A stretch of 44,069 nucleotides of DNA from Coriobacteriales bacterium (GTDB lineage Bacteria > Actinomycetota > Coriobacteriia > Coriobacteriales > UBA8131). Positions 1 to 44,069 of the stretch are shown here, in pieces (within the stretch, counting starts at the first letter, position 1; every line of letters begins with the position of its first letter). The translations under genes and the position numbers were made by a program. The stretch covers positions 1 through 44,069 of the forward strand of contig JAISLY010000035.1 in NCBI GenBank assembly GCA_031277035.1, given 5' to 3'. Under the pieces are notes generated by a model that did not search any database, had not been told where the DNA came from, and saw nothing but the letters and a program-made list of their open reading frames with translations.

Positions 1-492
1 CATCATCAAGAGAAGGATTTGCGCAAATCAATCATAAGCCATTTCAAAGACTTCATATTGGAGTTCGGGAAGGAGTTTGCGTACCTCGGTGATGAATACC
101 GCGTGCAGGTCGGCAACACAGATTTTTGGCTTGACCTCCTCTTTTTCAATCGGGAGCTCCAATGCCTTGTCGCAATCGAACTCAAGGTTGAGCGCTTTAA
201 GCCGGAGTATCTTGGACAATTGGAATTCTACTTGGAGGCGCTTGACAGGGACGTCAAGCTACCGCACGAGAATCCCAGCGTCGGACTCGTACTATGTGCG
301 GCAAAGGATGATGCGGTAGTCGAATATGCCCTCAGTCGAAGTATGTCGCCCGCGCTGGTGGCAGAGTACCAGCTGCATTTGCCGGACAAAGCCCTCCTCG
401 AAAACAAGCTGAAGGAGCTGGCCGAATACGCAGATGTAGATGCTGGCGAGGATGTCGACACCTCAAAACTCTCTATGACGACGGGGCAATAA
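1..492 (+). CDS. PDDEXK nuclease domain protein, DUF1016/YhcG type (5' end outside window)
   Basis: The reading frame is open from base 1, so the gene starts before the window and only the C-terminal part is seen. A TTG at 19 could be mistaken for a start, but the codons before it continue the same protein. The visible part fits the C-terminal nuclease-like domain of the DUF1016 (YhcG) family, with the segments FAYLGDEYRV, DFWLDLLFFN and LVAIELKVERFKPEYLGQLE. The D...xD and E-L-K residues match the PD-(D/E)xK core. Family members are often found near restriction-modification or mobile genes, and their function is poorly defined. No partner gene is visible here. The assignment to family is firm; nuclease activity is inferred from the fold. 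Confidence 0.85.
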   Translation, partial: HHQEKDLRKSIISHFKDFILEFGKEFAYLGDEYRVQVGNTDFWLDLLFFNRELQCLVAIELKVERFKPEYLGQLEFYLEALDRDVKLPHENPSVGLVLCAAKDDAVVEYALSRSMSPALVAEYQLHLPDKALLENKLKELAEYADVDAGEDVDTSKLSMTTGQ

Positions 493-561
493 CCGAGGAT
501 TCAGTTGTTAGGAGTTACTTAATAACTGCCGCAGATGGCAAGAGGTGCCGTGCAAAGCACT

Positions 562-590
562 ACACAAGGGGGACGGTCTCTTTTGTGTCC
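562..590. repeat. REP-like element, short degenerate copy
   Basis: ACACAA at 562-567 pairs with TTGTGT near 583-588, enclosing GGGGGACGGTCTC. The core resembles the GGGGACGGTTC core of the two larger hairpins at 28164-28267 and 30906-31009. It lies in the 190-base gap between the DUF1016 gene and the converging flavoprotein gene, where it could help end transcription. The rest of that gap (493-683) holds no gene I can support, only a short direct repeat of AGGGGTCGCG near 616 and 637. Confidence 0.5.
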
Positions 591-683
591 AGGAGAAGCC
601 GCGTGCGCTGCCTTAGAGGGGTCGCGCCACTCAGGAGGGGTCGCGCGGGCTGCGCTGCGGCCCCTCCGGGCAAAGAAAGCGAC

Positions 684-2330
684 TCAGTACGTGACGCCCG
701 CGGCGGAAAGGCCGGCGAGATAGCCGGTGACCGCAGCGCGCCCCAGGCTCATGCCTGGAATGACCATCGGGTGCTCAAGACCGCCGAACCAGTTGCCGGA
801 ATTGTTGCCGGCAGCCCACAGGCCCGGGATAACGGCGCCGCTGTCGTCAAGAACCTCCATGTTCTCGTTAATGACAAGACCGCCGAGAGAACACAGCAGC
901 GAGGGCTTGCGCAAAATGGCATGGAAGGGAGCTTTGACGATGGCGGTCAGACGCGCGGCCTGCTTGCCAAAGTCCTCATCCACACCAAGCTCGACGAGCT
1001 CGTTATAGCGGGCGACCGTCGCGACCAGCGCATCGGCCGGAACGTTCATCTGCGCGGCCAGATCCTCGATTGTATCCGCACTGAGAACAAGGCCTTCCTC
1101 AATCTGGGGCTGGATGAAGGCCATGCCAAAACCGGGGAATGGGCCGTTTTTGTTGTTTCCCTCGCCCATCTTGCCGGCTTCGACGTCAGCCGCAAAGTTA
1201 TCATCGAAAACCTGATAGTGCATAAACTCAGGCTGATTCATGGCCTGGGCGTATATCTGTCCGTAGGAGCAATCCTCATTGCAGAAGCGCTCGCCGTTAA
1301 AGTTGACCCACAGCCAGGGGCAGCCGGAGCCGGCTACGCTTGGAGCAGGCGGCAGGGCCGGGTCGTAGTGGATATTGCCAGCGTGGGGGCCTTTCTGCAT
1401 CTGCGCTCCGACCCACAGTCCCATCAGGTGGCCGTCGCCCTGGTTGCTTTTGGCCATATAGGCGCTCTCAAGACCCTCTACATGCGGCATGTACTCCTTA
1501 CGGAAGTCGGGGTTGTTCCCGTAGTCGCCAGCCGCGAGCACAACGCCCTTTGCGGCGTTGACCTGCACATAGCTTCCATCCTCTTTCTGAGCGACAACAC
1601 CGGTGACCTTACCGCTCTCGTCGACAAGGAGCTGCTTTGCCGGCGTTGAGTAGTAGACCTCGGTACCGTTTGCCTCGGCTGCCTCAAGCTGCAGCTCGCA
1701 GATACGGATTGTGCCACCGGAGCCGAGAAAGACGATACCGCCCGAGTAGGCAAAGTTCCAGGGGTCGGGATAGACGACGTTAAATGCGGGGTCGTAGAGA
1801 ATCGGCTGGCTGGCCTCGTCATTGGCGGCAAGCGCAACCATCTCATCGAGGACAGGGCCGCTGAACTCAGCCCAGCGGTGGACGAGTTTGCGGTCGGAGC
1901 GATACTCGCTCTCGCGCATCCAGCGGTTGATCTCCTCCTCGACATCCCAATCCTGCCCGGCGTCCTTCTGCATCTGCGTGCCGTAGGCGCCAAAGCCCAT
2001 GCCGTTGGAGATAACACCGGCCTCCTTTTGCAGCACGATGACCTTTGCGCCATTCTTGGATGCCTGCAAAGCTGCGCTCGAGCCGGCGATGCCGGCACCG
2101 ACGACAACGACGTCCGCCTCAAGGGTCTCGGCGATCTGATCCGCGCTGATGGGTTCGGGTTTGGCCTTGTAGTCGGTGGCCGCGACAGGCGCGCCGCCAC
2201 CCTCTGCAGGAGCACCGCCCCCTGCCTCTCCGCCGCCACTGGGGCTACAGGCCGCAAGCGCGCCGCTCGCGGCTGCGAGCGTGCCCGTTGCCAGGGCGCC
2301 CTTCAAGAACGATCTGCGATCAAGTTCCAT
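684..2330 (-). CDS. Tat-exported FAD-binding reductase, fumarate reductase flavoprotein-like
   Basis: A flavoprotein of the fumarate/urocanate reductase (FAD_binding_2) group, about 548 residues. The start is the ATG at 2328-2330, preceded by GAGGAGGAAT, rather than the longer open frame. The N-terminus carries a Tat motif (DRRSFLKGA), a hydrophobic stretch, and a possible lipobox (LAAC) followed by a Gly/Ala/Pro-rich linker, so it is probably an exported lipoprotein. The Rossmann motif VVGAGIAGSS follows at about residue 75, and the family motif ERFCNED lies in the middle. No haem-binding CxxCH motif is present, so electrons must come from a separate donor. Such enzymes are multiplied in Eggerthellaceae and reduce enoates or other activated double bonds. 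The substrate cannot be told. It lies about 300 bases downstream of the radical SAM/peptide genes, so co-transcription is uncertain. Confidence 0.9.
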   Translation of the reverse strand: MELDRRSFLKGALATGTLAAASGALAACSPSGGGEAGGGAPAEGGGAPVAATDYKAKPEPISADQIAETLEADVVVVGAGIAGSSAALQASKNGAKVIVLQKEAGVISNGMGFGAYGTQMQKDAGQDWDVEEEINRWMRESEYRSDRKLVHRWAEFSGPVLDEMVALAANDEASQPILYDPAFNVVYPDPWNFAYSGGIVFLGSGGTIRICELQLEAAEANGTEVYYSTPAKQLLVDESGKVTGVVAQKEDGSYVQVNAAKGVVLAAGDYGNNPDFRKEYMPHVEGLESAYMAKSNQGDGHLMGLWVGAQMQKGPHAGNIHYDPALPPAPSVAGSGCPWLWVNFNGERFCNEDCSYGQIYAQAMNQPEFMHYQVFDDNFAADVEAGKMGEGNNKNGPFPGFGMAFIQPQIEEGLVLSADTIEDLAAQMNVPADALVATVARYNELVELGVDEDFGKQAARLTAIVKAPFHAILRKPSLLCSLGGLVINENMEVLDDSGAVIPGLWAAGNNSGNWFGGLEHPMVIPGMSLGRAAVTGYLAGLSAAGVTY

Positions 2331-2420
2331 ATTCCTCCTCCTTCTTGCGTGTCTTTTGAGGCGTCTTCCCACACCTCACTTTGAACGCGTACCCAAAGAT
2401 TGTACCACGTAGACAGGCAG

Positions 2421-2530
2421 CGCCCGGCTGTCGTTGTGCCCGGGCGTCGTTACGCCCGGGCGTCGCCCGGGCGTCGCTGTGCCCGGCTGTCGTTGTTCCC
2501 GGGCGCCGCCCGACTGTCGTTGTCCCCGGG
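2421..2530. repeat. Degenerate GC-rich tandem repeat
   Basis: A run of imperfect units built on CCCGGGCGTCG and CCCGGCTGTCGTTGT lies between the flavoprotein gene and the YGPPPDD peptide gene. It has no convincing coding potential. CCCGGG is self-complementary, so the transcript could fold in several ways. Confidence 0.7.
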
Positions 2531-2567
2531 TGCCAATAGCAACTTGCAAAAGTTGGACGTATTGGCA
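2531..2567. promoter_or_regulatory. Long interrupted palindrome (stem-loop or operator)
   Basis: TGCCAATA at 2531-2538 is complementary to TATTGGCA at 2560-2567. Inside it, CAACTT at 2540-2545 is complementary to AAGTTG at 2550-2555, with a GCAA loop. One side has one unpaired base and the other four. On the minus strand it begins about 60 bases after the stop of the YGPPPDD peptide gene and lies upstream of the flavoprotein. No T-run follows on the minus strand, so a classic terminator is unlikely; an operator or a processing site are alternatives. Confidence 0.5.
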
Positions 2568-2627
2568 GTCTTTGTTTGGTCTAACACCTCAAAGGACATC
2601 GTGCGCTTGATGTTGGATGCAGTCGGC

Positions 2628-2930
2628 TCACGGGCGCTTGCGGCTGAAGCGATAGGCGATAAACGCGACAAGCCCAACAATGAGCGCGACCAGCGCCACA
2701 AACCACACAATCACAAGCAGATGTTCCTGTGGCTGCTCTATCACGCTTTGGATATACCGCAAAAACGCATTCGCTGGCTCGGTTGCGCCAAGCTCCTCCG
2801 GCGTCGGGCCATAGGGCTCCGGAGTCAAAGTGTCATCCGGCGGTGGGCCGTAGAGTTCCTGACCCGGCAGATCATCCGGCGGTGGGCCGTAGAGTGCCTG
2901 CTGTCCAACAGTGCTTACCGTGTTGGCCAT
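2628..2930 (-). CDS. Small membrane peptide with YGPPPDD repeats, candidate radical SAM target
   Basis: A 100-residue protein starting 6 bases after the stop of the radical SAM gene, so the two are almost certainly co-translated. The N-terminal half holds LYGPPPDD twice, 13 residues apart, and a third degenerate copy PYGPTPEE. At DNA level the first two form a 24-base direct repeat at 2833-2856 and 2872-2895. There is no signal peptide. Residues of about 70-92 form one hydrophobic membrane segment, followed by RFSRKRP. By the positive-inside rule the tail is cytosolic and the repeats would face outward. Repeated tyrosine/proline motifs beside a SPASM-type radical SAM enzyme suggest a modified peptide, in the manner of the TIGR04133/TIGR04134 enzyme-lipoprotein pairs as I recall them. 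Modification is inference. The gene itself is well supported by context and composition. Confidence 0.8.
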   Translation of the reverse strand: MANTVSTVGQQALYGPPPDDLPGQELYGPPPDDTLTPEPYGPTPEELGATEPANAFLRYIQSVIEQPQEHLLVIVWFVALVALIVGLVAFIAYRFSRKRP

Positions 2931-2936
2931 GCTTCC

Positions 2937-4157
2937 TCACCGCCCCCTCTCCCGCTCGAAATCAAGCATCTTCTTGATACATTTCCTCTGCGTCCTCGCC
3001 TCAAAGTCAAAAGAATGTCTGCTTCCTCCACGACACGCGTCCCATACGTCGCAGGCATCGCAGAACTCGGAGAACATTATATCCCGGTTCCTGTGAAAGT
3101 GGTATCTGGTATCCCAGACTTCAAGTATGTCGAGATTAATGTCCTGGTCGTATATGTTTCCCTGTATGGTATCGTCGTGAGCGGGTATATTGGGGCAGGC
3201 TGCCACGTCTCCATTGTGGAGAATGGACATGGTCTCCTGGCCAGCAGAGCAATGAAACGGATGATCCCGCACCCGCTGCTCATACTCCCCGAGATGCGAC
3301 GGACAGGCATAGATGATTGGGAGGCGCTCATCGCTATGGCTCACGATGAACTCGAACAGTTCCCGGTGCTGGGCGCCGGTAAGCATCAGGCTCTCATCCG
3401 CTCTGCCAATCGGGTCGGTGGAGGCAAGGCGCCATGACGTCAGGCCGAGCGGAAGAAGGACCGCGTGGAGCGTCTCGAGCTCGTCCATATTATGGGGATT
3501 GACCACCGTCGTTACCTGAATGCGCTTGAACACCCTGTTCTTCGTCATGTTGATAAGATTGGCCATCGTCGTCTCATACGAGCCGGGAGCGTTCCGTTGT
3601 GTGTCATGGGTCGCTCCATAGCCGTCCAGGGACACCGATACCGTGCTCATGCCCGCCTGCGCCAACCGGGCGGCGGTGCCGGGGGACAGCGCAACCCCAT
3701 TGCTTGTCATGCCCCACGTATAGCCAAGCTCCCTGAAGGCCACGTGCATGACCTCGGAAAGGTCTTTGCGCACCAGAGGTTCTCCGCCCGTAATCGCCAG
3801 GAAGGGAAGCGGCCAGCCTCTCGCTTCCAGCCGCCGTTTGAGCAGGTCAAGCACAGCGATAAAGTCAGCGCCCGGTATGTCCTTTGAAGTGGCAGAAGAG
3901 GCATTTGAGCCACAGTGCCTGCAGTATTGATTGCATTGCAGGGTGCATTCCCAGAATAAGGTGCGCAGGGGATAGGGATTCGGATGCGGATTCGGAGGGG
4001 CCGCACTCGGACGGGCCTCACTCGGATGGGCCGCACTCGGACGGGCCGTGCGGTGGTGGGCCGTGCGGTGGTGGGCTGCACGGTTGCTGGCGTCTTTGGT
4101 CGCACGCTTTTCTATATATGCCCTGATAAGGCCATAGCCGGTTTCCCTGAAATCCAT
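2937..4157 (-). CDS. Radical SAM/SPASM protein, TIGR04133-like maturase
   Basis: About 406 residues. After a low-complexity Arg/Ala/His/Pro stretch (roughly residues 18-60), the catalytic core opens with LFWECTLQCNQYCRHCGSNA, holding the CxxxCxxC motif for the [4Fe-4S]-SAM cluster. AITGGEPLVRKD is the usual GGEP motif. The C-terminal SPASM region has C-x12-GxxxxC, then CDACDVWDAC (CxxCx5C) and a late QRKC, for auxiliary clusters. The Cys expected four residues after CDACDVWDAC is Ser. Motifs such as ECTLxCNxxCxHCGS and CRGGS resemble the family TIGR04133 of peptide-modifying enzymes. The next gene, 6 bases on, encodes the YGPPPDD peptide, its likely substrate. An OPT transporter gene lies 38 bases upstream. 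AGGAGG precedes the ATG at 4157. Class assignment is firm; peptide modification is inferred. Confidence 0.9.
   Translation of the reverse strand: MDFRETGYGLIRAYIEKRATKDASNRAAHHRTAHHRTARPSAAHPSEARPSAAPPNPHPNPYPLRTLFWECTLQCNQYCRHCGSNASSATSKDIPGADFIAVLDLLKRRLEARGWPLPFLAITGGEPLVRKDLSEVMHVAFRELGYTWGMTSNGVALSPGTAARLAQAGMSTVSVSLDGYGATHDTQRNAPGSYETTMANLINMTKNRVFKRIQVTTVVNPHNMDELETLHAVLLPLGLTSWRLASTDPIGRADESLMLTGAQHRELFEFIVSHSDERLPIIYACPSHLGEYEQRVRDHPFHCSAGQETMSILHNGDVAACPNIPAHDDTIQGNIYDQDINLDILEVWDTRYHFHRNRDIMFSEFCDACDVWDACRGGSRHSFDFEARTQRKCIKKMLDFERERGR
4001..4085. repeat. 15-base in-frame tandem repeats in the radical SAM gene
   Basis: Units such as ACTCGGACGGGCCGC and CGTGCGGTGGTGGGC repeat in 15-base steps and encode the Arg/Ala/His-rich N-terminal linker. 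The unit length keeps the frame when copies are gained or lost. Confidence 0.75.
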
Positions 4158-4195
4158 CGTGATGTCCCTCCTGCCTCCGTCAGCTTCGCCAGGGC

Positions 4196-5989
4196 TCAGC
4201 CGCCGAGACCCCTGAGAACAGTACCGAGCGCAACGAGTACCCCGGCGGTGGATTCGCCGCCCAGCAGACCGGAGGCAAAAATGAGTCCGCGTCCCGCAGA
4301 GGCCTGTTCGCGCCTGTCTCGCTCATCAGGCGGCAGCTTGGCGCGACAACGTCTGCCTGCGAGGTCGTAGACGACCTTTGCCATCGCACCCAGAAAGGCC
4401 GAAAAGGAGAGGTAGAAGGGCAGATAGATGCCCAATCCGAGCATCATCGCGGGAAGCCCGAGCACGGAAAGGAGCAGGCCGACGCCCAGGCCGATTGCAA
4501 AGGCGGCGGGCGAAGGAATGCCCGAGACCATCGTCGCCACGATGGATGCCTGGGCTGAGACAAAACTGCCCTGCGGGCCAAAGGAGGTTGGCCCAAAGGC
4601 CCGCAGCAAAACGACCATGACAAGCACGGCGACAAGGGCACCGAGCACGGCTCCGATAGCCTGCCCAATCCACTGCGCACGAGGGTCGGTTCCAAGGATG
4701 TGGCCAGCCTTAAAGTCGTTCATCACGTCGCCCGCCAGGCCACAGGCCACCGCAACGATGCCGGCGACGAAGAAAAGTTGCACGAGCGAGGCCGAGGCAA
4801 AAGCCGCAACCGCAAGGAGTACGAGGAGCCCGAATATCTCCATCGGGTCGATTCCGGTCTGCCCGACGCTCTGTGAGCTCATGGCCGTCGTAACCCAGAC
4901 GAGAGCGACAACGACGACTGAGACGAGGGGGCCAAGGCCAAGGAGAAAACAGAGGGCCAGTGCGGCCGAGGCCATGACAAGGGTGACCAGCGCGGCGGTC
5001 GTGCGCGTGCGGAGGCGTGAGGCGGGCGACGGAGAAGGCGCGGCCTGCGCGGAGGGCGCGGAGGGCGCGTCCTCCACAGAAAGCGCGGCCTGCGCGTCCT
5101 CCACAGAAAGTTCGTCCTCCACAGAAGGCGCGTCCTGCGCGTCCTGCGCGGCACCCGCAGAAACGGAGCGCGACGTACCAAAGGGTTGCGGCAATCGCGG
5201 CAGGAGAATCCGTACGATGACGCCAAAGCCCGCACCCATCATCACACCCATGCCCAGACTCGCGGTGATGCCCTGTCCGGTAGCAAGGTCCCACCAACCA
5301 AGGGATATGCCGCCAAACATGATGCCAAAGTTGCCGAGCACGGCACCGATGAACCAGGTTACGACCGCGCCGGTACCAACCAGAAAACCGACGGCCAGCA
5401 GCATCGGCGAGTTATAGATGCCAAAGGCCACGCCGGGGATGGCAAGGTTACCAAAAAACATCGTTGGAATAACGCCCAGCCAGTCTCGCAAAAGCGTGTA
5501 GAGGCCAGCCAGGCCAAGGGAGCCAAAGAGCCTGACGCCCGTGCGCCCGCCGTTCTCGCCAGCAATCAGCGTCTGGGCGGCCGCCTCACCGATGGGAAAG
5601 GGAAGCCCGGCCTTCTCCACAAAATGCCTGCGTAACAAAACCGTGCAGAGCAGTCCAAGGGCAACACCCGTAAGCGCCACGACGAGCATCTGCCACCAGG
5701 AAACCTCCTCAGCGTGCCCGAGCATCCAGATGCCGGGGATGGTAAAGGCCAGACCGCCGGCAACCATGGCACCTGCGGACATGACCGTATGGGTCACATT
5801 TGCCTCGTGCAGATTCGTATGCCCAAGCGCCTTGAGGAAAAACAGCGAGATGATTGCCGCAAAGATAATCGGCCAGGGCAAGGCCCCCATCTTCAATGCG
5901 GTGTAGACTGAGGTCGCTGTGATGAGAATACAGCCCGCGCAGCCGATAACGATGCCGCGTACGGTCAGTTGACCCTTGAGTTGCCGCAT
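4196..5989 (-). CDS. OPT/YSL-family oligopeptide or metal-chelate transporter
   Basis: About 597 residues, of the usual size for prokaryotic OPT-superfamily carriers. The ATG at 5989 (MRQLKGQLTVRG) is preceded by GAGGGAGC and fits the family N-terminus; the longer open frame upstream is not protein-like. The sequence has many membrane segments, with typical segments such as VYTALKMGALPWPII, FPIGEAAAQTLIAG and the paired hydrophobic repeats of the family. A large hydrophilic loop in the middle is a low-complexity SVEDAPSA-type stretch encoded by tandem repeats near 5038-5150. OPT members carry peptides or metal chelates, mostly inward with protons. Position just before a radical SAM enzyme and its candidate peptide suggests a role in moving a peptide, a fragment, or a metal, but nothing in the sequence decides between these. 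Confidence 0.88.
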   Translation of the reverse strand: MRQLKGQLTVRGIVIGCAGCILITATSVYTALKMGALPWPIIFAAIISLFFLKALGHTNLHEANVTHTVMSAGAMVAGGLAFTIPGIWMLGHAEEVSWWQMLVVALTGVALGLLCTVLLRRHFVEKAGLPFPIGEAAAQTLIAGENGGRTGVRLFGSLGLAGLYTLLRDWLGVIPTMFFGNLAIPGVAFGIYNSPMLLAVGFLVGTGAVVTWFIGAVLGNFGIMFGGISLGWWDLATGQGITASLGMGVMMGAGFGVIVRILLPRLPQPFGTSRSVSAGAAQDAQDAPSVEDELSVEDAQAALSVEDAPSAPSAQAAPSPSPASRLRTRTTAALVTLVMASAALALCFLLGLGPLVSVVVVALVWVTTAMSSQSVGQTGIDPMEIFGLLVLLAVAAFASASLVQLFFVAGIVAVACGLAGDVMNDFKAGHILGTDPRAQWIGQAIGAVLGALVAVLVMVVLLRAFGPTSFGPQGSFVSAQASIVATMVSGIPSPAAFAIGLGVGLLLSVLGLPAMMLGLGIYLPFYLSFSAFLGAMAKVVYDLAGRRCRAKLPPDERDRREQASAGRGLIFASGLLGGESTAGVLVALGTVLRGLGG

Positions 5990-6038
5990 GGGGCTCCCTC
6001 GCACGTGTTTTTTTGCCAGACAATGCAGACATCTGAAA

Positions 6039-6052
6039 GTAATACATAGTAC
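6039..6052. promoter_or_regulatory. Imperfect palindrome between divergent OPT and FIST genes
   Basis: GTAATACATAGTAC matches its own reverse complement at 10 of 14 positions (GTAxTA..TAxTAC). It sits in the 105-base gap between the OPT start and the FIST start, in an AT-rich stretch that also holds a run of seven T at 6008-6014. Both promoters should lie here. The site is a weak operator candidate. Confidence 0.3.
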
Positions 6053-6094
6053 ACTAAGAGCCCGAGCATAAAACGGAAACCGAGAGGACATCCG

Positions 6095-7288
6095 ATGAAA
6101 AGCATGACGGTCACCACCTATGAGCTTGACGATGCGGATGCAGCCGTCGAGGAGTTGCTCGCGGGTGTGCGGGCGCGGTTGACGCTGCGCGAAAGTGGGC
6201 TTGGCATCCTGTTCTGTGACGCCGACGCGGACGGCGCGGCCATCTCCGCCGGCCTTCATGCGGCACTTGGCATCCCCGTGGCCGGGTTTACCTCCCTGGC
6301 GACCTTCGACCAGAAGGGCTACCATGAGGGCGCCGTTGTGCTGTCCGTGCTGACAGCCGACGATGTGACCTTTACCGCAGCCGCCTCAAAGCCTTTGACC
6401 AGCGACTACCGTCAGAGGATGATTGAGACCTATGACGCGACGGTGCCCGCAGGCACCTTGCCCGATGAGCATCCGGCGCTCATTTTCTGCTTCGCGCCAA
6501 ACGGCGAGTCCTTTTCCGGCGATAAATATCCGGAGATTGTAAGCGAGGTCGCGGGCGGGGCCCCCATCATCGGCGGGGTCTGCTCCGATGATGGCGATTA
6601 TTCCCGGGCGCGCGTCTTTCTCTCCGGTGAGGAGTACCCCGACTCGCTCGTGCTCGTCAGCCTCTGGGGCAACGTGAGGCCCACCTTCTCAATCCGCCAC
6701 GTCACGTCGCAATTCGCCGAGCGCATTCGTCGCGTCAGTCGCTCACACGGCAACATCGTAAAGCAGGTCGGCGACGAGGACTTTATCACCTACCTTGAAA
6801 GTTTTGGGCTGAATACCCAGGTGGATGACCCCCTGATGGCCTTTATCGCCTATCCGTTGATGCTGACGAGTGAGGACGAGAGCGAGGTGGCCCTGATGCG
6901 GCATATCCTCGACCTGGACCATAAGAACGGGTGGGGAATCATGGTCGGTGACGTGCCCGAAGGAGTTTTGGCCAATGTCTGCCTGATCAGGCCCGACGAT
7001 TTGGAGGATTCTGCCCGCGAGTCGATGGCTGACATGATTGGGGCGCTGAAGGCCACCTCCATCGAGGAGTACGAGTATTCCGCAGTCTTTTGCATCTCCT
7101 GCTGCGGACGTGCGGTAATTCTTGGCAACCATCCCGAGGCCGAAGGACAGGTGCTCGCCGAGGCCCTGCCCGCAGGACTGTCGCTTTCGGGTGCCTACTG
7201 TCTTGGCGAGATATGCCCGTCTCACTACGCCGAAGGTGTGGCCACCAACCGCTTTCATAACTGCTCCTTCGTCTTTTGCGCCATCTGA
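6095..7288 (+). CDS. FIST-domain sensory protein
   Basis: About 397 residues with FIST N (roughly 35-215) and FIST C (roughly 225-370) domains. Supporting segments are LHAALGIPVAGFTSLATF, GAPIIGGVCSDDGDY, NPLMAFIAYP-like DDPLMAFIAYP, and a C-terminal FCISCCGRAVILG followed by LSGAYCLGEICP. FIST domains are sensory modules thought to bind small ligands such as amino acids, often paired with two-component kinases. Here the gene ends 18 bases before a histidine kinase gene that itself has no membrane sensor, so the FIST protein probably provides the input. GAGAGG precedes the ATG at 6095. A second in-frame ATG three codons on is possible. No membrane segments are seen. Confidence 0.88.
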   Translation: MKSMTVTTYELDDADAAVEELLAGVRARLTLRESGLGILFCDADADGAAISAGLHAALGIPVAGFTSLATFDQKGYHEGAVVLSVLTADDVTFTAAASKPLTSDYRQRMIETYDATVPAGTLPDEHPALIFCFAPNGESFSGDKYPEIVSEVAGGAPIIGGVCSDDGDYSRARVFLSGEEYPDSLVLVSLWGNVRPTFSIRHVTSQFAERIRRVSRSHGNIVKQVGDEDFITYLESFGLNTQVDDPLMAFIAYPLMLTSEDESEVALMRHILDLDHKNGWGIMVGDVPEGVLANVCLIRPDDLEDSARESMADMIGALKATSIEEYEYSAVFCISCCGRAVILGNHPEAEGQVLAEALPAGLSLSGAYCLGEICPSHYAEGVATNRFHNCSFVFCAI

Positions 7289-7306
7289 GGGTGTTGAGGC
7301 AACGTC

Positions 7307-9223
7307 ATGGCTGCCAGGCCGGAACAGGAGCAAAGCACCGAGCGAGAACGCGGCGGTGGGCGAGAGCAGAGCACCGAGCGAGAACTCAAACAGCTCCAGC
7401 GCCAACTGCGACGCATGGAGCGCAGCTACCAGTCGCTTGCCCTGATGCACGAGCAGAGCGAACGGCTCCGCGCAACCAACGAGTCGGCTCGCGACCTGTC
7501 CTATTTCTACAATCGGCTGCTGCTTAAAAACACACCGGGCGTCATCTTCATGCTCGACCTGAAGCTTCGCTTCGTGCTGGGAAGCGAACTGATGCTCAAA
7601 CGTCTCGGGTTTCTCGACATGCGCGAGATGGTCGGTCTGACCCTCGCTGAGGTTTTAGGCAAGGTGTTTCCCCCCGAATGGGTGGAGCGTTTAGCCAAGC
7701 GCTGTCAGCAGGTCATCGACACGATTTGCGAAATGGAATTCGAGGAGCGGGTAACCCTGCTCTCCGGTGAGAAGCGCGTCTACCAGATAGCCATGACTCC
7801 GGCCGACGAAGATGGAAGGGAGTGCCAGGGCGTTGTCCTCGTCTTTAACGACGTGACGGAGTTGGCAAGCGCCCGTCTGGCGGCCGAGGAGGCAAGCCGC
7901 ACCAAAAGCGAGTTTCTCTCAAACATGAGCCACGAGATGCGTACTCCCTTAAACGCCATCATCGGCATGACGGCGATTGGGCGGGCTGCCGATGATTCTG
8001 AACGCAAGCAGCACTGCCTGGTCAAAATTGACAAGGCCTCCCACCATCTTCTCGGCGTGATTAACGACATCCTCGATATGGGCACGATGGAATCGGGCGA
8101 GCTGGAGCTTGTGCAGGCCGCCTTTGAGGTGCAGGACATGCTTGCCAGGGTGGTGCGCCTGAACGCGTATCACGCCGAGGAAAAGAAACAGACCCTGGCG
8201 CTGGAGATTGACGAAGGTTTGCCCCAGGTATTGATTGGCGACGAGCAGCGGCTGATTCAGATACTTAACAACCTGCTCTCAAACGCGGTGAAGTTCACCG
8301 GTGAGGGTGGCCGAATCTCCCTGACGGCACGGCGGGCGCGCACTGCCGAGGAGCCGGAGGCTGCTTCGGTGCGCCTTGAGTTTCTCGTCAGCGACACGGG
8401 CATCGGCATCACCGAAGAGCAGCGGGCACGCCTCTTTGAGGTCTTTGCCCAGGCAGATAACTCGGCGACGCGACGCTACGGCGGCACCGGACTGGGGCTG
8501 GCTATCTCCAAACGTCTGGTCGAGGCCATGGACGGTTCGATATGGGTTCGTTCCACGCCGGGCGAAGGGTCGACCTTTGGCTGCACCGTCGTACTCGCAT
8601 ACGAGCATTCAGAGGAAGCGTTAGGCTTGACCGGCTCGCAGAAAGCCCGGTCGGATGCGGGGGACGGCGCTGGGGGCGACACCCAGGACAGCGCGGGAAG
8701 CAGCGCGGCTTTAGCTATCGACCTGAGCCCAGGCGAGGATGCCAAGGCCGATGCGAGCACGGATGGAGCGAAAGGCAGTGCCGAGAGCGGCGCGAGGCGC
8801 GACGCAAAAGGCCCGGCCGAAGACGCAGGCGAGCCTGACTATCGGGGCCATACCATCCTGATGGCGGAGGATACCGAGGTGAACGCCGAGATTATCCTGG
8901 CCATACTCGAGCCAACCGGCCTTACAATCGACTGGGTGGTAGACGGGGCTCAGGCGCTGGCACGCTTCTCAGAAACGCCGGGGCGTTACGACCTGATCCT
9001 GATGGACATACAGATGCCCGAGATGGACGGTCTGAAGGCCACGCGGCGCATCCGTTCGCTTGAGGTGCCCGAAGCCCAGACGATACCGATACTCGCGATG
9101 ACGGCCAATGTCTTTGCGGACGATGTGAAACGATGTCTGGAACACGGCATGAACGGCCATCTGGGAAAACCGATTGACTTCGATGCCCTCTTTGCCACTC
9201 TCGATCGCTATCTCGGACGATAG
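7307..9223 (+). CDS. Soluble hybrid histidine kinase (PAS-HisKA-HATPase-REC)
   Basis: About 638 residues without membrane segments. Order: charged, Gln/Glu/Arg-rich coiled-coil N-terminus (1-60), PAS domain (about 70-190), HisKA with the phospho-acceptor His at about residue 209 in [10 protein letters not shown], HATPase_c with N box [10 protein letters not shown] and G box DTGIGI, a low-complexity Gly/Ala/Asp/Ser linker (about 440-515), then a receiver domain with the phospho-acceptor Asp near 567 in [13 protein letters not shown]. The FIST gene lies directly upstream and an NrfD-like gene starts 22 bases downstream. No DNA-binding output domain is fused, so phosphate must pass to an unlinked regulator or act through protein contacts. 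Domain calls are firm; the signal is unknown. Confidence 0.95.
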
Positions 9224-9245
9224 GAACTTGGGTTTGGAGTAGCCT

Positions 9246-10292
9246 GTGCTCTCTGCTCTGACGATAACATACTTGTTTATGAGTGGAGCGGGCGCAGGAG
9301 CAGTAGCCCTGCTTGCCGCAGATGATCTGTTGCCCTTACACACAACCCGCGCCACATCGTCTGGGAACACCTCCCGTCTATCGTCAAGTCGATTCTGTCG
9401 ACAGGCGCCTCAGCCGATTCTTGCGCTGGGCATGATCACCGGCGTCGGCGCCCTTGCCGCAGGTGCACTCTGCCTGTTCCTTGACCTCGGGCGAGCCGAC
9501 CGTGTAGCCAACCTCCTCCTCAGTCCCACTTTCAGTCATATCACACTGGGCACCTACGCCCTGTTGCTTGCCCTCCTCTGCGCTGTTGCCGTGAGCCTGT
9601 TGGCAAGCGGCGTTGTTCGCCTGTCACCGCAGATCACGGGACGAGTACGATGTATCCTTGAACTCGGCGCGTTGATAGCGACTCTCGTGGTCATGCTCTA
9701 CACCGGCCTGCTCTTTTTCAGCATGGGCACCGGCCTTCTGCTGGGTAGCTTTCTTGTGCCAGTCCTGTTTGTGCTTTCCTCGCTCTCGACGGGAAACGCG
9801 CTGCTTCTTGGCGTCGCCTACCTGAGTGGCCTGTCCGGCAGCGCCCCAGAAAGCCAATCGAGGGGATGCTTGCGCGCAGCGGTGGACAGGGGCGCTTCTG
9901 GTGCCAGGAGCAGTGTCTGTGCGAAGCATCATGCGAGACTGAACAACGAGAGCAGGGCTGCCCTCGCTCACACGGGGCTCTTTCGCCTGGATCGAATTCT
10001 GATCCTCGCTGAACTTCTCTGTCTTGCCGGCTTTCTGCTGCTGGCATTTGGCGAGCCCTTCCACGAGGCGACTCTGTTCGCGCTCACGCAGGGCTCCTAC
10101 GCGGTCGCGTTCTGGGGAGGCCTGGTGATCTGCGGCCTTATCGCGCCTCTCTGTATGGAGACAAGTGGCCTTGCCCGTCGTATTCTCCCTGGCATCGACC
10201 CTGCACTGCCCGCCGCCGTCTGTGTACTGACTGGCGGCTACTGTCTGCGATACTGCATTCTGGGCGCCGGCTTGCCGCTCTTTGCGCTCTAA
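9246..10292 (+). CDS. NrfD/PsrC-like membrane protein (cassette A)
   Basis: About 348 residues with roughly eight membrane segments and a hydrophilic insert of about 60 residues near 200-245. It belongs to the NrfD/PsrC/DmsC-like group of quinol-interacting anchors, shown by FLDLGRADRVANLLL, TGLLFFSMG and VLFVLSSLSTGNALL. The start is GTG at 9246 with GGAG eight bases upstream. Normally such a protein anchors a ferredoxin-type and a catalytic subunit, but neither lies next to it. It is followed by a GntR regulator and an SPFH protein, and the same three families recur at 39531-41848. It is shorter and more divergent than the NrfD of the molybdoenzyme operon at 16238. Function beyond quinone or quinol interaction is not known. 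Confidence 0.82.
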   Translation: MLSALTITYLFMSGAGAGAVALLAADDLLPLHTTRATSSGNTSRLSSSRFCRQAPQPILALGMITGVGALAAGALCLFLDLGRADRVANLLLSPTFSHITLGTYALLLALLCAVAVSLLASGVVRLSPQITGRVRCILELGALIATLVVMLYTGLLFFSMGTGLLLGSFLVPVLFVLSSLSTGNALLLGVAYLSGLSGSAPESQSRGCLRAAVDRGASGARSSVCAKHHARLNNESRAALAHTGLFRLDRILILAELLCLAGFLLLAFGEPFHEATLFALTQGSYAVAFWGGLVICGLIAPLCMETSGLARRILPGIDPALPAAVCVLTGGYCLRYCILGAGLPLFAL

Positions 10293-10425
10293 TCGGATGG
10301 GCGCACGATGCGACGATGAAGGAGAACAGACGGAGTGTTAAGCTCACAGAGTGTTCAGCAAGAAGGTGACGAGTACGCAGAACGGGACGCGTAGCCAATC
10401 GATATAAGAAGGAAGTGAGGAGTCC

Positions 10426-10980
10426 GTGAAGAAATCGAAGGTGCCCATTGAGCTTGATCCGCGAAGCGACCTGCCTCTTTGGGTACAGTTGCGCAAACGG
10501 CTCGTGCACCTGATCAATATCGGCCACTATCGGCCAGGCGACCAGCTGCCCACGGTGCGTGGCCTCGCGTCCGGCCTTTCCATCAATTACAACACGGTCA
10601 ACAAGGCATATCTCAGCATGATCCATGATGGCTTTATCACCTCTACGCAGGGACGCGGTGTCTTTGTGAGCGCGTCTGAAGCCTCCGACGAGGAGCAGAT
10701 GCTTGAGGCCGACGCTCTTATGCGCGACTTTATCGAAGCGTGTCGCGACCTGGGCCTGACGACCTGGGACATACGGAAATTGCTTATGCGACAGCTGCGT
10801 CAACTGGAAACGCAAAGGCCTTTGGAGGGAGACGAAGAGGCGGAGTCCGGGGCAGAGTTGACAATCGGGCAGGGCGACAAAGGAGTATCGACAGCCGGGC
10901 AGGAGAGTCGGACGACAGCCCGGTCGGCCGGGACAAAGCCGGATGAGGAAACGACAGGTAGTCGGGCAAGGGGAGCGTGA
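10426..10980 (+). CDS. GntR-family regulator, YtrA type (cassette A)
   Basis: About 184 residues. The N-terminal winged helix-turn-helix (residues about 8-75) is clear: LPLWVQLRKRL, GDQLPTVRGLASGL and NYNTVNKAYLSM. There is no large effector domain, only a short helical C-terminal part and a low-complexity tail, typical of the YtrA subfamily that controls neighbouring membrane or ABC proteins. Start is GTG at 10426 after TGAGGAGTCC. It ends just before the SPFH gene, so the two are translationally coupled. The 133 bases between the NrfD stop and this start could hold a separate promoter; TATAAG near 10402 is the only box-like feature. Its likely target is the cassette itself. Confidence 0.92.
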   Translation: MKKSKVPIELDPRSDLPLWVQLRKRLVHLINIGHYRPGDQLPTVRGLASGLSINYNTVNKAYLSMIHDGFITSTQGRGVFVSASEASDEEQMLEADALMRDFIEACRDLGLTTWDIRKLLMRQLRQLETQRPLEGDEEAESGAELTIGQGDKGVSTAGQESRTTARSAGTKPDEETTGSRARGA

Positions 10981-10985
10981 GAGGC

Positions 10986-11954
10986 ATGTGGAACAGGAAG
11001 AAAAACGGTGAGGGCGATGTGGTAGTGCCGCTGCCAAACAGGCCAGAGAACGGCGAAATCGCCACACGCGTAGGTGTGGGCTTATTGCAACTGGTGCTTT
11101 TTATCCTCATATTCACGACGGTAGCCTGCCTTGTCTGGCTCGCGACGCGAGGACTCGCCGCACAGGATCCAACATCTCGAGGAGCCGACCTTCTTGCGCT
11201 TGTAATCGCACTTGTCCTGGCGCTTATCGGCCTTGCCACCGTGCACATCGCCCAGCAGTGGGAGCGTGTTGTTGTGCTGCGACTCGGACGCTTTGATCGC
11301 GTTGCCGGGCCGGGATTGTTCTTCACCATCCCCATCATCGAGTCCTGCACCCTGCGCGTGGATACGCGTGTGCGCACAACCCCCTTTGGAGCGGAGGAAA
11401 CGCTCACGAGCGACCTTGTGCCACTCGATGTGGATGCTGTGCTGTACTGGCTGGTCTGGGACGCGCGCCTTGCCTGCACCGAAGTGAGCGATTTTACACA
11501 GGCCGTCAGCTTTGCGGCTCAGACGGCGCTACGCGATGCGATAGGACGCGGCAGTACGGCGGAGGTCGCCATACGTCGAAACCAGCTCGACCGTGAACTC
11601 AAGCAGGCACTCGAGGAAAAGGTCGCACCCTGGGGCATCACGGTTCTCTCGGTTGAGATCAGGGACATCCTCATACCCAAGGAGCTTCAGGAGGTCATGT
11701 CGCTTGAGGCGCAGGCAGAGCAGCGCAAGAAGGCGCGCATTATCCTCATGGAGGCCGAGCAGGACATCTCCGAGATGCTTGCCGAGATGGGAGACACCTA
11801 TGCCATACACGACCACGCTCTGCGGCTGCGCATGATGCACCTGCTGTACGAGAGCGTAAAGGACAGTGGCGGTACGGTGGTCATCCCGAGCACCTTCAGT
11901 GAGACTTTCAGGGACATCTCCGCCGACGATCTGGGAAAACTGATGAAAGCCTGA
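10986..11954 (+). CDS. SPFH/stomatin-like (slipin) protein (cassette A)
   Basis: About 322 residues. Two hydrophobic segments (roughly 20-80) precede the SPFH domain, seen in QQWERVVVLRLGRFDRVAGPG, in VDTRVRTTP and in VLSVEIRDILIPKELQ, then a short coiled coil rich in Glu/Ala. Slipins form oligomeric membrane scaffolds and organise or protect partner membrane proteins. The chosen ATG at 10986 has GGGGAG ten bases upstream; a GTG at 10977 overlapping the GntR stop is possible but sits too close to that site. A near identical arrangement with a paralogue lies at 39988. No NfeD partner, which often accompanies slipins, is present. The partner here is more likely the NrfD-like protein. Confidence 0.93.
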   Translation: MWNRKKNGEGDVVVPLPNRPENGEIATRVGVGLLQLVLFILIFTTVACLVWLATRGLAAQDPTSRGADLLALVIALVLALIGLATVHIAQQWERVVVLRLGRFDRVAGPGLFFTIPIIESCTLRVDTRVRTTPFGAEETLTSDLVPLDVDAVLYWLVWDARLACTEVSDFTQAVSFAAQTALRDAIGRGSTAEVAIRRNQLDRELKQALEEKVAPWGITVLSVEIRDILIPKELQEVMSLEAQAEQRKKARIILMEAEQDISEMLAEMGDTYAIHDHALRLRMMHLLYESVKDSGGTVVIPSTFSETFRDISADDLGKLMKA

Positions 11955-11975
11955 CGGCCGCAGTGCCCCCCCCCC

Positions 11976-12081
11976 GCGACTCTCAGAGCCCGGCGCTTAC
12001 GGCCGAGGAGCAGAAGCTGCCGGCATGGGCCGATGAGTTCGTCGAAGAATATCGCGATGTCTTTGAGGCGTTGGCGAAATG
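11976..12081 (+). pseudogene. Antitoxin-like C-terminal fragment
   Basis: After a run of ten C (11966-11975) the frame encodes a short tail ending WADEFVEEYRDVFEALAK and a TGA that overlaps the next ATG. Such tails end antitoxins of Doc/Fic-type pairs as far as I recall. No start codon or DNA-binding part is present, so this is at most a remnant. Confidence is low. Confidence 0.3.
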
Positions 12082-12336
12082 AGTGCCTGGCTTGATAAAG
12101 ACCTTGCGATACGAATCCATGAGTTTCATCTGTCGAATCATGGGGGTATGGGGTCTCATGCTGTTTTCGCATTCGATCTCAGGAAACATCGTGACGGCAT
12201 CGCGGCAGCAGCGCTTCGCCGGGCTTCGCCGGGCATCGCTTGGCTCGACTTCTACGATATAATAGGGACTGATATTCCCGCACAGGAGGTGTGCCATGAC
12301 CGTCGAAGAAATGGAACGCGAACTTATCAAGCTTGA
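12079..12336 (+). pseudogene. Possible Doc/Fic-type toxin remnant
   Basis: ATG at 12079 overlaps the preceding stop (ATGA), as in coupled toxin-antitoxin pairs. The first residues, WLDKDLAIRIHEFHLSNHGG, resemble the N-terminus of death-on-curing toxins. The similarity ends after about 22 residues, the HPFxxGN catalytic motif is absent, and the frame then runs through a duplicated GCTTCGCCGGG and the promoter of the next gene. It is probably a truncated relic. Confidence 0.27.
12258..12263 (+). promoter_or_regulatory. -10 box for the toxin-antitoxin operon
   Basis: A perfect TATAAT stands 33 bases before the antitoxin ATG in otherwise GC-rich DNA. No good -35 box lies 16-18 bases upstream (ATCGCT), so an activator or a weak promoter is likely. 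AGGAGG near 12283 is the ribosome site. Confidence 0.5.
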
Positions 12337-12574
12337 TGCCGACGGGCGCTCCCGAGTCTATTATTTCCTCCTGGACCTCATGGAGCAGGACGGCTTTTCT
12401 GAGGACATCCCAGAAGAAGAATACGACAGGCTGTGGGCCGAGGAATGCAAACGGCGCTGCGAAGAAATCGATGCAGGGAAAGTGGAGCTAATTCCAGCAG
12501 AGGAGGTTTTTGCGCGGGCCAGAGCCAAATTGACCAAACGACAATTTGAGCTTGCCGGAAAACTGAAACTATGA
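12296..12574 (+). CDS. Addiction module antitoxin (unstable antitoxin family)
   Basis: A 92-residue acidic protein of the addiction-module component family (PF09720-like). It shows the typical N-terminal helix (KLDADGRSRVYYFLLDLM), the W-A-E-E-C-K-R-R segment, and the signature EIDAGKVELIPAEEVFARARAKL. The protein should bind and neutralise the toxin encoded next, whose start overlaps the stop by four bases (ATGA). AGGAGG lies seven bases before the ATG. Autoregulation with the toxin is usual for the family, and the TATAAT at 12258 is the likely target promoter. Confidence 0.9.
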   Translation: MTVEEMERELIKLDADGRSRVYYFLLDLMEQDGFSEDIPEEEYDRLWAEECKRRCEEIDAGKVELIPAEEVFARARAKLTKRQFELAGKLKL

Positions 12575-12873
12575 GCAGGTCGATTCGATTCCATCCTCGG
12601 GCGAAGGAGGAATATGAAGAAGCCCTCTCTTATTATCAAGAGCGCAGTGAAGACGCTGCTCTACGCTTTGAGGCATCAATCAATACGTGCCTTTTGAGGA
12701 TTGCTGATGACCCGGAGCGATATTTCTCCCATTCAGGAATTCGTTGTTGCAGGGTAATCGTCTTTCCTTATTTTATTCATTATCGAGAAGGCGATTCGGA
12801 GATACAAATCGTTGCCGTGGCACACCAGAAGCGCAAGCCGGGCTATTGGCTGTCGAGAGTTGCCGATAACTGA
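12571..12873 (+). CDS. RelE/ParE-family toxin
   Basis: A 100-residue basic protein of the RelE/ParE superfamily. Family features: N-terminal IRFHPRAKEEYEEALSYYQERS, then IADDPERYF, the core strand RVIVFPYFIHYR and the C-terminal strand QIVAVAHQKRKPGYW with the Arg-Lys-Pro-x-Tyr motif. ParE types act on gyrase and RelE types cleave mRNA on the ribosome; this one, with AHQKRKPGYW, looks nearer the ParE side, but activity cannot be read from sequence. It overlaps the antitoxin gene by four bases, so toxin synthesis is coupled to antitoxin synthesis. Confidence 0.92.
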   Translation: MSRSIRFHPRAKEEYEEALSYYQERSEDAALRFEASINTCLLRIADDPERYFSHSGIRCCRVIVFPYFIHYREGDSEIQIVAVAHQKRKPGYWLSRVADN

Positions 12874-12920
12874 CAGAAATCCAAGACAGCAAGGCTTTGG
12901 ACTCCCGTTTTACCCAATCA

Positions 12921-12985
12921 TCCTACAGTTAGGATAATGATTCGAAAAATTGTCATAGGACACATCTTGATTGTCATAGGACAAT
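12921..12985 (+). promoter_or_regulatory. Operator cluster upstream of the molybdoenzyme operon
   Basis: Two copies of ATTGTCATAGGACA lie at 12949-12962 and 12970-12983, 21 bases apart, i.e. two helical turns on the same face. The second is a full palindrome, ATTGTC-ATAG-GACAAT. A third dyad, TCCTA-CAGT-TAGGA, is at 12921-12934 with the same 4-base spacer. Such spacing suits a dimeric regulator binding cooperatively. The regulator is not encoded next to it. Confidence 0.65.
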
Positions 12986-12996
12986 CGTGCTAAACT
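12967..12996 (+). promoter_or_regulatory. Candidate promoter of the molybdoenzyme operon
   Basis: TTGATT at 12967-12972 and TAAACT at 12991-12996 are 18 bases apart. TG precedes the -10 hexamer by one base, forming an extended -10. The palindromic operator covers the -35 and the spacer, which would suit repression, or activation from the upstream copy. The leader to the ATG at 13173 is about 170 bases and holds no gene I can support. Confidence 0.5.
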
Positions 12997-13172
12997 GGCG
13001 GCATTGGAGTTGGCCGACTCTCGGTATTGTTTGCTGAAAGAGGAATGCGGGCCTTTGACTGGAAGGCTGCGCGACACGATTGTCCGGTCGATGCAGCCCC
13101 TGCCGTAAGCCGTCCGGCTGCCCAACAGGCCGTCGGGTTGACGTTCCTCGTTCTCGAAACGAAGGAGGGCTC

Positions 13173-15608
13173 ATGTCCGAGGGATTATCACGGCGGCAAT
13201 TTGTTAAGACCGGAGCCGTTGGCACCGCACTTCTCGGAGCGGGCGCAGCAGGATTACTCAGCTTTAGCAATTGGATACAGGAGGCAGGAGCAGAGGAAGC
13301 GGAATCGGAAGAGCGGATAGCCTATACGTATCACCAGGAACATTGTGGTGGATATTGTTCGCTTAAATGTACGGTTCGCAATGGTCGCCTCTGCCTGATT
13401 GAACCAAATGACAATTGGGAGAACAGTTCCCGTAGGGTTTGTTGTGTCAGAGGCCTCTCGGAGATTCAGAACATCTATAGCACTGAACGCATACAGACTC
13501 CCCTCAAACGGGTAGGAGAGCGTGGAGCTGGAGAGTTTGTTGCCATCTCGTGGGACGAAGCTATTGACACCATAGCGAAGGCCGTGAAAGATTCTCAGGA
13601 ACAGTACGGAAAAGACAGCGTTTTGTTGCGCCTGTCGGCTGAGCCGAAATATCCGCTCCTGGCTTCGATCCTCGGATGCCAAACCGGAGGCTTTACCGGC
13701 GAAGATGTTGGCGTTGGTAACGGCCTGGATCCGTCGATCGGCTATGTGCCTGGTACGTGGGTGGGCGTCAACTACGCAATTTCCACAAACGATGCACGTG
13801 ACCTTGTGAACTCGAAATACTTCATCAATGTAGGAAGCAACTATCTTGAGTCCAGCATGGGCCAAGTCTCTTATTTTTTCGATGCCAAGGAGGCCGGGTG
13901 CCACATTATCACTGTAGACCCGCACTTTAGCACCACCGCATCAAAATCTGACGAGTGGATTCCTATTATTCCTGGAACCGATACTGCACTCTTTTTGGGG
14001 ATGGCACGCGTCATCATAGAAAAGCAACTTTATAACGAGGATTTCATGCGAGAAAAGACTGCCTTTCCTTTCCTTGTCAATGAAGCCGACAAGACGTTGT
14101 TGCGCGAGCATCCTGTCGATTCTGTCGCCGGAGAGCCAGAGACCCTGGAGCAGAATCCGTATCTCGTATGGGATGAGAACAGTGGGTCTCTTCAGCCCTT
14201 CAATGCCGAAGGCATTAAGCCCTCCCTGGAGGCCAGCGGCACCACAGACGGCAAAACCTACCGGACAGTCTTCTCAGTCTTCAAGGAAAACCAGGAGGAC
14301 TATACGCTGACCTGGGCAGCAGAGACGACCGGCATAAGCGAAGATAAGATTGCCTATCTTGCAGAATGCTATGCTGATGGGCCAAGTTCGCTCGGTCTTG
14401 GTTGGGGCGGTGTCGATAAGTTTGCCAATGCAGATACTGTGGGGCATGCGGCCGCTGTACTGGTTGCCTTGACCGGCAACATCGGTACCGAAGGTGCTGG
14501 TGTCGGTGTCTATGTGGGGCATTGGAACGGCGACATCATTAACTTCGGCACATGGCCTTTGCCTGAGGACATGGTTCCATCGGCACCGGAAATGAACTTC
14601 TTTGAGATGCCGTATAAGCCCAATAACGTCCATGTGTATCTCAGCTTCGGCGACAAAATTGTGCAGGAAACCCCAAACCTCAACAGGAAAATCGAATGGC
14701 TCAAAACGCTGGATCTTATCGTCTATTGTGACATCCATTTCTCAAGTGGCGGCGTCTGGGCAGATATCGTGCTCCCTGCTTGCTCGAAGTTCGAGTGCGA
14801 CAAGGATTTTGGAGGCGTTCGGGCTGGGAACGGGTTGCTCATGACCCAGCAAAAGGTGCTCGACCCCTTATTTGAAGCCAAACCAGACTTTGTGATTGAG
14901 CGTGAAATCGGCAAGGCGATGGGATTTGAGCACTACCTTCCCAAAAGTCAGGAAGACATAATGGAAGTGCAAGTTGATCCGAAAATCGACCCGCGTCTGA
15001 CAGGGATAACGCTGAGCGCCCTCAAAAACAGCCCGGGCGGCATCGAGATACCGAATCTGGAGAACCCTCGTGTCGCCTATAGAGGACAGCAATTCTGCAC
15101 TCCAACGAAGAGGATGGAAATATACTATGAAGCTATGATAGGCTTTGATCAGCAGCTTCCTCGTTACGAGGAACCGCATGAGGCCTCTGTGAGCAACCCC
15201 CTCAGGGAGAAATACCCGCTACAATGCTGCAGCGCACGCAACAGATACCACATTCATAACCAATTCGGTGGCGCATCGTGGATACAACAGTTCAACGAGC
15301 CTCGAATCGAACTCAATCCAGTGGACTTTCATATGCGAAATCTGCAAGAAGGCGACGTGTGCGAGGTCTTCAACGAGCGAGGGAGTTTCAAATGCAAAAC
15401 AATAATGAATGAAGCGGTGAGACCGGGATCTATGCGTTTCGCAGAAGGGAGCCTGTCTCAATTCATGGTCGAAGGCAACCTGCAAAACGTGACCAATGAA
15501 GTGTTGACAGAGCGCGGCATGGCACAACCGGCGGGACCCGACCTGTCTTTTAACGACACCCTCGTAGAAGTCCGAAAAGCCTCGGCCCGTGAAGGAGGTG
15601 CGTCATGA
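13173..15608 (+). CDS. Tat-exported molybdopterin oxidoreductase, DMSO reductase family catalytic subunit
   Basis: About 811 residues. The ATG at 13173 follows AAGGAGGGC and gives a Tat signal (SRRQFVKTG plus a hydrophobic stretch); the longer frame upstream is not protein-like. HCGGYCSLKC, with a later Cys in RRVCCVRG, binds a [4Fe-4S] cluster. The molybdopterin domain follows (FVAISWDEAIDTIAKAV, NSKYFINVGSNYLES, DWGG-like LGWGGVDKFA) and a C-terminal molydopterin-dinucleotide-binding domain ends it. The residue that would ligate Mo lies in or near GEDVGVGNGLD, but I cannot assign it. The next genes supply a ferredoxin subunit, a membrane anchor and a chaperone, so this is a quinol-linked respiratory reductase or oxidase facing outward. 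Base composition is somewhat less GC-rich than its neighbours, hinting at acquisition. The substrate is unknown. Confidence 0.93.
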   Translation: MSEGLSRRQFVKTGAVGTALLGAGAAGLLSFSNWIQEAGAEEAESEERIAYTYHQEHCGGYCSLKCTVRNGRLCLIEPNDNWENSSRRVCCVRGLSEIQNIYSTERIQTPLKRVGERGAGEFVAISWDEAIDTIAKAVKDSQEQYGKDSVLLRLSAEPKYPLLASILGCQTGGFTGEDVGVGNGLDPSIGYVPGTWVGVNYAISTNDARDLVNSKYFINVGSNYLESSMGQVSYFFDAKEAGCHIITVDPHFSTTASKSDEWIPIIPGTDTALFLGMARVIIEKQLYNEDFMREKTAFPFLVNEADKTLLREHPVDSVAGEPETLEQNPYLVWDENSGSLQPFNAEGIKPSLEASGTTDGKTYRTVFSVFKENQEDYTLTWAAETTGISEDKIAYLAECYADGPSSLGLGWGGVDKFANADTVGHAAAVLVALTGNIGTEGAGVGVYVGHWNGDIINFGTWPLPEDMVPSAPEMNFFEMPYKPNNVHVYLSFGDKIVQETPNLNRKIEWLKTLDLIVYCDIHFSSGGVWADIVLPACSKFECDKDFGGVRAGNGLLMTQQKVLDPLFEAKPDFVIEREIGKAMGFEHYLPKSQEDIMEVQVDPKIDPRLTGITLSALKNSPGGIEIPNLENPRVAYRGQQFCTPTKRMEIYYEAMIGFDQQLPRYEEPHEASVSNPLREKYPLQCCSARNRYHIHNQFGGASWIQQFNEPRIELNPVDFHMRNLQEGDVCEVFNERGSFKCKTIMNEAVRPGSMRFAEGSLSQFMVEGNLQNVTNEVLTERGMAQPAGPDLSFNDTLVEVRKASAREGGAS

Positions 15609-16222
15609 CCCGCCTTGCCATTGTCATCAATCAGGACCGCTGCATCGGCTGTCAGACCTGCGCAAACGCCTGCAAAATGGAGAACAATGTGCCGATGGGG
15701 ATGCTCTGGAACCGCGTCATCACCGTGGGCAGCGACGTTATCGACGGTGCGGTTGGCACCTATCCCAACCTGACGCGCGAGTATCTGCCGATGGCCTGCC
15801 AGCACTGCGACAACCCGGCTTGCCAGGCGGTCTGCCCGGTGGGTGCCACCTATACCGACGAGGCAGGGCGCGTCCTTATCAACTACGACATCTGCATCGG
15901 CTGCCGCATTTGCATGGCCGCCTGTCCCTACAACGCCCGCGTGTTCAATTGGGAGGAGCCGGTGCGCGACCCGGACTTCAATTACGGACACAAGGACGTC
16001 CCCGTGCGCCCCCGCGGCGTTACCGAGAAATGCACGCTTTGCAAGGAGCGCACCGACGAGGACAGGGAGCCGATGTGTGTCACCTGCTGCCCCACAAAGG
16101 CACGCAGCTTTGGCGACCTGGATAATCCCTCAAGCGCCGTCTCGGCACTTATCCGTGAAAAGAGCGCCTACCAACTACTGCCCGAGCGGGGCACCAGCCC
16201 CAAGACCCGCTACTTCAAATAA
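15605..16222 (+). CDS. Four-cluster ferredoxin subunit (DmsB/PsrB-like)
   Basis: About 205 residues with four cysteine groups: CIGCQTCANACKMENN, CQHCDNPACQAVCP, CIGCRICMAACPYNARVFN and CTLCKERTDEDREPMCVTCC, together able to hold four [4Fe-4S] clusters. It passes electrons between the membrane anchor and the molybdopterin subunit. The ATG overlaps the stop of the catalytic gene by four bases, so the two are coupled. It lacks its own export signal and would be carried out with the Tat-bearing partner. Length and motif spacing are normal for the family. Confidence 0.95.
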   Translation: MTRLAIVINQDRCIGCQTCANACKMENNVPMGMLWNRVITVGSDVIDGAVGTYPNLTREYLPMACQHCDNPACQAVCPVGATYTDEAGRVLINYDICIGCRICMAACPYNARVFNWEEPVRDPDFNYGHKDVPVRPRGVTEKCTLCKERTDEDREPMCVTCCPTKARSFGDLDNPSSAVSALIREKSAYQLLPERGTSPKTRYFK

Positions 16223-16237
16223 GGGGAGTGAGCAACC

Positions 16238-17569
16238 ATGACATCCAAAAAAGCAGACACTGTGGCACGCGCAGCAACTCCCATGCCAAACTCGTCAAAA
16301 AAGGCCATCCCTGCAATCGTTATACTCGCTATCATCACCCTCGTTGGCATCGGTGCCTGGGTCTACCAGCTTGCCAACGGCCTGGCGGTCACGGGCATGA
16401 ACAACGGTACCTCGTGGGGCCTTTACATCACCTGTTTCATGTTCTTTGTGGGACTTTCTGCAGGTGGCCTCATCGTGGCAAGTTCGGCAGCGGTGTTTGG
16501 CGTCAGGCAGTACAAGCAGGTCGCAAAGCCGGCGGTGCTGCTCTCCACGGTATGCATCATCGCTGCCGCTGCCTTTGTGCTCATCGACCTGGGCGGCGTG
16601 CAGCGTGTCTTTAACCTGATACTGCATCCCAACCTCACCTCGCCGCTCATGTGGGACGTTTTGGTCATCGCCATCTACCTCATCATCAACATCGTCTACC
16701 TGGTGCTCATGGGCCGCCGCAGCAACGTGGCGAGCGACCGTGCGCTGGCCATCACCTCACGCCTCGCGTTGCCTGTTGCGATACTCGTGCACTCGGTGAC
16801 TGCCTGGATATTTGGGCTTCAGATTGCCAAGGTCGGTTGGCACAGTGCCATCCTTGCGCCCCTGTTTGTGACCTCGGCGCTTGATTCGGGCCTTGCGCTG
16901 TTGCTCATCGTGTTGGTCGTTCTCAACGCGACCAAGCTTTTCGCGACATCCAAAAAGCTGCTCTCCAGCCTCGCTGGCCTGCTGGCGGTCTGCATTGCCG
17001 TGGATGCCTTCATGGTGGGCTGCGAAATCCTCACGATGGCCTACCCGTCCGCGCCTGAGGAAGCCGCCGTCCTCACATTGCTGTTCACCGGCTCGTCGGC
17101 ACCGCTGTTCTGGGGAGAGATCGTCCTCGGACTCGCCGTTCCCTTCCTCCTGCTGGTGTTCAGCCGGCTGCGCGAGAGCGTAGGGGTAATCGTGGTGGCA
17201 TCGGCGCTCGTGGTTGTTGGGGTGTTCCTCAAGCGCGCATGGCTTCTGCTTACGTCTTTTGTCACATTCAACGTAGCGGGAGCGCCTGGCGTCGCCTACG
17301 GTCGCTCAGGGCTTGACGGGACGGACATCTGGTCACTTATCGGAACCTATGCCCCCACGTGGGTCGAGGTCACCGTCACGCTCGGGGTTATCGCGCTGGC
17401 AGCCCTCATCTACGTTCTGCTCGCGCCGCGCCTGTTTGCCGGTGAGGACGGGCACCTTGAACTTGCATCAGCTGGTGCGCCTGCCTTTGCCACGCCCTTG
17501 GAGCCGGCTTTGCCCTCAGCTGATGCATCAACAGCCGCGGCGCTTGGTACTGCGGCAAAGACCACCTGA
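16238..17569 (+). CDS. NrfD-type membrane anchor of the molybdoenzyme
   Basis: About 443 residues with nine or ten membrane segments, including GMNNGTSWGLYITCFMFFVG, which is characteristic of NrfD-family anchors, and LIDLGGVQRVFNLIL. The last 40 residues form an Ala/Pro-rich hydrophilic tail. It should exchange electrons with the quinone pool and hold the catalytic and ferredoxin subunits at the membrane. It starts 15 bases after the ferredoxin gene with GGGGAGTG upstream. It is only distantly similar to the shorter NrfD-like proteins at 9246 and 40952. Confidence 0.92.
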   Translation: MTSKKADTVARAATPMPNSSKKAIPAIVILAIITLVGIGAWVYQLANGLAVTGMNNGTSWGLYITCFMFFVGLSAGGLIVASSAAVFGVRQYKQVAKPAVLLSTVCIIAAAAFVLIDLGGVQRVFNLILHPNLTSPLMWDVLVIAIYLIINIVYLVLMGRRSNVASDRALAITSRLALPVAILVHSVTAWIFGLQIAKVGWHSAILAPLFVTSALDSGLALLLIVLVVLNATKLFATSKKLLSSLAGLLAVCIAVDAFMVGCEILTMAYPSAPEEAAVLTLLFTGSSAPLFWGEIVLGLAVPFLLLVFSRLRESVGVIVVASALVVVGVFLKRAWLLLTSFVTFNVAGAPGVAYGRSGLDGTDIWSLIGTYAPTWVEVTVTLGVIALAALIYVLLAPRLFAGEDGHLELASAGAPAFATPLEPALPSADASTAAALGTAAKTT

Positions 17570-17598
17570 CACGAAGCGACGGACGGGAGGGCAGCATC

Positions 17599-18435
17599 AT
17601 GAGCACAGGAATCGCGGACGCAGAGACCGTGGCTGCGGGCACCGTGGCTGCGGGCACCGCGAGCACACGCATCACGGACGCGAGCAGACAGGATATCTGG
17701 AAACTGAGAAGCGAACTCTACGCCTTCTTTGGCAACAGTCTGCTGCAAGTCATGACCACGCGCACCGCCCTGACCCTTGATGTCGCCTTTTGGGAGGGCT
17801 TTCCACTTGAACAGACAAACGGGCACATAAAGGCCGGACTTGCCGGGCTTGCTTCCTGCACGCAAGAGCTTTCTGCGCTCGACCGCGACAAGGCGGTCGA
17901 GCGCGTGGGCGTCGAGTACACGCGGCTTTTCATCGGCCCCGGCAAACCGGCGGCACCACCGTGGGAATCCCTGTATCACGAAGGCGGGACGGTGCTCTTT
18001 GGGCAACCCACCTCCGACATGAGGAAGCTCTTTGCCGCGCAAGGTCTCAAGGCCAGTACCGACAGCCATCAGTTTGAGGATCATCTGGGCTTTGAGCTGC
18101 TCTATCTGGGAGTGACCGGCGCGCGTTTTGTCGAACAGGGGCCCTCTGCTGAGCTGATGGAGCAGCAGGCTGATTTTATCCGCGAACATCCGCTCTCGTT
18201 TATCGAATCGCTTTGGGGAAAGGCGAACACAGCCGTTGGCGGAGCCTCCACGTCCTCGTCTGATGTCTTGTCTACATCTGTCCCGACCCCTGTCTTGTTC
18301 GCCGCTCCGCCCCCTGCCAAACCCCTCGCCGCGCCGCCCGCTACAACTGCCCTCCCCGGCTACTACCCCGCCCTCATCGAACTCATCTGGGGATTTTTAC
18401 TCTGGGACCTTGACCTGCTGGAAGACTGCGATTAA
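17599..18435 (+). CDS. TorD/DmsD-family molybdoenzyme chaperone
   Basis: About 278 residues, all-helical. The segment VEYTRLFIGPGKPAAPPWESLY is the family signature, followed by the conserved DHLGFELLYL helix region. TorD-type chaperones bind the Tat signal of their cognate molybdoenzyme and assist cofactor loading before export. Placement as the last gene of the operon fits this. An Ala/Thr-rich N-terminus and a Pro/Ala-rich insert near residues 215-255 lengthen it relative to the usual 200 or so residues. It converges with the PadR gene 63 bases away. Confidence 0.92.
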   Translation: MSTGIADAETVAAGTVAAGTASTRITDASRQDIWKLRSELYAFFGNSLLQVMTTRTALTLDVAFWEGFPLEQTNGHIKAGLAGLASCTQELSALDRDKAVERVGVEYTRLFIGPGKPAAPPWESLYHEGGTVLFGQPTSDMRKLFAAQGLKASTDSHQFEDHLGFELLYLGVTGARFVEQGPSAELMEQQADFIREHPLSFIESLWGKANTAVGGASTSSSDVLSTSVPTPVLFAAPPPAKPLAAPPATTALPGYYPALIELIWGFLLWDLDLLEDCD

Positions 18436-18498
18436 TTCGGGAAAGCGCTTGGTGAGGTTCGTACGCTCACATCCTCGCGTGCGCTGTACAATACTTCC

Positions 18499-18930
18499 CT
18501 ATCCGCCGCAGACCGGTACCTCGGGGGTCTCAATCCCCAGGGCCTGAGCGGCCTCCTCACGCAGCTCGCCTATGGTAGCTGCATAACAGGCCAGCGAGTC
18601 AATCCAGCGGCGCAGCGTGTCGCGGCCCTCGGTCGTGAGCGAAAAGGCGCGTTTGGCCGGCCCGGCTCGTGGGGTCTCCCACTGAGAGGTGACCAGGCCG
18701 TTTTCCTCCATCTGCTTCAGAGTGCGATAGACGCCGGTCGCGTCGGGTTTGGTTCCGCCGAACATCGGCGATGCCGCAGCCCGCTGCACAATGACATAAC
18801 CGTGCAGCGGCTCGTCAGAAGCTGCCAGGATGGTCAGTATCGTCGGCTGCGACAGGCGGCTCAGGGTCCTGCCGAGTGCGGCGCAGGGTTTCAGGTCGCC
18901 GTCAGCCTTGGGATTACAGATAGCCCACAT
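18499..18930 (-). CDS. PadR-family transcriptional regulator
   Basis: About 143 residues. The winged helix is seen in PTILTILAASDEPLHGYVIVQRA, in GVYRTLKQMEENGLVTSQWE and in RAFSLTTEGRDTLRRWIDSL. The C-terminal helix (LACYAATIGELREEAAQAL) serves dimer formation. GAGGGAC precedes the ATG at 18930. It is convergent with the chaperone gene and divergent from the purine nucleoside phosphorylase gene, so either neighbour could be regulated. PadR repressors usually respond to phenolic or other hydrophobic ligands. Confidence 0.9.
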   Translation of the reverse strand: MWAICNPKADGDLKPCAALGRTLSRLSQPTILTILAASDEPLHGYVIVQRAAASPMFGGTKPDATGVYRTLKQMEENGLVTSQWETPRAGPAKRAFSLTTEGRDTLRRWIDSLACYAATIGELREEAAQALGIETPEVPVCGG

Positions 18931-19006
18931 GGTGTCCCTCTCAAACGGTCTACAGAGTGCGTCTTACCGGCAGCGCTCCTGGGCCAGAATACTTCCCGCC
19001 AGACAG

Positions 19007-19030
19007 AGCGCTTCTTGCAAGCGCTATAAT
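19007..19030 (+). promoter_or_regulatory. Palindrome abutting the -10 box of the nucleoside phosphorylase gene
   Basis: AGCGCTT at 19007-19013 is complementary to AAGCGCT at 19019-19025 with a 5-base centre. It runs directly into TATAAT at 19025-19030. A repressor bound here would cover the promoter. A second TATAAT at 19062-19067 is too close to the ATG at 19078 to be likely. No good -35 is visible (AGACAG). Confidence 0.55.
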
Positions 19031-19077
19031 AGATGCGTGTTCATCCTATCAGACTGACGCATATAATTGGAGTGTCC

Positions 19078-19893
19078 ATGCCCCTTGCAGATCGTATCGA
19101 TCAGGCGATTGCCCACATCCGACCCTCTCTTTCAGAACAGCCCGACATCGCCCTCATTCTCGGCTCTGGCCTTGGCGGCCTCGCCGAGCGTCTCAACATT
19201 GAGACGAGCTTCGAGTACGCAGATATTCCACACTTCAAGGCCAGCGGAGCGCCCGGGCACACGGGCCGCCTGCTCTTTGGCACCCTGGCCGGGCGAAAAC
19301 TTGTCTGCATGCAGGGGCGCCTGCACAACTATGAGGGGCACACCCCTGACGAGATTGTGTTCCCCCTGCAGGTGATGTACGCCCTCGGGGCCCGAACGCT
19401 TATTGTTACCAACGCGGCGGGCGGCGTGAACCTCGGCTATGCGGTTGGCGATATCATGCTCATAAGCGACCACATCAACTTTTTTGGGGCAAACCCGCTG
19501 ACCATAGGCTCCGAGCAGGGTCTGGGCAACTTTGTGGACATGAGCTACACCTACACGCCCGCCCTGCGCACGGAGGCGCATCGCGCGGCAGAAGCGCTCG
19601 GACTCACGCTGCGCGAGGGTGTCTACCTTGGCCTGCGTGGGCCCAACTTTGAGACTCCTGCGGAGATACGCGCCTTTCGCACCTGGGGGGCAGACGCTGT
19701 GGGTATGTCGACGGTCTTTGAGGTTCTTGCCGCCGCACAACGAGGGATGCGGGTACTTGGCCTGTCGCTGATCACAAACATGGCCGCAGGCATTTTAGAT
19801 GAGCCGCTTTCGGGCGAAGATGTCATCAGGACCTCAAAAATCGCAGCCCGGGACATGGAATCCCTCATAATCGGATTACTGCCAAACTTATAA
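19078..19893 (+). CDS. punA: Purine nucleoside phosphorylase, trimeric class
   Basis: About 271 residues. It cleaves purine (deoxy)nucleosides with phosphate to base and (deoxy)ribose 1-phosphate in salvage. Motifs: ALILGSGLGGLAE for phosphate binding, GRLHNYEGHTPDEI, VTNAAGGVN, LRGPNFETPAEIR and DAVGMSTVFEVLAA, then NMAAGI in the base site. Length fits the trimeric (PunA/human-type) class. The start is the ATG at 19078 preceded by TTGGAG; an upstream in-frame ATG at 19033 lies only three bases after a -10 box and is not usable. It is convergent with oppF, with only 27 bases between. Confidence 0.95.
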   Translation: MPLADRIDQAIAHIRPSLSEQPDIALILGSGLGGLAERLNIETSFEYADIPHFKASGAPGHTGRLLFGTLAGRKLVCMQGRLHNYEGHTPDEIVFPLQVMYALGARTLIVTNAAGGVNLGYAVGDIMLISDHINFFGANPLTIGSEQGLGNFVDMSYTYTPALRTEAHRAAEALGLTLREGVYLGLRGPNFETPAEIRAFRTWGADAVGMSTVFEVLAAAQRGMRVLGLSLITNMAAGILDEPLSGEDVIRTSKIAARDMESLIIGLLPNL

Positions 19894-19920
19894 GATTTCC
19901 TGAATTGCTCTCTTCCTGTG

Positions 19921-20910
19921 TCACAGGCCGTATGGTTTGGCGAGAAGGCAGGCGCAGAAATGGCCGGGGGCAACCTCTTGCAGCTCGGGCACCTGCGCGG
20001 CACAGATGGCCTGCACCTTTGGGCAGCGGGTACGAAAGCGACAGCCCGAAGGCGGGTCTATCGGCGAGGGCGGATCGCCGGGCAGCAACTGGCGATGACG
20101 GCTTTTCTGCTCCTTTGGATCGGGCACGGGAATAGCCGAGAGCAGTGAGCGCGAATAGGGGTGCTGCGGATTACCGTAAAGCGCCTGTACCGAGCCAATC
20201 TCGACGATGACCCCCAGGTACATGACCGCAACCCTATCGGAGATATGCTGGACGACGCCAAGATCGTGGGCGATGAACAGATAGGTCAAGCCAAAGTCAT
20301 CCTGCAGATTCTTGAGCAGATTGAGCACCTGGGCCTGAATCGAGACATCCAGAGCCGAGACCGGCTCGTCGCAGATAATCAGCTTGGGCCTGAGCGCGAG
20401 TGCCCGGGCGATGCCGATACGCTGTCGCTGACCTCCTGAAAACTCGTGCGGATAACGATTGATGTGCTCAGGATTGAGTCCGACCGTCTCCAGCAATTCC
20501 TTCGCCGCAGCAATCTGCTCTCCCCTGGTGCCTATCCGGTGAATAATCAGAGGCTCGCAGACAATCTCTCCGATGGTCATACGCGGATTGAGCGAGGCCT
20601 GTGGGTCCTGAAAAACGATCTGCACTTCCTTGCGAAAGTGCTTGAGCGCCCTGCCACGCAGCCGGGCAACATCCTGTCCGTTCATCAGAATGGTACCGGA
20701 GGTCGGGTTGATGAGGCGGATAATACAACGCCCGGTCGTGGATTTGCCCGAACCACTCTCCCCCACCAAGCCGAGCGTCTCACCGCGGGCTATCTCAAAA
20801 GAGACGTCCTTAACGGCGCTGACCTTCGCACCGAAGCGTCCGGAAAACAGGCCGTTGCCCGCCAGGAAATCCTTGTTCAGGTGGTCGACTTTGAGGAGAA
20901 GGTCAGCCAT
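19921..20910 (-). CDS. oppF: Oligopeptide ABC transporter ATP-binding protein OppF
   Basis: About 329 residues. Walker [14 protein letters not shown] loop QDPQASLNPRM, signature EFSGGQRQRIGIARAL, Walker B LIICDEPVSALDVS and H loop IAHDLGVVQHIS are intact. The C-terminal oligopeptide-binding extension (GNPQHPYSRSLLSA, then a Cys-containing CRFRTRCPKV...C region) is typical of OppD/OppF and may hold a [4Fe-4S]-like Cys cluster. It powers peptide uptake with OppD. The start ATG at 20910 lies inside the 3' end of oppD, overlapping by 8 bases, with GGGAGGG upstream that is itself part of the tandem repeat in oppD. Confidence 0.95.
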   Translation of the reverse strand: MADLLLKVDHLNKDFLAGNGLFSGRFGAKVSAVKDVSFEIARGETLGLVGESGSGKSTTGRCIIRLINPTSGTILMNGQDVARLRGRALKHFRKEVQIVFQDPQASLNPRMTIGEIVCEPLIIHRIGTRGEQIAAAKELLETVGLNPEHINRYPHEFSGGQRQRIGIARALALRPKLIICDEPVSALDVSIQAQVLNLLKNLQDDFGLTYLFIAHDLGVVQHISDRVAVMYLGVIVEIGSVQALYGNPQHPYSRSLLSAIPVPDPKEQKSRHRQLLPGDPPSPIDPPSGCRFRTRCPKVQAICAAQVPELQEVAPGHFCACLLAKPYGL

Positions 20911-22009
20911 CGTGCCCTCCCGCACCCTCGGCGGCGGCCTCTTCCGCCCGCCCTCCCGCACCCTCGGCGGCGGCCTCTTCCGCCCGCTGCCCATCGTAAA
21001 TGGGAGCGTTTTGCAAAAAGTCCAACGAGTCGGAGAAGAAGCAGGCCGAAGCATGAATGCCTTCGACTGCGACCATTGCGGGGTCCTCGCGGCTACAACG
21101 CTCGGCGACATACGGACAGCGCGGCGCGAAGGCACAGCCCTCGGGCAGGTCGATGAGGCTTGGCGGGTTGCCCATGATCGGAGTCAGGGGCTGGTCATCG
21201 TCTAAGGTACGCTTGGGTATGGAGCGCATGAGGCCCCAGGTGTACGGGTGGAGCGGGTTGTAGAAAATCTGATCCGTTGTGCCGTACTCCACGGGCTTTC
21301 CGGCGTACATGACCATGATATAGTCGGCCATGTCGGCCACGACCCCAAGATCGTGGGTAATCATGATGATGGCCGTGCCATGCAGGCGCTGCATCTCCTG
21401 CATCAGCTCGAGTATCTGCGCCTGAATGGTAACATCAAGCGCCGTTGTCGGCTCATCGGCAATCAGTATCTCGGGATCACAGGCAAGGGCCATGGCAATC
21501 ATCGCGCGTTGGCGCATGCCACCGGAGAACTGATGGGGATAATCGCGCGCACGCTGGGCCGCGTTGGGAATGCCCACCATGTCCAAAAGTTCAACGGCGC
21601 GGTGAAACGCCTGCTTCTTGCGGTAGCCCTTGTGTAAAACCAGGCCCTCCCCCACCTGCTTGCCCACGCGCTGAACAGGATTCAGCGAGGAGAGCGGGTC
21701 CTGAAAAATCATCGCGATGTGATTGCCGCGCAAATCCCGAAGCTGCTTGTTCGTCATCTCCAACATGGACTGTCCCTTAAAGCGCACGTCGCCGCCGTGA
21801 ATCTTTCCGGGAGGCATGGGCGTAAGGCCCATGATGGTCATGACGGTCACCGACTTACCCGAACCCGACTCGCCAACCACGCCAAGGGTCTCACCGGCTT
21901 CAAGCGTGTAGCTTACGCCATCAACCGCCTTTACCACGCCATCCTGCGTGTGGAAATACATCTTCAGGTCGCGAACCTCCAAAAGAGGGGCATCGTGAGA
22001 AGCGCTCAT
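20903..22009 (-). CDS. oppD: Oligopeptide ABC transporter ATP-binding protein OppD
   Basis: About 368 residues. Walker [24 protein letters not shown], signature [16 protein letters not shown], Walker [15 protein letters not shown] and H loop [12 protein letters not shown] are complete. The C-terminal extension has [11 protein letters not shown] and Cys-rich [14 protein letters not shown]. After it comes an unusual duplicated tail [12 protein letters not shown]. The start overlaps the oppC stop by one base (TGATG). It works as the partner ATPase of OppF. Confidence 0.95.
20914..20985. repeat. 36-base tandem duplication at the oppD 3' end
   Basis: Two perfect or near perfect 36-base units (20914-20949 and 20950-20985) encode [12 protein letters not shown] twice at the C-terminus of OppD. 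The first unit also carries the ribosome site of oppF. Confidence 0.85.
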
Positions 22010-22953
22010 CAGTCCGTCACCTTCACGTCCAGCGCGTCGCGCAGCCCGTCTCCCATCAGCGTGAAGGAGAGCACGGTGAGCAGACAGGCGGCACCGGGGA
22101 AGAAGGCCATCCAGGGGGCGGTGGCGATAACTGCCTGCCCATCGGAAATCATCATGCCCCAGGAAGGCGTCGGCGGCTGAACACCCAGACCGAGGAAGGA
22201 AAGCGCCGCCTCGGAGAGAATGGCAGATCCAATGGCCATCGTGGCATAGACGACGACCGAGGCGATGGAGTTTGGCAGCACGTGGCGCACGATGATGCGC
22301 AGGTTACTCGCGCCAAGCGCCCGAGCTGCGGAGATGTAATCGTTTTCCTTGACCGAAAGGATTGTTGAGCGCAGCACGCGGGCAATGGACGTCCAGGCCA
22401 GAATACCGATGGCTAAGATGACGTTCATCAGGCTCGGCCCGAGCACCGCCAGCAGAGCGATGGCAAACAGGGTGTAGGGAAAGGCCATGAAGATGTCGGT
22501 GACGCGCATGATGATGGCGTCGACCAGTCCACCAAAATAGCCGGCCAGAGCGCCCATAATCAAGCCGACAATCAACGCAAAGCCTGTGGCGCAGATACCC
22601 ACCAGCAAAGAAACGCGTGCGCCGTATATCGTGCGTGAGAGAATGTCGCGTCCCACGCGGTCGGTTCCAAAGGGGTGTTCAAGAGAAGGCGGCTGCCAGG
22701 AGATTGCGGCAACATTGCCCGTATCGATAAAGGTCGGGTCGCCAAAGTTCTGCGGAACCCATAAATCGGCAGAAAGCGCAATCAGCACCATGACGATAAT
22801 CCAGGCAAAGCCGATAATCGCAAGCTTGTTCTTCGACAGACGCTTGAGCGCGTCGCCCCAAAGCGTCCGCGTCTTGCCGGCGTTGGCGGCACGGGCGGCA
22901 GCATCCGCAGCCTTCTCAATACGCTCAGCGCGCTTCTTCGCCCACGGCAGCAT
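22009..22953 (-). CDS. oppC: Oligopeptide ABC transporter permease OppC
   Basis: About 314 residues. A basic Ala-rich N-terminus is followed by a first membrane segment (KLAIIGFAWIIVMVLIALSA), a large outer loop with HPFGTDRVGRDILSR, which is typical of OppC/DppC, and five further segments. The cytoplasmic EAA loop is seen in ARALGASNLRIIVRHVLPN. It forms the channel with OppB. It begins 27 bases after oppB. Confidence 0.95.
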   Translation of the reverse strand: MLPWAKKRAERIEKAADAAARAANAGKTRTLWGDALKRLSKNKLAIIGFAWIIVMVLIALSADLWVPQNFGDPTFIDTGNVAAISWQPPSLEHPFGTDRVGRDILSRTIYGARVSLLVGICATGFALIVGLIMGALAGYFGGLVDAIIMRVTDIFMAFPYTLFAIALLAVLGPSLMNVILAIGILAWTSIARVLRSTILSVKENDYISAARALGASNLRIIVRHVLPNSIASVVVYATMAIGSAILSEAALSFLGLGVQPPTPSWGMMISDGQAVIATAPWMAFFPGAACLLTVLSFTLMGDGLRDALDVKVTD

Positions 22954-22980
22954 GGCTCAGTCCACTTCCGCATTCATACG

Positions 22981-23961
22981 CTAGTCCGTCCTCTTACTGT
23001 AGCGGATTCGAGGGTCAAGCAGCGCATAGCTGATGTCCACCAGAAGGTTTATGACCATGACGATGACAACGATAAGAATCACGCCGCCCAGCACAATGGG
23101 CCAATCCCGCTGTGTGATGGCCAGGTATATCTCGCGGCCGATGCCCGGCCAACTGAAGACCGTCTCGGTGAGAATTGCCCCTCCGAGCATGGTCGAGAAG
23201 TCTATGCCGATAAAGGTGACAACGGGAATCATCGCGTTTTTCAGCGCGTGCTTGACGATGACCGCGCCCTTGGAGAGGCCCTTGGCAAAGGCCGTACGGA
23301 TGTAATCGGCGTTCATCACCTCAAGAAGCTGCGAACGCATGATGCGTGCCGTGTACGCCAGCGACACCGCCGCCAGCGTGACCGCGGGAAGGATGTAGTG
23401 CAGGAAGGTGGGATAGTTGCTCACCGGGCCACCCGCGCCGGAGATGGGCAGCGAGAGCGCCCCGCCCGTCCAATCCTTGATTGCGATGCCGAAAAATATC
23501 TGCAACATCAGGCCAAACCAGAAGACCGGCATGCTCACAAGGACGGAGGTCGCCAAAGTCGTCAGTATATCGAGAAACGAATAGCGTTTAATCGCCGAGA
23601 TGATGCCGGCGGCAAGCCCGATGACAATCTCAACGGCAATGGCGCAAAGCGCAAGACGCACGGTGTAGGGAAACTTGTCCACAAAGATGTCGAGCACGGG
23701 GCGGTTCTTCTGATAGGAAGAGCCAAGATCGCCGTGGAGCAGGTCGTTCATGTAATAGAGGTACTGCTCGGGAAGAGGTCTGTCCAGATGATTGTTCTCG
23801 ATAATCTGCTCAAGAACCGCCTGGGAGGGTTGGCGACCCTCGCCGATGATCATCCGCACCGGATCGCCGGGGACGATGGCCTTCAGAGCGAAGAGCAACA
23901 GCGTCACCCCGATAAAGACCGGGATGAATTGCAGGACGCGTCGGATGATATAGGTACCCAT
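22981..23961 (-). CDS. oppB: Oligopeptide ABC transporter permease OppB
   Basis: About 326 residues with six membrane segments. Typical OppB/DppB features are the N-terminal YIIRRVLQFIPVFIGVTLLL, IVPGDPVRMIIG, and the EAA loop in RTAFAKGLSKGAVIVKHALKN. The ATG at 23961 has only a weak ribosome site. It follows oppA after 119 bases holding a stem-loop, an arrangement that usually leaves more binding protein than permease. Confidence 0.95.
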   Translation of the reverse strand: MGTYIIRRVLQFIPVFIGVTLLLFALKAIVPGDPVRMIIGEGRQPSQAVLEQIIENNHLDRPLPEQYLYYMNDLLHGDLGSSYQKNRPVLDIFVDKFPYTVRLALCAIAVEIVIGLAAGIISAIKRYSFLDILTTLATSVLVSMPVFWFGLMLQIFFGIAIKDWTGGALSLPISGAGGPVSNYPTFLHYILPAVTLAAVSLAYTARIMRSQLLEVMNADYIRTAFAKGLSKGAVIVKHALKNAMIPVVTFIGIDFSTMLGGAILTETVFSWPGIGREIYLAITQRDWPIVLGGVILIVVIVMVINLLVDISYALLDPRIRYSKRTD

Positions 23962-24032
23962 GGGTAATCGGCTCTCAGCCTGCCTCGTCCAAATCGTTTA
24001 CCTGCCTGCTTGTCAATCGTTTTACACAGGAA

Positions 24033-24070
24033 GAAGATGAGGAGCACCCGAGAGGATACCCCTCATCTTC
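24033..24070 (-). terminator. Stem-loop between oppA and oppB
   Basis: GAAGATGAGG at 24033-24042 is complementary to CCTCATCTTC at 24061-24070, a 10-base stem with an 18-base loop, starting 10 bases after the oppA stop. No T-run follows on the minus strand, so it is more likely a leaky terminator or an mRNA-stabilising element than a full stop. Confidence 0.6.
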
Positions 24071-24080
24071 TCGGTCGCGC

Positions 24081-25799
24081 TTAGACCGCCAAATCGGTGG
24101 CGGTCAAATCGGCAATCATGTTGGGCGCAAAGTAGAAGTTCTGGAGACGGTCGGAGCAGACGCGGACATGCTTGTAAAACATCATGGGGATGATTGGGCA
24201 GTCGGCGGCAATCAGGTCGTCGACTTCCTGGAAGGCCTTGATGCGGGCGTCGTTATCCGTGATGCCGCGGGCCTCCATGATCTTCGCGTCAACCTCAGGG
24301 TTGGAGTAGTTGGAATAGTTGTCGCCGTTATCGGTATAGAACAGCGAGAACAGGAAGTTCTCCATAATCGGGTAGTCGGCAATCCAGCCAAGGCGGCCAA
24401 TCTGGAACTGGTCGGCGGCCAAAGCATCGAGGTAGGCAGCCCACTCCAGCGAGTCAAACTCCGCGGTCACACCGATGTCGGCAAAGTTCTGCTGAACGAT
24501 GGCCATGATGTCCTCGTGTCCGCCGCCGGTGTTAAAGGAGAGCTTGATGGTCGGGAATCCCTCGCCATCAGGAAAGCCAGCGTCGGCAAGGGCCTGCTTG
24601 GCCTTCTCCACATCATAGACCGACGCGGGCCAGGCACCCTGACGAAAGCCGGCGATGCCGGGAGGCACGATGCCGGTGGCCGGCTCGCGCGTGCCCTCAA
24701 AGACCGAATCGCAGATGGCCTGACGGTCGATGGCGTAGTTTAAGGCCATGCGGACGTTCTTATCCTTCATGACCTCGTCGGTGCAGTTGATAATCAGGTA
24801 GTAGGTCGAGGACTCGGGGCCAAGCAGGGTCTGCTGGCCGGGGTTTGCGGTGTAGCCATCCGCACTCTCGCCGTAGGTGCTAACGCAGTTCTGGATCTGC
24901 CCGGAGGGAATCTGGCAGAAATCGAGGTTGCCAGCCTGAAACTCGGTGAAGGCGGTCTCGGGGGAGTCGATGAGCTTAAAGTCCACACCGTCGATGATTG
25001 CGGGGCCCTTGTGGTACTCGTCGAAGCGCTTGATCTGGATGTACTGGTCGTGTTGCCAGGAGCCCTCAATCTTAAAGGGGCCGTTGCCGATGGGTGCGGC
25101 AGAAAATGCCGGCCAGTCGTCAACCGCAGCCTGCGGGACAGGAGCCAGGGCCGGGTGCGTGAGCACGTAGAGAAAGTCGGCGTAGGGCGCGGACAGCGTG
25201 ACCTCAAAGGTCAGCTCGTCGAGGGCCACAGCACCTGCAAGCTCGGTGGCCGCACCGGACTGCATCTCTTCGTAACCCTTGACCATCGCAAGGTGGTAGC
25301 TGATCTCGGAGGGGCCGCCGTTTGCGTCCGGCGTGGCGGCGTCGCAGATGCGCTCCCAGCCGCGCTTGAAGTCAGCCGCGGTTACCGGGTCGCCGTTGTG
25401 GAAGGTCGCGCCCTCGACCAGATGGAAGGTGAAGACCGTCGCGTCATCGGAGACTTCCCAGCTGGCGGCGGCGGCGGGCACAAGCTCGGCGGCGCGGTAG
25501 TCATAGTCGAGAAGGCTGTCAAAGACGCTTGCCCCAACCTGGGTACCCTCAGATTCCTGCAGGTTGTAGGGGTCGATGAAGGCGGGTTCGTTGATGTAGT
25601 AGTTCACAATCTTGGTGCCGCCGCCCGCGCCGCCGCCGCCACCCGCACCGCCGGCGTCGCCGCCGCCGCCACTGCAGCCGGTCAGCAGCGAGGTGCCGAC
25701 AACAGTCGCACCGGCCGCAGCAGCCGTGGCCACAAACGTGCGTCGCGACATGCGCGTACTCGTATCCTTATCCATAGTATTCCTCGTATCCATAGTCAT
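24081..25799 (-). CDS. oppA: Oligopeptide-binding lipoprotein OppA (SBP family 5)
   Basis: About 572 residues. ATG at 25799 follows AGAGGAAGGAT. The signal region has a twin-arginine motif (SRRTFVATA) and a lipobox (LLTGC), followed by a Gly-rich linker, so the protein is probably a Tat-exported lipoprotein. The mature part is a family 5 solute-binding protein: INEPAFIDPYNLQESEG, GDPVTAADFKRGWERI, the ALNYAIDRQAI segment and FYKHVRVCSDRLQNFYFAPN near the end. It captures peptides outside the cell for OppBCDF. The specificity is not readable. Confidence 0.94.
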   Translation of the reverse strand: MTMDTRNTMDKDTSTRMSRRTFVATAAAAGATVVGTSLLTGCSGGGGDAGGAGGGGGAGGGTKIVNYYINEPAFIDPYNLQESEGTQVGASVFDSLLDYDYRAAELVPAAAASWEVSDDATVFTFHLVEGATFHNGDPVTAADFKRGWERICDAATPDANGGPSEISYHLAMVKGYEEMQSGAATELAGAVALDELTFEVTLSAPYADFLYVLTHPALAPVPQAAVDDWPAFSAAPIGNGPFKIEGSWQHDQYIQIKRFDEYHKGPAIIDGVDFKLIDSPETAFTEFQAGNLDFCQIPSGQIQNCVSTYGESADGYTANPGQQTLLGPESSTYYLIINCTDEVMKDKNVRMALNYAIDRQAICDSVFEGTREPATGIVPPGIAGFRQGAWPASVYDVEKAKQALADAGFPDGEGFPTIKLSFNTGGGHEDIMAIVQQNFADIGVTAEFDSLEWAAYLDALAADQFQIGRLGWIADYPIMENFLFSLFYTDNGDNYSNYSNPEVDAKIMEARGITDNDARIKAFQEVDDLIAADCPIIPMMFYKHVRVCSDRLQNFYFAPNMIADLTATDLAV

Positions 25800-25854
25800 A
25801 TCCTTCCTCTCTTCCTTTTGTTCGGGCAGTGCGCAGGCACCAGCATGCGCACCC

Positions 25855-26004
25855 TCAAACGGCATGCTTCCTCTCACAGAACGAGCCGTCTTCCCTGTGG
25901 TACGCCAGGCGACCAGACGTCAAGACGTCGTATCCCTCCGGCGCGTAGAGGGCATTATACCCGTATTTCGCATAGACATGCGCTGCAAGTGGATAAAAGG
26001 TGAA
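25855..26004 (-). other. Short protein-like segment between ldt and oppA genes
   Basis: On the minus strand about 49 residues ending REDGSFCERKHAV have a normal, Tyr-rich, protein-like composition (PLAAHVYAKYGYNAL), unlike the repeat-derived sequence before it in the same frame. No start codon or ribosome site suits it. It may be a gene remnant or chance. The gap 25800-26147 otherwise holds the repeats at 26010-26153. Confidence 0.2.
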
Positions 26005-26009
26005 GCAGG

Positions 26010-26153
26010 AGGGCGAGAGGGGCAGTCGGACGCGTTGCCGTGCCGGGTCGGGCCGCTCACCAATGTCGTTCCAGGTCGGGCCGCTCACCAGGGGCAGGTC
26101 AGGGCGAGAGGGGCAGTCGGACGTGTTGCCGTGCCAGGTCGGGCCGCTCACCA
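26010..26153. repeat. 53-base direct repeat overlapping the end of the L,D-transpeptidase gene
   Basis: 26010-26062 and 26101-26153 differ at only two positions. A partial third copy (CCAGGTCGGGCCGCTCACCA) lies at 26071-26090. The copy at 26101-26153 includes the stop codon and last two residues of the transpeptidase, so the array looks like a duplication of that 3' end. Confidence 0.85.
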
Positions 26154-27569
26154 GTGCATGACGACTGGGATGCCCTCCCATATCATGCCATAGAGGGTCT
26201 GCGCGTCGGAATAGGACATGTTGATACAGCCGTGCGAACCGGCGTAGGTGTAGCGGTCGCCGCCGAACCAGGGCTGCCAGGTCGCATCGTGAAAGCCGCA
26301 GCCGCTCATGGTCACGCCCATCCAGTACTGCACCTGCGTCTCATATTCGCGCGTGCCGTCGGGGCGTTGATCGGCCCTGAGAAGCGCGGGGCTCTGCATC
26401 TGAAAGACATCGTAGACGCCCTCGGGGGTCTGCCGGCTCGGAATGGGAACCCCGGTGACCACCGGCGCGTCAAAGATCAACCCTCCTTCCTGGAAAAAAT
26501 ACATATGCTGTTCATAGAAATCGACTTCAAGGTAGGTCGTGCCCCAGTCCTGGAGATCGGTACTGGCGGCCGTTCGCACATAATAGGGCTCGCGGGTCTC
26601 CCCATAGTGCTCAGTCAGGGCAGCGTTGATGGCGGCAATCTCAGCCGGTTCGTCTATCTCCCAACCGTAGGTGCCGCCGGTGACCGTGGTCTCTCTGCCG
26701 CTGGCTGCAATCAGGGAACGCGTCGTGCCGACGGTGTCGTGGCGGGCTCCGAAGTCGGTAACCCAGGCGATGAGGCGATCCTGGTTAAGCGTGCCGCTGC
26801 CGTCCTCGGCAAAGTCGAACCATTCCAGGGCCACGGCTGCGTCGAGAAGCTCGGTCTCCTCTCCAAAGGTATAGATAATCTGAAAGGGAGCGTACGTATT
26901 GTACCGGGTGACCGTATCGAGCAGCTCCTGATTATCGGAAAGTATCTGCGGCTCCACATAGCAATCCTTCTCGTCAAAATCGAGCTCGCCGATAAGGCCG
27001 AGTACGGCGCTGCGCACAGCGGGGATGGTCATGGCGGCGTCAAGGGTGGTGCCCCAGTCCTCGGGGTGGATGAGGTATTGGTCCTCGCCGAACTCCAGAT
27101 AGGCGTCGGCGGGAGGCCGGGACTTCTCAGGATTGAAGAGATCGAGCGCCTGAAAGGTCGCCTGGTAGGCATCAGCATTAAACGAGACATTGGCGGTCGT
27201 TGTGAGCGGAGCGGGCGCCTGGATAAAATCCCGAGGCCAGAACAGGGGATTTTGCTCCTTCAGAAGGTGCTCGGGCTGTCCGTCGGGAATATAGACGAGG
27301 CCGATTTCGGAGGCGCTCATGGTCTTGTGCAGCCCCTCGCGGCCAAGAAGAGTCAGCTGGTAGTCGGCAATCCTGTCGACAATATACTCCTGAACCTCCT
27401 CCGGCGTCTTGAAGCTGCAATCCACGCTGTCGATGGTCGTACGAAAGCCAAAGTGGTACATGAAGAATATCGCCCCGGCAATATATGCGACGAGAAGCAC
27501 GCCGAGCACGCTGCCCAGCGTAATCCACAGTGCTTTTAAACTGCGCTTCTCCGATCTCGCGTGTCTCAT
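26148..27569 (-). CDS. L,D-transpeptidase, YkuD family, with PG-binding domain
   Basis: About 473 residues. Basic N-terminus, one membrane segment (residues about 14-37), a large outer region with a peptidoglycan-binding-4-like repeat (roughly 45-340), then a YkuD domain. The catalytic motif is GSHGCINM in YTYAGSHGCINMSYSDA, with an upstream FHDATWQPWFGG that provides the His. It forms 3-3 cross-links in peptidoglycan or attaches proteins, outside the membrane. AGGGAA precedes the ATG at 27569. The gene's 3' end is duplicated downstream. It is probably transcribed alone. Confidence 0.93.
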   Translation of the reverse strand: MRHARSEKRSLKALWITLGSVLGVLLVAYIAGAIFFMYHFGFRTTIDSVDCSFKTPEEVQEYIVDRIADYQLTLLGREGLHKTMSASEIGLVYIPDGQPEHLLKEQNPLFWPRDFIQAPAPLTTTANVSFNADAYQATFQALDLFNPEKSRPPADAYLEFGEDQYLIHPEDWGTTLDAAMTIPAVRSAVLGLIGELDFDEKDCYVEPQILSDNQELLDTVTRYNTYAPFQIIYTFGEETELLDAAVALEWFDFAEDGSGTLNQDRLIAWVTDFGARHDTVGTTRSLIAASGRETTVTGGTYGWEIDEPAEIAAINAALTEHYGETREPYYVRTAASTDLQDWGTTYLEVDFYEQHMYFFQEGGLIFDAPVVTGVPIPSRQTPEGVYDVFQMQSPALLRADQRPDGTREYETQVQYWMGVTMSGCGFHDATWQPWFGGDRYTYAGSHGCINMSYSDAQTLYGMIWEGIPVVMHW

Positions 27570-27725
27570 CGATTCCCTGTGATCCAGATTGTGGGCTGCT
27601 TGGGAAATGTGCCGCAGCTACTTTTATTCTGCAGGATTCAGGTTATCATAAAGAAGTGTCCTGTATGGGCATGATTTTGGCTGGTAGCAAATCGTTGAGA
27701 GCACGTCGATGAATGGAGGGTACCG

Positions 27726-28121
27726 ATGGATGAAGTGTACGAGTTCTTCAAGAAGGCCGGAACCTACTACCTCGCGACCGTGGAGGGTGATCAGCCACGC
27801 CTGCGCCCCTTTGGCACCGTGGACATCTTTGAGGGCAGGCTCTACATCCAAACCGGCCGCGGCAAGGATATATCAAGGCAGGTAGCGGCCAATCCCAAGG
27901 TGGAGATGTGCGCGTTTGTCGATGGTGTGTGGGTGCGCCTTGCCGGCACGCTGGTTGATGACCCGAGCGAGGCGGCCGAAGCGCACATGCTTGATGCCTA
28001 CCCGATGCTCAAGGATCGTTACGCCGCAGGCGATGGCAACAACCAGGTGCTGTACTTCAAGGATGCGACCGCGACGTTTTACTCCTTTACCAGCCCCGAG
28101 CAGAAGGTTGTCACGTTCTGA
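27726..28121 (+). CDS. Pyridoxamine 5'-phosphate oxidase-fold flavin-binding protein
   Basis: A 131-residue protein with the split-barrel PNPOx-like fold: YYLATVEGDQPRLRPFG, RLYIQTGRGKDISRQVAANPKVEMCAF and a C-terminal FTSPEQKVVTF strand. Small members like this bind FMN or F420 and are often named after PNPOx without that activity. Function here is unknown. GGAGGG lies seven bases before the ATG at 27726. The 156 bases between this start and the transpeptidase start must hold both divergent promoters; none is clear. Confidence 0.88.
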   Translation: MDEVYEFFKKAGTYYLATVEGDQPRLRPFGTVDIFEGRLYIQTGRGKDISRQVAANPKVEMCAFVDGVWVRLAGTLVDDPSEAAEAHMLDAYPMLKDRYAAGDGNNQVLYFKDATATFYSFTSPEQKVVTF

Positions 28122-28163
28122 CAGTACGGACGGGAGACAGGGGGGCGGTTCAGGGCGTTGGGG

Positions 28164-28267
28164 ACCGTGGACAGGGGACGGTTCCTCTGTCCTACGGATG
28201 AAAGCAGCGCTGTGAGTCGAAGAAAAACTGGGAGCGGGGGACAGAGGAACCGTCCCCTGTCCACGGT
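28164..28267. repeat. REP-like hairpin, 29-base perfect inverted repeat
   Basis: 28164-28192 is the exact reverse complement of 28239-28267, with a 46-base centre. The arm contains GGGGACGGTTCCTCTGTCC. It lies between the converging PNPOx-like and formate channel genes and 12 bases after the channel stop, where it may act as a two-way terminator. Related elements occur at 30906-31009 and 562-590. Confidence 0.88.
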
Positions 28268-28279
28268 CTTGTCAACTTG

Positions 28280-29137
28280 TCAACTTCCCCCGCCTTTCCT
28301 GCCTTCCCTGCGGTAGATGAGCCAGTAGGCGACACCGACAAAGAGAGCTCCGCCGATGATGTTGCCGACGGTGACAATCGAGAGGTTGTAAAAGACCCCG
28401 GAAAGCTCGACGACGGGCAAGGTGGCACCATCTGCGACGAGTCCTTGGCCTGCCTGGCCTGTCAGCCAGCCCATCGGTAAGAAGAACATATTGGCCACGC
28501 AGTGCTCAAAGCCGCAGGCCACAAAGGCGGTTATCGGCAAAAGTATGGCAAAGAACTTATCGGTGACGGTGCGTGCCGCATAGGCAACCCAGACCGCGAG
28601 ACAGACCAGGAAGTTGCACATGATGCCCTTGAAGAGCAGTACGCTCCAGGGCTGGCCGATTTTGCCGGCAGCGACGGTGAGCATCGTGGCTCCCAGGGCA
28701 CCGGTGTTGGTCTGGGCGTAGTCCGCGAAGAAAAGCAGGGCCACGAGCAGAAGTGCCCCTGCGAAGTTGCCCAGGTAGACGACGACCCAGTTTCTGAGCA
28801 TCCCCCGCCAGGAAAATCGCCTGGAGAGCCTGCCCACCATCATCAATGCGTTGCCGGTGAACAGCTCGGCACCCGCGGTGATGACGAGAAACAGGCCCGT
28901 GCAGAACGCCAGGCCGCCGAGGATGGCCGCAACCGCGGGCGAGAGGGCCGCGTCGGACTTGATAAGCAGCATGAACATGCCACCAAAGCCGATGAAGATG
29001 CCTGCCATGACAGCCAGCAGGAAGGTCTGCCCCAAAGGCATTTGAGCCTTGACCGCCCCAACGTCCTCGGCCTTGCCCGCTATCTCGGCAGGACTGAGGG
29101 CATCCGGTTTGAGTGTCTTGAGATCCTTCGCGTCCAT
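28280..29137 (-). CDS. focA: Formate/nitrite transporter family channel
   Basis: About 285 residues with six membrane segments, of the pentameric FNT family. Features: LAVMAGIFIGFGGMF, ITAGAELFTGNALMM, GNFAGALLLV, KGIMCNFLVCLAVWVA, AFVACGFEHCVANMFFLPMG with the conserved His of the FNT pore. It is the last gene of the C1 operon, three bases after the folD stop, next to genes that make and use formate through formyl-THF. Formate is thus the likely substrate, though nitrite or hydrosulfide channels share the fold. Confidence 0.93.
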   Translation of the reverse strand: MDAKDLKTLKPDALSPAEIAGKAEDVGAVKAQMPLGQTFLLAVMAGIFIGFGGMFMLLIKSDAALSPAVAAILGGLAFCTGLFLVITAGAELFTGNALMMVGRLSRRFSWRGMLRNWVVVYLGNFAGALLLVALLFFADYAQTNTGALGATMLTVAAGKIGQPWSVLLFKGIMCNFLVCLAVWVAYAARTVTDKFFAILLPITAFVACGFEHCVANMFFLPMGWLTGQAGQGLVADGATLPVVELSGVFYNLSIVTVGNIIGGALFVGVAYWLIYRREGRKGGGS

Positions 29138-29140
29138 CGC

Positions 29141-30142
29141 TCAGAGCACGCTTCCTGCGGCCTGTGCGGGGCTCGCGGGGCTCGCGGCGTTCGCGGGGTT
29201 TGCGGCCTGTACGGAGCTCGCGGCGGGTGCGGGGTGTGCGGCGGGTGCGAGGCTCGCGGCCTGTGCGGCCTGTGCGGCCTCGACGACATGCTTCATGAGC
29301 ACGCTCGTCGTCACGGTACCCACGCCCCCCGGCACGGGCGTGATGGCGTCGACGATGCCCGAAGCCGCCTCAAAATCCACGTCGCCGACAAGATTGCCCT
29401 GCTCGGTGACGTTGATGCCAACATCTACGACGACCTGGCCCGGTGAGAGATATGCGGCCGTTACCATCTTAGCACGTCCCACACAGGCAATGACAATCTC
29501 GGCGCGGCTGACAAGGTCGGGCAGGTTTTTTGTGCGCGAATGGCAGATGGTCACCGTCGCGTGTCGGTCGAGCAGCATCATCGCGACCGGCTTGCCAACA
29601 ACAAGGCTGCGACCAACGACAACGGCCTGTCTCCCTTTGACCTCGATACCAAAATGCTCCAGTATCTCCATGCAGGCCTGCGGCGTACAGGGGGCAAAAC
29701 CGGAAGACCGGTTCGCGCTCTGCCGTCCGTCAGCTCCCGCTCCTGCTCCCGTAAAGACGCCCACCGCAGAGGCATCGGTGATGCCGTCGATGTCCTTTTC
29801 GGGCAAAAGGCGGTTGCGCACGACATCCTCGTCGATGTGTCCAGGCAGCGGGCGAAACATCAACACACCATGTATCCGCGCATCGGCGTTCAACTGATCG
29901 ACAGCTGCCAGGAGCACATCCTGCGTAACCTCCTCGGGGACAACAAGGTTTTGCACGGCAACGCCAACCTTCTCGGCCCGCTTGGTCGCGCCCCGTTCAT
30001 ACGAGATGTCCTGGCCGCGTTCTCCGACGCGCAGAATCGCAAGCGTCGGTGTGACGCCCTGAGCTTTAAGGGCCTCAACCTCTGCTGCCACACGAGCGTT
30101 CAGGGCGTCGGCGACGTCTGTTCCTCTGAGAATGCTGGCCAT
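29141..30142 (-). CDS. folD: Methylene-THF dehydrogenase, FolD variant probably lacking cyclohydrolase
   Basis: About 333 residues. The dehydrogenase fold and NAD(P) site are intact (VVVGRSLVVGKPVAMMLL, DVGINV, ITPVPGGVGTVT). The cyclohydrolase site is not: E. coli FolD has Tyr50-x3-Lys54 and Gln98 (VQLPLP). Here Tyr48 is kept, but Ala52 takes the Lys54 position (nearest Lys at +6), and Phe96 takes the Gln98 position (LMFRPLP). The Asp in EKDIDG is kept. So it should oxidise or form methylene-THF only, leaving the hydrolysis to FchA next door. The C-terminus carries a 45-residue Ala/Pro/Ser/Gln tail from GC-rich repeats (29145-29280). AAGGAGG precedes the ATG. Confidence 0.94.
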   Translation of the reverse strand: MASILRGTDVADALNARVAAEVEALKAQGVTPTLAILRVGERGQDISYERGATKRAEKVGVAVQNLVVPEEVTQDVLLAAVDQLNADARIHGVLMFRPLPGHIDEDVVRNRLLPEKDIDGITDASAVGVFTGAGAGADGRQSANRSSGFAPCTPQACMEILEHFGIEVKGRQAVVVGRSLVVGKPVAMMLLDRHATVTICHSRTKNLPDLVSRAEIVIACVGRAKMVTAAYLSPGQVVVDVGINVTEQGNLVGDVDFEAASGIVDAITPVPGGVGTVTTSVLMKHVVEAAQAAQAASLAPAAHPAPAASSVQAANPANAASPASPAQAAGSVL

Positions 30143-30241
30143 GCGTGTTGCCTCCTTACCGGGACGTACACTGAGCGTTCGGCATGCCGCTTTTGCGCCT
30201 GGGTGGCAGCCACAATGAGCCGCCGAGTGTGCCGGGCATGC

Positions 30242-30877
30242 CTAGGTGACAAATCGCTTCGCCACATCGGCAAAGATGGCGTCGGCTTTGGGAACAAAGC
30301 GTGCGAGCAGCGCGTTTGCCTGTTCATTGGTCTGCTCGGCAAAGGCGCTATCCGTCATCGACTTCGTGTTGATGAAGACGTTGAGGCTCGCGGCCTGAAG
30401 CGCCGCCTTGCAGCAGGCGACGCCGCAGCCCACATCGCTCAGAGCAATGGCGGTTCCCTTTGCGGCAAACGCTTCGTGCAGATCAATCGCCTCGCAGCAG
30501 CGCTCCATGATCTGAAGCGGCACGGCAACGCATTCCCTGAGAGAAGCCTCCATCACCTCAGCCTTATGGGCCCTTTGCGCCTCGGTCTCCTTTGGCAGGC
30601 CGTAGGCTGCGGCCAGGGGCTCAAAGACCTCCGCGTCGCGGGCAACCAGGCGGATAAGGTCGTGCTGGAGCGCGTCGGCCCTCGCTTTGAGCATGACGAT
30701 GTCGTCATGCACGCTGGCATATTTCGGCTTGCCCACGGTCAGCGAGCCCACCATATTACCAAGCGCCACACCGATGGCGCCGACGAGGGCCGACGCGCCG
30801 CCGCCGCCGGGTGCCGGCGCTGCCGAGGCAAGCACCTCAATGAACTCCTCACAGCTCAACTGCGTAGACGCCGTCAT
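30242..30877 (-). CDS. fchA: Methenyl-THF cyclohydrolase FchA (formiminotransferase-cyclodeaminase family)
   Basis: About 211 residues, all-helical, of the cyclodeaminase/cyclohydrolase family: APAPGGGGASALVGAIGVALGNMVGSL and LSDVGCGVACCKAALQAASLNVFIN. It interconverts methenyl-THF and 10-formyl-THF. Its presence between fhs and folD complements the FolD that lacks cyclohydrolase residues. Chosen ATG at 30877 follows GGGAGAGG. The gap to folD is 99 bases and contains GGCATGCC near both ends, with no other feature. Alternative roles (glutamate formiminotransferase partner) are unlikely, since no formiminotransferase is present. Confidence 0.93.
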   Translation of the reverse strand: MTASTQLSCEEFIEVLASAAPAPGGGGASALVGAIGVALGNMVGSLTVGKPKYASVHDDIVMLKARADALQHDLIRLVARDAEVFEPLAAAYGLPKETEAQRAHKAEVMEASLRECVAVPLQIMERCCEAIDLHEAFAAKGTAIALSDVGCGVACCKAALQAASLNVFINTKSMTDSAFAEQTNEQANALLARFVPKADAIFADVAKRFVT

Positions 30878-30905
30878 TTTTACATCCTCTCCCTGCCTGA
30901 CACAG

Positions 30906-31009
30906 AGTGGGGACAGGGGGACGGTTCGTGCGTCCTGCGCCCCCAACTGCGTTCAACTGCGTGAACGCCCCCGTCCGTGGGACGCGTGAACCGTCCCTCT
31001 GTCCCCACT
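30906..31009. repeat. REP-like hairpin between fhs and fchA
   Basis: AGTGGGGACAGGGGGACGG with TTC (30906-30927) pairs with GAACCGTCCCTCTGTCCCC plus ACT (30988-31009) with one mismatch; pairing continues inward through GCGTCC/GGACGC. CTCTGTCCCCACT is then repeated directly up to about 31020. It lies inside the C1 operon and could attenuate expression of fchA-folD-focA. Confidence 0.85.
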
Positions 31010-31027
31010 CTGTCCCCACTCACCGCC

Positions 31028-32701
31028 TTAAAACAGACCGCGTATCCGGCCCTCGTCATCCACGTCAATCCGCTCGGCCGCCGGCACCTTGGGCAGCCCC
31101 GGCATCGTCATAATCTCACCGGTCAGCGCAACGATAAAGCCAGCACCGGCTGAGACCTTGAGGTTGCGTACCGTGATGCGAAAGCCGCGCGGGGCACCAG
31201 ACAGCGTGGCGTCATCCGAGAAGGAATACTGCGTCTTGGCCACACAGACAGGCAAGGTTCCAAAGCCGAGCGCGGTCAACTTCTCGGCCTGCGCACGCGC
31301 CTGCGACGTAAAGTCCACGCCGTCGGCGTGATAGATTCGAGTAGCGATGGCATGCAGCTTCTCTTCGATGGAGGCGTCAAGCTCGTAGCTGAAGGTAAAG
31401 GTGCTGGGCTGCTCCGCAGCGCGTATGACCTCCTCGGCCAATCTCAGGGCGCCTGCGCCTCCCCGAGCCCAGTGCTCAGCCAAAACCGCGGTGACACCCA
31501 GTTCGCGGCAGCTCTCCTCAACGAGCGTAAGCTCGGCGGGCGTGTCGGTTGGAAAGGCGTTGATGGCAACAACGACCGGAAGTCCGTAGACCTCAGTGAT
31601 GTTGGAGACGTGCTGGAGCAGGTTGGGCAGTCCGGCCCTCAGTGCCTCGAGGTCGGGGGTCGCGAGCTGGTCTTTAGGCGCCCCGCCGTGCATTTTGAGC
31701 GCCCGCACCGTCGCGACGATAACGACCGCAGCGGGTTTAAGCCCGGCGAGGCGACATTTGATGTCGAGGAACTTCTCCGCGCCAAGGTCGGCCCCAAAGC
31801 CGGCCTCGGTGATAGCGTAATCGCCCAACTTGAGCGCCAGGCGGGTTGCCATGACCGAGTTACAGCCGTGGGCGATATTGGCAAAGGGGCCACCGTGGAC
31901 AAAAGCGGGCGTGTGCTCAAGGGTCTGTACGAGATTGGGCTTCAGGGCATCTTTGAGCAGAGCGGTGAGAGCGCCCGCGGCTTTCAGTTGGCCGGCAGTC
32001 ACCGGCTCACCAGAACGGTTGTAGGCGACGATGATGCGCGCGAGGCGTTCCTTGAGGTCGGATACCGAGGTGGCGAGGCAGAAGACGGCCATGATCTCGG
32101 AGGCGACGGTGATGTCGTAGCCATCTTCTCGCGGAATGCCGTTTGTCCTCCCGCCGAGGCCGTCGACGACGAAGCGCAACTGGCGATCGTTCATGTCCAC
32201 ACAGCGCTTCCAGGTGATGGCGCGGGTGTCGATGTCGAGTTCGTTGCCCTGATGGATGTGGTTATCAAGCAGGGCGGCAAGGAGGTTGTTCGCCGCGCCG
32301 ATGGCATGAAAGTCGCCCGTGAAGTGCAGATTGATGTCCTCCATCGGCACAACCTGGGCAAAGCCGCCACCCGCCGCACCGCCTTTGACGCCAAAGACCG
32401 GCCCGAGTGAAGGCTCACGAAGCGCTACGAGCGCCTTTTTGCCAAGACGGGAAAGGCCGTCCGCCAGACCGACCGTCGTCGTGGTCTTGCCTTCGCCTGC
32501 AGGCGTAGGGGTTATGGCCGTAACCAGGATGAGCCTGCCGTCGGGCTCGGTGGAAGTACTGAGAAGCCGGTAGTCTATCTTGGCCTTGTGGTTGCCGTAG
32601 AGCTCCACGAAGGCTGCGTCGATGCCGGCCTTCTCGGCAATGGTAGAGATGTGCTCCAGTTTTGCTTCCTGCGCTATCTCGATATCTGACTGATACTCCA
32701 C
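31028..32701 (-). CDS. fhs: Formate-tetrahydrofolate ligase
   Basis: About 557 residues, the usual family length. It makes 10-formyl-THF from formate, THF and ATP, the entry step of the methyl branch. Motifs: [20 protein letters not shown] (nucleotide loop), [20 protein letters not shown], and [16 protein letters not shown]. The start is GTG at 32701 after AGAGGA; an ATG nearby is in another frame. It follows the methyltransferase gene after 101 bases. Confidence 0.97.
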
Positions 32702-32802
32702 GGGGCATTCCTCTTTCCTTGTTTTGACGTGTGCTTCACACGCAGGCGGGCAGGACATTGATACCAAGGGCGGCGCGGGTGCAGGTGCCGACCTCACACA
32801 GC

Positions 32803-33609
32803 TCACGCGGGCTTCACCGGGAAGAGGCCCTCGCGATAGGCGGTCAGATAGTCCATGCAGTACTCGTCGTTGCCAAGCAGGGCGTCGGTGGCCTTGAGCG
32901 TGGCCTGCATATCGGGCGACATCGGATCCATGATGGCGCTGTCCATGCCGGCGGCCATCGCGAGACAGAGAAACTGCATGTTGATGGCCTTGCGGTAGGG
33001 CATACCAAAGCTGATGTTGGAAAGCCCCGAGGTAAAGTGCACTTCGGGGAACTCCGCCCTGATACGCGCGATGCCCTCGGTGAAGTTCAAAAGCGAGTCC
33101 TGCTTCGTTGCCAGGGTGGTGACCAGCGGGTCGAAGAAGATGCGCTCGCGTTTGATACCAGCTTCATCGGCCTCGGCAACAATCTTCCGGGCAATCTCAA
33201 GCTTGATTTTCGGATCGTCGGGGATGCCGTTGTTATCGCAGGTCAAAGCGATAACGCCCCAGTCGCTGCCTGCAATGACCGGAAAGACGGCCTCCGTCTT
33301 GCCCTCCTCCTTGGAGACGGAGTTGATAAGGCCGGGCTTGTGCGCCAGCGGCATCAGCTCCATGAGAAGCTGCGGATCCGAGCTGTCGAGACACAGCGGG
33401 GTGTCCACCGTCTCCTGGGTGATGTCGATGAGCCATTGCATGGTCTCACGCTCAAGTTCGGGGGCAACGCCCGCGCAGATGTCGAGGTAGTCCGCTCCGC
33501 CCTCGGTCTGTCCCTTGGCGATGGAGCGGATGTAGTCCGCGTCCTTTTCCTGGATAGCCGCCAGGGTCTTGGGTATGAACCCGTTGATTTTCTCGCCGAT
33601 GATGATCAT
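32803..33609 (-). CDS. acsE: Methyl-THF:corrinoid methyltransferase (AcsE-like)
   Basis: About 268 residues, a pterin-binding TIM barrel. Motifs: [10 protein letters not shown] at the N-terminus, [29 protein letters not shown] and [11 protein letters not shown], which supplies the Asn used in methyl-THF activation. AcsE passes the methyl group of methyl-THF to a corrinoid iron-sulfur protein; relatives act on other corrinoid proteins in demethylation. No corrinoid protein or CO dehydrogenase gene is in the window, so the partner is encoded elsewhere and the direction of flow is open. The start overlaps the metF-metV stop by four bases (ATGA). Confidence 0.9.
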
Positions 33610-35291
33610 TTCTGAATCCCTTCTGTCCGTTGTTCGAGCGGCAACAGGCCTGTCCGTTGGCCACGCGGCGGCAGGCTGATGCGCCTCGCCGCGTTATCCC
33701 GCTCGTGCGTGTAGTTGCTCCACCCAGAGGTCTCATAGAAGTCCCAATTGTTGGGTGGCGTGATAAAGCTGTCGAGCTTGTCGAGTTCATCGTAGCGCTT
33801 CAGGCGATGATACGCCTTGAAATAAATGCAGTAGCGCTCGCCCGGATAGACCTCACACCAGCCCTCGGTGCTGCCGCCGCAGGGGCCGTTGCGCTGGCAT
33901 TTGGGGCACTGCGTCATCGGGCAGGTGTAAATCGCCGCCTCCAGGCCGCAGTCGCCACAGTCCATGCAGCCGTACAGAATGGTCTTGCCGAGATGTTCCA
34001 GAGCATGAGAGCGGTGCAGGCCCTTTTTGCGCTCCCTGCGGTCCATGACCGCCGCGAGCAGGCCGTAGAAGCCCCTGTTGCGCGTGAGCACAAGACGGTG
34101 AAAGAAGCGCGAGAGGCCGTAGCCGCGCATCAGCTTACGGGTGCGGACGACCTCGGTGCGCGGGGCCTCGGTGCGCGGGCTTTCGGTGCGCGGGGCCTCG
34201 GTGCGCGGGGCCTCGACGAGTGCGGACGCGGAGGCGGGTGCGGGGGCCTCGGTGCGGACGACCGCGCTGTGCGAGGCCTCGCTGCCCTGGGGCGTGTAGA
34301 AGAAAAATCCGCCGGGCTTGCCGTAGGTCAGTTCAAGCGCCCAATCCTGCCAATGTTCCTGTAGTTCCTCGGCCGCATCGAGAATGTGGTTAAAGACGTC
34401 GACCGTGATGCCAAAGCCGCCGATATGGACGCCCGCATACCCCTGGCCCCGCGCAATGGCAATCATCTTCGCGGCGCGCAGATGCCGCGCGGCCGCGCCC
34501 CTGTCCTCGGCTTTTGCCTCCTGTTCGAGGGTGGCCATCAGCTCATCGGAGATTGAGCAGCCCGCTATCGAGCCCGCACGCATCATGTGCGCGGCACCGA
34601 CGGTCAGCAGAAAGACATTCGCGATCAAAGGTGTGCGGTAACCGCGTTCACGCAGGTAGGTGAGCACCTCCTGCATCTTGTGGGAGTCGTAGCCAAGCTG
34701 TGAGATGATAAAACGGGCACCCGCGCATATCTTCTTCTCCAGCTTCAGGTACTGGGTCATCGTCTCGCCCTCGGTGTATTTAAAGGGATTGACAACCGCT
34801 CCGGCGAAGAAATGCGCGGGTGCCTCACGAAATTCGCCTTTGGCGGTCTGCTGGGTAAGGCCCTCGTTCATATCGCCAATCATCATCAGAAGCTGGACGG
34901 GGTCGAGGTCAAAGACCGGGCGACCGCGCCCCTGCCAGCCTGTTGTCTGGTAGTCTCCGGACATGACGAGGAGGTTCTCGATACCGGTGCGCTGCAGGGC
35001 GTAAAACTGCGACTGGAACTGGTTGCGGCTGCGATCCTTACAGGTCATATGGACAAGCGGCGTGATTTTGTGGTCAAAGAAGTCGTGCGCAAAGGCGTCG
35101 GCGAGCAGTGCGGGATTACCGCTTGGATTGTCGGTGATGGAGACCGCGTGCGTCCGTCCGGTTTCCCAGATGGCCTGAGCCTCCTCAAATTCCCTGCGCT
35201 GAGCCGACTCATTGGCTCCCCGACCGGGAATGATTTCGCAGGTGACGACAAACTCCCCCGACTGAAGGGCCTCGCGCAGTCTATTGGCCAT
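33606..35291 (-). CDS. metF: MetF-MetV fusion: methylene-THF reductase with zinc-binding domain
   Basis: About 561 residues. Residues 1-335 are a MetF-type TIM barrel (FVVTCEIIPGRG, HMTCKDRSRNQ, LLVMSGDY, FISQLGYD-like). Residues of about 340-381 are a low-complexity linker of PRTEA units. The rest holds the MetV part: CMDCGDCGLEAAIYTC, CPKCQRNGPCGG and WCEVYPGERYC, a cluster of ten or so Cys between about 440 and 490 that may bind zinc or Fe-S. In acetogens MetF and MetV are normally separate subunits; here they form one chain. Its product, methyl-THF, is used by the next gene. The start is the ATG at 35291 with GGAGGAG seven bases before; an ATG at 35306 overlaps that site and is unlikely. 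Confidence 0.93.
   Translation of the reverse strand: MANRLREALQSGEFVVTCEIIPGRGANESAQRREFEEAQAIWETGRTHAVSITDNPSGNPALLADAFAHDFFDHKITPLVHMTCKDRSRNQFQSQFYALQRTGIENLLVMSGDYQTTGWQGRGRPVFDLDPVQLLMMIGDMNEGLTQQTAKGEFREAPAHFFAGAVVNPFKYTEGETMTQYLKLEKKICAGARFIISQLGYDSHKMQEVLTYLRERGYRTPLIANVFLLTVGAAHMMRAGSIAGCSISDELMATLEQEAKAEDRGAAARHLRAAKMIAIARGQGYAGVHIGGFGITVDVFNHILDAAEELQEHWQDWALELTYGKPGGFFFYTPQGSEASHSAVVRTEAPAPASASALVEAPRTEAPRTESPRTEAPRTEVVRTRKLMRGYGLSRFFHRLVLTRNRGFYGLLAAVMDRRERKKGLHRSHALEHLGKTILYGCMDCGDCGLEAAIYTCPMTQCPKCQRNGPCGGSTEGWCEVYPGERYCIYFKAYHRLKRYDELDKLDSFITPPNNWDFYETSGWSNYTHERDNAARRISLPPRGQRTGLLPLEQRTEGIQK
34148..34215. repeat. 15-base in-frame tandem repeat in the MetF-MetV linker
   Basis: Units of GGGGCCTCGGTGCGC repeat about four times with small changes and encode RTEAP-type units between the two enzyme domains. 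Confidence 0.8.
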
Positions 35292-35410
35292 ACCGAGCTC
35301 CTCCATGTGTAACGTGTCGATACCGGGCGCCCAGGAAACGTCCCCTGAAAAGCTGTCCCTCCATTAAACGGAAAGCCCTCGCGCGGGTACAAGCAGGTCT
35401 CGGGCATCAC

Positions 35411-35452
35411 GTGCACTTTGCGCAGTTTGACCCCCTGACATTGTGCACTTTG
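35411..35452. promoter_or_regulatory. Direct repeat GTGCACTTTG in the divergent metF/pucR-type promoter region
   Basis: GTGCACTTTG occurs at 35411-35420 and 35443-35452, 32 bases apart, about three helical turns. Each contains the palindrome GTGCAC. It lies between the C1 operon and its divergent regulator, the natural place for that regulator's operator. Confidence 0.55.
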
Positions 35453-35544
35453 TTGCGAAAACGGCTCAGAGCACATTGGCACCTGCCCGCAATCGTCGGC
35501 ACAATCGCCCTGCGTTTCGGCTACAATGGAGTGCAAGGAGCCCT

Positions 35545-37065
35545 ATGGAGTTAAACCTGCATATCATCGGCGAGGACCTGAAGAGGTACCGGCCCCAAAG
35601 CCGTATCGAGGAGGACTACGGGGTGCGTCGTCTGCGCTTTCCGGCGCTTTTCGACGGCAACCAGACCAAGCGCAGCCTGCTCTACATCGTCGAAAGCGGC
35701 CTGCTGACGCCGGACAACATCGAACTTGTCACCGAACAGTCCAGTCTTCTCATCATTGGCAAGCCCCCTTCGCGCCTTTTGAAGAAGCACTGTAACCTCG
35801 TCTGGATTGAGAAGGGCGCAAGGCTCTCACAGATATTTTCCGAGGTGGTCGAGCTCTTCTCCACCTATGAGACCTGGAGCGACCGGATGCTCAACGCTCT
35901 CATCTCAAAAAAGCAGCTCAAACGCCTCGGCGAGCTGGCCGGCCCTGTGGTAAAGCGGCCTTTGTACCTCATCGATTCGCATCTGCAGATGCTCTTTTCT
36001 GTCGTTGACAGGGAGCTGTACCAGCTGCCACGCGACTACCTGCAGCCGAGCATCGACAACAACAACCCGGCGCTTGGCGTCTTTGCGCTGGACCGCTTCT
36101 ACGACGACGCGCTGACGCACCGCAAGCCCTTCCTGTTGCCGGAAAACCGCAGCTACCGAACGCTGGTGCAGAATATCTTTGTTGACAGTCATCTGGTGGC
36201 AACGCTTTCCTTCGATGAGGTGGGCGGGGGCTTTACCCAACGCGATTACGCCCTGATCGTCATCCTCGCGGAGTTTATCGCCAATGGTATCTCCTATCAC
36301 GACGAGTGGAACACCTCGGCGCCGCAACTCCTTGACGAGCAGATACATCTGCTGCTCGACGGGCGACAGCCCAATGCCGAAGAGCTGAGCTCCGCACTGA
36401 GGACGATGGGTTGGATGATTGAGGAGTCCTATTACTGCATTGTGGCCACGCCGCTCAACCCGCTCTACCCGAGCGGCCTGCTCGCGGCAAATGCCCGCCA
36501 CGCCTGCGCGCAGGCGAGCCACATGATCTACGCCATCTATGACCATACCATCATCTTTATCGTAAACGCCGACCACGCCACGTTCTCGCACGACGAGATT
36601 GTTGAGCTGGTGACCAGCGAGTTGGATCGTCTGCTGGTGCAGCTTGGGGTGAGCAACATTTTCAATGGCTTTGCGATGCTTGGCGTGCACTGCCGCCTTG
36701 CCCGGGCCGCGCAGCAACTCGGAAGCCAGCAGGATCCGGATCGGGCGGTCTACCGTTTTCAGGATTACTTCCTGGCCTATCTGGTTGCCCGCGTTAAGGA
36801 GAGCACGCCGCTGGAGGCAATCATCCCCCGGGGGCTTCTCCAACTGAAGCGCTACGACGAGAAGTACGGCACCGACTTTGTGCACGTCTTTCGGGTCTTT
36901 CTCAAAAACGACATGCGCATTGCCTCGGCGGCGCGTGAGCTTTTTTTGCACCGCAATACCCTCTCACACAAAATCTCGCAGATAAAGTTCATCACGCGTC
37001 TGGATTTTGAGAACGACCCGGACGTGCGCCTGAGCGCCCTCATCGCGCTGAACATGATGGAGTGA
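35545..37065 (+). CDS. PucR-type helix-turn-helix regulator, divergent from the C1 operon
   Basis: About 506 residues. The C-terminus has the PucR-family winged/HTH_30 region: FVHVFRVFLKNDMRIASAARELFLHRNTLSHKISQI. The middle (about 100-290) has a sensory-type, GAF-like segment (LYLIDSHLQMLFSVVD, FALDRFYDD). No membrane segment is seen. AAGGAG precedes the ATG at 35545. The adjacent divergent operon suggests control of one-carbon metabolism in response to a soluble metabolite. It is convergent with the second Tat flavoprotein. Confidence 0.87.
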   Translation: MELNLHIIGEDLKRYRPQSRIEEDYGVRRLRFPALFDGNQTKRSLLYIVESGLLTPDNIELVTEQSSLLIIGKPPSRLLKKHCNLVWIEKGARLSQIFSEVVELFSTYETWSDRMLNALISKKQLKRLGELAGPVVKRPLYLIDSHLQMLFSVVDRELYQLPRDYLQPSIDNNNPALGVFALDRFYDDALTHRKPFLLPENRSYRTLVQNIFVDSHLVATLSFDEVGGGFTQRDYALIVILAEFIANGISYHDEWNTSAPQLLDEQIHLLLDGRQPNAEELSSALRTMGWMIEESYYCIVATPLNPLYPSGLLAANARHACAQASHMIYAIYDHTIIFIVNADHATFSHDEIVELVTSELDRLLVQLGVSNIFNGFAMLGVHCRLARAAQQLGSQQDPDRAVYRFQDYFLAYLVARVKESTPLEAIIPRGLLQLKRYDEKYGTDFVHVFRVFLKNDMRIASAARELFLHRNTLSHKISQIKFITRLDFENDPDVRLSALIALNMME

Positions 37066-37084
37066 GGGGCGCGGGGCGGGGTTA

Positions 37085-37201
37085 CGGAGAGAGGCGGGCG
37101 GGCGCGGGGCGCGCGAGGGGCGGGCGCGAGCGCGGGGCGCGCGAGGGGCGGGCGCGAGGGGCGCGCGAGGGGCGCGCGAGGGGCGGGCGCCCGCCCCTCG
37201 C
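37085..37201. repeat. GC-rich repeat ending in a 26-base perfect palindrome
   Basis: Units of GCGCGAGGGGCGGGC repeat from about 37085. The end, 37176-37201, is a perfect palindrome (GCGAGGGGCGGGC and its complement with no loop spacer). It lies between converging genes and may end transcription from both sides, although no T-run follows. Confidence 0.8.
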
Positions 37202-37222
37202 AGCAGCAATGCCGGTGCCTTC

Positions 37223-39142
37223 CTAAACCGTGTTAAAGGCAGCGCGAGCACTTTCGAGAGGAGTGGGGTATTCGACTCCCATGATTGAATGCGCGGCAAG
37301 CCAGGCAAGGGTCACGCAGCGCCCCATGCACAGTCCTCCGTAGAGCTGCGGATAGTTGCCATTGAAGAAGCCGCCCACGTCGTTGCCCGAGAGATACAGG
37401 CCCTCGATGGGATTGCCGGCCTTATCCACAGCATTAAAGTCGTAGTTCACATGGATACCACCGAGGGTCGCAAGCGCCCAGCCTGCCATTTTAGCCGCGT
37501 AGAAGGGCGGCTCGTCAATGGCGGAAAGACGCCAGGGCGCTTTGGAGTGGTCGGTATCGGTGCCGGAGGCAACCACCTCGTTGTAGCGTTCGACCGTAGC
37601 GAGAAAGGCGTCGGCGGGGACTCCCATCTGGGCCGCGAGGTCCTCGATGGTGTCGGCGGTGAGAAGATTGCCGTTATCGACGTTGGGCTGAATATAGACG
37701 TCGTTCCATTCCTGCGCGTCGCGGCAGGGGTAGAACTGACCGAGCAGCAGGCAGTTCTTGGCGCCTTCTTCAGCCACGACGCGACTGCAGATGGTGGTGC
37801 CAAAATTCACGACGTCCTCCCAACTGCTGCCATCGAATACCTGCCACCAGAAGTGCCCGGGTTGCTGAACCGCCGTGTTGAATTCAAAGTCATAGGGCCC
37901 ATCCTCGTTACAAAAGCGCTTGCCGAGGGAGTTGACCCGCAGGAAGGGCTGGGAGCCCGGCCACCAGAACGAGGGATTGCCGCCGCCCTGTCCGCCAAGG
38001 TCGCCGTCGCCGCCAGCAGTGATGCAACCGCGGTCAAAGATGAGCATGGAGCCGGCAAGAGAGGTATCGCGATCGGCGCCTGCCCAGGTGGCGAGCTTGA
38101 TGCCGTCGCCGTTGCGGCCATCGCCGCCGATATGGTTTGTGCAGTATTTGTGGCAGGCCACCCCGAGTTGATCCATCATATCCCTGTTGCCAAGGAAGCC
38201 GCCGGTTGCAAGCACGACGCCACGCGATGCGTTGTACTGCACATAGCTGCCATCCTCCTGCTGCGCTATGACACCGGTCACCTTGCCGCCGGCCTCCTGC
38301 ACCAGCTCAACGACCCTGGTGGAATAGTTCACGCTGCCGCCGGCCTCCGCAAAAAGCTCCAGCATGGCCGGCATGGCGACCTCAGAGCCCATGGGGTTTG
38401 CGGTTGCCTCCAGCGGTGGTTTGAAGGCGGAGTGGTAGACGTTGGTGTAGTAGAAATTCTCGGGGTAAAACTTCTTGCGAATCGTGTCCAGCATGACATC
38501 GAGGTTTTTTTTCTGGAGATTTTCCTGATACCAATCCACAAAAGCACCCGAGTTGTATGCCCAGAGCCGGATGAGGTTCTCGTCGGCCTTGCCAGAGGCG
38601 TAGCGCATGAGGTCGTGGATGATGTACTCCTTGTCAACCTGGTAGCCCGCGTCCAACATGAGCTTGCTGTCGCAGGCGTCGATGTCACCGGCCCACATCG
38701 TCGCCCCGCCGCTTTGCTCAAGAATCAGAACCTCGCCACCGAGTTGCGCGGCCTCAAGTGCCAACACGACACCCGAGTTCCCGGCGCCCACGACGATGAC
38801 CTCGTGATCTTCGCTGGAAGCGACCTGGTCTTGGACCGAAGGCGGCTTGGTATCCCAGGCATTGTCTGCTTCTGCGGCTACCTCCGGGCTGGCAGGTGTG
38901 CCCTCTGCGGCGTCTGAGGCAGCAGGCGCCTCAGGGCTGCAGGCGACAACCGTAGCACCGACCGCCGCGAGGGCACCCGCGACACCAATCCCCTTGAGGA
39001 AGCTGCGTCTGTCCATGCCGGAGCTGTCCGCTGCGGAGCTGTCCGCTGCGGCGCTGCCCGCTGCGGCGTCGTCCCTGCCGGCGCTACCCGCTGCGGAGCT
39101 GTCCGCTGCGTCCACTGCGTCGTTTTCCCGCTCGTGTTCCAT
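37223..39142 (-). CDS. Tat-exported FAD-binding reductase with long Ala/Ser N-terminal extension
   Basis: About 639 residues. ATG at 39142 follows GAGAGGAATATT. The twin-arginine motif MDRRSFLKG begins only at about residue 43, after an extension of AADSSAAGSAG-type repeats; an internal start at that Met lacks a ribosome site. A possible lipobox (VVAC) follows the hydrophobic core. The flavin motif VVGAGNSGVVLALEAA is at about residue 135 and the family motif KRFCNEDGPYDFEF lies in the middle. It is of the fumarate reductase flavoprotein group, like 684-2330, with which it shares IEDLAAQMGVPADAFLATVERYNE-like sequence. Substrate unknown. It stands alone between converging and diverging genes. 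Confidence 0.9.
   Translation of the reverse strand: MEHERENDAVDAADSSAAGSAGRDDAAAGSAAADSSAADSSGMDRRSFLKGIGVAGALAAVGATVVACSPEAPAASDAAEGTPASPEVAAEADNAWDTKPPSVQDQVASSEDHEVIVVGAGNSGVVLALEAAQLGGEVLILEQSGGATMWAGDIDACDSKLMLDAGYQVDKEYIIHDLMRYASGKADENLIRLWAYNSGAFVDWYQENLQKKNLDVMLDTIRKKFYPENFYYTNVYHSAFKPPLEATANPMGSEVAMPAMLELFAEAGGSVNYSTRVVELVQEAGGKVTGVIAQQEDGSYVQYNASRGVVLATGGFLGNRDMMDQLGVACHKYCTNHIGGDGRNGDGIKLATWAGADRDTSLAGSMLIFDRGCITAGGDGDLGGQGGGNPSFWWPGSQPFLRVNSLGKRFCNEDGPYDFEFNTAVQQPGHFWWQVFDGSSWEDVVNFGTTICSRVVAEEGAKNCLLLGQFYPCRDAQEWNDVYIQPNVDNGNLLTADTIEDLAAQMGVPADAFLATVERYNEVVASGTDTDHSKAPWRLSAIDEPPFYAAKMAGWALATLGGIHVNYDFNAVDKAGNPIEGLYLSGNDVGGFFNGNYPQLYGGLCMGRCVTLAWLAAHSIMGVEYPTPLESARAAFNTV
39017..39110. 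repeat. 15-base tandem repeats encoding the pre-Tat extension
   Basis: CTGCGGAGCTGTCCG units repeat with variation and encode AADSS-type pentapeptides before the Tat motif of the flavoprotein. Confidence 0.75.
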
Positions 39143-39213
39143 AATATTCCTCTCTCTCTGCGGTGTTTTCCATGACCCTTTTACCATCCCCCACGCGTCG
39201 CGTCAAATGCCGC

Positions 39214-39285
39214 GTCGCCCTGCTGCTCGCCCTGTTGGCCGCCCTGTTGCTCGCCCTGTTGCTCGCCCTGTTGGCCGCCCTGTCT
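39214..39285. repeat. 12-base minisatellite, six units
   Basis: Six units of CTCGCCCTGTTG or GCCGCCCTGTTG lie in the 388-base gap between the flavoprotein start and the GntR gene. A long open frame crosses it on the minus strand, but it only reflects the repeat. The remainder of the gap has a second, 22-base direct repeat (CGGTGGCGCTTGG) near 39410 and 39470. Confidence 0.85.
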
Positions 39286-39344
39286 GGCACGGGCTCCAGC
39301 CTGCTCACAGGAGGGCGCCTGTGGAGGTACGCTGCCAGAGGCCC

Positions 39345-39373
39345 TTGCCTTCGATTGCCTAGTGTCATATGAT
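39345..39373 (+). promoter_or_regulatory. Candidate promoter of cassette B
   Basis: TTGCCT at 39345-39350 and TATGAT at 39368-39373 are 17 bases apart. The start of transcription would be near 39380, about 150 bases before the GntR GTG. A consensus TTGACA at 39384 has no -10 partner. Confidence 0.5.
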
Positions 39374-39530
39374 TATGGGACTATTGACAGTTCAGGGCAC
39401 TTGGCTGCAACGGTGGCGCTTGGTACGAACGGCTGAGGCGCTTGGCACGGGCGCTAAAGCTGGGGCTTGCGGTGGCGCTTGGCACGGACGGTGGGCCTGT
39501 TCGGGACAGAAGGCGGAAGGCGGATACCCG

Positions 39531-39998
39531 GTGCGAAACTTCGAGATTGATAACGAAAGCGGTATTCCCGTATGGATACAGGTGCGCCGACGCCTTGTCT
39601 ATCTCATTGTCTCAGGCCACTACGGGCCAGGCGAGCAGCTCCCCACCGTGCGCGAGCTGGCCGTACAACTCGACATCAATTACAACACCGTGAGCAAGGT
39701 CTATCAGGATTTGGAGCGGGACGGCTTTATTGTCACCCGCCGCGGACGGGGCACCTTCGTTACCGAGTTTGACGATCTGATGCTTCGCGAGTTGGACAAC
39801 AAGGTAGAACTCCTCGCCGATGAACTGGTACGCGAGGGTCTGGACTTTGGCATGACCGGCCCTGAAATCGTCCGAACGGTACAGGCGCGCCTTGCGCAAT
39901 ACGAATCTAGCAGGACCCCCGCAGGCGAACAATCCTCAGACGACACCGACGTGCAGGCGAAGCAAAAGCCGACGAAGGGACTGCGCTATGCCGGCTAA
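39531..39998 (+). CDS. GntR-family regulator, YtrA type (cassette B)
   Basis: About 155 residues from GTG at 39531, preceded by GGAAGG; the longer frame upstream is repeat-derived. The winged helix (residues about 5-75) closely matches the cassette A protein: IPVWIQVRRRLVYLI, GEQLPTVRELAVQL and INYNTVSKVYQDLERDGFI. A short helical C-terminus replaces a ligand domain. It overlaps the SPFH gene by 11 bases. It probably represses its own operon. Confidence 0.92.
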   Translation: MRNFEIDNESGIPVWIQVRRRLVYLIVSGHYGPGEQLPTVRELAVQLDINYNTVSKVYQDLERDGFIVTRRGRGTFVTEFDDLMLRELDNKVELLADELVREGLDFGMTGPEIVRTVQARLAQYESSRTPAGEQSSDDTDVQAKQKPTKGLRYAG

Positions 39999-40935
39999 GG
40001 ATGCGTCAAAACGCGCTGAGCAGGCGGAGAAGAACAGGCCGCTTGCCTCTATCGATAAATCGGGGGTCAGAGGCAACCGCTCCTCACGCAATGGGGTCTA
40101 CTTCTTTGCAGCAACGGTTTTTTGCCTGGTCATTGCCCTGTTACTTGGCATCGCCTACGCCTGTGACGCGATGAGCGTCTGGCTCATCATCGGCGCGGTT
40201 GTGGTCGCAGCACTTGCGGCATTCTCCATTCGTATCGCACAACAATGGGAGAAGGCCGTTGTCCTGCGCCTTGGCAAGTTTCATCGCGTAGCTGGCCCTG
40301 GCCTGTACCTCATCATCCCCATTGTGGAGCACGTGACCATCTGTATCGATCAGCGCATCATCGCCACCCCCTTTGCCGCCGAGGAAACCCTGACCGCCGA
40401 CTTGGTGAGCGTGGATGTGGACGCCGTGCTGTTTTGGATGGTCTGGGACGCGCGCATGGCCTGCATTGAGGTTGAAAACTATCCCAAAACGGTCGCCTGG
40501 AGCGCACAGACCGCCCTGCGCGACGCCATCGGGCGCGTGAATCTGGCCGAACTCGCCACACGTCGCCGCCAGATTGACGCGCAGCTGCAGGAGACCCTGA
40601 CAGCCAAGACCGAGCCTTGGGGCATCTCCATCATCAGCGTTGAGATACGCGACATCATCATTCCGCAGGAACTGCAGGATTCAATGTCCAAGGCCGCCCA
40701 GGCCGAACGCGAGCGCGATGCGCGTGTGCTGTTGGCCGAAGTGGAAAAGGACATCTCCGAAATGTTCGTCGAGGCGGCCGAGGTATACGACCAAAATGAT
40801 CGGGCAATGCAGCTGCGCACCATGAACCTGATCTATGAAAGCGTGCGCGAGCACGGAGGACTCATTATCGCGCCAAGCGCCTTCTCGGAGGGCTTTAATA
40901 ACATTGAGGAGATTGTCAAGCGCCTGAAGTCGTAG
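39988..40935 (+). CDS. SPFH/stomatin-like (slipin) protein (cassette B)
   Basis: About 315 residues from ATG at 39988, with AAGGGA upstream inside the GntR gene. A charged N-terminus is followed by two hydrophobic segments (about 30-80), then the SPFH domain (QQWEKAVVLRLGKFHRVAGPG, IISVEIRDIIIPQELQ) and a Glu/Ala coiled coil. It is a clear paralogue of 10986-11954, sharing long runs such as ETLTxDLVxxDVDAVL. Expected to form membrane oligomers and to organise the NrfD-like protein encoded 16 bases downstream. Confidence 0.93.
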   Translation: MPAKDASKRAEQAEKNRPLASIDKSGVRGNRSSRNGVYFFAATVFCLVIALLLGIAYACDAMSVWLIIGAVVVAALAAFSIRIAQQWEKAVVLRLGKFHRVAGPGLYLIIPIVEHVTICIDQRIIATPFAAEETLTADLVSVDVDAVLFWMVWDARMACIEVENYPKTVAWSAQTALRDAIGRVNLAELATRRRQIDAQLQETLTAKTEPWGISIISVEIRDIIIPQELQDSMSKAAQAERERDARVLLAEVEKDISEMFVEAAEVYDQNDRAMQLRTMNLIYESVREHGGLIIAPSAFSEGFNNIEEIVKRLKS

Positions 40936-40951
40936 ACGGGAGCGGAGCCTC

Positions 40952-41848
40952 GTGTATTCGCTGTTTATCGTCTGGTACCTCTTTTTGGCCGGCATGGGCA
41001 GCGGGGCCTATGTGCTTGCGGCAATCTTTGGGTTCGCTGGAGGACGATCGCGGGCAAAAGGCCTGCGAGAATATCGGGAGATTACCCGGGGCGGCTTTTA
41101 TCTCGGCCCCTTGCTGGTGATGTTTGGCGCCGTATTCCTGATATTCGACCTCGGCTCCCCCGAGAAAGCCTACCGCCTGTTTCTCAGCACCAGGTTCACC
41201 TACCTCACCTTTGGCTCCTGGGTTGTCCTTGTATTCTGCCTGTTGGCGGCGGCACTCGCCCTTTTGCGCTCAACCGACCGCGTGAGACTACCTCGGCCTG
41301 TGTTCAAGACACTTGAGCTCATCGCCGCCACCTGTGCGCTTGGCATCATGGGCTACACCGGCCTGTTCCTTTCGAGCATGCCCTCGATACCCTTCCTCAA
41401 CAGCCCGCTCATTGTCGTCTTGCTCATTGTCTCCTCGCTGGCCACCGGCTCTGCCCTCATCGCGCTCTATGGCTTTTTTAACCAGCAGCGAAAATCCATG
41501 TTCTTTGGATCGAGAATCATCGTGCGCATCGACCTTGTCCTCATCTTTATCGAGATTCTCATCCTTGCGGCCCTGATTGTCGCAAGCTGCTTTGGAGGCG
41601 ACCTGAGCGCCGCATCCGTTGGCGTGCTGCTCGCTGGCGCGGGAGCCCCTGCGTTTTGGTTTGGCGTGGTACTGCTTGGCCTTGCCGTGCCCTGCGTTGT
41701 CGGAATGCTGGGCCGCCAGTCATCCCACATGGTAAACCAGGCAATCAGCTCAACTGCTGTCCTGCTTGGCGGGCTCGCCCTGCGCTACGCCCTCATCACC
41801 GCCGGCCTGCACGTGGCAGACACGCCAGTCCTGTTGCTCTCGGGATGA
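40952..41848 (+). CDS. NrfD/PsrC-like membrane protein (cassette B)
   Basis: About 298 residues with eight membrane segments. GTG at 40952 follows GGAG. Family features: FLAGMGSGAYVLAAIFG, LIFDLGSPEKAYRLF, GYTGLFLSSMPSIPFLNSP and IVSSLATGSALI. It lacks any neighbouring ferredoxin or catalytic subunit. It matches the cassette A protein in layout (TGLFF/LSSMG-type segment, SSLxTGxALL) but has a much shorter loop between segments 5 and 6. The gene's end abuts the broken ATPase on the other strand. Confidence 0.88.
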   Translation: MYSLFIVWYLFLAGMGSGAYVLAAIFGFAGGRSRAKGLREYREITRGGFYLGPLLVMFGAVFLIFDLGSPEKAYRLFLSTRFTYLTFGSWVVLVFCLLAAALALLRSTDRVRLPRPVFKTLELIAATCALGIMGYTGLFLSSMPSIPFLNSPLIVVLLIVSSLATGSALIALYGFFNQQRKSMFFGSRIIVRIDLVLIFIEILILAALIVASCFGGDLSAASVGVLLAGAGAPAFWFGVVLLGLAVPCVVGMLGRQSSHMVNQAISSTAVLLGGLALRYALITAGLHVADTPVLLLSG

Positions 41849-41859
41849 ACGGGCATGCC

Positions 41860-42460
41860 GGGTGCACCGGGACTGTCATGCGCCCGATTCGCACATCATA
41901 TCCTCGACTCAGCAGTTCGAGGCACACGATGTTCTCCAACACACGCTCGATATCGCGCTCATTATTCCCAAAGACCGCCTCCCTGATCCCGTGGTCGGCA
42001 ATGAAATACTTCTCGTCGATTTTGAGCTGTCGCTTTGAGGGGACATCGAAACGCTTTGCCCGATAGATCAGATAGGCTTCCTCGCAGGCTCTCAGGTAGT
42101 TGAGCACGGTCTCGGGAGCGACTTTTCTTTGTTCACTCATAAAGTATTTGGAGATGCTGTTCGCGGAAAAGTCTGGCCGATGTTGGCGATAACGTAGGAG
42201 ATGATGCGCTCCAGCACATCAACATCGCGGATATTGTTGCGCTTCACAACGTCTTTGATGACAACGGAGTAAAAAACGTCCCTGAGATAGGAAACAGCAT
42301 CGGTGCCAGAGATGCCAAACGCCGCAATGAAAAGCATTCCCCCAGCGTCAAGATATTGGAGAAACACTTCCGGAACGGTACTGGCGGGCTCCTTTGGCGT
42401 GGCACGCTTCCCGTCTGACGAGTAGACAGCGCCTTTGTGAAAAGGTGCTACAGTTTCAGA
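41860..42460 (-). pseudogene. Broken AAA_14/DUF4143 ATPase
   Basis: Two adjacent frames encode consecutive parts of one protein: VFLQYLDAGGMLFIAAFG through RNNIRDVDVLERIISYVIANIGQTF, then SANSISKYFMSEQRKVAPE through DERDIERVLENIVCLELLSRGYDV in the next frame. Removing one T from the run at 42167-42170 explains the shift. The Walker A half is missing at the 5' side and the nuclease-like C-terminal end stops near 41880, where it meets the NrfD gene. The protein is therefore inactive. Confidence 0.85.
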
Positions 42461-42511
42461 TATAAGTGAAATAATACAACTATTTTTAGTATTTTAAAGT
42501 TATAACTGAAA
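42454..42511. repeat. AT-rich inverted repeat
   Basis: TTTCAGATATAAGT at 42454-42467 pairs with AGTTATAACTGAAA at 42498-42511 with two mismatches. The stretch from about 42440 to 42515 is far richer in A/T than the surroundings. It could be an old promoter or operator, or an end of a lost mobile element. Confidence 0.5.
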
Positions 42512-42629
42512 TTAATGGGGTTTTACCCATCGCCGCCGCCAATCTCGATGTCCCGTTCTGCCAGGAGCCTGATGGCGCTTACGGTTCAGGAATACCGACA
42601 ACCGCATATCCCTGCTCATGCTAAGGTGC

Positions 42630-42737
42630 TCAGACATACAGCTGACGCGTCTTCGCATAGATGCGTTGCGCTGTTTTGGAGACAGAGAGGGAGCCGCGCT
42701 CAAAATCAATGTCCTTCCACTGAAGGGCACACCGTGT
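42630..42737 (-). pseudogene. Tyrosine recombinase (integrase) fragment
   Basis: The minus strand encodes CALQWKDIDFERGSLSVSK and a further TAQRI before a stop. This is the conserved stretch just after the first catalytic Arg of phage-type integrases. Neither the N-terminal half nor the C-terminal HxxR...Y part is present. Bases 42515-42629 hold nothing else I can support. Confidence 0.75.
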
Positions 42738-42738
42738 G

Positions 42739-44040
42739 CTACGCGATGCAGTGTGCCGCGTACAGAGGAACGGATTTTATGCCGTTTTCAAACCCGAAGT
42801 TCCTTGCCGAGCAACGAATCACGTACTCCGGATGATAGGCATTGCGATATGCCTCAAGGCTTCTTGCCGTCACGTTCCTGCCAGATTTGACTTCAATGGG
42901 AATAATGGCGCCGGAATCGGAGCGAAACAGGAACTCGACTTCTGATTTAGAGGGAATGCCCCAATAGAACGGCTCGATTCCAGAGGCGACCAGTTGTTGC
43001 ATGACGTAATTCTCCGCAATACCCCCTCGAAGATGCGCCGCCTTGTCGTCTGATGGCGTGAGGTCGGCAGGCTCAAGGGCATACAGGCTGCCGAGCAGCC
43101 CCACATCCAACAGGTAAAGCTTGAAGTGGTCACGCTTGGCAAAAGCGCGCAGAGGCGCGGCGCCTTCGTTCACGCGATAGCAAAACTCAATCAGACCGGC
43201 GGATTTAAGCCAGTTTATCGACGCTTCGTAGTGATAGGCGCGGGCCGACGACGCGATGGTGGTATATTGAAACTTGTGGTTCTCCTTGTTGAGCTGCTCC
43301 GGTATGCCGCGCCAGACGTTGAGTATCTTGGCGGTGTCTATCGGCGAAGCGTATTTGGTCATATCCGCAAGATAGGCGTCGGTGATAAGGCTCTGAAGGT
43401 GCCGAATCTCCTGCGGAGCGCCTCCGGGGTTTTGGGTCGCATGGCTTACCACCTCAGGCATACCGCCGCAGAAAAGGTACTCGCGCAGCAGCCCGAGCGC
43501 ATGGCCGTGCAGTCCAAACACGCTGTCCTTCTCATAGGACTGGCGTATCAACTCCGCCACCTGCCGCTCGTCAGCCGCCCAGAGGTATTCCTCAAAATCC
43601 AATGGCCTGAGCGTCAGCGCATCGGCCTTTCCCACGGGATAGGAGTACTCCGCGTGGCCGAGGGCCACCCCCAGCAGACTGCCTGCGGCCACCACGTGGT
43701 AGTGGGGCGCTTGCTCATAAAAGTATTTCAATGAGGTCAAAGCCCGTGGACATGCCTGAATCTCATCGAAAAAGATGAGCGTGTGAGCGGGATTGATTTC
43801 GGTTTTGAAGCGTGCCGCAAGTTGCGGGATAAGCGCATTGGGGGTTATGTCGCTGTTGAAAACCGCAGCGATGTCCCCACGGGCCGAAAAGTCTATATGC
43901 ACGGTATTCTTGAACTGCGCTTTTGCGAACGCCAGCACAGAAAATGTCTTGCCAACCTGCCGTGCGCCGTTCAGCACCAGGGGCTTACGCTGCCTGGCCG
44001 ACTTCCAGGCAAGCAATGCCGCATCGATCTTCCGTTCCAT
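42739..44040 (-). CDS. AAA_14 / DUF4143 ATPase
   Basis: About 433 residues. The Walker A motif is LNGARQVGKTFSVLAF, Walker B TLIFFDEIQACP, followed by AAGSLLGVAL. The C-terminal DUF4143 region (KLYLLDVGLLGSLYAL, IAENYVMQQL, EVEFLFRSD, IIPIEVKSGRN) resembles a PD-(D/E)xK nuclease-like fold with E...E-V-K. Such proteins are common accessory genes, sometimes linked to defence or mobile regions; function is not established. The ATG at 44040 has GAGG eight bases upstream; an ATG five codons earlier is possible. It is intact, while its relative next door is broken. Confidence 0.92.
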   Translation of the reverse strand: MERKIDAALLAWKSARQRKPLVLNGARQVGKTFSVLAFAKAQFKNTVHIDFSARGDIAAVFNSDITPNALIPQLAARFKTEINPAHTLIFFDEIQACPRALTSLKYFYEQAPHYHVVAAGSLLGVALGHAEYSYPVGKADALTLRPLDFEEYLWAADERQVAELIRQSYEKDSVFGLHGHALGLLREYLFCGGMPEVVSHATQNPGGAPQEIRHLQSLITDAYLADMTKYASPIDTAKILNVWRGIPEQLNKENHKFQYTTIASSARAYHYEASINWLKSAGLIEFCYRVNEGAAPLRAFAKRDHFKLYLLDVGLLGSLYALEPADLTPSDDKAAHLRGGIAENYVMQQLVASGIEPFYWGIPSKSEVEFLFRSDSGAIIPIEVKSGRNVTARSLEAYRNAYHPEYVIRCSARNFGFENGIKSVPLYAAHCIA

Positions 44041-44069
44041 AGCAAAACCTCGCATCCAGACGACGCAAA

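Follow-up and report, generated by a model that had tools for sequence, protein, structure and literature searches.

A FolD with two cyclohydrolase residues replaced, encoded beside fchA in a Coriobacteriales one-carbon operon, is predicted to be a dehydrogenase-only enzyme

This locus raises the question whether a FolD in which two residues of the cyclohydrolase site are replaced still runs both steps, or leaves the methenyl-THF cyclohydrolase step to the FchA encoded next to it. The window (the whole stretch of DNA analysed, 44,069 nucleotides of contig JAISLY010000035.1, Coriobacteriales assembly GCA_031277035.1) carries folD at 29141..30142 on the minus strand, encoding 333 amino acids. 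An earlier note on this DNA had claimed that Ala52 and Phe96 stand at the positions of E. coli Lys54 and Gln98, that Tyr48 and the KDIDG aspartate are kept, that fchA lies immediately upstream in the same operon, and that the two steps are split between the two proteins.

The residue readings hold. Alignment with E. coli K-12 FolD (L098) and the codons read from the DNA, all on the minus strand, place Ala52 (29987..29989) at the cyclohydrolase lysine, Lys54, and Phe96 (29855..29857) at Gln98. Tyr48 (29999..30001) corresponds to Tyr50 and is kept, as is Asp119 (29786..29788), the second Asp of KDIDG, which corresponds to Asp121; Arg97 (29852..29854) replaces Leu99, a change that the earlier note had not mentioned. 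The human MTHFD1 alignment gives the same register, with Ala52 at Lys56 and Phe96 at Gln100. A shift in register bringing a lysine into the active site is ruled out: the segment from Tyr48 to Gly60 has no indel against E. coli, window Lys54 pairs with E. coli Lys56 and not with the catalytic Lys54, and E. coli has both lysines. The earlier note had suggested looking for an alignment with a lysine at the active-site position; none was found, and Ala52 stands there against both the E. coli and the human protein.

The protein belongs to the FolD family by its Pfam matches (PF00763, 108.4 bits against a cut-off of 32.8; PF02882, 193 bits against 27). Its AlphaFold2 model, made from 25 aligned sequences, has a mean pLDDT of 91 and a helix at residues 43-59 that spans the Ala52 segment; TM scores of 0.78-0.82 (by query length) to solved FolDs such as 4b4u, 3p2o, human 1a4i and E. 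coli 5o28 point to the FolD fold. The window protein shares this predicted fold with E. coli FolD and the human MTHFD1 domain, together with Tyr50/52, Asp121/125 and the Gly-rich PGGVG loop (Gly272, Gly273 and Gly275 retained), whereas it differs from them at Lys54/56 (Ala), Gln98/100 (Phe), Leu99/101 (Arg) and Pro265/277 (Thr). It thus has neither of the two residues that mark a bifunctional FolD, the cyclohydrolase lysine (Ala52) and the glutamine that positions it (Phe96). Thirty NCBIfam models of bifunctional FolD matched, and all 25 of those listed were below their cut-offs (the best at 262 against 421). The window FolD ends in roughly 40 residues rich in Ala and Pro (about 293-333; 29141-29263) and has some 12 residues inserted in a loop (about 132-146; about 29705-29750); its 24 aligned relatives have neither, and the model has low confidence in both regions.

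The replaced residues have assigned roles. In E. coli FolD, the cyclohydrolase is described as using Lys54 for general acid-base catalysis and Gln98 to position this lysine; Asp121 is named alongside Gln98 as having an assigned role (PMC3338484). The human equivalents are Lys56 and Gln100, and Leu101 is also among the seven residues given as key (PMC3368264); three of these seven are replaced in the window FolD and four kept. The E. coli variant K54N is reported to have undetectable cyclohydrolase and about 19% of the dehydrogenase activity, and Q98H about 1% and about 8%, respectively; both arose as carolacton-resistance mutations, and hydrolysis of methenyl-THF is described in the same work as also spontaneous (PMC5688156). 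The earlier statement that Lys54 is needed for cyclohydrolase but dispensable for dehydrogenase thus stands in its first half, while the K54N figure for dehydrogenase speaks against the second. Given Ala and Phe at positions 54 and 98 together with these mutant data, we predict that the window FolD works as a dehydrogenase and has no useful cyclohydrolase activity; some residual cyclohydrolase activity may persist.

A total of 295 FolDs were read, and removing L001, L002 and L036 (duplicates or a fragment) left 292 distinct proteins. These comprise 141 of the window's type (A-type), 109 with the Lys/Gln pair, 27 of a second type and 15 others. Since this replacement pattern is common to 141 of 292 proteins, it is not chance. 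Position 54 of the A-types is Ala in 136, Ile in three and Leu in two, and position 98 is Phe in 113, Leu in 23 and Met in five; Tyr and Asp are kept in every one of the 141. Pro265 is Pro in 105 of the 107 Lys/Gln FolDs that have a residue aligned at this column, in none of 140 A-types and in two of the 27 proteins of the second type. The neighbourhood sorts in the same way: of the 141 A-types, 125 are preceded by a same-strand fchA no more than 400 nt away (median gap 21 nt), another is an FchA fusion, and 15 have no adjacent fchA. Adjacent fchA was found for none of the 109 Lys/Gln FolDs.

Could another basic residue have taken the place of the lost lysine? On such a reading the window FolD would still be bifunctional, with Lys54, Arg55 or Arg97 of the window protein in the acid-base role and FchA adding capacity. 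Basic residues do lie near the site in most A-types (Lys at window position 54 in 123 of 141, Arg55 in 124, Arg97, which is position 99 in E. coli, in 126), but E. coli also has a lysine matching window Lys54 besides its catalytic Lys54, and K54N has no detectable cyclohydrolase despite this Lys56 (PMC5688156). Nor is Arg97 universal, being Ala in eight A-types and Ser in six, and those of them that are listed are still paired with fchA. We consider continued bifunctionality improbable. For a dehydrogenase-only A-type, because K54N and Q98H also cut the dehydrogenase of E. coli FolD, the subfamily probably carries compensating changes, for which Arg97 and the change at Pro265 are candidates. 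By analogy with the same mutations, which confer carolacton resistance on E. coli FolD, A-type FolDs are predicted to be naturally insensitive to carolacton.

The neighbouring genes agree with a division of labour. As the earlier note had it, fchA (30242..30946, minus strand; probable ATG at 30877, giving 211 amino acids) is directly upstream of folD, its end 99 nt from the folD ATG on the same strand. The pair is part of a run of minus-strand one-carbon genes in the order methylenetetrahydrofolate reductase (33606..35306; PF02219, PF12225), AcsE-like methyltetrahydrofolate:corrinoid methyltransferase (32803..33609; NF005719, 335.7 bits against a cut-off of 259; PF00809), fhs for formate-tetrahydrofolate ligase (31028..32806; NF010030, 914.8 bits against 652; PF01268), fchA, folD and, as the last gene, a FocA-like transporter of the formate/nitrite family (28280..29137; PF01226, 253 bits; TIGR04060, 246 bits, below its cut-off of 290). 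A PucR-type regulator gene (35443..37065, plus strand; PF13556, PF17853) is divergent from the run and may regulate it. The reductase is a single protein in which a repetitive low-complexity linker joins an MTHFR (MetF) domain to an MTHFR C-terminal (MetV-like) domain. By its gene content, the operon encodes the formate-to-methyl-THF branch of one-carbon metabolism; CdhC/AcsB had no match in the source genome, which is 72.7% complete.

The product of fchA looks intact. It matches the FTCD_C domain (PF04961, 216 bits), and it keeps Asp104, Pro143, Asp171 and Asn193 (ORF numbering), residues that do not vary among the 180 aligned homologues. Its score against the NCBIfam FchA model NF045657 is 191.8 bits, under the cut-off of 275, which was likewise missed by all 44 genomes of the window's class with a match and by all 86 in a second genome set (both described below); since no genome in either set reached it, this cut-off is strict. 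One might read the neighbour as a formiminotetrahydrofolate cyclodeaminase that serves the breakdown of histidine or purines rather than a cyclohydrolase partner, given that it is of the same Pfam family, FTCD_C, and scores below the FchA cut-off. Yet among solved structures it matches 7vg4 best, an entry deposited as a methenyltetrahydrofolate cyclohydrolase, at 145 bits, compared with 85 bits for the FTCD cyclodeaminase 1tt9; its neighbours are fhs and folD, with no formiminotransferase gene beside it; and in the FchA tree it clusters with the FchAs encoded in other A-type operons and is separate from the homologues of Lys/Gln genomes. A cyclodeaminase of this kind is very improbable here. 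On another reading, FolD has lost both activities and persists as a remnant or a structural subunit, and the cell relies on a different dehydrogenase. This draws on the lowered dehydrogenase of E. coli Q98H and K54N (PMC5688156), but is extremely improbable: Tyr, Asp and the residues of the Gly-rich loop are kept, the gene is inside the formate-to-methyl-THF operon, and this FolD is the sole PF00763 match in a source genome of 1.82 Mb in 62 contigs (72.7% complete).

We regard it as very probable that this is a dehydrogenase-only FolD co-inherited with an FchA that does the cyclohydrolase step. FolD would catalyse the 5,10-methylene-tetrahydrofolate dehydrogenase step and would have lost, or barely run, the methenyl-THF cyclohydrolase step, as Ala stands in place of the general acid-base lysine and Phe in place of its positioning glutamine. 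FchA, encoded just upstream, would take that step, and the two, with Fhs, the MetF/MetV-like reductase and the AcsE-like methyltransferase, would form the formate-to-methyl-THF branch. The enzyme activities, the direction of flux and any contact between FolD and FchA are what we infer from the genes. The split that the earlier note proposed is thus well supported by inference from residues, linkage, co-occurrence and the E. coli mutants.

Co-occurrence was followed in two genome sets. The class set holds 119 genomes of the window's class, with FolD in 117 and an FchA homologue in 44; FolD residues were read in 90. All 44 FchA-positive genomes were without a Lys/Gln FolD, and all 46 FchA-negative genomes read had one. 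In one genus of this class (code g8) both types of FolD occur and every A-type is accompanied by fchA, a pattern that we regard as the strongest evidence that fchA and folD form a putative functional unit. The second set holds 149 genomes of the phylum of Ruminococcaceae bacterium D5 (G125, locus L144), with FolD in 142 and an FchA homologue in 86. Residues were read in 106 of the 149; the choice took in most of the FchA-positive genomes for which a FolD was listed, the FchA-negative genomes whose listed FolDs scored lowest, and the 30 top-scoring loci. A Lys/Gln FolD was present in all 36 FchA-negative genomes read; 48 genomes were without one, all of them FchA-positive, and 22 FchA-positive genomes had one. 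These 22 rule out a rule that any FchA homologue implies loss of the lysine, and FchA presence alone predicts nothing.

The FchA homologues of Lys/Gln genomes look like histidine-pathway cyclodeaminases, because they are outside the clade of A-type partners and because a formiminotransferase gene is adjacent or nearby at four of the seven loci tested; an amidohydrolase gene was found at one and a D-Ala-D-Ala ligase gene at two. At L305 and L309, in genomes with a Lys/Gln FolD, FTCD_C-family genes lie near a D-Ala-D-Ala ligase gene.

A further 80 named loci, the best 80 of 588, were found with A-type sequence patterns, so residues 98-99 were partly selected. All 80 are without Lys and Gln and with Tyr and Asp, and fchA is in the fetched flank of 68. 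For the other 12, FchA is elsewhere in 11 genomes. The exception, G119 (locus L102), has one FolD, of A-type, and no FchA was found in this 1.4 Mb MAG, where the locus reaches the contig end.

The earlier note had also framed the case as one in which FolD lost its residues in this organism and was compensated by FchA; the FolD phylogeny goes against this, showing one old clade that travels with fchA. In a tree of 159 rows built without columns 54, 98 and 121, all 75 A-type rows fall on one side of a single branch (SH-aLRT 89, rising to 98 when the first row is left out); a separate clade (99) holds 15 Lys/Glu rows and the two Leu rows. A more careful tree of 78 rows gives supports of 100/98 for the A-type (30 rows) and 100/99 for the second type (17 rows). 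The A-type spans three phyla, Actinomycetota (Coriobacteriia), Bacillota and Spirochaetota (Treponema). The window FolD groups with Coriobacteriales/Eggerthellaceae MAGs (L099, L100, L102, L103, L106, L114) inside a mostly Bacillota branch, away from the other A-types of its class, which suggests that fchA-folD was acquired by transfer. The pair would then have been inherited, probably horizontally, as a cassette of an old A-type subfamily, rather than by loss within the lineage. Co-inheritance with FchA is an observation, as are the residues, the operon, the intact FchA and the clade; since all A-types belong to a single clade, the counts of genomes are not independent and the association rests on few evolutionary events, a long co-inheritance and not dozens of independent losses. 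In the FchA tree, A-type partners fall together with the second-type partners L278 and L279 in a 60-row group (96), a further group (95) takes in most partners of the second type, and the homologues of Lys/Gln genomes are mostly outside both, several on long branches.

The second type has Lys/Glu at positions 54 and 98 in 25 of its 27 members, and Leu at 54 with Leu or Met at 98 in the other two. Its fchA is directly downstream in 20 of 27, and the remaining seven are in FchA-positive genomes. Loci L222-L238 and L240, for example, keep Lys54 and have Glu98, mostly Ser at Pro265, and fchA directly downstream. In an AU test, a tree holding the A-type, the second type and L257 together was not rejected (p-AU 0.469). 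A tentative extension, which we consider rather unlikely as a whole, is that the A-type (Ala/Phe) and the second type (Lys/Glu, fchA downstream) are two arms of one ancient dehydrogenase-only lineage that forms a physical pair with FchA and passes methenyl-THF to it; Gln98 and Pro265 would have been lost in common, and the lysine would have gone afterwards, once in the A-type arm and a second time in L241/L242, with the cassette replacing bifunctional FolD and A-types insensitive to carolacton.

One FolD-FchA fusion was found, at L052 (G102; 2866-4551), a single open frame of 562 amino acids in which a low-complexity linker joins a FolD of Ala/Met type to FchA, the only fused frame among the loci scanned. 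Because the two are fused there, L052 supports FolD and FchA working on consecutive steps. The same genome also carries a separate fchA-folD pair (L051). At L270, L271, L273, L276, L277 and L299, in several genomes of the second set, two neighbouring FolD paralogues have Lys/Gln/Asp in one copy and Gln54/Glu121 in the other (one with His98); such paralogues may act as a mixed pair.

Dividing the two steps between FolD and FchA is itself an old arrangement, widespread among anaerobic bacteria and described before. In work by Aluri et al. in 2016, the FolD and FchA of Clostridium perfringens reportedly act as separate dehydrogenase and cyclohydrolase, that FolD being said to be monofunctional though annotated as bifunctional. 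By description, the C. perfringens FolD/FchA/Fhs system shows the division of labour proposed here, and the window fchA, in the same genome and operon as folD, has the arrangement of that kind. The Wood-Ljungdahl fhs-fchA-folD genes of Clostridium autoethanogenum, on evenly spaced consecutive locus tags (PMC9618320), and of C. ljungdahlii, where fchA, folD and fhs are named in a gene-arrangement legend (PMC8515935), resemble the window by gene set. Collinsella aerofaciens has an A-type FolD (WP_138112908.1) about 50% identical to that of the window, with the fchA homologue WP_171021518.1 2 nt upstream (NZ_OY725717.1) and no fhs among the listed neighbours; its record is named bifunctional beside a gene of the cyclodeaminase/cyclohydrolase family, so the earlier expectation that such a gene would be annotated as bifunctional is confirmed in a relative. 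Since FchA-MtdA of Clostridium formicaceticum and Alkaliphilus metalliredigens is already described as a single bifunctional enzyme that carries out both steps, running at about 37 kDa on gels (PMC12844395), joining the dehydrogenase and cyclohydrolase activities is not new as such; by description, the L052 fusion differs in having FolD first, FchA second and 562 amino acids.

New here are the residue signature, the fchA-linked second type with Lys54/Glu98, the natural FolD-FchA fusion and the predicted carolacton insensitivity. A literature search that left out most subscription journals found no paper tying FolD residues 54 and 98 to fchA, nor one with the second type or the fusion, and we make no claim of priority. 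Acetogen papers still call folD bifunctional beside fchA (PMC10103890), and it is also listed as bifunctional in the one-carbon maps of many anaerobes of the gut, rumen and termite gut. For A-type genomes this is probably wrong, and fchA should be counted as needed. The signature at positions 54, 98, 99 and 265 sorts FolDs from sequence; carolacton, which depends on Lys54, is predicted not to inhibit those of A-type, and the signature marks FolD-FchA pairs as candidates for channelling.

Follow-up and report, generated by a model that had tools for sequence, protein, structure and literature searches.

Linked GntR, slipin and NrfD genes of Coriobacteriia probably form an accessory membrane module of molybdoenzyme complexes

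The window analyzed here is the whole of a 44,069-nt stretch (contig JAISLY010000035.1, positions 1-44,069, forward strand) from a Coriobacteriales bacterium (GCA_031277035.1) with a 1.82-Mb genome and an estimated completeness of 72.7%. Two of its loci, cassettes A and B, each encode a short GntR regulator, a slipin/stomatin-like SPFH protein and a small NrfD-type membrane protein (Table 1). Pfam profiles for GntR, Band_7 and NrfD confirmed this composition, which a sequence-only reading had proposed, at both loci. The differing gene order that it described (NrfD first in A, last in B) was also correct, as was the GntR/SPFH overlap. Since SPFH-B truly starts at 39988 and not at earlier in-frame codons, that overlap is 11 nt in B and 4 nt in A. 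Identity between the cassettes is low (NrfD 28-30%, GntR 40%, SPFH 57% over 227 aa), which marks them as diverged copies and not a recent duplication, and NrfD and SPFH trees assign them to two old clades.

Table 1. Genes and sequence elements of cassettes A and B and their surroundings
Feature	Position	Strand	Evidence
NrfD-A, small NrfD/PsrC-type membrane protein	9246..10292	+	PF03916 E 1.2e-18, 68.2 bits (cut-off 25.8)
GntR-A, short GntR regulator	10426..10980	+	PF00392 E 1.4e-12; alignment A3
SPFH-A, slipin/stomatin-like (Band_7)	10977..11954	+	PF01145 E 1.1e-36; 4-nt overlap with GntR-A
Candidate operator for GntR, a pair of ATTGTCATAGGACA repeats (21 bp apart) preceding operon A	12949..12985	.	
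Molybdopterin oxidoreductase A, DMSO-reductase superfamily, Tat signal	13173..15608	+	PF00384 E 1.2e-44; dmsA_ynfE 2.2e-86
4Fe-4S ferredoxin subunit, DsrO/NrfC-like	15605..16222	+	PF13247 E 8.6e-20
NrfD-L, the enzyme's own large NrfD/DsrP-like subunit	16238..17569	+	PF03916 E 1.2e-44; DsrP 7.8e-42
TorD/DmsD-type assembly chaperone	17599..18435	+	PF02613 E 7.5e-24
Promoter-like TTGCCT-17-TATGAT before GntR-B	39345..39373	+	Half-site TGTCATA 39363-39369 overlaps -10
GntR-B	39531..39998	+	PF00392 E 5.5e-17
SPFH-B, slipin/stomatin-like (Band_7)	39988..40935	+	PF01145 E 1.8e-35; stomatin chains E 6e-36
NrfD-B	40952..41848	+	PF03916 E 9.7e-35, 121.1 bits (cut-off 25.8); AlphaFold, Foldseek
Decayed DUF4143 gene abutting NrfD-B	41796..42367	-	PF13635 fragment

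CISM complexes comprise a catalytic Mo subunit, a 4Fe-4S subunit, a membrane subunit and a TorD or FdhD chaperone. A complete set of this kind (catalytic, 4Fe-4S and membrane subunits plus chaperone) is encoded in one run in operon A (13173-18435), which begins 1.2 kb downstream of SPFH-A; the start codon of its molybdopterin oxidoreductase was picked by RBS and Tat motif. The earlier statement that neither cassette contains a ferredoxin or catalytic subunit is thus literally true, but it hinges on where the boundary of the cassette is drawn. The stronger claim that the cassettes lack redox partners was wrong for A and is unproven for B, since a molybdoenzyme with its ferredoxin adjoins A, nearly all relatives and the loci of Eggerthella lenta. 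Two further features were observed around cassette A. Between it and operon A (12296-12873) lie a 92-aa ORF and then a ParE-type toxin gene (PF05016). On the other side, the gene of a hybrid PAS histidine kinase with a receiver domain (7307-9223) lies 22 nt upstream of NrfD-A, and could share a transcript with cassette A.

With SPFH-B as the sole query, one scan of 84,980 species genomes returned 80 loci, 55 coriobacterial and 25 from other phyla. Genes were called in these loci and sorted by profiles built from the same loci. As the search used SPFH only, linkage to NrfD and molybdoenzyme genes was not selected for. Among the coriobacterial loci, GntR lay less than 200 bp from SPFH in 55/55, NrfD within 1.5 kb in 47/55 and a molybdoenzyme within 7 kb in 47/55; most loci without NrfD or a molybdoenzyme are contig ends. 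The expectation of a recurrent three-family unit under a local GntR, with SPFH linked to NrfD across Coriobacteriia, was therefore upheld, and the co-occurrence is far beyond chance. Writing MOLY for the molybdopterin oxidoreductase gene and Fer4 for the 4Fe-4S ferredoxin subunit gene, three main layouts were seen: (i) NrfD-GntR-SPFH-MOLY-Fer4-NrfD(large)-TorD, of which cassette A is the 5′ half; (ii) MOLY-Fer4-TorD-NrfD-GntR-SPFH; and (iii) GntR-SPFH-NrfD with a molybdoenzyme nearby. The NrfD and SPFH trees have their main clades in common, and NrfD-A falls in one NrfD clade with L055, L110 and L039. The best explanation for cassette A is that it serves the enzyme at 13173-18435. Because operon A and the type (i) enzymes own a large NrfD, the cassette NrfD would not be their sole membrane subunit.

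Outside Coriobacteriia the picture was different. GntR was adjacent to SPFH in 23 of the 25 loci, but only one locus had NrfD within 1.5 kb and only three had a molybdoenzyme. Two of these three are from Sporomusa, where GntR-SPFH-MOLY-Fer4-NrfD form one run behind a palindrome. Since the pairs of other phyla mostly lack NrfD, GntR-slipin is the broader unit and the NrfD link mainly coriobacterial. On the best reading of these neighbourhoods, an older pairing of GntR and slipin, that of Bacillota and Chloroflexota, is the basis of the module. Most pairs in those phyla also lack a molybdoenzyme, so the basic role of the slipin need not concern one. Other combinations were also recorded. At L071 (7112-11496) and L079, both among the coriobacterial misses counted above, and at L076, the genes further downstream of GntR-SPFH encode two molybdopterin proteins of the sulfite-oxidase type, a ferredoxin and NrfD, which places the pair beside another molybdoenzyme family. 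At L098 (8676-10799) and its relatives, a small membrane protein of the ferric-reductase-like kind (PF01794) belongs to the molybdoenzyme units, perhaps as a haem b anchor.

The complete, single-contig genome of E. lenta DSM 2243 (3,632,260 bp; PMC3035228) carries six SPFH genes of this subfamily. In five of the six, NrfD is no more than 0.7 kb away and a molybdoenzyme no more than 1.4 kb away; the sixth has NrfD at 3.7 kb. The genome holds about 34 molybdoenzyme genes. The probability that five in six would by chance have NrfD within 1.5 kb was calculated as approximately 2e-8, and that of a molybdoenzyme within 4 kb as 3e-5. Neither gene lies near a seventh SPFH gene, which is dissimilar. 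The SPFH that best matches SPFH-B in this genome (64% identity) is encoded in an NrfD-GntR-SPFH-MOLY-Fer4-FdhD locus, L119. According to the summary of McCurry et al. 2024 in PMC11835702, Elen_2454-2451 was found responsible for glucocorticoid 21-dehydroxylation and consists of SPFH, molybdopterin oxidoreductase, Fer4 and FdhD genes. The SPFH-MOLY-Fer4-FdhD portion of L119 matches that composition as summarized, the match being by gene order and domains and not by locus tags. The same SPFH subfamily stands beside a molybdoenzyme and ferredoxin at both, but the cluster as presented in that summary ends at the SPFH gene, whereas in L119 GntR and NrfD lie directly upstream. The enzymes of our window also differ in sequence; the operon A molybdoenzyme shares 26% identity over 421 aa with that of L119 and does not qualify as an ortholog of Elen_2453. 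The sequence-only reading knew of no described system of this make-up. This needs amending, as an SPFH gene is already part of the published cluster summarized in PMC11835702; our literature search found no paper naming SPFH together with NrfD, so that part of the statement stood. The E. lenta catechol dehydroxylases Dadh, Cadh and Hcdh (PMC7028382) resemble operon A in having a Tat-exported molybdoenzyme, a 4Fe-4S subunit and a putative membrane anchor. In contrast, no SPFH appears in the text of PMC7028382, and their regulation is different as far as described there.

A candidate operator emerged solely from comparing sets of gene-upstream regions. The top-enriched 7-mer upstream of coriobacterial MOLY, GntR and NrfD genes was TATGACA/TGTCATA (p 4.5e-13). 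As TGTC(A/C)TA, this half-site was found upstream of 36/48 MOLY, 6/35 GntR and 7/31 NrfD genes versus 19/268 control genes, and in 18 of 26 groups once relatives were collapsed. In eight held-out loci it preceded 7/14 targets versus 0/54 controls (p 3.5e-6). The paired ATTGTCATAGGACA pattern occurs once in the 1.82-Mb genome, before molybdoenzyme A, and the half-site is absent upstream of that genome's other 11 molybdoenzyme genes. Similarly, the 12-mer TTGACTGTCMTA has a single occurrence in E. lenta, where it precedes the molybdoenzyme gene in the B-like cluster. Some linked molybdoenzymes lack the half-site upstream. Palindromes such as ATTGTACTAATATATTAGTACAAT occur at several GntR-SPFH promoters of Bacillota and Chloroflexota. 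For most coriobacterial GntR genes a strict palindrome search returned no upstream operator, and a matrix from the Bacillota sites scored weakly in Coriobacteriia. The shared motif suggests that the regulator controls neighboring molybdoenzymes, with GntR as the putative motif-binding protein.

At cassette B, no catalytic or 4Fe-4S subunit adjoins within the 2.2 kb up to the contig end. An intact DUF4143 gene follows the decayed copy, and the latter is a sign of rearrangement at the place where relatives L014 and L015 carry a molybdoenzyme. These two, which with L013 are the closest relatives of cassette B, have layout (iii) with the half-site upstream of the nearby molybdoenzyme. Given the decayed gene, the contig end and a genome that is 73% complete, cassette B is most likely a module detached from its enzyme, which may lie elsewhere in the genome, lie in the missing quarter or have been lost. 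We also considered B as the detached tail of another molybdoenzyme of this genome, C56, a MOLY-Fer4-TorD set without NrfD that is 55-68% identical to type (ii) enzymes. We did not retain this as the preferred option, since the type (ii) clades include neither NrfD-B nor SPFH-B, C56 comes with a ferric-reductase-like membrane protein and two-component genes of its own, and its upstream region has no half-site. The region upstream of the C40 molybdoenzyme likewise has none. Six imperfect GCCCTGTTG-like repeats with 12-nt spacing lie at 39203-39295, between a divergent flavoprotein gene and GntR-B.

Structural comparisons were made for the B proteins. The AlphaFold model of NrfD-B (pLDDT 92.7) had ActC and PsrC as its best Foldseek matches (8k9e_C, TMq 0.78; 2vpw_C, TMq 0.61); the eight-helix NrfD fold was recognized in this way for NrfD-B only. 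PDB sequence searches with NrfD-B, NrfD-A and a 36-row profile returned no NrfD-family structure. The high-confidence prediction of the NrfD/PsrC fold makes quinone chemistry a reasonable inference for NrfD-B, and the earlier suggestion of a quinone-type membrane protein agrees with this model. NrfD-B thus shares its predicted fold with the quinone-reactive subunits PsrC, ActC/ActF and QrcD. Unlike these, the cassette proteins are encoded with a GntR-slipin pair and, beside operon A, in addition to a second NrfD. The nearest solved relatives of SPFH-B are human stomatin and PH stomatin, with QmcA also near, which suggests a membrane oligomer; the predicted SPFH monomer model is of low confidence. 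The Band_7 domain and these relatives place it with the slipin/stomatin branch, but here the slipin has a GntR regulator as its partner, joined in Coriobacteriia by NrfD. The two GntR proteins (155 and 184 aa) consist of a winged helix and a short C-terminal region, in keeping with the YtrA type, and Pfam detected no effector domain in either.

Taken together, the family identities and their conserved linkage, the agreement between NrfD and SPFH clades, the operator-like sequence before both gene sets and the predicted NrfD/PsrC fold lead us to regard the GntR-SPFH-NrfD cassette as probably a GntR-controlled accessory membrane module of CISM complexes, composed of a slipin and a quinone-reactive NrfD. 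We infer that GntR would bind the TGTC(A/C)TA half-sites and repress its own transcript and the neighboring molybdoenzyme operon until released by a signal. NrfD would exchange electrons with menaquinol and hand them to the ferredoxin subunit. As a membrane oligomer, the slipin may surround or flank NrfD and the enzyme, in contact with the former, and would organize the enzyme complex or protect it, with a presumed effect on its stability. Points that count against this reading are the large NrfD that operon A and the type (i) enzymes already have, the many GntR-SPFH pairs of Bacillota and Chloroflexota with neither NrfD nor a molybdoenzyme close by, the linked molybdoenzymes that lack the half-site, and the want of an enzyme beside B in the available sequence.

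Other explanations have to be set against this one. The sequence-only reading envisaged a scaffolded NrfD that interacts with quinone and stands alone, without a catalytic partner. Nothing catalytic lies to the right of B up to the contig end, and L022 and L046 have the cassette with no molybdoenzyme in reach. However, the latter two are truncated by contig ends, B adjoins a decayed gene, and a molybdoenzyme accompanies the cassette at 47 of the 55 loci from Coriobacteriia and at five of the six in the complete E. lenta genome, usually with the motif; we consider this reading very unlikely. Cassette B could instead serve the divergent Tat flavoprotein (37223-39187) with which it has a common intergenic region. 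The half-site of Table 1 is located between the two, and the genus-mate cassette L022/L108 also has a neighboring flavoprotein. This is improbable, as the flavoprotein is not conserved in L013-L015, of which L014 and L015 have a nearby molybdoenzyme with the motif upstream instead.

A more general alternative takes GntR-SPFH for a generic membrane-stress pair, found next to molybdoenzymes only because it occurs in genomes rich in them, as that of E. lenta is. It would suit the Bacillota and Chloroflexota pairs, most of which lack NrfD and molybdoenzyme, and their autoregulatory-looking palindrome. The chance calculation in E. lenta, the half-site upstream of the molybdoenzymes themselves and the match between SPFH and NrfD clades all speak against it, and we judge it unlikely. 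HflK and HflC tune the FtsH protease, and the slipin might similarly act in quality control of a membrane enzyme through protease tuning and not as an electron-transfer scaffold. Distant NCBIfam HflK matches of the slipin favor this view, but they score far below the cut-off, stomatins and QmcA are closer among solved structures, and no protease gene was identified among the shared neighborhood families. Loss of HflKC in E. coli lowers respiration and ubiquinone (PMC12005517), an observation that fits protease tuning and that is a parallel, not proof, for a slipin role in enzyme organization. On balance, protease tuning seems doubtful.

Returning to the accessory module, we tentatively propose that slipin, extra NrfD and GntR form a dedicated module common to many gut molybdoenzymes, in which the slipin cages the NrfD-enzyme complex and GntR couples expression to the state of the module. 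If true, it would mean that anaerobic respiratory enzymes have an SPFH scaffold of their own. Gut Coriobacteriia possess dozens of molybdoenzymes acting on drugs, polyphenols and steroids, whose control and wiring to the quinone pool are poorly known. The recurrent module and its candidate operator may offer a way to predict which molybdoenzymes are co-controlled, and they add two upstream genes, GntR and NrfD, to be considered at the 21-dehydroxylation locus of E. lenta. They would also provide a bacterial setting for testing what stomatin-family proteins do for respiratory enzymes.
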